Source: a virus
Reading direction: 5' to 3' (one strand)
Virus record (IMG/VR): IMGVR_UViG_3300042879_002600
Span: 1 to 36,893 of that record
Length of the DNA: 36,893 bases
The notes under the pieces were generated by a model that had not been told where the DNA came from, made no database searches, and saw only the letters and a list, made by a program, of their open reading frames with translations. Of the stretch, positions 1 to 36,893 are shown piece after piece. A program made the position numbers and the translations under genes. Numbering within the stretch: the stretch's first letter is position 1; every line of letters starts with the position of its first letter.

Positions 1-127
1 GCCGTAGCCGTAGCCGTCGCCGTAGCCGCTGCCGCGGCCGTCGCCGCTGCCGCTGCCGCGGCCGTCGCCGCCGCCGCCGCCGTAGCCGCCGCCGTCGCCG
101 TAGCCGACGCCGTAGCCGTTGCCGTAG
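1..127. repeat. 127-bp terminal direct repeat (left copy)
   Basis: Bases 1-127 are identical to bases 36767-36893. An exact overlap of 127 bases is what a de Bruijn assembler with k=127 leaves at the ends of a circular contig, so I read it as a closure artefact and not as a physical phage terminal repeat. The unique genome is then about 36,766 bp. Closure is supported because the minus-strand reading frame of the Gly-rich ORF continues across the junction to a stop at 36665-36667. The overlap lies in low-complexity sequence, so the true repeat copy number could be larger. Confidence 0.85.
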
Positions 128-201
128 CCGTAGCCGCCGCCGCTGCCGTAGCCGTAGCCGCCGCCGCTGCCGTCGCCGTAGCCGTTGCCGCCGCCGATCA
201 C
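1..201 (-). CDS. Gly/Tyr/Asp-rich repeat protein, N-terminal part (continues at 36766)
   Basis: Read leftward from a GTG at 201-199, the frame is almost purely alternating GGC-NNC codons, so every second residue is glycine. The others are Tyr, Asp, Ser, Asn, Arg, Val or Gly, and nearly every codon ends in C. The frame is open to base 1, and after circular joining continues from 36766 to a TAA at 36667-36665, giving about 100 residues. The GTG overlaps the TGA of the upstream DUF6948-like gene (GTGA), the start arrangement used at five other junctions in this genome. A weak GGGG-type ribosome site lies just upstream. Internal 24-bp and 30-bp tandem duplications show growth by slippage. No known domain is visible. 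It sits between a Sak4-like recombinase and a DUF669 protein. Alternatively it is a frameshifted C-terminal tail of the DUF6948-like protein, or non-coding repeat DNA. Confidence 0.5.
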   Translation of the reverse strand, partial: MIGGGNGYGDGSGGGYGYGSGGGYGYGNGYGVGYGDGGGYGGGGGDGRGSGSGDGRGSGYGDGYGYG

Positions 202-506
202 GGCGACACCCCGAACGACGCGGCGACACTGTCGACGACGTCGAGCACGCGCCGCACGCCACCAAGCGCCGTGATGCCGGGAACGGGCGCCGTCACCGAC
301 GGCGACGACGGGTCAAGGCCGCGCACGGCAAGGTCGCTCACGCTGCCGTCACCCGTTCGTCCGGCAACATAGTAGCGCCGCAAGTGGCGAGCGCCGGTCA
401 GTTTGACGCCAGAAACACCGTCCCACGCCGCTGCACCGCCGTGCATCATTCCGACGTAGACGCCACAATCACCAGCCACGATCACCAGACTTTTAATTGG
501 TTCCAT
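198..506 (-). CDS. DUF6948-like small phage protein
   Basis: This 102-residue protein begins at ATG 506-504, preceded by AAAGGGAAAAG, which decides the start over an upstream ATG in the longer frame. The N-terminal strand SLVIVAGDCGVYVG, the VKLTGARHLRRYY segment and the SVSDLAVRGLDP segment match the layout I know for DUF6948 proteins. These are small, function-unknown proteins common in phage early regions. The C-terminal third (VRRVLDVVDSVAASFG) also fits. It lies between the Sak4-like gene and the Gly-rich repeat ORF, overlapping the latter by GTGA, so the two are probably translationally coupled. As I recall, some family members carry glycine-rich tails, which makes a -1 frameshift fusion to the repeat frame conceivable. 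No slippery heptamer is visible at the junction. Confidence 0.6.
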   Translation of the reverse strand: MEPIKSLVIVAGDCGVYVGMMHGGAAAWDGVSGVKLTGARHLRRYYVAGRTGDGSVSDLAVRGLDPSSPSVTAPVPGITALGGVRRVLDVVDSVAASFGVSP

Positions 507-531
507 ATCTTTTCCCTTTGCTTCGTAGGTT

Positions 532-1221
532 TCAGGCCGAAATCTTCGCCACGACGTGCCCGAGGTCGGCGGGCTCAAGCGCGTCAAGCTTGCCGCTGCG
601 GTCCTTGGCAACGCTCTTGCCGTCAGTAGCGGTCAAGAGATACCGCGCGGCGACCTTGCCGCCCTGCCCGTCGTCCTCGTCGACGACGATCAAGCGAAAA
701 ACCTCGTCGAAGAGATAGGGCAGCGCTTCGCCGAGCTTCGCGCCTGGCATACCGATCCCGTGCGATACGCGGCCCGTCGCCTCGTCTTTTGTCGACGACA
801 GCTTCGCGCTGAAGTACACGCCACACGACAAGTCGCGGAAAGCGCGCATGATCTTGAGCATCTCGTCGGAGAGGGCGCCGTACGCCTGTCGCGGATCCTT
901 CGTCTTCGACTTCTCAGCCGACAAGACGACCTCGCCAATCTCGCTCACGCTATCGAGCACGACCCACGCGTAGCCATGGTCCCCGGCGCGGAGCTCGGCG
1001 TAGACAGCGCGCAATGCCTCGATGCTCGTGACCTCGATGACGTCGGCGTCGATGTCGGCGCCAGCGAGAGAAAGCAGGCCAGCCTCGGCAGAGATGATCA
1101 GGACCTTGCCCGTGAGACTCGCGATCAACGTCGTCTTTCCAACACCTGCGCCGCCGTACACAAGGATCTTGGGCGCGCGGCTTTCGACAGCGTCACGCAG
1201 GCTTTTCTTTGCAATCGTCAT
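532..1221 (-). CDS. Sak4-like RecA-fold ATPase (phage recombinase)
   Basis: This 229-residue protein starts at ATG 1221, with GGAG about 9 bases upstream; the longer open frame to 1266 has no ribosome site. It has a Walker A motif (GGAGVGKTT, residues 23-31) and a Walker B-like strand ending in WVVLDS near residues 96-101. These are typical of the small AAA/RecA-like P-loop ATPases that phages use for single-strand annealing or recombination (Sak4 group). The rest has the usual pattern of a loop with a conserved KLSSTKDE region and C-terminal beta strands. The gene is the third in the leftward unit and lies upstream of the DUF6948-like, Gly-rich and DUF669 genes. A Sak4-type ATPase near a single-strand-binding-like protein is a familiar phage recombination pairing. 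Partnership with the DUF669 protein is inferred. Confidence 0.75.
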   Translation of the reverse strand: MTIAKKSLRDAVESRAPKILVYGGAGVGKTTLIASLTGKVLIISAEAGLLSLAGADIDADVIEVTSIEALRAVYAELRAGDHGYAWVVLDSVSEIGEVVLSAEKSKTKDPRQAYGALSDEMLKIMRAFRDLSCGVYFSAKLSSTKDEATGRVSHGIGMPGAKLGEALPYLFDEVFRLIVVDEDDGQGGKVAARYLLTATDGKSVAKDRSGKLDALEPADLGHVVAKISA

Positions 1222-1235
1222 GGTCTGTGCTCCGT

Positions 1236-1415
1236 TCAGAAGGTAAGGATGTTCAGCGTGTCGCACGCGCTGTCGAGCGTCACGCCGAGGTACGTCTCGC
1301 CGTCGTGCCAGCCGTAGCGCAGGCGACCGTTCGGCATGCGTGAAAGCTTCCGCTCGATCTTGCGGCCGAGGTACTGCTCAATCGCTGCGCGGAGAAAAGT
1401 GTTGTGTCGAAGCAT
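1236..1415 (-). CDS. small protein of unknown function (59 aa)
   Basis: The likely start is ATG 1415 (MLRHNTFLRAAIEQYLGRKI), because GGGAG lies 8 bases upstream. The longer frame to 1439 would start within the preceding ribosome site. The protein is basic, with a predicted helix at residues 5-20 and a C-terminal WHDGETYLGVTLD strand segment. I recognise no family. It is the second gene of the leftward unit. Its 18-bp leader (1415-1432) is identical to that of the preceding gene (1614-1631), suggesting duplication of a translation-initiation module. Confidence 0.55.
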   Translation of the reverse strand: MLRHNTFLRAAIEQYLGRKIERKLSRMPNGRLRYGWHDGETYLGVTLDSACDTLNILTF

Positions 1416-1435
1416 GTCTGTCTCCCTGTGTGTGT

Positions 1436-1612
1436 TCAACCGTCGATCAGATCAACGCGCTCGGCGGTCGCATCGGTGTCGCCGGGTCCGTAGACCCACA
1501 CCGCCTCGCCGCGCTGATCGGCGATGCGCTGCGCGATGCGCTCCACCGCATACTGCTGCACGCCGTCCGTGTTCTTGTCGCCATCGCCGTCAAGAATCAT
1601 GTAGGTCGTCAT
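1436..1612 (-). CDS. small acidic protein of unknown function, first gene of leftward unit
   Basis: This 58-residue ORF starts at ATG 1612, preceded by GGGAGACAGACAC. Its sequence begins MTTYMILDGDGDKNTDGVQQ and continues with an amphipathic helix (YAVERIAQRIADQRG) and a short strand WVYGPGDTDATAERVDL. It is acidic and probably a small alpha/beta fold; I recognise no family. It is the first gene downstream of the leftward promoter at 1661-1689, the usual place for an early regulator or host-takeover protein, but that role is only positional inference. Confidence 0.55.
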   Translation of the reverse strand: MTTYMILDGDGDKNTDGVQQYAVERIAQRIADQRGEAVWVYGPGDTDATAERVDLIDG

Positions 1613-1660
1613 GTGTCTGTCTCCCTGTGTGCCGGCCTGCACTGCGCAACCCGTGGGAGC

Positions 1661-1689
1661 ACTCTACGCGTGATCTGCTGCGATGTCAA
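1661..1689 (-). promoter_or_regulatory. leftward sigma70-type promoter (early minus operon)
   Basis: On the minus strand: TTGACA (1689-1684), a 17-base spacer and TAGAGT (1666-1661). The -35 is perfect, the -10 matches 4 of 6, and the spacing is ideal. It lies about 50 bases upstream of the first leftward start codon (1612). It is the mirror image of the rightward promoter at 1698-1726. Confidence 0.7.
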
Positions 1690-1754
1690 GCATGCTCTTG
1701 ACGAAATCGACAGATCAGGATAGAGTGGCGTCACAACGCGGCAGATCTGCTGCG
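1671..1754. promoter_or_regulatory. operator-like repeats in the divergent promoter
   Basis: The inverted pair TGATCTG (1671-1677) / CAGATCA (1711-1717) places one copy in the spacer of each promoter. The two -35 boxes form the inverted repeat GTCAAG-N6-CTTGAC (1685-1702). GATCTGCTGCG occurs at 1672-1682 and again at 1744-1754, where it forms part of the palindrome GCAGATCTGC (1741-1750). These are plausible binding sites for a dimeric repressor such as the HTH protein at 35711-35953; the link to that protein is inference. Confidence 0.45.
1698..1726 (+). promoter_or_regulatory. rightward sigma70-type promoter (helicase/replication operon)
   Basis: On the plus strand: TTGACG (1698-1703), a 17-base spacer (1704-1720) and TAGAGT (1721-1726). 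Transcription would start near 1733, before the GTG start of the helicase at 1770. This argues against the longer ORF start at 1683. Confidence 0.7.
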
Positions 1755-1769
1755 TGGGAGGCAGATCCG

Positions 1770-3485
1770 GTGAAGCTGAGGGACTACCAACAAGAAGCCG
1801 TGGATGCGGTGATCGCCTACTGGGGCAAGGGTGGCAGCAATCCCCTTGTCGAGGTGCCCACCGGCGGAGGCAAGAGCGCGATCCTTGGCGAGCTGGCGCG
1901 CGTCGTTGTCGAGGAATGCGGCGGGCGTGTTGTGGTTGCCACGCACCGGGCTGAGTTGATCGAACAGGACGCGGCAGCATGTCGGCGGGTGTGGCCGATG
2001 GCTCCCTTGGCGGTGTGGTCGGCGTCGCTGCACAAGCGGGGCGTTGCGCCGATCACCGTCTGCGGCGTGCAGACGGTGGCGAAAAAAGCGCGAGACCTTG
2101 GCGTCGTCGATGTGTTGATCGTCGACGAGGCGCACCTGATCCCGCCCGAGGGCGCAGGGCAGTACCAGACGCTCGTGCGGGGCCTGCGCGAGGTGAACCC
2201 GGCGCTGCGGATCGTGGGCTTGACTGCAACGCCGTACCGGCTGGGGCAGGGCTACTTGACGCAAGGTGACGGCGCGTTGTTCTCGTCGATCGTGTACCGG
2301 GTGGAGATCCCCCGTCTCGTCGCGGCGGGGCATCTGGCGCCGCTCGTGACTGGCGCGGTGGGTGCGCAGATCGACACGTCGCAGCTCGCGATTAGGGCTG
2401 GCGAGTTTGCCGCACGCGACCTTGAGCTCGCGGCCGACATCTCCGAAGTCACCGAGCGCGTGGCCGACGATGTTGCGGCTGCGCTCGCGGCGGGGCGCAC
2501 GTCGGCATTGCTGTTCGGGTGCTCGGTGGCGCATGCGCAGCACTTGGCCGAAGCCCTCGGCGCTCGCGGCGTCGAATGCGCGGTGATCACCGGCGAGACG
2601 GACCAGATGATCAGGCAAGCGATCATCGGGCGGTTCCGTCGACGTGAGCTTGCAGCGCTGGCATCGTGCGACGTTTTGACCACAGGGTTCGACGCCCCCG
2701 TCGTCGACGTGCTCGCGGTGGTGCGCGCCACCGCTTCGCCCTCGCTGTACGTGCAGATCGTGGGGCGCGGCATGCGCCCTGCCGACGGCAAGCGGGACTG
2801 CCTTGTCCTTGACTACGGCGGCAACATCGCGAGGCATGGCCCCGTCGACGAAGTCAAGATCAAGCCAAAGAGCAAAGGCGACGGCGAGGCGCCAACGAAA
2901 ACGTGCGCCAACTGTGCGGCCGAGCAGCCGGCCGGGGCGCGGGTGTGCTCGGAGTGTGACGCCGAATTTCCGCCACCGGAAAAGAAAGCAAACGCGCAGG
3001 CGTCGGCCCTGCCAGTGTTGTCGACTGGCGCGCTCGGTGGCGGTGGCGCAGCCTCGAAGGCGCACGCGGTGGGGGACGTGCAATTTCACGAGCACCGCAA
3101 GAAGTCGGGCGATGGCCCGCCGACGTTGCGCGTGGACTACTACGGCGCCGACGACGGCAAGAGCACGCGCGTCCCGACGAAGATCGCCAGCGAATGGGTG
3201 TGCGTGCAGCACGAGGGGTTTGCGCACAGCAAGGCTGTGAAATGGTGGGCGCTGCACGTCGGCACGCGCATGCCGTCGACCGCGGCCGAAGCCGTCGAGC
3301 GCTTGCGAGCGGGCGAGATGCCCCGCGTGCTCGAGATCAAGACGCGCCCCGATGGCGAGTACACACGCGTCGTGCGCCTGCGGCAAGAGGCGGGGCGGCA
3401 GCCTGGGGACGATGGCGACGACGAGGCGCAGGCGCCCGCGGCGGCGCCCGCGGATGTGTGGGGTGACGAGGAATTGCCCTTCTAA
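1770..3485 (+). CDS. DEAH-box superfamily 2 DNA helicase with C-terminal zinc finger
   Basis: This 571-residue helicase is predicted to start at GTG 1770 (MKLRDYQQEAVDAV): GGGAGG lies 8 bases upstream, homologous phage helicases typically begin this way, and upstream starts would lie inside the promoter. Motifs in order: Q-motif-like LRDYQ (3-7), Walker A PTGGGKS (30-36), motif II DEAH (119-122), motif III TATP (152-155), DVLTTGFDAP (301-310) and motif VI QIVGRGMRP (329-337). A four-cysteine zinc finger follows (Cys 379, 382, 393, 396). The remaining C-terminal region, about residues 400-571, has an Ala/Gly/Pro linker and a beta-rich domain seen in related phage helicases. It likely unwinds DNA during phage replication or recombination. 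It is the first gene of the rightward unit, directly before the primase. Confidence 0.9.
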   Translation: MKLRDYQQEAVDAVIAYWGKGGSNPLVEVPTGGGKSAILGELARVVVEECGGRVVVATHRAELIEQDAAACRRVWPMAPLAVWSASLHKRGVAPITVCGVQTVAKKARDLGVVDVLIVDEAHLIPPEGAGQYQTLVRGLREVNPALRIVGLTATPYRLGQGYLTQGDGALFSSIVYRVEIPRLVAAGHLAPLVTGAVGAQIDTSQLAIRAGEFAARDLELAADISEVTERVADDVAAALAAGRTSALLFGCSVAHAQHLAEALGARGVECAVITGETDQMIRQAIIGRFRRRELAALASCDVLTTGFDAPVVDVLAVVRATASPSLYVQIVGRGMRPADGKRDCLVLDYGGNIARHGPVDEVKIKPKSKGDGEAPTKTCANCAAEQPAGARVCSECDAEFPPPEKKANAQASALPVLSTGALGGGGAASKAHAVGDVQFHEHRKKSGDGPPTLRVDYYGADDGKSTRVPTKIASEWVCVQHEGFAHSKAVKWWALHVGTRMPSTAAEAVERLRAGEMPRVLEIKTRPDGEYTRVVRLRQEAGRQPGDDGDDEAQAPAAAPADVWGDEELPF

Positions 3486-3491
3486 AAGCAA

Positions 3492-3513
3492 CGCCCCGGC
3501 GCGAACCGGGGCG
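3492..3513 (+). other. strong hairpin between helicase and primase genes
   Basis: CGCCCCGG (3492-3499) and CCGGGGCG (3506-3513) form a perfect 8-bp GC stem with a 6-base loop just after the helicase stop. No U-tract follows, so it may attenuate or protect the transcript, and I do not call it a clear terminator. The rest of the gap to 3604 holds two GTCGAC sites and the GGGAG ribosome site of the next gene. Confidence 0.4.
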
Positions 3514-3604
3514 ACACGCAAGCGGGGAGCAGCTCGCCTGCGTGGAATTCAGACACTAGCGTCGACAGCGTCGACGTGCAAGACAAGAAATGGGAGCAAA
3601 CAAA

Positions 3605-5917
3605 ATGACATCGATTGATCTGGCCCTGTCCCTCGCTCGTCGAGGGTGGCCCGTGTTTCCCGTTGGCAAGAACAAGCGACCGATCATCGGCGAGTGGACG
3701 GTACGCGCCACGCGCGACGAGGCGAAGGTGCGCGAGATGTTCGTGCCCTATCCCGCCTGCGCGGCTGGCGTGCTTTGCGGCCTTCCGTCGCGCCTCTTCG
3801 TCGTCGACGTCGACAACGCAGACGCGGCGCACCCGATCCACGAGCGGCTGGATCCAACGTTGGTGATCGGCACGCCACGTGGCGGCTATCACTACTACTA
3901 CGCAATCCCCGACCAAATCGACGACGCCGAAGCCGAAGAGGTGCTGCGAAACACGCAAAAGGCCGAGGCATGCCTGGGCTACCCGGACGTCGACACGAGG
4001 GGATGCGGTGGGTACGTCGTCGGGCCGGGAAGCGCGACGAACGGTGGGCGATACGAGATTCTCGTCGACGTCGATCCAGCACCGATCCCCGCGTGGGTCG
4101 TCGACGCGATGCGCTCCTACAAGCGCCGCAAGGCTGCGGCCGTGTCGGCGCCGCAGCTGAGGACGCCGACCGTGCTCGTTGACGCTGGCGCGGCCTACGA
4201 GCGCGCGCGGCGGTACGTCGAGCGCATGCCGCCGGCGATCGCAGGCAGCGGTGGCCACGTGGCAACGATGAAGGTCGCGCGCGCATGCGCGACGGGCTTT
4301 GGACTTGACGAAGGCGACGTGCTGGCGCTCTTGCGAGAGTACAACGCGCGGTGTTCGCCCCCGTGGTCGGAGCGGGAACTTCAGCACAAAGCACGCGAGG
4401 CGACCCGCAAGCCCGATCCGAAGGGGCATGCGCCGGGGCACCTGCTCGATCGCGCGTCAACCGACGTGATGCCCGGGGTGGTGTTCACCGGCGAGGAAGC
4501 GCTGGCCGTGCGTGCGGCCGAGGCCGTCGACATCGTCGAGGGCGAGGTGGTCGACGAAGCGACGGAGCGGCGCCCATTTGTGCGCCTGCCAGAGCCGGAT
4601 GATGCGGCACAATGGGAAATGCTTGACGAAGTCAAGGCGCTCGGTGGGCTTTGTGATTCGTTTGCGTCGTGGGTGCTTGCTGGCGCGGACTATCCGCAAC
4701 CGGGGCTGACGGTGGGCGCAACGATCGCGCTCGGCGCCGCGCTCGGGCAGCGGCGGTGGACGTTCGAGCGCGCCACGTCGTCATCGATCGTGTGCGCGGT
4801 GGCACCAACTGCCAGCGGCAAGGGCCGCCCACAGGGCGCGCTATCGCAAGTGCTGCGTGAACTGTGGCCCACGACGATAGGCGCCAACGACCTATCGTCG
4901 ACGGCGTCGACCATCGGCCGGCTCGAAGAGGCGACCGGCCTTGGCGTCGGGCTGACGCTGGTCCTTGATGAGTACGGCCCGCGCTTGAAGGCGCTCTTTG
5001 ACGCGCGCTCGGGACACCAGCGGGACATGCGCGCGCTGTTGTTGGCGCTCACAACGATCGGGACAGGCAGCTACGTTGCCTCGACGTCGGCCACAAAGGG
5101 CGGCAAGGACCGCGTGATCAGGGCGCCCGGGCTGACCATCCTGGGGTCGTCGACGCCTGCGGCGTTGCACGACGCGGTGGGGCAGATGGCGATCGACGAT
5201 GGCTTTCTTGGCCGTCACCTGTGGGTCGAGGGCTTGGCCACCCTGCCGAAGCGCCAGCGGGCGGCGCCTGGTACGGGGTCGATCCCGCGGGCGGTGGCCG
5301 AGGCGGTCAAGGCGTGCCGGGAGTCGCACGAAGCGTGGCACCGTGGCCACCCTGAGCTGGGGGACGCGGCGAAGGGCGACCGGCTGGCCATGTACGTGCC
5401 CGAAGAGGTCGAGGATGCCGGCGGCGCCGATCTGCTGGCAGCCTATGCCGAACAGTGCGACGAGCGGCGCCGAGTGCCACAAGAGGGCGACGTGCCGCCC
5501 GCGCTGCTGGGTCGATGCGCCGAGCAAGCCACGCGGGTAGCGCTCGCGCTGGCCATCCTTCGGTGCGAGTGGCCCGCGTGGCCCACTGTGACCGAGCAGG
5601 TCGCGCGCGTGGCCATCCGGGTGGTCGAGGCATCGGCTTGGACGATCGCGCGCAGCCTGCGCGACCACAGAGCGCCAGCGTGGGATGACGTGGCGGGACA
5701 GGTCGCGTACGTCGAGGGGGCCATGCGCCGCATCGCGGACGCCGATGGGTGGGTGTCGCGCTCGTCGCTGCTGCTGGCGTGCCGAAAGCTCGACGCAGAC
5801 GCATTGGACCGCACGCTGGTGCGCCTCATCGACGAGGGCGGGGTCAAGGTCGAGAAGCTGAAGAAGGAGGCCAATGCTGGCGCAGGAAGACCGAAGACGC
5901 GCTTGCGCCTCGCGTGA
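3605..5917 (+). CDS. primase-polymerase / helicase-like replication protein
   Basis: This 770-residue protein is assigned to ATG 3605 because GGGAG lies 8 bases upstream; the ATG at 3590 has no such site. Residues 1 to about 180 form a bifunctional primase-polymerase (archaeo-eukaryotic primase) domain: ARRGWPVFPVGKNKRPI near the start, the metal-binding DVD at 68-70, and the PRGGYHYYY strand at 91-99. A PriCT-like helical segment follows (about 210-275, with SPPWSERELQHKAREA). The C-terminal half resembles the DUF3987 helicase-like module, with a Walker A-like APTASGKG near residue 400 and a Walker B-like LVLDEYG near 455. Together this is a self-contained replication initiator/primase. It follows the helicase in the same unit and precedes the candidate origin region. 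Confidence 0.85.
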   Translation: MTSIDLALSLARRGWPVFPVGKNKRPIIGEWTVRATRDEAKVREMFVPYPACAAGVLCGLPSRLFVVDVDNADAAHPIHERLDPTLVIGTPRGGYHYYYAIPDQIDDAEAEEVLRNTQKAEACLGYPDVDTRGCGGYVVGPGSATNGGRYEILVDVDPAPIPAWVVDAMRSYKRRKAAAVSAPQLRTPTVLVDAGAAYERARRYVERMPPAIAGSGGHVATMKVARACATGFGLDEGDVLALLREYNARCSPPWSERELQHKAREATRKPDPKGHAPGHLLDRASTDVMPGVVFTGEEALAVRAAEAVDIVEGEVVDEATERRPFVRLPEPDDAAQWEMLDEVKALGGLCDSFASWVLAGADYPQPGLTVGATIALGAALGQRRWTFERATSSSIVCAVAPTASGKGRPQGALSQVLRELWPTTIGANDLSSTASTIGRLEEATGLGVGLTLVLDEYGPRLKALFDARSGHQRDMRALLLALTTIGTGSYVASTSATKGGKDRVIRAPGLTILGSSTPAALHDAVGQMAIDDGFLGRHLWVEGLATLPKRQRAAPGTGSIPRAVAEAVKACRESHEAWHRGHPELGDAAKGDRLAMYVPEEVEDAGGADLLAAYAEQCDERRRVPQEGDVPPALLGRCAEQATRVALALAILRCEWPAWPTVTEQVARVAIRVVEASAWTIARSLRDHRAPAWDDVAGQVAYVEGAMRRIADADGWVSRSSLLLACRKLDADALDRTLVRLIDEGGVKVEKLKKEANAGAGRPKTRLRLA

Positions 5918-6236
5918 TCCCGCGGTAGGCTACCACGGACAGGTGCAGGCGAGCAATTAATTGTTTGTTTGCACCCCACACACACAGAAGAAATTTCGCG
6001 TGTGGGTGGGTACAAGAAATTAATTAATCGGAATTGTCAATTCCGATAGATCAATGTTTTTTCAACTAACCCACATCGTGTCAGCGCCGCATTGCAACGC
6101 GGCGAGCACAAATGACGTGCACTGGCTGGCAAGGTAATTCTTTGTAGATCGAGGGCTGCAAAGAAATGCAAAGAATCACCAGCGCGCCGGCTGGCGGTCT
6201 TTCAATGGCGAACCGACCGAGCCGGCGTGAGCAATC
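5918..6236. other. AT-rich non-coding region with inverted and direct repeats (candidate origin)
   Basis: In an otherwise GC-rich genome, 5955-6070 is conspicuously AT-rich (AATTAATTG, AAATTAATTAATC, TTTTTT). It contains CCCACAC/GTGTGGG with an 18-base loop (about 5977-6008), a 21-bp dyad at 6027-6047, a GC hairpin at 6085-6104, a 12-bp inverted repeat with one mismatch (6133-6144 / 6169-6180) and direct repeats of TGCAAAGAA at 6157-6165 and 6167-6175. I see no convincing gene. It lies immediately downstream of the primase and upstream of the terminase genes. Easily melted DNA plus iteron-like repeats suggest a replication origin or a packaging site; this is inference. Confidence 0.45.
6027..6047. 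repeat. perfect 10-bp-arm dyad
   Basis: ATCGGAATTG (6027-6036), T, CAATTCCGAT (6038-6047) is a perfect inverted repeat, followed nine bases later by TTTTTT. It could be a protein-binding dyad in an origin or a weak terminator for the primase transcript. The AT-rich stem and the offset T-run make the terminator reading less certain. Confidence 0.5.
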
Positions 6237-6255
6237 GTGAGCAATCGTGAGCAAT
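6226..6255 (+). repeat. three perfect 10-bp tandem repeats (CGTGAGCAAT)
   Basis: CGTGAGCAAT occurs three times head to tail without mismatch (6226-6235, 6236-6245, 6246-6255). Tandem 10-bp units, one helical turn apart, upstream of the terminase small-subunit-like gene are suited to side-by-side protein binding, as for iterons or a terminase recognition site. The small ORF that ends at 6362 would start inside them. Confidence 0.6.
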
Positions 6256-6362
6256 GCCCGGCCGGGCAGATCACGCGCTCGGGGTTTCGGATCGCAAAGT
6301 GGGACGGCGAGTGCCACCGATACCGCGACGGAACGAAAGTCAAGTTCTACCACCACAGGTGA
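6237..6362 (+). CDS. short ORF, unknown (41 aa)
   Basis: A GTG at 6237, within the tandem repeats, opens a 41-codon frame ending at TGA 6360-6362. The C-terminal half reads RIAKWDGECHRYRDGTKVKF, which looks like a genuine beta-hairpin protein segment rather than random translation. A classical terminator follows eight bases after the stop. No clear ribosome site precedes the GTG, so the true start is uncertain and the N-terminal residues encoded by the repeats may be spurious. Function unknown. Confidence 0.4.
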   Translation: MSNREQCPAGQITRSGFRIAKWDGECHRYRDGTKVKFYHHR

Positions 6363-6369
6363 CGACGAC

Positions 6370-6396
6370 GGGCGCCCTACGGGGCGCCTCTTTCGT
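6370..6396 (+). terminator. Rho-independent terminator before the terminase operon
   Basis: GGGCGCCC, TAC, GGGGCGCC (6370-6388) forms a 7-8 bp GC stem with a very short loop, followed by TCTTTCGTT. It would end the replication transcript and insulate the packaging and head genes. I see no strong promoter in 6397-6526. Confidence 0.7.
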
Positions 6397-6526
6397 TGCG
6401 CGCGCGCCTGCGACATGCTACGACGTGCAAAGCAAGCGGCTACACGGTCGGCGATGGGGGCATGGTGCCCCGTCGTCGTTTGTGGTAGCGTTGGACTTGG
6501 TAGCAAGACGTTTCAAGGGACGTGCC

Positions 6527-6823
6527 ATGACGTTTGTGAAGGGCAAGAGCGGCAACCCGTCCGGCCGCCCGAAGCTCCCCGAAGGTAGCCTGACGCGGCG
6601 GGAAGCTGCGGAGATGTTCGCCCGCCTGGCGCCTCGCGCGCTTGAACGGCTGCAAGAACTACTCGAAAGCGATGACGAGCGGATCGCGATGCGAGCGTCG
6701 GAAATCATCGTCGAGCGGCACCTAGGCAAGGTCGCCGAAGCACAGCCGGTGGCGCAGGACGAAGGCAAGGTCGACACGGTGGACTTCGTTCCGGCCGTTG
6801 TGACGTCGACGGCGGCGGAATGA
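6527..6823 (+). CDS. terminase small subunit-like protein (DUF5681-like)
   Basis: The 98-residue protein starts at ATG 6527, with AAGGGA six bases upstream; the longer frame from 6254 has no support. It opens with MTFVKGKSGNPSGRPKLPEG. The KGxSGNPxGRPK signature is what I know from DUF5681-type proteins next to phage terminases. Two helices follow (REAAEMFARLAPRALERLQELL and ERIAMRASEIIVERHLG) that could form a DNA-binding or oligomerisation domain. The short acidic/Val C-terminus may contact the large subunit. The position ahead of portal and terminase supports a role in DNA recognition for packaging, but it is shorter than typical small subunits. Confidence 0.6.
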   Translation: MTFVKGKSGNPSGRPKLPEGSLTRREAAEMFARLAPRALERLQELLESDDERIAMRASEIIVERHLGKVAEAQPVAQDEGKVDTVDFVPAVVTSTAAE

Positions 6824-6848
6824 ACGGTGATACGTTGAAGGGGCAGCC

Positions 6849-7316
6849 ATGACGGAAAACGACAACACCATCGAGCCGACCGCGGTTGAGCCGGAGCTCG
6901 TGCCGGCGGCCGATCTAGGTGCTGTGGAGCCTGCGTCCGAACCCGAACCCGAACCCGAACTTGAACCAGCGCCGTCGCCCCCGGTGGCGGCTGTGGCCGC
7001 GCAAGACCCGGCGCCATCAGCTCTGCCAGCGGTTGCCGCACCGACGCACATCGCGTGGACGATTGCGCGTGATGGCGAGACAATCCGCGTCCTCGGGGTG
7101 GACGGGGCCGGCGTGGCTGTCGTCGATTCGTATGCCGACGCGCGGGTGATCGCGATGGCGCCAACAATGCTGGAATTGCTGGAGCGCGCCGCACAGATGC
7201 TGGAGCGCGAACGGGCCATGCTGTCGCCGAGCGAGGAGTACGGGCGGCAGACGCTGTCTGCCATGCTTGCGGATGCGTGGCGGGTTATCGCACTCGCCAA
7301 GGGCAGCGCACCGTGA
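6849..7316 (+). CDS. acidic Pro/Glu-rich protein of unknown function
   Basis: This 155-residue ORF starts at ATG 6849, with AAGGGG seven bases upstream. Residues 1-60 are low complexity, rich in Glu, Pro and Ala, including an EPEPEPELEPAP run encoded by CCCGAA hexamer repeats. The C-terminal 90 residues are ordered-looking: a WTIARDGETIRVLGVDG strand pair, then a helical part (LELLERAAQMLERERAML) and a final helix. A disordered acidic arm plus a small folded domain between the two terminase genes suggests a packaging or head-associated accessory factor, but I do not recognise a family. Confidence 0.6.
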   Translation: MTENDNTIEPTAVEPELVPAADLGAVEPASEPEPEPELEPAPSPPVAAVAAQDPAPSALPAVAAPTHIAWTIARDGETIRVLGVDGAGVAVVDSYADARVIAMAPTMLELLERAAQMLERERAMLSPSEEYGRQTLSAMLADAWRVIALAKGSAP

Positions 7317-7510
7317 ACCGAGACGACGGGATCGGCGCGATCGTGCGTGGCGACGCGGTGGTGCTTGTGCTCGGGTCAACGCGGACCGAGATGTCGGCGG
7401 ACGCCGCGCGAGCGGTGGCGACCCTGCTGCTGACTTCTGCCGATCTGGCCGAAGGGCACGAGGCGAGCGAGCACGACGCCGAAGACACGCTCGGCCGAGG
7501 CGATGCGTGA
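7313..7510 (+). CDS. small protein between terminase genes, unknown
   Basis: This 65-residue frame starts with GTG 7313, which overlaps the previous stop as GTGA, and ends by the same GTGA overlap with the large terminase. It contains a beta-hairpin-like segment (GAIVRGDAVVLVLGSTRTEM), a helix SADAARAVATLLLTSADLAEG and an acidic tail rich in Glu, Asp and His. The length, tight coupling and location suggest a cofactor made together with the terminase; function unknown. Confidence 0.55.
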   Translation: MNRDDGIGAIVRGDAVVLVLGSTRTEMSADAARAVATLLLTSADLAEGHEASEHDAEDTLGRGDA

Positions 7511-8844
7511 CCACCGTCCGCGGTGTGGCTCAGTTTGGCGAGCGACACCTTGAAGTGCTCGCCGACCGCGGGCCAGGCGTGCGCGTCGTGTCGGGTGGGT
7601 ACGGATCGGGGAAGACGTCGCTGGGCGTGGCGTTCCTGCTCGATCTGGGCATGCGCGAAGGTCACTCTGGCCCCATCCTCGGGTGTGAGCCGACCTACCC
7701 GATGGTCCGCGACGTCATGGAGCGGTCGATCGCTGAGAACCTCGACAGGTGGGGCGTCCCGTTCCGACACTGGAAGCAAGCCCACATCTTCGAGATCGGG
7801 CGGTCACGCAAGTTCGAGGTCTGGTGTCGCTCGCTCGACAGGCCGCGCAGCACCGAGGGCATCAACGCGATCGGGGCGTGGATCGACGAATGGGAGCTGT
7901 GCGACGTCGAGGCGCTGGTGCCCGCCATGCAGCGCGTGCGCGTGGGCGCCGCGCTTGAAACCCTGCTGACCGGCACGCCAGAGGGCTTCGGACCAGCGTA
8001 TGACCTGATCCTTGCGCGCCCGGCGCCGACGACGCGGGCGTACATCATCCGCACGTCGGACAACCCCTTTCTCCCAGCGTCCTACATCGAGGACAGCAAG
8101 GCCCGCCTCGGGACCGACGAGGCCATCAGCGAAAAGCTAGAGGGCGTGCGCACGGCGCGCGGTGGTCGCGTGTATGCGCGCTTCGCCCGCCAGACGCACG
8201 CAATGGCGCCGTGGACGGTGCGCCCTGGGCGTGGGCGCATCGCGATCGGGTGCGACTTCAACGTGCGGAACATGCAATGGGTCGTCGCTGAAATCGACGA
8301 CGAGAAGCGCGTGGCGCACGTCGTGGGCGAAATGATCAAGGACGGCGGGACAACGACCGACGAGCATGCCGAGCGCGTGGCCGCGTGGATCGGGCGCTAC
8401 CTTGAGCGCACGCGCGGGCGGCGCTACAGCCGCGACGAGATCGCGAAGATGCGGATCAGTGCCTACGTCGACGCCAGCGGCACGGCGCTCAAGTCAACGT
8501 CGTCGCTCAGCGACGTGCACCTGCTTCTACAGGCTGGCTTTAGGCCGGTGCATGGGACGCGCAACCCCGCCGTCAAGGATCGCGTGAACACGCTGAACGT
8601 GCTCTTTCGTGACCGCAGGATCACCGTCGATGGAGAGGCCTGCCCCACGCTCGTCAAGGCGCTGGAGACACAGGCATACGACAAGAGCGGCGAACCCGAG
8701 AAGAAGACCGGGGACAAGGACCAAAGCCACATCGTCGACGCGCTCGGATACCTGGCGCATTGGCAGTGGCCGGTGCAGCGACCGGGCGGCGTCACGACGG
8801 CGACAAGCACGCACGCGACCGACGAGTGGGGCATCGTCGGGTAG
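7507..8844 (+). CDS. terL: terminase large subunit
   Basis: This 445-residue protein starts at GTG 7507, coupled by GTGA to the preceding ORF; the frame upstream to 7267 is a shadow. The ATPase has Walker A SGGYGSGKTS (29-38), the adenine-side motif around ILGCEPTYPMVRDV, Walker B WIDEWE near 125-130 and the coupling motif LLTGTPEG near 153-160. The RNase H-like nuclease has acidic positions in GCDFN (about residue 249), YVDASG (about 321) and the DQSHIVDALGY helix (about 405-415). It translocates DNA into the prohead and cuts concatemers. The sequence resembles the Terminase_6/PBSX-type group; whether the enzyme makes cos or headful ends cannot be told. Confidence 0.93.
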   Translation: MTTVRGVAQFGERHLEVLADRGPGVRVVSGGYGSGKTSLGVAFLLDLGMREGHSGPILGCEPTYPMVRDVMERSIAENLDRWGVPFRHWKQAHIFEIGRSRKFEVWCRSLDRPRSTEGINAIGAWIDEWELCDVEALVPAMQRVRVGAALETLLTGTPEGFGPAYDLILARPAPTTRAYIIRTSDNPFLPASYIEDSKARLGTDEAISEKLEGVRTARGGRVYARFARQTHAMAPWTVRPGRGRIAIGCDFNVRNMQWVVAEIDDEKRVAHVVGEMIKDGGTTTDEHAERVAAWIGRYLERTRGRRYSRDEIAKMRISAYVDASGTALKSTSSLSDVHLLLQAGFRPVHGTRNPAVKDRVNTLNVLFRDRRITVDGEACPTLVKALETQAYDKSGEPEKKTGDKDQSHIVDALGYLAHWQWPVQRPGGVTTATSTHATDEWGIVG

Positions 8845-8850
8845 GCGCCG

Positions 8851-8880
8851 CTTACATAACCGCGCGGCCGTGGTAGGATC
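8851..8880 (+). promoter_or_regulatory. conserved CTTACATAAC motif before portal gene
   Basis: CTTACATAAC (8851-8860) is the exact reverse complement of GTTATGTAAG at 11881-11890, with similar flanks; a third partial copy (CTATGTAAG) sits at about 19973-19981. All three lie in the short gaps before portal, scaffold and connector genes. A -35-like CTTACA with 17 bases to TAGGAT could be a promoter, but TAGGAT also serves as the ribosome site, so the call is weak. Confidence 0.3.
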
Positions 8881-8885
8881 GATCC

Positions 8886-10433
8886 ATGCTGAATGTCAAC
8901 GTCGCTTCGGACGCCCTGATCGCACAGATCCGCCAAGACGCCGGAGTATGGGAGGCGGACCAACTGTCCGATCTGCTGTCGGTGGGGCGACGCCAGCGCG
9001 CGGCCGACTATGACCAGATCGTGAGCGGGCTTGCTCGACGGTACAGCGGCGACCAGCAAACGATCGTGCGCGATGCGCTGCGCAAGGCATATCCGCGCAC
9101 CGGCGACAAGATGCCCGTCGACCCGGTGAATTGGCTGCGGTTCTTCGCGCGGCAGGACTCGGGCGTCTATACGCAGCCCGCAACGCGCGTGCTCCTCGAC
9201 GGCGACGACGGGGAACAACTGTCGCCAGATGATCCGCGCGTGGAGGCGTTTGACGACGCGCTTGAAGACATCGGGATGGACGTCCTGATGCCCGAGCTTG
9301 AGCGCCGCGCAGCGACAGGCGTTCGCGCGGGCGCCGTGCTCGTTGGCTGGCGCAAGGTCGACTCTGCCGACGAGGGCGAGCCCGTGGCGCATCTCTACTG
9401 GCCCCACGACGTCGTCACGATCACGCACCCATCGGCGCCCGATGACGAAGGCGCGTTGTGGTTCGTCGCCTTGCGGCAGGCGACCGAGCAGACGACGAGC
9501 GCGTCACCCGTTTGGTGGGTGTGGTCGCGTGAGTGGACTGAAGACGCGAGCGGCATGGTGCAGTCGTGGGGACCGTGGACGCATCGGCGTGTCAGCGAAG
9601 ATGGCAAGGTGCAGACGCCGTCAGAGACGTATGCCGGGATTCTGCCCGTTGCATTCCTGCGCACTGAAGCGCCGTCGGGCGGATTTTGGCCGTCGCCCGA
9701 CCGCGACGTCAGCGTCAACGTCGACACCTTGAACGTAGCGCGTTCAAATCGACAGCACGTCGTCAACATGCAGGCCCATGCGCAGGCGGTCTATTCGGGA
9801 ACCATGCGCGAGACATCCGAGCTCGTCGGCGGCCCCGACGCCGTGATCCACGTCGGCAGCGGCGAGGTTCTGCAATACCTGACGCCGTCGGCGGATCACG
9901 CATCGATCGAGGCCAGCGCGTCGCGCGACCTTGCCGAACTTGGCGTCAGTCGCGGCAACAGTCCCGACGCCTACGCCGTCGAACCTGGCGCGCCACAGTC
10001 GGGCGTGTCGAGGTTGATCGCGAATGCGCCGCACGACCAGCGCATCGCCGAGATGCGTCCCGTCTTTCGCGACTTTGAACAAAGCGAACTTCTTCCGATC
10101 GTGCTCGACGTGCTGACACACTTCAGCCCCGAAGCGCCCGCGTCGTTTGAGGGCGTCTATCCAATTGTCACGCTTGGCGCGGCAAAGATTTACGAAGACG
10201 ACGCGGCGAAGACGCAGCGCGTGCTTGATCTGTTGAATGCCAAGATCATCGACGAAGCCGACGCGCGCGTCATGCTTGGCCTGTCGTCGTCACGCGACGA
10301 TGCGCTGGCGTACCTTGCGCAAAAGCAGCAACAGGCGGCGCCGATGACGCGCCTCGCTGGCGTGGTCGCTGGCCCGTCGCCATTCACCGCGCGCGAGACG
10401 TCGCCGTCGTCGACACCGACGGATGAAGAATGA
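8886..10433 (+). CDS. portal protein
   Basis: This 515-residue protein starts at ATG 8886 with AGGA upstream. Size, position right after the large terminase and composition fit the SPP1 gp6/HK97-type portal superfamily. An N-terminal helical region (RRQRAADYDQIVSGLARRY) is followed by a wing region with strands (GAVLVGWRKVDS, AHLYWPHDVVTITHP, LWFVALRQAT). The long helical stem/crown region around residues 280-420 includes DVSVNVDTLNVARSNRQHVV and MRPVFRDFEQSELLPIVLDVL. The tail is a Ser/Thr/Pro-rich disordered segment. A dodecameric ring of this protein would form the DNA channel and tail attachment vertex. It overlaps the next gene by ATGA. Confidence 0.88.
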   Translation: MLNVNVASDALIAQIRQDAGVWEADQLSDLLSVGRRQRAADYDQIVSGLARRYSGDQQTIVRDALRKAYPRTGDKMPVDPVNWLRFFARQDSGVYTQPATRVLLDGDDGEQLSPDDPRVEAFDDALEDIGMDVLMPELERRAATGVRAGAVLVGWRKVDSADEGEPVAHLYWPHDVVTITHPSAPDDEGALWFVALRQATEQTTSASPVWWVWSREWTEDASGMVQSWGPWTHRRVSEDGKVQTPSETYAGILPVAFLRTEAPSGGFWPSPDRDVSVNVDTLNVARSNRQHVVNMQAHAQAVYSGTMRETSELVGGPDAVIHVGSGEVLQYLTPSADHASIEASASRDLAELGVSRGNSPDAYAVEPGAPQSGVSRLIANAPHDQRIAEMRPVFRDFEQSELLPIVLDVLTHFSPEAPASFEGVYPIVTLGAAKIYEDDAAKTQRVLDLLNAKIIDEADARVMLGLSSSRDDALAYLAQKQQQAAPMTRLAGVVAGPSPFTARETSPSSTPTDEE

Positions 10434-11281
10434 GCGGCGCCGACGCGGCAGGCCCCATCGCGGACAGCGCGATCGAAGACCTGCGCGCGGTGCGGGAGGT
10501 TTTGCAGCGTGATCTTTTGCGCATACTGCTACAGCTCGACACCAATACTGGCGAGGATTCGCTTGCACGACGACAAGGACAAACCGCCGTCGCAGTCTAT
10601 CGACAAGTCGAACAACGCTTGCTCGCCCTCGGCGACGAGGTCGCGAACGTCGCGGGTCGCCGTGCTGTGGAGGCTGTTGCGGCGGTCGTCGGTGCGCCGC
10701 CTGCAACGCTACCTCTCGATGTCCGACAAGAGCTAGACCAGATCGTCAACGGGCAGACCGCCGACGTCGTCGCGGTCTTTCGCGCCGCCAACGACGAAAT
10801 CAGGCAAGCGGTCGCGCGTGGCATCACGACAGGCGGCAGCCTTACTGACCTAGTGTCGTCGGTCGCAGCGAAGCTCGACACGTCGATCAAGCGCGCACAG
10901 TTTGCCGTCGACGCAGCGGTGATGGCCGCTGGTCGTCGTGCCGTCGTCTCGATCGCGCTCGACGTCGAAGAGGGCGAAGGCGAGCGCATGGTCTTCGTCT
11001 ACGTCGGCCCGAAGGATCAAAAGAACCGCCCGTTCTGCCGCACTTGGGTGGGCAAGGCCGTCGTCGACCCGCGCAAGCTCGACAACGGACAGAAGCTACC
11101 CGTCGAGGACTACTGCGGCGGCTACAATTGTCGCCATTCGTGGGCACCGACGCCAATCCCGCTTGCGCTTGACGAGGGCTATCGCATCTACGACGTCGAC
11201 GGCAGCGGCGCCCCCGTTGACGTGACGTCAAGGTTCCAGCCCGCTACGCTAGAAGCACAGAACGTCGTCGACGTGGGGTGA
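10430..11281 (+). CDS. MuF-like minor head / head morphogenesis protein
   Basis: This 283-residue protein starts at the ATG overlapping the portal stop. The N-terminal two thirds are helical (for example SAIEDLRAVREVLQRDLLRI and VRQELDQIVNGQTADVVAVF). The C-terminal part carries the zinc- or metal-like Cys pattern of MuF-type domains: VGPKDQKNRPFCRTWVGK near 192-208 and YCGGYNCRHSW near 228-238. In related phages this protein binds the inside of the portal and may be injected with DNA. The gene order portal-MuF-morphogenesis-scaffold-capsid supports the call. Confidence 0.78.
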   Translation: MSGADAAGPIADSAIEDLRAVREVLQRDLLRILLQLDTNTGEDSLARRQGQTAVAVYRQVEQRLLALGDEVANVAGRRAVEAVAAVVGAPPATLPLDVRQELDQIVNGQTADVVAVFRAANDEIRQAVARGITTGGSLTDLVSSVAAKLDTSIKRAQFAVDAAVMAAGRRAVVSIALDVEEGEGERMVFVYVGPKDQKNRPFCRTWVGKAVVDPRKLDNGQKLPVEDYCGGYNCRHSWAPTPIPLALDEGYRIYDVDGSGAPVDVTSRFQPATLEAQNVVDVG

Positions 11282-11284
11282 CGC

Positions 11285-11872
11285 ATGGGGATCACGATTC
11301 GCAAGAGCGGGCGCCAGCCGAAATTCAACGCTGCGGGCATCGCGCGCGAGATTCAGCGTTTCGCCCCCGGCGCCATCATTGAGCGCGTCGGCCGTGGCCT
11401 TGACGTCAATGGCCGACCGTTCGCCCCCTACTCTCGCCGCTATCGAAACTTTCTAAAGCGCGGCGGCGAGGCGCAAAACGTCGACCTTCGCCTGACTGGC
11501 GGGCTTATGAACAGCGTCAAGGCGCGCGATGCGCTGCTCAGCGCCGACCGTGTCGAGGTCACGATTGCGCCCAACACGGGCACGTCGCCGGTATGGGTGC
11601 CGAAGGCCGGGGGAAGGAAGCGATACGACCGGGCCATGCGCCGATTTGAGAAGTCTGCCGCAGCGGGTGACTACTCGTCGCATCTTGCCGGACGACAGGC
11701 GAGCAAAGCCTATCGAATGCAGCGCACCGGCAAACAAAGCCCGTCGCACAACATGGTTGGCTATTGGCTGCACTTCGGCACAGCGACGATGAAACCGCGT
11801 CCGTGGATGGGCCTTGATCCAAAGCAAGCCGCCTACCTGCGAGAGATGATCGCGCGGGTGATGTGGCGCTAG
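11285..11872 (+). CDS. virion morphogenesis protein (Mu gpG / tail completion-like)
   Basis: This 195-residue basic protein starts at ATG 11285, four bases after the MuF-like stop. The arrangement GRGLDVNGRPFAPYSRRYR, then LRLTGGLMNSV, an IAPNTG strand, YWLHFGTAT and a closing PRPWMGLDPKQAAYL is the pattern of the phage virion morphogenesis family related to Mu gpG and P2 gpS. These act at the head-tail interface or in tail completion. Placement among head genes rather than tail genes is usual for Mu-like layouts. The exact role is inferred. Confidence 0.7.
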   Translation: MGITIRKSGRQPKFNAAGIAREIQRFAPGAIIERVGRGLDVNGRPFAPYSRRYRNFLKRGGEAQNVDLRLTGGLMNSVKARDALLSADRVEVTIAPNTGTSPVWVPKAGGRKRYDRAMRRFEKSAAAGDYSSHLAGRQASKAYRMQRTGKQSPSHNMVGYWLHFGTATMKPRPWMGLDPKQAAYLREMIARVMWR

Positions 11873-11874
11873 GG

Positions 11875-11904
11875 TTGCACGTTATGTAAGCGGTGCTGTA
11901 GGAT
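11875..11904 (+). promoter_or_regulatory. possible promoter / conserved TTATGTAAG motif before scaffold gene
   Basis: TTGCAC (11875-11880), an 18-base spacer and TAGGAT (11899-11904) resemble a weak promoter and include GTTATGTAAG (11881-11890), shared in inverse orientation with 8851-8860. The AGGATG also fits the ribosome site of the scaffold gene, so promoter function is uncertain. The highly expressed scaffold and capsid genes that follow would be served by it. Confidence 0.35.
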
Positions 11905-11910
11905 GATGCC

Positions 11911-12597
11911 ATGACGACCAACTCCGCCCCTGAGGGCGCGCCTTCCATCCCCGCCGCTGCCGATGCAGCGAACGCCTCTTCGTCGACGACGGCGCCTGCC
12001 GTCGACGCCGTCGAAGACCTTGCCGCCCTGCGTGCCGCTGCCGCTGAACTGGCCGCACTCAAGGCCGAGGGCGCCGCCGCGCGCAAGGCTGACCGCGAAG
12101 CCCGCAAGCGTGCGCAGGAAGAGGCCGAGAAGGCCGGCGAACTGGCAAAGGCCCTTGAGGCGGCGAAGTCTCGTCTCGCCGAGCTCGAGGCCGTCGAGCC
12201 GATGGCTGCCCGCTGGCGCGCCCACGAAGAGGCCGAGGCGAAGCGCCTAGACGCAGAGGCCGCTGCGCTGCCTGAGGCGGTCCGTGCTCTGTACGCCGAC
12301 GCGTCGTCGGTCGAGGCCAAGGCCAAGGTGCTTGCCGCGTTCAAGGCCGCTCCTGGTGCGCCTGCCGTGAAGGCTGTCGGCACCCCGCCTGCGCTCGGCG
12401 CCCCGCCTGCCGTGTCGGTTGTCGACATGGAGGCGGCGCTCGCTGACCCGACCGGGAAGAAGCTCGCCGAAATCAAGGCGCGCGATCCCGGTGCGGTTGC
12501 ACAATTCTTTTCGGGTCTCCTCGGTAAGCGAGGCGGCTCCAACTCCCTTGGCGTCGGGCGGTTCTCGTCCCGTCCGACCAAGGCGCCTAACGCCTGA
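11911..12597 (+). CDS. capsid scaffolding protein
   Basis: This 228-residue protein starts at ATG 11911. It is Ala/Glu/Lys-rich: a disordered Ser/Thr/Pro N-terminus (1-30), a long coiled-coil from about 32 to 110 with heptad-like Leu/Ala spacing (ALRAAAAELAALKAEGAAAR and later LAKALEAAKSRLAELEAV), a Pro/Ala linker and a basic C-terminus (FFSGLLGKRGG). That is the classic architecture of an internal scaffold whose basic C-terminus binds capsid protein. It sits directly upstream of the major capsid gene and has no protease motif, so maturation may not need a separate scaffold protease. Confidence 0.8.
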   Translation: MTTNSAPEGAPSIPAAADAANASSSTTAPAVDAVEDLAALRAAAAELAALKAEGAAARKADREARKRAQEEAEKAGELAKALEAAKSRLAELEAVEPMAARWRAHEEAEAKRLDAEAAALPEAVRALYADASSVEAKAKVLAAFKAAPGAPAVKAVGTPPALGAPPAVSVVDMEAALADPTGKKLAEIKARDPGAVAQFFSGLLGKRGGSNSLGVGRFSSRPTKAPNA

Positions 12598-12625
12598 CGC
12601 GGCCTAGCGCCGTCCGAGGAAAGAA

Positions 12626-13636
12626 ATGGCTGTCTCTTCATCCGCTACCGTTGCCAATTGGCTTCTGACTGAGGTCATGTCGCAGATCGCGCTTGACCCG
12701 CTTCGCGGCAAGTACGTCCTGCTGCCCTTCCTGAACATGGCCGACATTTCGGGTCAGGCCAGCAAGGTCCGCAAGATCCGCAAGAAGAACGCGATCGCCG
12801 CCGCTGTCGACGACAGCGAGGGCATCGCGTTCTCGAACCCCGCCACCCTCGGCGTCGCGTCGAACGTTTCGATCACGCCGACGACGAAGGTGCAGGGCGT
12901 CCAACTGACCGCCGAAGCGATCGAACTCGCCCTGCCGGGCGTGGCGCGTTCGCAGGTTGTCGCCGCGATCCAGTCGGGCAACCCCTCGGCGCTCCCGCTT
13001 GTGCGCGACGCGATGGTCGAGATTCTTGAATCGCATTACCTGCGCGCCGAGACCGACGCGCTGGCGCTCTTTTCGGGCCTGACCGAGTCGGCGTCGTCGT
13101 CGGGTGCCAACCCGACGGCGGCGCCGCTGTCGTTCGCCGTGCTGCTCGACGCGATGCTGAAGCTCCTCGACAACAACCCGGCGAGCGAAGACATGGTCTT
13201 CGTGCTCGACGAGGTTGGCGTCGCCGATCTGCGCGCCCTTGCGGCGGGTGGCACGGGCGCCGCGCTGTCGTCGATCTTTTCGTCGGGGGGCGTTGCTGAC
13301 CTGTCGTTCTTCAATCACCGTCCGGACGCGAGCCGCAATGGCTTCCGCGGTTCGTTCGCGGGCATCCCGATCTATGCCGCAAACAAGAACGTCATGGCGA
13401 CGGCGAACACTGGCGCGGCTGACCGCGTCGGCGCGCTGATCGTCGCTGGCCGTGGCGAGACTGGCGCGCCTGGCAGCGTTCGTGGCTTCGCCGAGATGAC
13501 CGAGCGTTTCGAGCCGTCGCTGGGCTTCCAGTACGATCTGGCCGACGACACGCTGCTTGCGGTTGGTCGCTGGTGCTGGGCCGTCGGTGAGCACACCGAC
13601 GAGCACGGCGTCAAGATCATCTACGACAAGGCGTGA
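12626..13636 (+). CDS. major capsid protein
   Basis: This 336-residue protein starts at ATG 12626 with a strong GAGGAAAGAA site. Length, high Ala/Gly/Val content, position after the scaffold and lack of Cys-rich motifs fit an HK97-fold capsid protein. An N-arm-like helix (TVANWLLTEVMSQIALDP) is followed by beta strands (NVSITPTTKVQGVQLTAEAI), a spine-helix-like segment (VRDAMVEILESHYLRAETDALALF) and the GFRGSFAGIPIYAANKN strand typical of the P-domain/A-domain boundary. A strong terminator follows directly, consistent with a high-level transcript. Confidence 0.85.
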   Translation: MAVSSSATVANWLLTEVMSQIALDPLRGKYVLLPFLNMADISGQASKVRKIRKKNAIAAAVDDSEGIAFSNPATLGVASNVSITPTTKVQGVQLTAEAIELALPGVARSQVVAAIQSGNPSALPLVRDAMVEILESHYLRAETDALALFSGLTESASSSGANPTAAPLSFAVLLDAMLKLLDNNPASEDMVFVLDEVGVADLRALAAGGTGAALSSIFSSGGVADLSFFNHRPDASRNGFRGSFAGIPIYAANKNVMATANTGAADRVGALIVAGRGETGAPGSVRGFAEMTERFEPSLGFQYDLADDTLLAVGRWCWAVGEHTDEHGVKIIYDKA

Positions 13637-13648
13637 GCCTGACCCGAT

Positions 13649-13684
13649 GAAGGAAGGGGGCCACCCGGCCCCCTTCCTTCTTTT
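13649..13684 (+). terminator. strong Rho-independent terminator after capsid gene
   Basis: GAAGGAAGGGGGCC (13649-13662), loop ACCC, GGCCCCCTTCCTTC (13667-13680), then TTTT is a perfect 14-bp stem followed by a T-run. It ends or strongly attenuates the head-gene transcript just after the capsid gene. Confidence 0.9.
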
Positions 13685-13704
13685 CCCTCTACCGAGGCGC
13701 AAAC

Positions 13705-14160
13705 GTGAAACGAACGATCAAGCTGAAATCGATCAAGGATCCGCACATCGTCGACTTCGTCGACGGCGGGATCACCAAAGAAGGCGAGCCCACCTCGCAG
13801 CGGCAGGCATTGGCGCGCGTGCTGTCCAAACGCGTCGACGTCGACGGCAAGCCCCTGCCTGTCTTTCTGGTGCACGAGGTCGGGGCGTGGACGCTTGGCC
13901 CGACCGAGCGCATGCCTGACGGCGACGAGTGGCAGCGATTCGAAGAGGACGTCATTCGACGCGAACATCCCGAGCACCTGTTGAAGCGATGGCAGGATGC
14001 GCACGCCAAATTTGTTGGCGACAGCGCCGCACGTCGCCGACAGGCCGAAGCGCAGCTTGAGCAGCAGACCGGCGCCGAGGTAGCCAAGGGCATTCAGTCC
14101 ATGGTAAAAGCCTTGCAGCAGCAGACGGTGACGCCGTCGAAGGGAGCGCCCCGTGTCTGA
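13705..14160 (+). CDS. unknown protein downstream of capsid gene
   Basis: This 151-residue ORF starts at ATG 13705. Residues 1-75 form a beta-rich domain (MKRTIKLKSIKDPHIVDFVD, PLPVFLVHEVGAWTLGP). The rest is helical and charged (EEDVIRREHPEHLLKRWQDA, RRRQAEAQLEQQTGAEVAKG) and looks coiled-coil. I recognise no family. Its place directly after the capsid gene is often held by head-associated proteins. It overlaps the next small ORF by eight bases. Confidence 0.6.
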   Translation: MKRTIKLKSIKDPHIVDFVDGGITKEGEPTSQRQALARVLSKRVDVDGKPLPVFLVHEVGAWTLGPTERMPDGDEWQRFEEDVIRREHPEHLLKRWQDAHAKFVGDSAARRRQAEAQLEQQTGAEVAKGIQSMVKALQQQTVTPSKGAPRV

Positions 14161-14299
14161 CGTTAAGCCTGCGACCGTCGAAAAAGCGGCCGAGCAAATC
14201 AAGAAATCTAATCCGTCTCTTTCCTCCGAACAGGCGCGCGATCTCGCGCGCAAAGGTGCGGAGCGCATCAACCGCGAACGCCGCGAAAACGGCAAATAA
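14153..14299 (+). CDS. small basic helical protein (48 aa)
   Basis: GTG 14153 with AGGGAG about seven bases upstream opens a 48-codon frame ending at TAA 14297-14299: MSDVKPATVEKAAEQIKKSN, then SLSSEQARDLARKGAERINR and a basic end. It is almost wholly helical and highly charged. Good ribosome site, tight packing with both neighbours and protein-like composition support it as real; function unknown. Confidence 0.6.
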   Translation: MSDVKPATVEKAAEQIKKSNPSLSSEQARDLARKGAERINRERRENGK

Positions 14300-14313
14300 C
14301 CTAGGAGGATCGA

Positions 14314-14817
14314 ATGTCTCTCGCAGCTCTGAATACTGGCGGCACCCCCCTCGCCCTCGTCGCACAGATCAACGACGGCACTGGTGAGACGATCACCGTC
14401 GCCGCCGCAGCGACGCCGCAGGCCATCCTTTCGTCGACGCTCTACACCGTCACGAAGAACAACGCGGGTGGCGCACTGACCTTTGCCGGTTCGACCGGCG
14501 TCGTCACTGTCGCACTGCCTGCCGCGATCGGCGACTACGAGGTCTTCGCCATCGTCGGCGACGGCATCGGCACGAATAGCGCCGTGATCGACGTCGAAAT
14601 CTGGGCCAGCGTCGGCGGCGCCGCGAAGGCGCAGATCGGCACCGGCTCACGCAAGACCGAACTTGCTGCGGCGACCCGCATGGGCATGCCCGCCGCGTAC
14701 GCCGTGTTCTCGCCGACGGCAGTTGGCGACACGGTCGAAGCGCGCGTGCGCGTCGGCACCAACGGTCACGCGCTGACGCTGCGTGACTTCTCGCTGATCG
14801 TTCGCAAGATCGGCTGA
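14314..14817 (+). CDS. putative virion decoration / beta-sandwich protein
   Basis: This 167-residue protein has an excellent ribosome site (CTAGGAGGATCGAATG). It is rich in Ala, Gly, Thr and Val with alternating beta patterns: TVTKNNAGGALTFAGSTGVV, GDYEVFAIVGDGIGTNSAVI, and a C-terminal ALTLRDFSLIVRKIG strand. This resembles a jelly-roll or immunoglobulin-like sandwich as in head decoration or fibre proteins, with no Cys. It follows the capsid module, so a head decoration role is plausible; no specific family is recognised. Confidence 0.55.
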   Translation: MSLAALNTGGTPLALVAQINDGTGETITVAAAATPQAILSSTLYTVTKNNAGGALTFAGSTGVVTVALPAAIGDYEVFAIVGDGIGTNSAVIDVEIWASVGGAAKAQIGTGSRKTELAAATRMGMPAAYAVFSPTAVGDTVEARVRVGTNGHALTLRDFSLIVRKIG

Positions 14818-14840
14818 CCCCACTAGCCCGAGGGTGAATC

Positions 14841-15245
14841 ATGAACCGCAAGAAAATTGTTGTCTCTGTCCTCGCCCTCGGGCTTTTGGTCGCCGGTAGC
14901 GTCGCCGCCTTCTCGCCCGGCGCCATCGTCGAGGCCGTTCGTTCCGGCGTCACGTCGGTCGGGCCGAGCTTTCCTCGGCACGAACGAATCACCTGCGACA
15001 CGACCGCAGGCGGTGTCGACATCAAACCCGCTGGCGCGTTCCAACTCGTCAGCTACGAATGCAAGTCGGCGGGCACGGTGTTCGTCGGTTCGACGACCGG
15101 CGCAGGCAACGCGTTGACGACGGCAAACGGCGTCGAATTCGGCAGCGGCGACCGCTTCGGCGGCAACGTGCAACGCCCGGAAAAGTGCATCGTCTCGGCG
15201 GGCACCACGGTGCTGTCGTGCCGCTTCCTGGTGACATCGTGGTGA
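14841..15245 (+). CDS. small exported Cys-containing protein
   Basis: This 134-residue ORF starts at ATG 14841 with GAGGG upstream. It begins with a textbook export signal: MNRKK, a hydrophobic core IVVSVLALGLLVAGSVAAF and a likely cleavage after AA near residue 23. The mature part is beta-rich with four cysteines (about 52, 75, 114 and 124), compatible with disulfides outside the cytoplasm, and a GTVFVGSTTGAGNALTTANG segment. It is coupled by GTGA to the large lectin-like protein. Exported proteins are unusual within a virion gene block; it may act at the envelope or be a virion protein with a hydrophobic arm. Confidence 0.6.
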   Translation: MNRKKIVVSVLALGLLVAGSVAAFSPGAIVEAVRSGVTSVGPSFPRHERITCDTTAGGVDIKPAGAFQLVSYECKSAGTVFVGSTTGAGNALTTANGVEFGSGDRFGGNVQRPEKCIVSAGTTVLSCRFLVTSW

Positions 15246-17425
15246 GCGCGCGTATGCGCCGCGCGTTTGTGGCGCTCGCCCTCGTCGTCACCGGCGAGGC
15301 GCGAGCGCAGTACATCCTCGGCGATGAAGCGTGGTCGATGGGGACCGATCAGGGTTTCTTCCGTCCGCCCGTGACCGGCGCCGCACCGCCGACGCCGACG
15401 TTCGACCTCGTCGCCGGAGCAACGACGCCGAACGACTTGAGTGATGCTCTCGCCGTGAACAGCACGTCGATGACGCTGGTCCTCGCGTGCGACGCGCAAG
15501 GCGTGTCAGGTACGACGTGGACTTGTCGTGACGCCAACGGCAACGTCACGCTGTCCGAAGCGGGCACCGGTTCCAGCCCATCGACGACGACAATGACGCC
15601 GTTTCGGGCGCTCGACAGCACCGAACGATTGACGACATACACGGCGGGCAAACGCCATGGCGCAGCGTCGTCGACGGTGGCAGACCTGACGACTGAAGAC
15701 CTCGCCGTCGAATACGTCGGCAAGCTTGGCGGCACATCCGGCGCGCAGATTTTGGATAAGGGTCTTGCGGGTACCGACGGGTGGCGCTTGGCGCAATCGA
15801 CGACGTCGACGGTTGCGCTGTCGCTGCGTACAGCGTCGACGACGTCGACGGTCACTGCGCCATCCGGCCACGCAGGTGCATTCGTGCATTTCATCGCGTT
15901 CGCAGACCGTAGTGAGGCAAGCACAAACGGCGCGGTCGCGTACGCAAATGGTGCAGCTGGTACCGGCGTCGACGTGAGCGCCAGAAGTGCTACGCTTTCA
16001 AATGCGTCGACGCTGGCGGCCGGCGGTATCAGCGGCGGCGCTGCCTTCAACAATTCGATTGCCAGCGTGCGCGTCTGGAAGTGCAGTGCCTGCTTTGCCG
16101 GCGGCGCGACGAATCCGACGCAGTGGGCCCCCATTGCGCGTGAACGTGCAGCGCGTGCTTTCGGCGTTGCGCCCACCATCGCGGCAGGCGCCGCTGCGCC
16201 GACCGCGTTGACGCGCGCGACGCAGGCGACGGTCGACGTCGTCGACGGCAGCACGCGGCAACTCTACCTCGTCGGCAACGGTGCCCCGCGCGTCGCTCGT
16301 CGCACGCACAGCGGCGGCACCGCCGTCGTGGGCTACATGAGTGAGCCTGCCGTCTCGAACATCGCGTTGCAATCTCAGACGCTCGGCACCACTTGGACGG
16401 CAATCACGGCCGGCGACAACGTGCTTGCCGACGCCTTCGCGGGCGCGGACCTGACGACGACAGGCGACGACGTCGATGGCAACAACAGCACCGGTGAACA
16501 TGGATTGCGACAATCGCCACTGCTGACGGCCGCCACGCATTCATTTAGCGTATGGGCACGCGCCGGCTCTCAATCGTTCGTCGCGCTACGCAACAACACG
16601 ATCGCCAACGGGGCGGCGTGGTTCAGTCTGTCGACGTGCACGTCGGCAAGTTGCACGATCGGCGAGGATTGCGCAGCCGCTGTCGGCACCGTGCAGGCCG
16701 GCGTGATTCAGGCTCGCGCTATGCGGTACCCCATCGATACGACGGGCGACGGTGTGGCCGATGTCAACCTCTGCCGCATCGGCATCTCGTACACGGGCAC
16801 CGCTGCAAACCACGACCACGATCTGCTGTGCGCGCCGTCGGACAACACGCTGTCCTATACCGACGCCGACGCAACGGCTGACTGTGGTTTCTGGGGCGTG
16901 CGCATCGAAGCGTTCCCCGCGATGACCAGTTATCTCGCGACGACGACGGTGGCAGTGGCGCGCAACGCCGACGACGTGCGATTCGATGGTGCCAGCCACT
17001 ACACCGGCAGCCCGTCGACGATGGACGTGCAGGTGCTTTGCCCGTCGTGGGATACAAGCGCGACGTCGACGTTTGCCAGCGTGGGCACAGGCACGGCGAA
17101 TTTCGCGCGTCTCGGCGTCGATGCCGCAAACGATCGCGCGCTCGCCGATGGCACGGTGACGACAGCGCAGTGGTCGATCATCGCCGGTAGCGGCGACGTG
17201 TCCGACGGCGTGGCGCACAAACTCCGACAGACGTTGGTCACGGACAGCATCGAGGCGTTCTATGACGGCGTCAGCGTTGGCACCGATACGCTCGCCACGC
17301 TGCCGACTGTCGCGTCGTCGTTTATTTATCTGGGCACGACAGGTTCGACGGCGGCTGCGCCGATGTGCTTAATCTCTCGCGCTCGTCTTTGGTCGTCCTT
17401 GGTGACACCTGCGGTGGTGCCATGA
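15242..17425 (+). CDS. large exported protein with lectin-like (LamG) and carbohydrate-binding-like domains
   Basis: This 727-residue protein is taken to start at GTG 15242 (GTGA overlap) or ATG 15254; the open frame from 15059 overlaps the preceding gene and is not used. A signal-like start MRRAFVALALVVTGEARA precedes QYILGDEAW. Residues about 60-290 look like a LamG/concanavalin jelly roll with a Cys pair (VWKCSACFAG). About 350-560 resembles the NLL-type carbohydrate-binding domain also present in the protein at 25048 (NIALQSQTLGTTW ... FWGVRIEAF). About 580-727 is a second lectin-like domain (SIEAFYDGVSVGTDTLAT). It probably binds glycans on the cell surface or virion. Its location between capsid and tail genes and its signal peptide are odd. 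Confidence 0.6.
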   Translation: MSARMRRAFVALALVVTGEARAQYILGDEAWSMGTDQGFFRPPVTGAAPPTPTFDLVAGATTPNDLSDALAVNSTSMTLVLACDAQGVSGTTWTCRDANGNVTLSEAGTGSSPSTTTMTPFRALDSTERLTTYTAGKRHGAASSTVADLTTEDLAVEYVGKLGGTSGAQILDKGLAGTDGWRLAQSTTSTVALSLRTASTTSTVTAPSGHAGAFVHFIAFADRSEASTNGAVAYANGAAGTGVDVSARSATLSNASTLAAGGISGGAAFNNSIASVRVWKCSACFAGGATNPTQWAPIARERAARAFGVAPTIAAGAAAPTALTRATQATVDVVDGSTRQLYLVGNGAPRVARRTHSGGTAVVGYMSEPAVSNIALQSQTLGTTWTAITAGDNVLADAFAGADLTTTGDDVDGNNSTGEHGLRQSPLLTAATHSFSVWARAGSQSFVALRNNTIANGAAWFSLSTCTSASCTIGEDCAAAVGTVQAGVIQARAMRYPIDTTGDGVADVNLCRIGISYTGTAANHDHDLLCAPSDNTLSYTDADATADCGFWGVRIEAFPAMTSYLATTTVAVARNADDVRFDGASHYTGSPSTMDVQVLCPSWDTSATSTFASVGTGTANFARLGVDAANDRALADGTVTTAQWSIIAGSGDVSDGVAHKLRQTLVTDSIEAFYDGVSVGTDTLATLPTVASSFIYLGTTGSTAAAPMCLISRARLWSSLVTPAVVP

Positions 17426-17949
17426 ATCGCAACCAGATCGCTGCACTCTTGATCGCGGTTGGCGGCAGCGTGGCGGGCGGCTTTGCGCTCGTCTCGTCGT
17501 CGCTGTCGCCTGCGGGTCAGTACGTCGTCGAATGTGCGCCGCCCGATGGCGACTGCGTGCTTGTGACGGTGCCTGCTGTCGACCAATGCCCGGTGCTGCT
17601 TGAGGGCGGCGGCGACCGCCCTGGTGAGGTGTCGGGCCTCGACGGCGACGGCGCGCAGGCCGCGCGCGCGCTGTATGCAATGATGGAAGCGGGAGCAATC
17701 AGCGGCTTTCGTACCATCGTCGACGGGGCAGCGTGCAAGGTCGCCGTGGCGCTTTCGCGCGAGCAAGCGCGCGCGTGGCGTGCTACACTGACCGGCGAAG
17801 ACGGCGGCGGTTCCACGCTCGGTGAAGGCGTTGCCATCCTCTCTCCCGCCGCCGCGACCGGTATCCCGGTGCAGTGGGGCGGCGCCCCCTCGCCCGAGGA
17901 ACGGGTTGAGGCGTTCGACCTTTCGGCTGTCGACGGGGGCACGCTGTGA
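17422..17949 (+). CDS. membrane-anchored or exported protein, unknown
   Basis: This 175-residue ORF overlaps the preceding stop by ATGA. It starts MNRNQIAALLIAVGGSVAGG followed by FALVSSSLSP, a single N-terminal hydrophobic segment (residues 6-28) acting as signal or anchor. The outer part has Cys residues in VECAPPDGDCVLVTV and DQCPVLL, then an acidic alpha/beta domain ending SAVDGGTL. The Cys pattern suggests disulfides after export. It sits at the head of the lysis-like cassette, so an envelope role such as an outer lysis factor is possible, but no family is recognised. Confidence 0.55.
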   Translation: MNRNQIAALLIAVGGSVAGGFALVSSSLSPAGQYVVECAPPDGDCVLVTVPAVDQCPVLLEGGGDRPGEVSGLDGDGAQAARALYAMMEAGAISGFRTIVDGAACKVAVALSREQARAWRATLTGEDGGGSTLGEGVAILSPAAATGIPVQWGGAPSPEERVEAFDLSAVDGGTL

Positions 17950-18179
17950 CGCAAGAAATGATTGCAGGCATCTTGTCGGGCATCGCCGGGGGCGGCGCCG
18001 CATGGGCCACGCTACAGGCGCGTACGCGCCGCTTGGAAGAACTGGTGGCCGAGCTCAAGGCGGACAAGGCGAGCAAGGAAAGCCTCGATGCCGTGCGGTC
18101 TGCGGTCGACCGCTTGCGCGAAGATCTCGATCGCCGATTCGATCGGCTCGATGTTGCTCTTTCCAAACTCGGGGTGTGA
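17946..18179 (+). CDS. small membrane/coiled-coil protein, lysis-associated candidate
   Basis: GTG 17946 overlaps the previous TGA (GTGA). The 77 residues start MTQEMIAGILSGIAGGGAAW (a short glycine-rich hydrophobic helix) and continue into a clear coiled coil with heptads (RRLEELVAELKADKASKES, VDRLREDLDRRFDRLDVALS). This layout resembles phage haemolysin XhlA-type or spanin-like accessory proteins. It precedes a holin-like gene and the peptidase, so participation in lysis is a reasonable inference. Confidence 0.5.
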   Translation: MTQEMIAGILSGIAGGGAAWATLQARTRRLEELVAELKADKASKESLDAVRSAVDRLREDLDRRFDRLDVALSKLGV

Positions 18180-18181
18180 CC

Positions 18182-18403
18182 GTGCTTGAACTCTTCGCGA
18201 AAGACCTGATCTCTCCCCACGGCGCCGCGAGCATCGCGGCGATGCTGCTGGCGCTCTTTGCTCGTGACGTCGTCGTCGGCATGCTGCGCGCCTACGCCAA
18301 GCGCGCCAAGGGCGACAAGGACCCAAGCAACGACGCAGCGGCCGACGCTGCCGACGTGATCGCTGACTCAATCGTCAAGCTGAAGCTGCCGGGCGGCAAA
18401 TGA
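18182..18403 (+). CDS. holin-like small membrane protein
   Basis: GTG 18182 starts a 73-residue protein: MLELFAKDLISPHGAASIAA, a hydrophobic stretch at about 14-32 (GAASIAAMLLALFARDVVVGM) and then a strongly basic segment (RAYAKRAKGDKD) and a C-terminal helix. One hydrophobic helix followed by a charged cytoplasmic tail, immediately upstream of a cell-wall peptidase gene and overlapping it by ATGA, suggests a holin or holin accessory. The hydrophobic segment is marginal because of the Arg-Asp pair. Confidence 0.45.
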   Translation: MLELFAKDLISPHGAASIAAMLLALFARDVVVGMLRAYAKRAKGDKDPSNDAAADAADVIADSIVKLKLPGGK

Positions 18404-18945
18404 ACGCCAGCGGTCCACGGTATCGGCAAGCCGATCAAAAGTGGTCGGCCGCAACGCTTGGCTTTGGCCCATCGACCATCGGCCGATCGGGATGCTTGCT
18501 CGTTTGCCTGTGCGAAGCGGCGCGCATGCTGCGCGGTGTCGAGATGCCGCCACCGCTGCTCAACAGCGCAGGCATTGATCGCAAAGCATTCTTGCACTCG
18601 TCCGCCATCACGAAGGAACTCGGCGCGCTTGCTGGGCTTGTGGTCGGCGACGTTATCAAGGGTGAAGTGCCGACGATGCGCGGCATCGTGGGAGAAACGC
18701 TTCGCAGCGGCGGCCTTGTGGTTGCGCATGTCGACCACACTGGCGATGCGTTTGGTGATCACTTCGTGCTTGTGCACACCGACGGGCACGACGCCAGCGG
18801 CAACAAGCGGCTGACTTATTCCGACCCGGCGACGGGGCGGGATTCGGAGCTCGATGCGGTAAATTTGCAAGGCTCGACGGTCTGGGGGACGCGCGTCAAG
18901 ACCTATCGGGTGCGCAGCGTGCGGAGCGTGCACGTCGCGCAATAG
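18400..18945 (+). CDS. C39-like cysteine peptidase, candidate endolysin
   Basis: This 181-residue protein starts at the ATG overlapping the holin-like stop. The N-terminus RYRQADQKWSAATLG and the STIGRSGCLLVC segment (Cys 32) match the peptidase C39-like/papain-like fold found in phage lysins, with a second conserved block GDHFVLVHTDG (His about 122) and a YSDPATG turn (Asp about 142) completing a likely Cys-His-Asp site. It would cleave peptide crossbridges in peptidoglycan. Its position right after two small membrane proteins makes it the best lysin candidate in the genome. No separate cell-wall-binding domain is present. It could alternatively process virion proteins. Confidence 0.65.
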   Translation: MNASGPRYRQADQKWSAATLGFGPSTIGRSGCLLVCLCEAARMLRGVEMPPPLLNSAGIDRKAFLHSSAITKELGALAGLVVGDVIKGEVPTMRGIVGETLRSGGLVVAHVDHTGDAFGDHFVLVHTDGHDASGNKRLTYSDPATGRDSELDAVNLQGSTVWGTRVKTYRVRSVRSVHVAQ

Positions 18946-18955
18946 GGGGCGAGAC

Positions 18956-19738
18956 GTGGCAAAGAGGACACCGAAAAAAAAGCTTGTTCGCGATGACGTT
19001 GAGCACGTGATGGTGTGCTCTGATGTCCACGTCCCCTATCACGACCCTTTCGCTTGGCGCGCGTTCCTGCTGCGCCTTGAGGACGTGCGCCCCGACCGCT
19101 TGATCATCAATGGCGATTTCGCTGACTTTTTGTCGGTGTCGCTGCACGAGGATGGACAGCCTGCGCCGGAGTTTGCCGCCGAAGTCGAGGCTGTGCGCGC
19201 CGAACTGTCTGTGTTGCGCGGGATCATGGGTCGCAAGCCGATCCATTACATTGAAGGCAACCACGAGCATCGCTACGTACGATACGTCGACAAGAAGGCG
19301 CCCGTGCTGCGTGGACGCGAGACGTGGCAATCGGCGCTCGGGCTTGTCGATATGGGCATCACGTCGACGGCCTACGGCAAAGTTCACAAGATCGGGCATC
19401 TTGGATTTACTCACGGCGTCTACGCCGGTGACGCCTACGCGAAGCAGCATCTGTTGCGCTATGGCATGTCTCTGGTGATCGGGCACTGTCATCGCGCACA
19501 AATCCACACATTGCCCGTAGCTGGCCCCGATGGGTCGCAACATGTCCGCGGCGGTTTTGGAATCCCGTGCTTGGCCCCGGTTGACGAGGCCCCTTACCTG
19601 AAAGGCCCAACCGGATGGACCCAAGGCCATGGAGAGTTTTGGATCGAGCGCGAGTCTGGGCGTTTTACAGCCGACGTCGTCATCTACACCGGGCAGCGTT
19701 TCTGGCGGGATGGCCGCTGCTACGACGGGAGGGCGTGA
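18956..19738 (+). CDS. calcineurin-like metallophosphoesterase
   Basis: This 260-residue protein starts at GTG 18956, following GGGGGCGAG. All metal-site motifs of the superfamily are visible: SDVHVPYHD near residues 22-30, INGDFAD near 51-57, EGNHEHRY near 100-107, a GHCH motif near 178-181 and a late histidine region. The basic start (MAKRTPKKKLVRDD) precedes the fold. Such enzymes hydrolyse phosphodiesters or phosphomonoesters. In phages they are thought to process DNA ends, nucleotides or tRNA-like substrates, but the substrate here is unknown. The gene follows the lysin and overlaps the next ORF by one base. Confidence 0.85.
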   Translation: MAKRTPKKKLVRDDVEHVMVCSDVHVPYHDPFAWRAFLLRLEDVRPDRLIINGDFADFLSVSLHEDGQPAPEFAAEVEAVRAELSVLRGIMGRKPIHYIEGNHEHRYVRYVDKKAPVLRGRETWQSALGLVDMGITSTAYGKVHKIGHLGFTHGVYAGDAYAKQHLLRYGMSLVIGHCHRAQIHTLPVAGPDGSQHVRGGFGIPCLAPVDEAPYLKGPTGWTQGHGEFWIERESGRFTADVVIYTGQRFWRDGRCYDGRA

Positions 19739-19980
19739 TGGACCTTTTGGACCTGATCGTGACAATCGTCGAATGCGTCGCCATCGGTATGGGCATGGAA
19801 CTGGGCGCGGTGCTTGCCAAGATCATCAGCGTCCGTCTGCTAAATGACGCTTCGCCGGTCACCGTGCACGACGTGGAAGACGAAGAGGACGACGAGGAGA
19901 GTCAAAAGAAGAAGCGCAGGCGACGGGCTGCGCGCGGGTCGGGGGGGCCGTCGACATCCGCCGCCGTCCGTGCTATGTAA
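19738..19980 (+). CDS. small membrane protein with acidic-basic tail
   Basis: ATG 19738 overlaps the TGA of the phosphoesterase (TGATG). The 80 residues contain a hydrophobic segment at 4-36 (LLDLIVTIVECVAIGMGMEL and AVLAKIISVRLL), an acidic run (DVEDEEDDEESQ) and then KKKRRRRAARGSGGP. The charge block is striking and would stay in the cytoplasm under the positive-inside rule. It might be a second lysis or membrane factor; I recognise no family. Confidence 0.5.
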   Translation: MDLLDLIVTIVECVAIGMGMELGAVLAKIISVRLLNDASPVTVHDVEDEEDDEESQKKKRRRRAARGSGGPSTSAAVRAM

Positions 19981-20892
19981 GTGCTTATGCTGCGCGTGTT
20001 GCTGAACTCGACCGAAACGGTGACCAGCTATCCGCGGCTGCACGCGAACAATTTGCTGACGTCTCACGTCGCCACCTCCGCCACTGCGCGTCGCATTGGC
20101 CCCGGCGCAAGCGATCCAGTCGGAACCTACGTTGCCGCCACCGTCGATCCTATCTCGACGACGACGCAGGGCGCACATCAAGAGGGTGACGACTCGATCA
20201 CCGTGTCGGTCGCGCAGGCGTGGGTCGCCGGCCGACGATACCTGATCACGGATGCCACCGCCGGGCGAGAGATTGTGGTTGTCGCCAGTCGCTCCGGGAC
20301 GTCGACCGAACTGTGGCTTGCCGAGCCGCTAATCAGCGATATCGGCAACAACAGCACAGTGAAGGGCGTGGCTGTCACGGTGGCGCTCACGGCGGCACAG
20401 ACGGCGTCGGTCGGTGCGGGCTATGTGCTTTTCCGCGCCACGATCGATGGCGTCGTGCGCGAATGGGAAGAACCGTTCCGGGTCGTCCGACGCATCGCAT
20501 CGATCGCGCTGACGCCGACGCATTTGACGCAGTCCTACCCGGTGGTCCGCAAGCTTGCGAGCGCCACCGACACCACGCTTGAGGAAGTCATCAATGCGGC
20601 GTGGCATCACTACGTGGTCCCCGCCCTGGCTGCCCGTGGCGTGCTCGACGAAGACATCATGACGGACGACGTCATTGAGCCGATGCACGCCGCCGCCTGC
20701 GTGCTGCATCTAGCGCGTCAATGGCCGCAAGCGTCGACTGAGTACGTCGACCGCCTTGAGGCCGCTTACGAACAGGCCAAGGCGACGACGTGGGACCGCA
20801 TCGATCTGCTGACGGCGCCGCAGGATGCGGTCACACCTGACGCGCCCACGCCAGGCTCACAGGGTCCGCGCTACGTTGGGATCACGCGATGA
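19981..20892 (+). CDS. head-tail connector-like protein
   Basis: This 303-residue frame begins with GTG 19981 (or ATG 19987); neither has a strong ribosome site and the CTATGTAAG motif overlaps the gap. The N-terminal half is beta-rich, including VSVAQAWVAGRRYLITDATA and a WEEPFRVVRR strand. The C-terminal half is helical (DTTLEEVINAAWHHYVVPAL and IEPMHAAACVLHLARQWPQA), as in adaptor/connector proteins that sit beneath the portal. It is the first of the tail/connector set, immediately before a tail-terminator-like gene. The connector call rests on order and secondary structure, not on a family match. Confidence 0.5.
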   Translation: MLMLRVLLNSTETVTSYPRLHANNLLTSHVATSATARRIGPGASDPVGTYVAATVDPISTTTQGAHQEGDDSITVSVAQAWVAGRRYLITDATAGREIVVVASRSGTSTELWLAEPLISDIGNNSTVKGVAVTVALTAAQTASVGAGYVLFRATIDGVVREWEEPFRVVRRIASIALTPTHLTQSYPVVRKLASATDTTLEEVINAAWHHYVVPALAARGVLDEDIMTDDVIEPMHAAACVLHLARQWPQASTEYVDRLEAAYEQAKATTWDRIDLLTAPQDAVTPDAPTPGSQGPRYVGITR

Positions 20893-21338
20893 GTTGGTCC
20901 GACGTGCGTCCCGTGCTTGTCGGAATCGTCGCCGGTGTTGCGCCGACGATTCGGAAACAGGGCTTGCCGTCAAAGTTCAAGCATGACGACAACGGCAGCG
21001 AGGACTCACCGATCGGTGACTCGCGTCGGTTCTGGTTGGCGGTCAAGGAAGGCAATGCGATCGGGCACGTATGGCCAACGACGACGCGTTACCGTGCCAC
21101 GGTTGACCTTGTCGTCGAATATGTTTTTGATGCCGATGCCGCAACGATGGATGAAGCCATCGTTGAAGACGCGGTTGAAATCGTGCGCGCGCTTGCCGAC
21201 GGCAGCGCATGGCAGCGTCCTGGATCAACCATCATCGCCGTCTCGCCGGCCGGGGACGTCGTCGGGCCGTTTGTCGTTGAAGACGTCGACGGCGGAAAGC
21301 GGCTGCGCATTACCCTCGAAGTGGAGTTCTACCGATGA
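20889..21338 (+). CDS. tail terminator-like protein
   Basis: ATG 20889 overlaps the previous stop (ATGA). The 149-residue protein has the size and pattern of minor tail/tail terminator proteins: an N-terminal helix (SWSDVRPVLVGIVAGVAPTI), a strand YRATVDLVVEYVF, a helix EAIVEDAVEIVRALADG and a C-terminal strand RLRITLEVEFYR. It lies directly upstream of the major tail protein, where lambda gpU-like terminators are encoded, and overlaps it by ATGA. Confidence 0.6.
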   Translation: MSWSDVRPVLVGIVAGVAPTIRKQGLPSKFKHDDNGSEDSPIGDSRRFWLAVKEGNAIGHVWPTTTRYRATVDLVVEYVFDADAATMDEAIVEDAVEIVRALADGSAWQRPGSTIIAVSPAGDVVGPFVVEDVDGGKRLRITLEVEFYR

Positions 21339-22555
21339 GCGACGTTACCCGCCTGATCAGAATGCGTTACGGCATCAACGCAGATGCATACACCATCGGC
21401 GTTGAGCCGGCCGCCTATACCCGGCTGGAGCCGCGATCGGTTCCAGTGTCATTCTTTCCGCGTTCAAGGCAGCCGATCGAACGTTCGCTTATTGTTGTGG
21501 ATGGTCGCCGACTGCCGCGCGCGCATGGCGTCAAGGATATCGCCGAGGTCACTGTCCCGCTTCTCATGACTGGAGCCAACAGCAACACCGGCGCCGCGGT
21601 GACTGACTGGGAAGCCAAGCAGGAAGCAGGGAATTTGCTGTCTTCAGTTTTTGGCGCGCCGGGCGTCGCGACTACTGGCGCTGCGCCGACTGTCTCATCC
21701 GCATCGGGCACTGCACTCACTGCATCGTCAAGCGTGCTCGCCGACAACGACATCGTGCTAATCAATACCACTTCTGGATGGGAAGCGCGGCAAATCGCAA
21801 GCGGCGGCGGGACGACTTCATTGGTTCTTGACCGTGCGCTCGTTGGCACCGGCGTCGCTGCGTCGACCATCATTCGCGCTGCTCGATACGTAATGTCGTC
21901 TTCGCAGACGGTGCATAAGCCAATCTGGTTTGACTGCGAGGGCGAAAACTGGCGTCGGCAGTATGACGACTGCCAGCCGTCTTCAATGGCTATCAATATC
22001 CCGAACGCCGGCGTTGTTGAAACAGACTTTACGTTCATGCCAAACAACTGGGGCGACTACGCCGAGACAAATACCGGATACGTTGCGCCGACAACCGGGT
22101 CGCCCATCGTCAGCGGTGCGTCTCAGTTTTATATCGGATCGACCGCATTTATGCTTCGCAATGCCCGCTTGACGATCAACCTCGGAATGACGATGCGCGA
22201 GACGACGACCGGCATCAACGGCGTCCGCGGCGGGCTGGCAACGGATAAAACGAACATCATGCTTGAAGGCGAACTGTATGTCGGAGACAGCAACGGCAGT
22301 GTCGGGAATATGATCGACGACAGCGGCACGCCTTCGGTCGACGCCATTCTTGGCGACAGTTCACTGACCGGCACCGTTGTTTCAACGTATGATGTGATGT
22401 TGCAGGTTGGCTCAAGCGCTGGCGCGGCTATGTTTATCCGCATCCCGGCCGCAGATATCCGCTCGTCCGGTGTTCGCGAGGGTGGGCCGTTCGCTGTCCT
22501 GCCGTTTCAGGCGATGGCGACTGGAGCGAGCCCGCTGACGCTTGGCATCTTCTAG
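21335..22555 (+). CDS. major tail (tube) protein
   Basis: This 406-residue protein starts at ATG 21335, overlapping the terminator stop. It is beta-rich with Ala/Thr/Ser/Gly repeats and no Cys-rich motif: an N-terminal RLIRMRYGINADAYTIGVEP, a central inserted-looking domain near 100-180 (TALTASSSVLADNDIVLINT) and a conserved-looking GENWRRQYDDCQPSSMAINI strand. Place in the gene order, between tail terminator and the frameshifting chaperone gene, identifies it. It is long for a siphovirus tube protein, so one or more added surface domains are likely. Confidence 0.78.
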   Translation: MSDVTRLIRMRYGINADAYTIGVEPAAYTRLEPRSVPVSFFPRSRQPIERSLIVVDGRRLPRAHGVKDIAEVTVPLLMTGANSNTGAAVTDWEAKQEAGNLLSSVFGAPGVATTGAAPTVSSASGTALTASSSVLADNDIVLINTTSGWEARQIASGGGTTSLVLDRALVGTGVAASTIIRAARYVMSSSQTVHKPIWFDCEGENWRRQYDDCQPSSMAINIPNAGVVETDFTFMPNNWGDYAETNTGYVAPTTGSPIVSGASQFYIGSTAFMLRNARLTINLGMTMRETTTGINGVRGGLATDKTNIMLEGELYVGDSNGSVGNMIDDSGTPSVDAILGDSSLTGTVVSTYDVMLQVGSSAGAAMFIRIPAADIRSSGVREGGPFAVLPFQAMATGASPLTLGIF

Positions 22556-22590
22556 TGCGTCGGTGTCAATCGGTGTGCTAGACAGCTAGC

Positions 22591-23241
22591 ATGCCGACCC
22601 TCCTGATCTACCCAGGCCAACAGGGCGACCCAGTCGCCCTGCAAGCCGTTTTGCGTGAAGCGCACGACGCTGCCCGCGTATCCCGACAAGCCGAGATCGA
22701 CGCACGCCAGAAAGCGCGCATCCCGCTCGACGACAGCACCCGCTGGCCCGACGTCGAGGAGGCCGTTTCGGCCGTTTCGCTGGCCCACGGTGCGCGCGAT
22801 AGCGTCAAGGTGGCCGAGCACGCGCGGCGCCTTTTGGCGTTGACCGACGGCAACGCCATCGGGCCGCTTGGCGACTACCAGCCCGATCCAGAGCTCGATG
22901 GGATCATGTTGACGATGCGCGTTGTCGATGATGCGACGCGCCGACTGTGGACCGCTAAAACACAAGCGGCATGGATGTCGATCCGCTCGTCGCTGAAGAC
23001 CGACGACGTCATGACCCGACGCGAAGCATACGACCGGCTTGAGGCCGTGTACGAGGAGGTCATCGTTGGCGTCGTGGCAAAGCTGGATGGCCTGCAAGGG
23101 CTGAAGGCCACCGTTGCCGAGTCGATGCCCGCCCTCCGTTTGGCGGGTTTGCTGGTGCCACTACACACGGCGGCGCGCTATTTCTTGGAGCTTCCACCGG
23201 GAAAAGCACTGCGCTGTGGGCAGCAACCGCCGTCGATCTGA
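22591..23241 (+). CDS. tail assembly chaperone (G-like, zero-frame product)
   Basis: This 216-residue protein starts at ATG 22591 after a weak AGACAGC site. It is helical with MPTLLIYPGQQGDPVALQAV at the start and a long middle region (VMTRREAYDRLEAVYEEVIV). Position between major tail protein and tape measure is that of lambda gpG. Codons 203-205 contain the slippery site G-GGA-AAA in the correct frame, so a fraction of ribosomes should make a longer G-T fusion. It chaperones the tape measure during tail assembly and is normally absent from the virion. Confidence 0.8.
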   Translation: MPTLLIYPGQQGDPVALQAVLREAHDAARVSRQAEIDARQKARIPLDDSTRWPDVEEAVSAVSLAHGARDSVKVAEHARRLLALTDGNAIGPLGDYQPDPELDGIMLTMRVVDDATRRLWTAKTQAAWMSIRSSLKTDDVMTRREAYDRLEAVYEEVIVGVVAKLDGLQGLKATVAESMPALRLAGLLVPLHTAARYFLELPPGKALRCGQQPPSI

Positions 23242-23576
23242 CCGAGTTTGATTGTGCCCGCTGCCCTGAACCGCGGCGGGCGCTTTTCGGCTGCCACGGC
23301 AAAGCGCCCATGGCGTTTTTCGCTGGCACCGAGCATGAGACGCGCACCTGCCCGCGGCGCCACATCCTTAGCAACCCAGACGTGACCGGCCCGCTGTCAC
23401 TATGGCGCGCCTGCGAGGGGAAGCCCGGGGTCGAGGCGCTGCGCCTGCTTTCAACGCATGCCGCCGATGCGTTTGCTGTGATAGATTCTGGCCGGGCTGC
23501 TAAGATGGCCGATGACGCGCGGCAGGCGAGCGAGCGGGCGAGCGCGCCACCACCGACAGCGCCCGGTAGGAGGTAG
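22591..23576 (+). CDS. tail assembly chaperone G-T fusion via -1 frameshift
   Basis: The heptamer GGGAAAA (23199-23205) is read CCG GGA AAA in the zero frame, the canonical X-XXY-YYZ slippery arrangement. A -1 shift at 23205 continues in an open frame (STALWAATAVDLTEF ...) to a stop at 23574-23576, giving about 328 residues: 205 from the zero frame plus 123. The T part has Cys pairs (DCARC near the junction, later GCHGK and TCPRRH) and ends in an Ala/Pro-rich tail. It abuts the tape measure start, which is where gpT-like extensions end. Confidence 0.85.
23199..23205 (+). promoter_or_regulatory. -1 ribosomal frameshift slippery heptamer
   Basis: GGGAAAA in zero frame as G GGA AAA, 36 bases before the zero-frame stop. 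Both codons can re-pair after slipping one base back. This is the homologue of the lambda G-T site (GGGAAAG). Confidence 0.85.
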
Positions 23577-23578
23577 CA

Positions 23579-25051
23579 GTGGCCACCGGGCAAACAATCG
23601 AAACCAAGATCACAGTCGACGCAAAGCAAGCGACGGCCGAAGTCGACAAATTCGCAGGCAAGCTTTCGGCGGTTGAGGAGAAGGCAAAAACGTCTGGGCT
23701 TTCGCTTGTTAGTCTTCAAGACCAAGCAAAGAATCTGCAAACCAAGCTTGGTCCCGCTGCTGCCGCAATTTCCGGTGTTGCCGGTGCGCTTGGCGAGACG
23801 AACGGCGAAGCGGGCAAAGCGTTGGCAGCTATTGGACAAGTCACCGCCGCGTTTGGTGCTGGTGGCCCGTTTGGCGCTGCCTTGGCTGCGGGGACTTTTG
23901 CAGTAGACGCACTGACGCAATCGTGGGAACGGTCAATCAAGGCGCAGGACGCAGCACTTGCTGCTCAATACGCCCAATTTGATGCCACAAATAAAACGAC
24001 GAAAGAACTTGAAAAGCAAGCAGAGGCATTGCGGTTGCAGTTTGCCCCGCTATCGCCATCTGAAATCCGCTCACGTGCGCAAGCTCAGATGTCCGAGCTT
24101 GACCGGACTATCCGCGTCAATGAAGGAATGGCGATTCGCGACAAGCAAAAGGCAGCAGATTATCGCGCCCAAAACTTGCAGCTTGAGAAACAAAAAGCGC
24201 TGATTTTTGAAATTGCAGATTTGCAAGCAAAGTCATTGCAGAAAAGTTTTGCGAAGCCGTTGGCGGCCAAGGCAACTCAACCGTCTGGCATCAGCTCTGC
24301 CGAAATTCAGGCTGACGTCGAAGAAAAGGCAATCAACTGGCTTGCGAAAATGCGCGAAGAAGCACTCGCGCTTGCGAAGAAACAGCGAGACGAGGAAGCA
24401 AAAATCCGTGGGCAAGAGATTGCTGATGCGTTTGCTGCGCGAGACATGGAGATCAAAGCGGCCAAACAAGCGCAAGAAGAGCGAACGCGTATTGCGCGTG
24501 AACAAGCAGAAGAACGAAACAAAATTGCCGAGACTGAGCGGCAAGTGCAGGTCGACGCCATCACTAGCGCTGCTTCTGAAGCCGCCGCCGCAATCGGCGT
24601 GTTTGCAGCAGAGGCTGCCTCGGGACAAGAAGCGGCATTCGCGAATTTGTTGTCAGCGGCGGCGCAACAGGCCGGCGGAATGGTTGTGCTCGAGGGCGGA
24701 AAACTTCTTGCAGGCGGAATTGCTGGAGCACTGGTTGGCAACCCGGCCGCCCCCGGGCAAATCGCCGGTGGTCTTGGTCTGGTTGCCGCGGGAACAGCAA
24801 TTCAGACCGGCGGGCCGGCGGCAGTCCAATCGTTGCTTGGCATGGCAGGTGGCGCAGCGCCTAGTGGTGGCGGCGCCACAAGCGCAGCCCGCGATCGTGG
24901 CGCATCTCCGCGTTCACCACGCAGCGGCGGAGAAGGTGGTCCGCTTGTCGTCAATGTGGCGTATGGTGTCGCCGGTCCGCTGCCTGAAGATACCGCACGA
25001 GAAATTGCAAAAGCCGTCAAGACGGGCAACCGTCGCCGAGGTGCTGCGTGA
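23579..25051 (+). CDS. tape measure protein
   Basis: This 490-residue protein starts at GTG 23579 with a strong GTAGGAGG site. It begins MATGQTIETKITVDAKQATA, the usual start of tape measures, with heptad-rich coiled coil around 90-290 (KQAEALRLQF, EEKAINWLAKMREEALALAK, QEERTRIAREQAEERNKIAE). Hydrophobic Ala/Gly-rich helices sit near 325-420 and there is a Gly/Ser/Pro-rich linker near the C-terminus. The length predicts a tail of roughly 70-75 nm by the usual 0.15 nm per residue rule. The DNA here is visibly less GC-rich than the flanks, with many AAG, AAA and CAA codons. It overlaps the next gene by GTGA. Confidence 0.85.
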   Translation: MATGQTIETKITVDAKQATAEVDKFAGKLSAVEEKAKTSGLSLVSLQDQAKNLQTKLGPAAAAISGVAGALGETNGEAGKALAAIGQVTAAFGAGGPFGAALAAGTFAVDALTQSWERSIKAQDAALAAQYAQFDATNKTTKELEKQAEALRLQFAPLSPSEIRSRAQAQMSELDRTIRVNEGMAIRDKQKAADYRAQNLQLEKQKALIFEIADLQAKSLQKSFAKPLAAKATQPSGISSAEIQADVEEKAINWLAKMREEALALAKKQRDEEAKIRGQEIADAFAARDMEIKAAKQAQEERTRIAREQAEERNKIAETERQVQVDAITSAASEAAAAIGVFAAEAASGQEAAFANLLSAAAQQAGGMVVLEGGKLLAGGIAGALVGNPAAPGQIAGGLGLVAAGTAIQTGGPAAVQSLLGMAGGAAPSGGGATSAARDRGASPRSPRSGGEGGPLVVNVAYGVAGPLPEDTAREIAKAVKTGNRRRGAA

Positions 25052-26370
25052 CCTATCCTGTCCTCGCTGGCGCGGTCGTACTGACCACCGCCAACCGTCG
25101 CTTGCGCTTTCGTGAGGCGGCCGGTGCCGTTGGGAACGTCGATCTTGACGCAGGCACGTATTACTTGCGCGGTGGATACACGACGAACCTGTTGGCGAGA
25201 AGCGAGGAGTTGGGAGATGCAACATGGCTCAAATCGCAAGCATCGGTCATAGACAACGCGATCACAGCGCCAGACGGGACGCTTTCTGCTGACAAGATCA
25301 TCGCCAGCACTGCAAACGCGCAGCATTTTGTCTATCAAACCGCAACCACGTCTGGGACAAATACGTTTTCGTGTTACGTCAAGGCAGCGGGAGAAAACTG
25401 GATTCGACTCCAAGCCGTAGATTCTGGGTCCGCATATTTTGACGTGAAGAACGGAAAGGTCGGAAACACAATCGGAGCGACGGCGTCGATATATGACGCC
25501 GGAAACGGCTGGTTCCGCTGCGTTGTTGTCTCGACGGCTTATGCTGGCCCAACAAACTATATTCTCACAGCGAATGCCAACGGGGCCACAAACTACGTCG
25601 GAGATGGAATCTCTGGCGTTTATGTGTGGGGCGTTCAGCTGGAGGCTGGCTCGTCTGTGGGGCTGTATGTGCGCACAACCACAGCGTCCACATCCGGACC
25701 GACAGATGAGCTGACCTATCAGATCAAAACCAAACTTGATGCGTTTGGTGCAGGTGGAAACACCTACGACGTGACGATGTCGCGTAACATTGATCCCGGA
25801 TTGCTGCATTCACAGATGACAATTACGCGGTCGGCAGGCACAAGCACCTTTGGCCTTGTCGTCGATGGCAGCCAAACTTTCGACATGAGCCTGATCGGAT
25901 TTTCAGCATCAACCCTGAACGATGCCAACGCAAAGACATCACCGGTTGCTTGCGCTGCTAACTGGGTCGGCAACGACATCCCTCGCGAAATTGAATCGTT
26001 TTCGGAACGCGTCGTCGCGGTGCCGCGTGCCGTTTCCGGCCGTGTTCAAGGCGTGACGCGCTCGTCGCGGATGCAGTCTTGGCGCCTCGGGCTTGCGTTT
26101 GTTGATCGCCGACGCATGCTGATCGAGGAAGCACTAGACGGCGCGCAGGACACGCTGGAGGGGTTCCTTGAGCGTTTCGGCGCAACCGCGTCGATTGAGA
26201 TGTGGCTTGCACCCATCTTGTCGGGAACGACGTTGCAGGGCTTGCAGTCGTCGACCCTTGTCGATGTCGTGCAGGCTTCAGAAGAAACGCTGTCACGGTT
26301 CGAGCCGCAGCGCCTTGGCCCCGGCGTGCCGCTGTATTCAATCGATCTCCGCCTTCACGCTAAGGTGTAA
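25048..26370 (+). CDS. distal tail-like protein with inserted carbohydrate-binding domain
   Basis: GTG 25048 overlaps the tape measure stop (GTGA). Of 440 residues, about 45-205 form the domain commonly seen in phage tail proteins that opens NLLARSEELGDATWLKSQAS, has PDGTLSADKI, a Trp/Arg-rich GNGWFRCVVVS strand and ends VYVWGVQLEAGS. This is a carbohydrate-binding-like jelly roll. The flanking parts (1-45 and 230-440) resemble a distal tail/baseplate protein. The insert looks less GC-rich than its host gene, which suggests acquisition. A related segment occurs in the protein at 15242. Confidence 0.65.
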   Translation: MTYPVLAGAVVLTTANRRLRFREAAGAVGNVDLDAGTYYLRGGYTTNLLARSEELGDATWLKSQASVIDNAITAPDGTLSADKIIASTANAQHFVYQTATTSGTNTFSCYVKAAGENWIRLQAVDSGSAYFDVKNGKVGNTIGATASIYDAGNGWFRCVVVSTAYAGPTNYILTANANGATNYVGDGISGVYVWGVQLEAGSSVGLYVRTTTASTSGPTDELTYQIKTKLDAFGAGGNTYDVTMSRNIDPGLLHSQMTITRSAGTSTFGLVVDGSQTFDMSLIGFSASTLNDANAKTSPVACAANWVGNDIPREIESFSERVVAVPRAVSGRVQGVTRSSRMQSWRLGLAFVDRRRMLIEEALDGAQDTLEGFLERFGATASIEMWLAPILSGTTLQGLQSSTLVDVVQASEETLSRFEPQRLGPGVPLYSIDLRLHAKV

Positions 26371-26373
26371 CCC

Positions 26374-28632
26374 GTGACTCTCTACACCGACCTTGCAGGA
26401 ACGGACGCGCACGTTGACTTTGCACTTGCTGTGCGGATTGAGGGCGTCCCGATCGTGCTTGTCGAGCGCGCCATCCCGGCGAGCGTGGCCACCGCGCTGT
26501 CGGGCTATACCCAATTCGTCGGGATTACGCGTATCGAGGAAGGGGAAGCGACGCTCGATCTTGAAGATCGACGCGAGCTCGGCGCGACGCTTGACGTTGA
26601 GATGTTGGATGATGCAACGGCGACGCTTGCCGCCTTGTTCGCTGTCAACACCCGGCGTCGGACGTGGGTGACAGCCACCGCAACAGCCACCGCGACGACA
26701 CTCACGCTCCAGTCAACGAGCGGGCTAATCAACGGTCAAACAATCTACGTCAACAGCGAAACGGTCGTGATCGGCACCGTCGCGAGTTCAACGAGCCTCA
26801 CGGGGTGCACGCGCGGCGCCAATGGGTCAACCGCGCTGGCGCTCAACGGCACCGCTACGGATGGCGACAGCGTCTATCTGGTGCCGCCATCGTGGGTCGG
26901 GCGGCGTGCATATCTGTATGGGTATACGCTGACGGCGAACGGCGGGGGCAAGGAACAGCTTTTAGGCGTCTTTACTCTCGATGAACCGCCGCGGCACACG
27001 GGCGACAATTTATGGTCGCTGCGGTTTGCCAGCGTGGCGCAGGAAATCTACGACCGCGCGATCGGTGTCGGATTGCGGCAGACAGCAATTACATCAGCGA
27101 CGACCTACGGCACCGTTGGAACGCGGCAGACGGCCACCTTTACCGTTGACGATTCGGCGGCGTTTAGGCTCGGATCATCCTTCCCAACCTATGCCATTCT
27201 GCAAGGCAAAAGTCTGGACAATGACGTTTTCACGCTATGCGAGTTGCAAGCCGTGGCGCTTCCACCCGGTGCGCAAACCGTTACAGTCTACACGGATGGC
27301 ACGTCGTGGGCTCCAGACCGTGTTGGCGATTCGCTGATCGTTCAGTTCGCCACTGGCCTGCGCCCAATCGCATTTATCGGCGGTGGACCGCAGGCGCTGC
27401 TATATGTGCTTCTTAGCAACGAGGGGCAAGGCGCGACGACGTACGACCGCCTCCCGGGCCGATTGTCTACCGACGTCTACAACACGGGCTGGCGCTTCGG
27501 CGCAGCGCTCACTACGGCTGAGGTCGACACCACGGCGTTTATCGCCGTGCAGGAGTCGCGGACATCCATGATGGTCATCGATGGCGAGATGACCGTCTCG
27601 GAATTGCTTCGCGAGTGGTGCCTACTGAACGGCACGGCAACGCGGATCACGTTTGACGGCAAACTGGCCCCGTTTTCGCTGGCCACGCCGCGGACCACAT
27701 CGACGACCACGATCGGCATCAACAGCATCGTGCCCGATTCGCGTGTCGAGGTCGTGGCCGATGAATCGGGCTTGTTCCCGCTTGGCACTGCGAAGGCGGG
27801 CTACAACCCGTTTTCTCGGGAATTCAGCGTTGAACTGAACCTGATCGATGCCGCGCTCTTCAAGCGCTATCCTCGGGTGCAGAACAAGCGGCAGCTGGAG
27901 TTCCGCTCGATCGGGTGCAACGAAGCGGCCAACCTCGACCCGGGCGCGCCGCCGTTCAGACATCCGGCGTCCATGTCGCCCGGCGAAGTCGGCGCGTTGT
28001 CTGCTGACATCATGCGCGGCGATAACGGTCTGGCCCGACGGATTGTCTCGTTGACGTTGACGATGGCCCATCTGGACCTGCGGATCGGCGACGTCGTGCA
28101 AATCTCGTCGGCACTACCCGACGGATTTTCAGCGCTTCCCGACATGCGCGGCGGGACTCTGGCGAACAAGCTGTGCCGCGTCATCGGCCGGCGACCGCGC
28201 TACGACGCAGGACGTGTTGACGTCAAATTGCTAATCCTTGACCCGTTGCAGGTCGTGTCCCCGGCGGCGGTCATCTCGTCAGTGTCGTCCAGCGTTTATC
28301 TGAACCTGGCCACGACTGGCGACGAAGTGTCCGGTGGTTCACCCGGAAATGACTTCATTGTCGGCGCTGCCGTGCGCATCTATGACGTCAGCGGCGGCGC
28401 GTATCATTCGACGACCATCGTCAGTGCAGCGAGCATAACGCAGATCCAGATTGCATCCCCGCCAGCGTTCACAATTCAAAACGGCGTTGACTATGTCGTT
28501 GTCGATCAAGCGGCGTCAACCGTCGGCGGGACATCTGCGGCGGGCTATAACCTGACCGAGTTCGGTGCACTTGGCGACAGTACCGGGATGGTGTTGACGA
28601 CGGTCGGAACATCTGACCCGCGGTGGAGATAA
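26374..28632 (+). CDS. tail hub / tail tip protein
   Basis: This 752-residue protein starts at GTG 26374 with AAGGTG six bases upstream. It follows the distal tail-like gene and precedes fibre genes, the position of lambda gpJ or Tal-like hub proteins. The N-terminal third is beta-rich with a Thr-Ala repeat (TATATATATTLTLQSTSGLI). The central part has strands such as RPIAFIGGGPQALLYVLLSN and a VSELLREWCLLNG helix, and the C-terminus (SDPRWR) is short. It probably forms the central tip that contacts the cell and carries the fibres. Confidence 0.65.
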   Translation: MTLYTDLAGTDAHVDFALAVRIEGVPIVLVERAIPASVATALSGYTQFVGITRIEEGEATLDLEDRRELGATLDVEMLDDATATLAALFAVNTRRRTWVTATATATATTLTLQSTSGLINGQTIYVNSETVVIGTVASSTSLTGCTRGANGSTALALNGTATDGDSVYLVPPSWVGRRAYLYGYTLTANGGGKEQLLGVFTLDEPPRHTGDNLWSLRFASVAQEIYDRAIGVGLRQTAITSATTYGTVGTRQTATFTVDDSAAFRLGSSFPTYAILQGKSLDNDVFTLCELQAVALPPGAQTVTVYTDGTSWAPDRVGDSLIVQFATGLRPIAFIGGGPQALLYVLLSNEGQGATTYDRLPGRLSTDVYNTGWRFGAALTTAEVDTTAFIAVQESRTSMMVIDGEMTVSELLREWCLLNGTATRITFDGKLAPFSLATPRTTSTTTIGINSIVPDSRVEVVADESGLFPLGTAKAGYNPFSREFSVELNLIDAALFKRYPRVQNKRQLEFRSIGCNEAANLDPGAPPFRHPASMSPGEVGALSADIMRGDNGLARRIVSLTLTMAHLDLRIGDVVQISSALPDGFSALPDMRGGTLANKLCRVIGRRPRYDAGRVDVKLLILDPLQVVSPAAVISSVSSSVYLNLATTGDEVSGGSPGNDFIVGAAVRIYDVSGGAYHSTTIVSAASITQIQIASPPAFTIQNGVDYVVVDQAASTVGGTSAAGYNLTEFGALGDSTGMVLTTVGTSDPRWR

Positions 28633-28635
28633 CGA

Positions 28636-29970
28636 ATGGCACGGAAGAAGAACGCGACGTTCGTTGGTTCACCAGTCGTCGACGTCGTGCGTGATGCGCC
28701 GATCATGTCGCGGTGGTTTGACGCCGCAGCGGGCGACTTTGCGCTCGTGTTTGATAAGATCACAGGCGAGAACGGGCACAGCGCCACCGACACGATCGAC
28801 CACAGTGGCAATGGGCGCGGCTGCCCGATGGCAATGCCTGTCGCATCACAACAGATTGAACGCGACCTGAAGATATCCGGCACCACGGTTACAGCCGGAT
28901 ATTTCTACATTGTTGTCGTTCCAGTCTTCTGCCCTGTCGGGACACAGCAATATGTGATCGAGGTCGATGGGACACGGTTTGAAAACGAAGAGCCCATCAT
29001 AGCCGAGGTCCGCAGCACCGCGTGGGCGCTGACGGACACTGAAGTTGGAAATTGGGACACGCCACGCGGCGATTTTACCGCCCGTTTCTTCGTTACGCTC
29101 GGTCTTGGCTGGCAGTATGTCGCGATCAGGAAATGGGTCCGCCGTACTGCCGACGACGAAAACGGATATTTTCACGCGTGGCGGATGTGGCCCCACTGGC
29201 CGCAAGCGGGCGAAGGGAACGGTTTGTCCGTTGTTGGCTCGGGCGCGGCCGGCAATCTGTTCGCTTCGCGATCATCGCTGACACCAGCTGTCGCAGCGGA
29301 GCACCACATCGACACGGCGATGACCGATAGGGATGCGCCGCTGGACGCCTGGGCATTGACGCGGCTCAACCGCATGATCGGCGCAACGTGGGAATACCTG
29401 ACCGGCTCACCAGTGCCGGGCAACAACACCGTAACATGCACGACGACGCGCGACCATACGCGTGCATCGTTTACCGCTGAACCGCTGCTTGAAATGCCAA
29501 TGACGTCTGTTGCGCTGTCGTGCATGCGCGTCGACAACGTCACGGCAAAGAGCGATTTCGTGGGCACCATCGGGACAGGTGCGCCAACCGACGGCCCGGT
29601 AAACTGGGTTCGATACCCGCAGACTGCAACAGGAACGATCGTCATCACTCGAAACGAGCTGTTCTTTCCGCCATTCGTCGGCACCGCAGGAGCGTCCGAC
29701 CTCGATGCCCGTGTGATCATCCTTGACTACAACACCGGAAGCATCGGCGGGAACTGGCAAGCGCGATTCGTGATCGGTGCGGCGACGTCGGCATGGGTGA
29801 CGTTTGTCAAAATCACCGGAACCAATCTCTACGAGGCCGTGTTCTCGTCGCTCGGCTTTACCGCGGCGGCGGCAAACCAGATCCGGCTAGAACTTCAAAA
29901 CACCGTCGGCGGCGTTATTGCCGGACAAGAGATCATCGTTCTCGGTTATGGGATGGCGTTCGACGTCTGA
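28636..29970 (+). CDS. tail fibre-like structural protein
   Basis: This 444-residue protein starts at ATG 28636, three bases after the previous gene. It has a basic start (MARKKNATFVGSPVVDVVRD) and then beta-strand-rich sequence with many aromatic residues (TAGYFYIVVVPVFCPVG, WQYVAIRKWVRRTADDENGY, FHAWRMWPHWP). The C-terminal half looks like repeated beta sandwiches (GNWQARFVIGAATSAWVTF). I recognise no family. Position after the tip gene suggests a receptor-binding or fibre protein. Confidence 0.55.
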   Translation: MARKKNATFVGSPVVDVVRDAPIMSRWFDAAAGDFALVFDKITGENGHSATDTIDHSGNGRGCPMAMPVASQQIERDLKISGTTVTAGYFYIVVVPVFCPVGTQQYVIEVDGTRFENEEPIIAEVRSTAWALTDTEVGNWDTPRGDFTARFFVTLGLGWQYVAIRKWVRRTADDENGYFHAWRMWPHWPQAGEGNGLSVVGSGAAGNLFASRSSLTPAVAAEHHIDTAMTDRDAPLDAWALTRLNRMIGATWEYLTGSPVPGNNTVTCTTTRDHTRASFTAEPLLEMPMTSVALSCMRVDNVTAKSDFVGTIGTGAPTDGPVNWVRYPQTATGTIVITRNELFFPPFVGTAGASDLDARVIILDYNTGSIGGNWQARFVIGAATSAWVTFVKITGTNLYEAVFSSLGFTAAAANQIRLELQNTVGGVIAGQEIIVLGYGMAFDV

Positions 29971-29979
29971 GGTGAAAGC

Positions 29980-30657
29980 ATGCCAACGCAGATCACGCGG
30001 ATCGTGTCTTCTTCGTCGGTGACGCAGGCGCAGTGCCGCACGCATGCGCCCGCCCTGGCAACGATCGCTGAAAGCCTTTCTGGCCGCGTGCGGTATCTGT
30101 ACGAACTCGCCACCGGACTGCCAGCCATCGAGCAGGATGGGATCGCTACACCACTGAATCCGCAAGGGCGCGCCGGCGTCGATCGCAGTGGCCCACCGTG
30201 GGGCGACGCTTTCCAACATCCGATCTGGGTGTGGGAAGGAACGCCGGCGAGCACAGCGATTTATGGGGAGCAACCCATCGTGGCGCTGTCGACCAACGGA
30301 AACAAGACGTGGGTGCGCGCGCGGATGATCGTCCGTCCGTTTCAGCAGGGACCGGGTGTGCCCTATTCGTTGGGTGAGCTGACCATCTTCGGGATCCGCA
30401 CGAGCGGTGCGACGAACGCCACATGTGTCATCAAGGCATATTCCGCAGCCTATCCAACGGACGACCGCGGCGAACCAACGCCGTTTCGCACAGCGACGTT
30501 GACCATGACGTCGTCCACGACGATGAATAGCGCACAGATCAAGATTCCTTTAGAACCCGGATACTGCGCGCGCTTCATCGAGTTTGAGTCGACATCGGCC
30601 AACGCGTTCGCCATCACTCACATGGCGATCAACCAAGTCGTGCGTCGCTCCCATTGA
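29980..30657 (+). CDS. tail fibre / receptor-binding-like protein
   Basis: This 225-residue protein starts at ATG 29980, nine bases after the preceding stop. A helical N-terminus (TRIVSSSSVTQAQCRTHAP) is followed by a beta-rich distal part with Trp and Gly (GPPWGDAFQHPIWVWEGT, KTWVRARMIVRPFQQG) and a C-terminal strand ITHMAINQVVRRSH. It is the last gene of the rightward unit and ends overlapping the convergent leftward ORF by 29 bases. A distal adhesin is plausible; no family recognised. Confidence 0.55.
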   Translation: MPTQITRIVSSSSVTQAQCRTHAPALATIAESLSGRVRYLYELATGLPAIEQDGIATPLNPQGRAGVDRSGPPWGDAFQHPIWVWEGTPASTAIYGEQPIVALSTNGNKTWVRARMIVRPFQQGPGVPYSLGELTIFGIRTSGATNATCVIKAYSAAYPTDDRGEPTPFRTATLTMTSSTTMNSAQIKIPLEPGYCARFIEFESTSANAFAITHMAINQVVRRSH

Positions 30658-30856
30658 CCGTTTTCCGCACGCGCTCAAGAGCAGCCTCGGCCTTGCCCGC
30701 GCGCACACGCCACGCGGCGGCAGAAATCTGCGCCTCGTCTAGCATCGCCACTAATGTGGCGATCCGCTCGCGCGCGCGCTTTAGATGGTAACGAGCCTGA
30801 CCCGCAGTCATCCTGCTTAGCTCTCCTGCGGCGACATGTTCGGTTGTGGACGTCAT
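30629..30856 (-). CDS. small coiled-coil protein, last gene of leftward unit
   Basis: The start is ATG 30856 (MTSTTEHVAAGELSRMTAGQ), preceded by GGGGGCGGCGA and overlapping the previous stop by ATGA; the longer frame to 30883 is not needed. The 75 residues are mostly helical (QARYHLKRARERIATLVAML and AAAWRVRAGKAEAALERVRK). The 3-prime end overlaps the convergent fibre gene by 29 bases, and I see no terminator between the two transcripts. Function unknown. Confidence 0.5.
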   Translation of the reverse strand: MTSTTEHVAAGELSRMTAGQARYHLKRARERIATLVAMLDEAQISAAAWRVRAGKAEAALERVRKTVNGSDARLG

Positions 30857-30999
30857 TCGCCGCCCCCGTGTTCCCTGTACCATTCATCCAGCCTGTCTCG
30901 CCTGCGGCGTTCGTCGCGGCGGTCAAGCGCGCTCAACGTCACGCTTGGGGCCGCGCCAAGAACGATGGCAAGCAGGACAAAAAACATTACGCCGGTCAT
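30853..30999 (-). CDS. tiny membrane protein (48 aa)
   Basis: ATG 30999 overlaps the stop of the zinc-ribbon gene (ATGA). The frame ends at TGA 30855-30853, overlapping the next ATG. It encodes MTGVMFFVLLAIVLGAAPSV as an N-terminal hydrophobic helix and then a charged segment (DRRDERRRRDRLDEWYREHG). One membrane helix with an Arg-rich cytoplasmic tail is typical of small phage membrane proteins. The tight overlaps on both sides support it as real; function unknown. Confidence 0.6.
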   Translation of the reverse strand: MTGVMFFVLLAIVLGAAPSVTLSALDRRDERRRRDRLDEWYREHGGGE

Positions 31000-31415
31000 G
31001 TCTCATACCCCGTCAGGATTGCAATGCGCTCGTCTGGCGGCAGACCTAGACGGCGAAGATCGCGCGCAGTCGCCCATCGTGCGCCGCCGCTTTCAACGTA
31101 TTCGCACAGGTTGCGGCTATTGCGGCGCGTCTCAGCGAGATATCCGCCGTTTGCCTTCAGTGCTTGGAAAATGCGCATCATGCGTTTGTACCCATCAGCG
31201 GCGCGCTTGGCCGCCTTCACCCGCTGCCGATATGAGCGATCGCAGACAACGCAGCGGGTTTTTCCTTCGGGCCGGAAATTGTGCAGACAATCAATGCACT
31301 TTGGCCGCGATGGGATGAATGGCGCCAGCTCGGCTTCATAGCATCGCACCGGCGCCGGGCGGTGCTGCTTCGGTCGGTCGGGGTCGTCAATGACGCCCAT
31401 TGAAAACAAATCCAT
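30996..31415 (-). CDS. zinc-ribbon protein, unknown
   Basis: This 139-residue protein starts at ATG 31415 with GGAG nearby (GGAGTAGGATC). It has a four-Cys zinc ribbon (CIDC near 41-44 and CVVC near 55-58) followed by a basic helical region (YRQRVKAAKRAADGYKRMMR) and a GARWATARDLRRLGLP helix-turn-helix-like end. It lies between the methyltransferase and small ORFs of the leftward unit. A DNA- or RNA-binding regulatory role is possible, but no family is recognised. Confidence 0.55.
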   Translation of the reverse strand: MDLFSMGVIDDPDRPKQHRPAPVRCYEAELAPFIPSRPKCIDCLHNFRPEGKTRCVVCDRSYRQRVKAAKRAADGYKRMMRIFQALKANGGYLAETRRNSRNLCEYVESGGARWATARDLRRLGLPPDERIAILTGYET

Positions 31416-31419
31416 GATC

Positions 31420-32115
31420 CTACTCCGCGAACATGGTTGGGGTGTAACCGCGCGCGAGACGCTTGCGTGCGATCTCGTAATGCTCAGGCTTCTCCTCGGC
31501 GCCGATGGCGCGGCGCCCTTCCATCACCGCCGCCAACAGCGTCGTGCCGCTGCCCACGAACGGGTCGCAGACGAGATCACCTGGGCGGCTGTAGTCGCGC
31601 ACAATGGCGCGCATCAGGTCGATGGGCTTGGCCCCTGCAAGCCCCGCGTCTTTGACGGTCGGCGCCTCGTACGCGCCCGGCAGGCAGCCCCACGTCGCCA
31701 TTGCGCGCGTGCGTGGGCGGCTGACCATCGCGTAGACGGCCCAAGAACCGGGGCCGTCGCCCATAAGACGAGCGCGTTTTTGAATGATTGGCAGCGGAGC
31801 AAAAGCCATTCTTTTAGCGCGTTCGTACGCTTGTTCCCACGCCGGGATCAGATCGTGCGACGTCATGGCAACCATCCAACCCGAGCATCGCGGCGCCCAT
31901 GCCTCGACGAACGCGGCGACCTCGCTGGGCATCATGGCGTCATAAGAAATCGACGTGCGCATCTCGTGGCCGACTGCATCTGAAAACAGCTCTGCGCCTC
32001 GATCATGCCCTATGTGAGTTTTGGCCCCGTACGGTGGATCGCAGATCACGGCGTCGATGGCGTCGACGTGGGCGAGGGCATCTTGCCAACGCCCGAGGTG
32101 TAGTTGTGCTGTCAT
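31420..32115 (-). CDS. DNA adenine/cytosine N-methyltransferase
   Basis: This 231-residue protein starts at ATG 32115 with AGGAGG and GGGAG upstream. The catalytic motif IV is DPPYG (26-30) and the AdoMet-binding motif I is DPFVGSGTT (184-192), near the C-terminus, which makes it a beta-class amino-methyltransferase of the N6-adenine or N4-cytosine type. It is short, with a modest middle region (about 90-180) that would carry target recognition. Orphan phage methyltransferases of this kind commonly protect phage DNA from host restriction. No cognate endonuclease gene is visible nearby; the target site is not predictable from the sequence. Confidence 0.85.
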   Translation of the reverse strand: MTAQLHLGRWQDALAHVDAIDAVICDPPYGAKTHIGHDRGAELFSDAVGHEMRTSISYDAMMPSEVAAFVEAWAPRCSGWMVAMTSHDLIPAWEQAYERAKRMAFAPLPIIQKRARLMGDGPGSWAVYAMVSRPRTRAMATWGCLPGAYEAPTVKDAGLAGAKPIDLMRAIVRDYSRPGDLVCDPFVGSGTTLLAAVMEGRRAIGAEEKPEHYEIARKRLARGYTPTMFAE

Positions 32116-32136
32116 GCTCCCTTGCCTCCTGCGGCG

Positions 32137-32277
32137 TTAGGTGCCGCCCATCTCACGGTAAATCTTCTGCACAAGCGCCCAATCGCGGTCGGTGAAAGAG
32201 CTTTCCGGCTTGCCCTTGCTTTCGGCCACCGCCTTCTTCGCGCGCTTCCATTTTGCCTCGTCAACTTTTCCCGGCAT
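32137..32277 (-). CDS. small conserved-looking basic protein (46 aa)
   Basis: The start is ATG 32277 (MPGKVDEAKWKRAKKAVAES) with GAGGAAGGAAGCC upstream; the longer frame to 32322 lies within the preceding gene. The remainder (FTDRDWALVQKIYREMGG) matches a pattern I have seen in many small phage proteins, a basic helix and a WALVxxIYxxM motif. Function is unknown; such proteins are sometimes virion components. It overlaps the preceding gene by 17 bases. Confidence 0.6.
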   Translation of the reverse strand: MPGKVDEAKWKRAKKAVAESKGKPESSFTDRDWALVQKIYREMGGT

Positions 32278-32605
32278 GGCTTCCTTCCTCGACGTGGTCG
32301 CGCAGGCGCCGCAGCAACGCATCGCGCTGATACCAGTCGAAAATCGCGCCTGACTCTATCGCCGTGATGGCCGCGCGGACAGACTCTTTCAGCGCCGCAA
32401 CGTCGCCAGCGTCACCCGGCACGACGTCGAAGGTTTGCAGCGCGACCCGCACGGCGAGCAGCGCGGTTTGCGAATCTTCGAGGCGGCGCCGCAAGGCATC
32501 TACCTGCCAGCCCACCGCATCCTCGCGGGCCAGCGCCGCGTCACGTTCGGCGCGCAGGCGTTCGACCTCGTCGGTCAAGACAAGACCCTCGACGTCATGG
32601 AGCAT
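32261..32605 (-). CDS. coiled-coil protein, unknown
   Basis: ATG 32605 (MLHDVEGLVLTDEVERLRAE) has AAGGA eight bases upstream and overlaps the end of the nuclease gene. The 114 residues are nearly all helical with heptads (AERDAALAREDAVGWQVDAL, RRRLEDSQTALLAVRVAL) and a C-terminal segment AIFDWYQRDALLRRLRD. No family recognised; may be a structural or protein-interaction factor of the accessory arm. Confidence 0.5.
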   Translation of the reverse strand: MLHDVEGLVLTDEVERLRAERDAALAREDAVGWQVDALRRRLEDSQTALLAVRVALQTFDVVPGDAGDVAALKESVRAAITAIESGAIFDWYQRDALLRRLRDHVEEGSHAGKS

Positions 32606-33338
32606 CGTCGGCGTCCTTGGCGCCCGGCAAGCGCGCCTCTTTCTTCGCCCAATAGACCGCAAGCGCGCCGTGGAACACGCGCCAACCCGCATCGAGCTTC
32701 TCGGGTGACAGCGCAATCTCGGCCACCGTGTCGCCCTCGATAGGCGCATGAAACACGACACCGCCGCCGGTGATCACGTTGTCGCCATTGACGTGGTGCC
32801 AGTCCCACAAGTGACGATACGCGGCGAGCTGCGGCACGACCTCGTCGAAGGCGCCCTTGCCCGTCTTGAGATCGGCGACGTAGACAAGACCATCGCGCTC
32901 GACGATCAGGTCAAGCATCCCGCCCCAGCCTTCGCCGTGGTCAAAGATCGTCGACGCCCATTCGCTTGCGATCACGCGGTAGCCGCGCGCCTCGATGTGG
33001 CGGATCACGCGCTGCGCGCATGCGCGGGCCGCGTCGCTCGCGTCCTCGGGCCAAGGTTCGCCGGCGTAGTGCGCTTCGAGGCAGGCGTGCGCCTGCGTCC
33101 CTGCGTCGGCTGCGTCCTGCCTGCGTTGGAATGGCGCCTTGCGCCCGATCTCGATCGCCTGCGCTGCTGGCTGCCCGCCGTCGACAATCGCGGCGGCGGT
33201 GGCCTCGGCGGCCTGTCGTGCGGCCCATGGCACAAGCGCGGGCTTCGCCAGCTCGCCGAGCACGGTGGTCACGCCTGGCAGGCGCTTGTTTTCTGCGTCA
33301 CGGTACTGTCGGCGCGGCTTCTTTGTCGTCGTCGTCAT
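32595..33338 (-). CDS. PD-(D/E)XK nuclease (RecB/Cas4-like exonuclease)
   Basis: This 247-residue protein starts at ATG 33338 with GGAGCAAGCC upstream, overlapping the previous stop (ATGA). Motifs of the RecB-type nuclease fold: GVTTVLG start, GTQAHACLEAHYAGE (His 83), SEW (about 125-127), GWGGMLDLI with Asp 143, VADLKTGKG with Asp 156 and Lys 158, and QLAAYRHLW with Gln 170. There is no clear iron-sulfur Cys set. It probably processes DNA ends for recombination, working with the Sak4-like ATPase and DUF669 protein of the same unit. Confidence 0.85.
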   Translation of the reverse strand: MTTTTKKPRRQYRDAENKRLPGVTTVLGELAKPALVPWAARQAAEATAAAIVDGGQPAAQAIEIGRKAPFQRRQDAADAGTQAHACLEAHYAGEPWPEDASDAARACAQRVIRHIEARGYRVIASEWASTIFDHGEGWGGMLDLIVERDGLVYVADLKTGKGAFDEVVPQLAAYRHLWDWHHVNGDNVITGGGVVFHAPIEGDTVAEIALSPEKLDAGWRVFHGALAVYWAKKEARLPGAKDADDAP

Positions 33339-33901
33339 GGCTTGCTCCAAAACTTCAACTCGCTGATCGCATCGTTGGCTGCGGTGTCCATGCGGCACGT
33401 CGCGCAGAACTCGTCGGGTTCGTCCTCATGCTCGTCGCAAGACGGGCCGTGGAACTCCAAGTACCGCCCGACCTTTTCGTCGATGCCCTGCGCGATCTTC
33501 GACAGCATGGCGAAGCGGCGGTCGTAGTCCTCGACGAGCCGAGTCAGGCGCTCGTTCTCGTCGAGCAGGCGCACGATCACGTCAGCCGATCGGACGGAGT
33601 ACGCCCCGCGCCAATGACCGTGCGGTTCCGACGTCACGGCGCAAGCCGTCGAGCCGTCGCACCAGCGAGAAACGTGCAAGTAGCCAGCGAGGACACCGAC
33701 GTCGCGGCGCTTCACGGTGGCGAGGACTTCGGCGTACTGCTCGTCGGTGAGGGTGAAGGTGGCGTCGTGTTTCTCGATCTTCGCTTCGACCTTCGCGCGA
33801 CGTGCTTGCAAGTCGCAGGTACAGCCGCCGCTGTAAAACAAGCTGCACCCTGCGTCGTGATTGAGGACCGCGATCTTCTCGTCGAACAACTCGTCGTTCA
33901 T
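33335..33901 (-). CDS. Cys-containing accessory protein
   Basis: This 188-residue protein starts at ATG 33901, preceded by AAAGAAGCC and coupled by ATGA. Its first 40 residues (AVLNHDAGCSLFYSGGCTCD then LQARRAKVEAKI) match those of the protein encoded at 33898-34242 (HHAACSVYDDGACTCG then LRARREQIER), a shared N-terminal Cys module that may bind a metal. The centre holds a helical part (LLDENERLTRLVEDYDRRFA), and two further Cys pairs (CDEHEDEPDEFCATC) sit near the C-terminus. Function unknown. Confidence 0.55.
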   Translation of the reverse strand: MNDELFDEKIAVLNHDAGCSLFYSGGCTCDLQARRAKVEAKIEKHDATFTLTDEQYAEVLATVKRRDVGVLAGYLHVSRWCDGSTACAVTSEPHGHWRGAYSVRSADVIVRLLDENERLTRLVEDYDRRFAMLSKIAQGIDEKVGRYLEFHGPSCDEHEDEPDEFCATCRMDTAANDAISELKFWSKP

Positions 33902-34242
33902 GGCTTCTTTCCTTTCGCGCGCTCGATCGCAGCCGCGAGCATCGCCGGGACCGCGCCCGCTTCGTGCGGACCAGCCGCAAAGAGCAGGAGCAAACGCGCG
34001 GCGTCGGCGGCTTCGACCAAGCTGTCAATCTCGGCCCGCAGGCGTGCAGCTTCCTCGCGGGCGGCGTCGCGCTCCGCGACGACCTTCTGCGCGAACACCG
34101 ACCACGTCCCCTCGCCGGGGGCCAGCGGCGAGCGTTCGATCTGCTCGCGCCGCGCCCGCAGGCCACAGGTGCAGGCACCGTCGTCGTACACGGAGCACGC
34201 GGCGTGGTGGTTCAGCGCCGTCTCGATGTTCCACTCGGTCAT
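33898..34242 (-). CDS. Cys-module/coiled-coil accessory protein, paralogue of neighbour
   Basis: The start is ATG 34242, preceded by AGGAGCAAGCC. The 114 residues begin MTEWNIETALNHHAACSVYD and contain the GACTCGLRARREQIER module shared with the next gene, then a coiled coil (VVAERDAAREEAARLRAEID) and AAGPHEAGAVPAMLAAAIER, ending AKGKKP. The long open frame upstream to 34809 is a shadow overlapping the neighbouring gene. Function unknown; probably arose by duplication with the adjacent gene. Confidence 0.55.
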   Translation of the reverse strand: MTEWNIETALNHHAACSVYDDGACTCGLRARREQIERSPLAPGEGTWSVFAQKVVAERDAAREEAARLRAEIDSLVEAADAARLLLLFAAGPHEAGAVPAMLAAAIERAKGKKP

Positions 34243-34745
34243 GGCTTGCTCCTGTGCAACGCCCGCGCGCAGTAGTCGGCGAGCGGAATGTCGCCGTCGT
34301 CGAAGCGAATGAAGTCGTCGTGCTTCGACCACTCCCGAATGTCGGCGAGGGCTTCGCGCAGGCGGGCGTTCTCCGCTTCCAGCCCTTGCACCCACCCCGG
34401 CTTGTATTCCTCGGTGATCTGCCGAACTTTGGCGCGGGCTTGGTCCCGTTCCAACGTCAGTCCGTGCATCGTTTCTCGCCAATCCGCGCTTTCGTGCGGT
34501 GCGGGAGAGCCATTGGCGCAGATGGCGAAGTAGCGGTGCGCCGCTTCTTCCGAGATCGGTTTGACCTCCTCTTCGACCCATCGACGCAGGCGGTTGAATC
34601 GCTGCTGATACCAGTCTGTGCTGCGCTCTCGCTCTTTTCGCAGGCGTTCGATCTCGTCGAGCAGCTTCGGAATGTCGTTCGCGGCCGTGGTCGTGTAGCC
34701 CCGGTCGTAGACGGCGCGGATGGCCTTGAGCTCGTCGTCGGTCAT
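34239..34745 (-). CDS. coiled-coil accessory protein, unknown
   Basis: This 168-residue protein starts at ATG 34745 with GAGAGAAACC upstream. It is strongly helical: MTDDELKAIRAVYDRGYTTT, EIERLRKERERSTDWYQQRF, RRWVEEEVKPISEEAAHRYF and QGLEAENARLREALADIREW. It ends in HRSKP followed by the ATGA junction. The CEN-like pattern of leucine heptads suggests oligomerisation. No family recognised. Confidence 0.55.
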   Translation of the reverse strand: MTDDELKAIRAVYDRGYTTTAANDIPKLLDEIERLRKERERSTDWYQQRFNRLRRWVEEEVKPISEEAAHRYFAICANGSPAPHESADWRETMHGLTLERDQARAKVRQITEEYKPGWVQGLEAENARLREALADIREWSKHDDFIRFDDGDIPLADYCARALHRSKP

Positions 34746-35032
34746 GGTTTCTCTCCTCGCGCCTTGGCGACGGCGGCCCGCAGGTCGTCGTGGTAGTGAC
34801 ACAGGGCATTCGGCTCGTGTCGGCCGCGCGAGGTGAATCCCTCGTCGCAGCGGCACGCGAGTTCCGGCAACAGCTCCTCGCACAGAGCCAGAAGCTCGGG
34901 CGCGGCGGCGATGAGGTGGGCGTCTGGGATGCTGATGAACCCGGTCACCTCAGAGCCATCGGCTCCGTCAACAGCGGCCTGACCTGACTCAAGTGCCCCA
35001 ATCTTCCACGGTCCCGGTGTGTGCTTGGTCAT
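34742..35032 (-). CDS. TKHTPGPW-family small protein, copy 2
   Basis: ATG 35032 with GGGAGAGAAGCC upstream. The 96 residues start MTKHTPGPWKIGALESGQAA, a start I know from many small phage proteins of unknown function, and then ISIPDAHLIAAAPELLALCE and a Cys/His-containing segment CRCDEGFTSRGRHEPNALCH. It is a tandem paralogue of the next upstream gene; the two share 28 bp of exact DNA at their starts (35006-35033 / 35329-35356). It ends AKARGEKP followed by the ATGA junction. Confidence 0.65.
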   Translation of the reverse strand: MTKHTPGPWKIGALESGQAAVDGADGSEVTGFISIPDAHLIAAAPELLALCEELLPELACRCDEGFTSRGRHEPNALCHYHDDLRAAVAKARGEKP

Positions 35033-35356
35033 GGCTTCTCTCCCTTCGCCTTTGCGACAACGGCGCAAGCTTCAAGCAACACTTTGCCTTCTTGTTCGTT
35101 CAGTCGCGTAAGGTCCCAGATGTTCATCGCCTCCAGCGCAGCGACGCACTTCTCGAGCGCGGCGAGCATTTCCGGCGCGGCGAGGATCAGCGCAAGATCC
35201 TCGTCGCTGATTCCTGCCACCTCATCGTCATCGTCTCGAAAACGAAAAATCTGTTTTCCGTAGGTGCATTTCTCTCCCGGCTCGTTTTTCGGCTGCTCAT
35301 GCACGCTGCTGGACTTGCCTCTAAACAACCACGGTCCCGGTGTGTGCTTGGTCATG
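35006..35356 (-). repeat. 28-bp direct repeats at two gene starts
   Basis: CCACGGTCCCGGTGTGTGCT (first 20 of 28 bases) is identical at 35006-35033 and 35329-35356. It spans the start codons and the TKHTPGPW coding sequence of the two paralogues. It marks a gene duplication or recombination target about 323 bp apart. Confidence 0.8.
35029..35355 (-). CDS. TKHTPGPW-family small protein, copy 1
   Basis: This 108-residue protein starts at ATG 35355, overlapping the RusA-like stop. It begins MTKHTPGPWLFRGKSSSVHE, has an acidic middle (FRFRDDDDEVAGISDED) and the helical LALILAAPEMLAALEKCVAA segment also seen in its paralogue (LIAAAPELLALCE). It ends AKAKGEKP with the ATGA junction. The conserved AAPE-helix suggests a common small alpha/beta fold. 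Function unknown. Confidence 0.65.
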   Translation of the reverse strand: MTKHTPGPWLFRGKSSSVHEQPKNEPGEKCTYGKQIFRFRDDDDEVAGISDEDLALILAAPEMLAALEKCVAALEAMNIWDLTRLNEQEGKVLLEACAVVAKAKGEKP

Positions 35357-35714
35357 CGTCCCTCCAGTCAAGTTTAATTTCGATCCCGTACTGCCTTGGC
35401 GCACCTTTGCGCTGCGCGTAGTGCCACGCGATTGGCCCCTTTGGCCCATCGTCGACGCCGAAAAACGCGGCGACCTCGTCGCGTATCGACTTGAACGCAC
35501 CCGCAAGGTTGTCGTCGTCAAGCGCGCGCGGCGCGATGCGCGTCAACGTGCACGTCGTTGGCACGACATCCGCCGTGAACGGATGATGTCGCAGCGCTGC
35601 ACCGACGATCGCCCGCTCGGTCTTCGCTCGCTTGGCGCGCGCCGTCCAGTGCACGCGCGCATTCAGCGCCGCTCCGAGCTTGAGCGGGATTTCAATGGTC
35701 GCCGTTGTCGTCAT
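35352..35714 (-). CDS. RusA-like Holliday junction resolvase
   Basis: The 120-residue protein is assigned to ATG 35714, overlapping the HTH gene stop by ATGA. It shows the RusA signature: an early basic TARAKRAKTERA segment, the Asp cluster LDDDN (65-69), Lys 75 (AGAFKSIRDEV) with Asp 79, and a following GVDDGPKGPIAWHY segment. RusA-type enzymes are dimeric, metal-dependent resolvases that cut four-way DNA junctions made in recombination and help to finish phage DNA before packaging. It fits with the Sak4-like ATPase, DUF669 protein and RecB-like nuclease in the same unit. Confidence 0.85.
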   Translation of the reverse strand: MTTTATIEIPLKLGAALNARVHWTARAKRAKTERAIVGAALRHHPFTADVVPTTCTLTRIAPRALDDDNLAGAFKSIRDEVAAFFGVDDGPKGPIAWHYAQRKGAPRQYGIEIKLDWRDA

Positions 35715-35953
35715 TCCCACACCCGCACGTTGATCGCCTGGACAAGATCTTCACCGAAGACGCGCGCCAAGCCTTCGAGCGCGCGGTCGTCTGGCACGCT
35801 GCGCTCTTGCTCCCACAGGCAAACGGCCTGCTTGGTGACGCCGCACACGGCGGCGACGTGGGCAAGGCTGTGATTCTTGGCAAGCCTGAGCGCTGCCAAG
35901 CGTTCGCCGTCAAGGCGGATGCGGCGCGGCCCGCGGTATCGATCGATCGTCAT
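35711..35953 (-). CDS. Xre/Cro-family HTH regulator
   Basis: ATG 35953 with GAGGACACC upstream gives 80 residues; the longer frame to 36040 is unlikely. Residues 16-68 form an Xre-type helix-turn-helix: LAALRLAKNHSLAHVAAVCG then VTKQAVCLWEQERSVPD and RALEGLARVFG. It is a single-domain Cro-like DNA-binding protein. Lying within the leftward unit, it could feed back on the divergent promoter at 1661-1754, whose repeats look like operator sites for such a dimer; this link is inference. There is no cI-like partner or integrase, so a lysogeny switch is not supported. Confidence 0.75.
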   Translation of the reverse strand: MTIDRYRGPRRIRLDGERLAALRLAKNHSLAHVAAVCGVTKQAVCLWEQERSVPDDRALEGLARVFGEDLVQAINVRVWE

Positions 35954-36052
35954 GGTGTCCTCAAAAGAAGTGCCCCGATGTCTTTTCAGCGCAAGACCGA
36001 CGGCGGGATGCTGTCGGGTTTGCCGCGCTCGGGGCCACACGCGGCGGAATCG

Positions 36053-36589
36053 TCACGCGTCGTTGTGAACCTTCGGCGTCGTGCGCCGCTGGCTCAAGAA
36101 CGCAGGCGCGGCAGCCTTAGGCGCACCCACGGTGGGTGCAGCAGCCTTCGCCGCAGGCGCGGCGCCAGCGATGGCTTCGCGGCGCTTGATCTTGTTGCGG
36201 GCTTCCCAATCGCCCTTCGCGGGCTCGACATCCACGGCCGCGATGCACTCGCGACCGACGCACGGGGCGAGGTCGCCACCGCCGACGCCGTAGGCGGCCA
36301 TCAGGCGCACGACGTCGGCACGGCCGCGGGCCATCACTTTGCCGTCCGCGTGGGCGACGACGTAGCGCGACCAGATCTTGCGGCCAGCGTGGTCGCCGTC
36401 GACGATCGTCTCTTCGATGTTCGCCAGCACCGTCGACGGGTTGTTCTTGCTCGGCTGAACCTTCGCGCTGCTGCATGCCACCTGGTAGCGGCCGGGCGGC
36501 AAGAGGTCGAAGGATGGCGCCGCAACGTCCTCGACGTTGAAACCAAGGCTCGTGCTGCTGTCGTTGTCGTCGTTGTTCCAATCGGACAT
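36053..36589 (-). CDS. DUF669 family protein (candidate single-strand DNA-binding)
   Basis: This 178-residue protein starts at ATG 36589 with GAGGATCACA upstream. It begins MSDWNNDDNDSSTSLGFNVE and has LLPPGRYQVACSSAKVQPSK, a strand pair in ANIEETIVDGDHAGRKIWSR, and an Ala/Pro-rich basic tail (AAKAAAPTVGAPKAAAPAFL). This matches the DUF669 family, small proteins found next to phage recombination genes and thought to bind single-stranded DNA. It lies downstream of the Sak4-like, DUF6948-like and Gly-rich genes. Confidence 0.7.
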   Translation of the reverse strand: MSDWNNDDNDSSTSLGFNVEDVAAPSFDLLPPGRYQVACSSAKVQPSKNNPSTVLANIEETIVDGDHAGRKIWSRYVVAHADGKVMARGRADVVRLMAAYGVGGGDLAPCVGRECIAAVDVEPAKGDWEARNKIKRREAIAGAAPAAKAAAPTVGAPKAAAPAFLSQRRTTPKVHNDA

Positions 36590-36664
36590 TGTGATCCTCG
36601 CTGCGTGAAATGCGGGCGCCTATCCCCCGCGATGGGCTGGTGGCCCGTGACGTGGGCCAGTCGT
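36590..36664 (-). other. short gap with GC hairpin upstream of DUF669 gene
   Basis: Between the stop of the Gly-rich ORF and the DUF669 gene, the minus strand contains a GGCCC/GGGCC stem inside CTGG...CCAG (about 36640-36663) and the GAGGATC ribosome site. No T-tract follows, so I do not call a terminator; it could tune translation. Confidence 0.3.
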
Positions 36665-36893
36665 TTATCCGCCGTCGCCGTAGCCGTCGCCGTCGCCGAC
36701 GCCGACGCCGTAGCCGTCGCCGTCGCCGACGCCGACGCCGTAGCCGCCGCCGCTGCCGTCGCCGTAGCCGTAGCCGTAGCCGTCGCCGTAGCCGCTGCCG
36801 CGGCCGTCGCCGCTGCCGCTGCCGCGGCCGTCGCCGCCGCCGCCGCCGTAGCCGCCGCCGTCGCCGTAGCCGACGCCGTAGCCGTTGCCGTAG
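36665..36893 (-). CDS. Gly/Tyr/Asp-rich repeat protein, C-terminal part
   Basis: On the circular molecule this is the second part of the ORF that starts at 201. From 36766 leftward the same GGC-NNC frame gives YGDGSGGGYGVGVGDGDGYG and ends GDGG-TAA at 36667-36665. Bases 36767-36893 duplicate 1-127. A perfect 30-bp unit is tandemly repeated (36686-36715 and 36716-36745). The reading frame survives the closure, with no frame loss in either repeat, which favours coding over neutral repeat DNA. Confidence 0.5.
   Translation of the reverse strand, partial: YGNGYGVGYGDGGGYGGGGGDGRGSGSGDGRGSGYGDGYGYGYGDGSGGGYGVGVGDGDGYGVGVGDGDGYGDGG
36767..36893. repeat. 127-bp terminal direct repeat (right copy)
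   Basis: Identical to 1-127 and best explained as a circular-assembly overlap; see the left copy. Confidence 0.85.

Follow-up and report, generated by a model that had tools for sequence, protein, structure and literature searches.

Comparison across phages shows that a glycine-rich repeat ORF in the window (the whole stretch of viral DNA analyzed here, 36,893 nt) is a protein-coding gene with its own frame and its own overlapping start. The gene orders collected here further show that it comes second, behind DUF6948, in a conserved phage operon (DUF6948 then poly(Gly-X)) shared by hundreds of unrelated phages, and that such ORFs are near-universally paired with DUF6948, a Pfam family (PF22253) of no assigned function that provides the first gene of the pair.

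The Gly-X ORF at the circular junction of the window

The first 127 bases of the window are exactly identical to its last 127 bases, indicating a circular contig of 36,766 bp. The initial annotation had read a Gly-X ORF of about 100 codons across this junction, running from a GTG at 201 that overlaps the upstream TGA to a TAA at 36665, and both the ORF and the overlap were confirmed. The ORF has 303 nt (100 codons plus TAA), is unbroken in frame throughout, and translates as VIGGGNGYGDGSGGGYGYG...GDGDGYGDGG*. The features of the region are listed below.

36767..36893, no strand: terminal overlap, an exact duplicate of 1-127
1..201, minus strand: (Gly-X)n ORF, first two thirds, from the GTG start at 201
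36665..36766, minus strand: (Gly-X)n ORF, last third, with TAA at 36667-36665, joining base 1 on the circle
198..201, minus strand: GTGA overlap of the Gly-X start codon (GTG, 201-199) and the DUF6948 stop codon (TGA, 200-198)
198..506, minus strand: gene for a DUF6948-like protein of 102 aa with a predicted Sm/LSm-like barrel
532..1221, minus strand: Sak4-like AAA ATPase / ssDNA annealing protein, upstream neighbor (phrog_124, E 5e-49)
36053..36589, minus strand: DUF669 / single-strand DNA binding-like protein, downstream neighbor

The order on the minus strand is Sak4-like, DUF6948, Gly-X ORF and DUF669/SSB-like, in line with the placement among recombination and replication genes suggested earlier. 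All Gly codons of the ORF are GGC (56) except one GGA, and every X codon has C in third position. As in the other modules described below, X is mainly Tyr, Ser, Asp or Asn (Tyr, TAC, 15; Asp, GAC, 11; Ser, AGC, 6; Asn, AAC, 2), the remainder being Val (GTC, 5), Arg (CGC, 2) and some Gly. Two tandem repeats had been reported in the array; the 30-bp one is exact (a 36-nt block recurring at a 30-nt step), whereas the 24-bp one is approximate only (TRF, 80% matches).

The contig breaks inside the array, and 127 bp is a typical assembler k-mer, so the assembled length of the array may be a minimum and the true array longer. Five other contigs (L005, L009, L013, L017 and L118) also end inside Gly-X arrays; the arrays thus resemble assembly break points, and array lengths from metagenomes may be minima. 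Elsewhere in the window, a perfect 10-bp unit, CGTGAGCAAT, occurs three times at 6226-6255, between the replication and terminase regions.

Pairing of Gly-X ORFs with DUF6948 across phages

We defined the module as a Gly-X ORF directly downstream of DUF6948 on the same strand, overlapping it or at most 400 nt from its stop codon. This arrangement was found in the window, with the GTGA overlap, and at 224 further loci. When viral contigs were searched by DUF6948 homology alone with three subfamilies (A3, A4 and A8), the Gly-X ORF was adjacent in 74/75, 75/77 and 75/75 scorable loci, these being drawn from the best 80 of several hundred relatives each with query alignments from array-adjacent genes, so that distant DUF6948 branches may differ. 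The 80 A3 loci comprised 74 with an adjacent ORF, one with the ORF at 528 nt and five cut by the contig end; the 80 A4 loci comprised 75 adjacent, three cut and two without (L267 with a degenerate Gly-rich ORF, L288 without any); and the 80 A8 loci comprised 75 adjacent, two cut and three left unscored because a chance reading frame had been followed there. The proposed coupling to the DUF6948-like gene is supported. Among bacterial genome contigs, Gly-X was adjacent to DUF6948 in seven of nine, and L249 was masked by N just inside the array.

The converse search started from the DNA repeat alone. An HMM identified a DUF6948-like ORF ending at most 500 nt upstream in 84 of the 105 arrays with enough upstream sequence, and it matched 89 of 9,113 stop-to-stop ORFs, almost all of them adjoining an array. 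Some of these loci had also gone into the HMM, so the independent figure is that of the Pfam scan, in which DUF6948 was matched by 55 of 85 proteins (the window gene and 84 ORFs lying upstream in related and array loci).

Close relatives of the window DUF6948-like protein were found in five viral loci (67-95% identity), all with a Gly-X ORF behind. The genes overlap as GTGA or ATGA in four of them (L001, L002, L004 and L005; the L004 array is short), and the start/stop overlap of L001, L002 and L005 is the same as in the window. In L003, Gly-X begins ~100 nt downstream and consists of two ORFs that mix GGT, GGC, GGA and GAG codons and have stops in at least one of the other frames. DUF6948 and Gly-X form a natural in-frame fusion in L026, and L093 has two copies of the entire cassette. 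Two to four tandem Gly-X ORFs occur in L007, L003, L043 and L117, those of L007 having mixed codons and being separated by a repeated leader.

Query P0001 had no relative among INPHARED phages; other DUF6948 subfamilies have relatives there. The pair corresponds to gp020/gp019 in Rheinheimera phage Barba8S, gp47/gp46 in Rhodobacter phage RcapNL, and CDS0033/0032 in Pectobacterium phage Taid. Iodobacter phage phiPLPE (L340) has an unannotated Gly-X ORF at about 1187-1410, directly behind the DUF6948-like gp84. In Chlorobiaceae phage CV-1-33 (L342), gene26 is followed by an array annotated in the wrong reading frame as gene25 (L342:3283-3528; MAMAMALAMA...), and the true Gly-X ORF likely starts at an ATG overlapping the DUF6948 Trp codon (MDGINYGYGDGDG...). 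Since isolated phages with cultured hosts carry the pair (Barba, RcapNL, phiPLPE and Pectobacterium phages), its role is directly testable.

No mention of the pair was found in the main text of the Barba transcriptome and genome papers (PMC9305737, PMC6715854), and the parts consulted of a survey of low-complexity proteins in prokaryotes and phages (PMC6821194) do not describe it. The open-access literature, to which the search was confined (subscription journals lay outside its scope), contained no paper with 'DUF6948' or the peptide GYGDGYG. The DUF6948/Gly-X module may thus be new, and at the mechanistic level may be a variant of an Sm core with a disordered tail.

Coding and initiation of the Gly-X ORF

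In a perfect (GGC NNC)n array a stop codon is impossible in any forward frame, so the absence of stops proves nothing, and coding was tested by comparison instead. The DNA pattern (GGC NNC)10 gave at least 120 stretches in IMG/VR. In 132 arrays from 114 loci, X was encoded by TAC (1518), GAC (1006), TCC (792), AAC (508) and AGC (110), other NNC codons being rare; Ser is thus encoded by two unrelated codon families. The pattern (GGT NAT)7 retrieved the same type of chain from phages with 26-41% GC (e.g., L131, L139, L151, L162, L164, L166); pure GGT-GAT runs (e.g., L130, L134, L142) were set aside as unrelated Gly-Asp linkers. The codon style is GGC-NNC in GC-rich phages and GGT-NAT in AT-rich ones, and array GC3 correlates with locus GC (rho 0.56). 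By eye, the translated C-terminal domain of the AT-rich L131, L162 and L164 is the same as that of the GC-rich L099, L113 and L058. GC-rich and AT-rich arrays having the same chain, it is the peptide that is conserved, and the codons follow the genome.

A length comparison across related phages had been set as a test beforehand, and the arrays passed it. Across 115 Barba isolates, the 900 nt surrounding the array are at least 95% identical, with array-region spans of 900, 906, 930 and 942 nt among the isolates listed. In nine Barba isolates compared, the flanks are 99.7-100% identical and the array ORFs measure 210, 216 or 252 nt. In six Pectobacterium phages the array ORFs measure 162, 204, 222 and 258 nt; the 5' flanks of these phages are 89-100% identical, and the content of their arrays differs considerably. 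Every array length difference in both comparisons is a multiple of 6, and the frame is kept, as had been claimed for the window repeat units.

The start codon is also maintained at synonymous sites. The Gly-X chain of A3 and A4 typically starts at an ATG that overlaps the C-terminal Trp codon of DUF6948 in the -1 frame (xxA TGG -> ATG G), and A8 junctions are mostly TGATG or TAATG. Just before the C-terminal TGG, the codon has A as its third base in 46/67 distinct A3 genes (background 21%) and 59/74 distinct A4 genes (background 31%). At internal Trp codons of the same genes, a fair control, the counts are 28/112 and 22/143, with Fisher P values of 1e-8 and 8e-21 that are indicative, the sequences being related. 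Val codons before the C-terminal Trp are GTA in 39 cases and GTG in 6. Together, constancy of the peptide across codon usage, maintenance of the start codon and in-frame length changes bear out the coding status of the ORF, and the start-codon data support independent overlapping initiation over frameshifting.

Frameshifting had been raised earlier; on this view the array is chiefly translated as a C-terminal extension of DUF6948 after a -1 ribosomal frameshift. The array does lie in the -1 frame of DUF6948 in 209/224 loci, and L026 is a natural in-frame fusion, but this single fusion stands against an ATG that is selected at synonymous sites in the Trp overlap, TGATG and TAATG junctions, and ORFs ~100 nt apart in L003 and others. 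The fixed -1 frame is itself accounted for by overlapping initiation, and we consider the frameshift tail quite unlikely as the main reading. It is hardly credible that the array is a DNA-level element or assembly artefact with no protein product: slippage expands GC-rich tandem repeats and the window contig does break in the array, but AT-rich phages encode the same peptide with different codons, the start codon is under selection, and indels come in multiples of 6.

A predicted Sm-like partner and the role of the chain

The window DUF6948-like protein matched PF22253 with E 1e-4 and 22.8 bits, short of the gathering score of 27 bits. It aligned full-length with confident DUF6948 (hhalign probability 100%, E 5.5e-40 for A5 vs A4), a comparison that is not fully independent as A5, with the window protein first, includes A4 members. 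Its best BFVD matches are named DUF6948. AlphaFold2 models of the window protein (pLDDT 90.4) and of a canonical DUF6948 (L104; pLDDT 95.9) have five strands, a short inserted helix and a C-terminal helix, with the five-stranded bent barrel of Sm type present in these predicted models. The matches listed by Foldseek and VIA-align are almost all Sm/LSm chains. The canonical model gave Foldseek E 2e-3 (probability 1.00) and, against 4wzj_M, VIA Z 7.0 with an rmsd of 1.7 A over 62 residues, and the window model gave weaker values (E 0.66, Z 6.1); such middling Z may reflect a mere common arrangement, though the uniformity of the Sm/LSm matches is notable. DUF6948 is thus predicted to be a small Sm/LSm-like beta barrel.

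Among 62 DUF6948 proteins, none has an Sm1-like sequence pattern and seven have an Sm2-like one; a sequence search of DUF6948 against the PDB gave no match even at E 10, and hhalign gave no link to E. coli Hfq. As Sm sequence motifs are absent, the prediction is at the level of the fold and not of Sm family membership. The net charge of DUF6948 is slightly positive on average (means +0.8 and +1.8). One fold match of the models, PDB 3by7, is a marine metagenome protein solved as Sm/LSm-like, which may be of phage origin and fold-related to DUF6948.

Across the 149 arrays retrieved by the DUF6948 searches, the X positions hold Tyr (35.5%), Ser (24.3%), Asp (22.4%) and Asn (7.1%), these four making up 89%; Thr at X in this tally is mostly a frame artefact of GGG-NAC arrays. 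The chain is negatively charged in 122/129 cases, with 15-21% aromatics and less than 1% Lys+Arg, so direct DNA binding by it is unlikely. The predicted Sm-like partner would be the better candidate for nucleic-acid contact, and the composition of the chain would suit the self-association and foci suggested earlier. Large neighbors of the pair, in a descriptive survey of those sampled with no background set, include DNA polymerases, helicases, primases, methyltransferases, a RecT-like protein and a few terminases.

We tentatively favor a phage "split Hfq", in which an Sm-like nucleic-acid-binding core is clustered or regulated by a separately encoded, disordered acidic Gly/Tyr chain. DUF6948 would form an Sm-type ring binding phage RNA or ssDNA, and the co-translated chain would act in trans, much as the tail of Hfq does, which is disordered and either acidic or built of Gly/aromatic repeats. 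The chain might dock on the ring and compete with unspecific nucleic acid, and its many Tyr could draw rings together in a dynamic cluster around replication or recombination intermediates. A broader possibility, which we hold somewhat less firmly, is an undescribed phage ribonucleoprotein system of many environmental tailed phages, with an Sm-like protein and a hypervariable Gly-X condensation or regulatory chain gene forming a membraneless assembly around replication or recombination.

Hfq of E. coli and Caulobacter likewise has an Sm-type barrel (predicted here for the phage protein) with a disordered acidic chain of variable length, and this tail has been described as mimicking nucleic acid and autoregulating the ring (PMC5606850). 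In the phage pair, by contrast, two overlapping genes encode core and chain, Sm1/Sm2 sequence motifs are lacking, and the chain consists of strictly repeated Gly-X dipeptides in place of a linker with an acidic tip. Hfq of Acinetobacter also combines an Sm core with a glycine/aromatic repeat chain, a long tail of GGFGGQ repeats, the number of which matters in vivo (PMC11617691). It differs in being one fused protein with a GGFGGQ unit, encoded by a cellular gene. Eukaryotic RNA-binding proteins of the FUS and hnRNPA1 type have glycine/tyrosine low-complexity domains of Gly, Ser, Tyr, Asn and Asp. The Gly-X chain shares this composition but has Gly strictly at every second residue, almost no Arg, and an ORF of its own. 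Such Gly/Tyr chains have been studied almost entirely in eukaryotes; the phage family offers a free-standing chain, extremely variable in sequence yet in frame, that almost always comes with one small partner. Should this partner prove to bind nucleic acid as a genuine Sm-like protein, DUF6948, a common family, would gain a function, and the pair would be a minimal two-gene model of how disordered chains tune Sm rings.

Two other roles for the chain have to be weighed against a trans-acting tail of an Sm-like core. It could be an acidic decoy, a nucleic-acid mimic that blocks host restriction or defence proteins with DUF6948 as carrier or chaperone; its strongly acidic character with hardly any Lys/Arg, the early-region neighbors and the fast, arms-race-like change of array content between isolates with near-identical flanks are all consistent with this. 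We nevertheless regard the decoy as unlikely, because only about one residue in nine is acidic and Tyr takes a third of X positions, the best PADLOC match is marginal (E 0.07; neither PADLOC nor PHROGs gave anything useful for the pair), and near-fixed pairing with an Sm-like protein in many phages suits a core function better than niche counter-defence. Less probable still is that the array acts as the Gly-Ala repeat of EBNA1 does, as a flexible and slippery linker that withstands AAA+ proteases and stabilizes attached domains: the array does join folded domains in some loci (L099, L113, L103, L075, L079), but in most it makes up nearly all of the protein, leaving no domain to be protected, and Tyr at a third of X should give proteases grip.

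Some arrays carry further domains. Pfam 'TrAA12-like' matches on the arrays themselves were rejected as low-complexity matches. Neither of two recurrent C-terminal domains had a credible Pfam match in the representatives scanned. One is shared by arrays of L099, L113, L058, L106, L010, L109, L131, L162 and L164, reads DGVPTI...FAHG...LTGSCEMGR...AYGG, and occurs in GC-rich and AT-rich phages. The other, ...GPLxLC...LHAT...PxKW...EREIL, is fused to arrays of L037, L103, L108, L125 and L194. In L075 (L075:2-556), a DUF7666 domain is followed by an internal Gly-X array.
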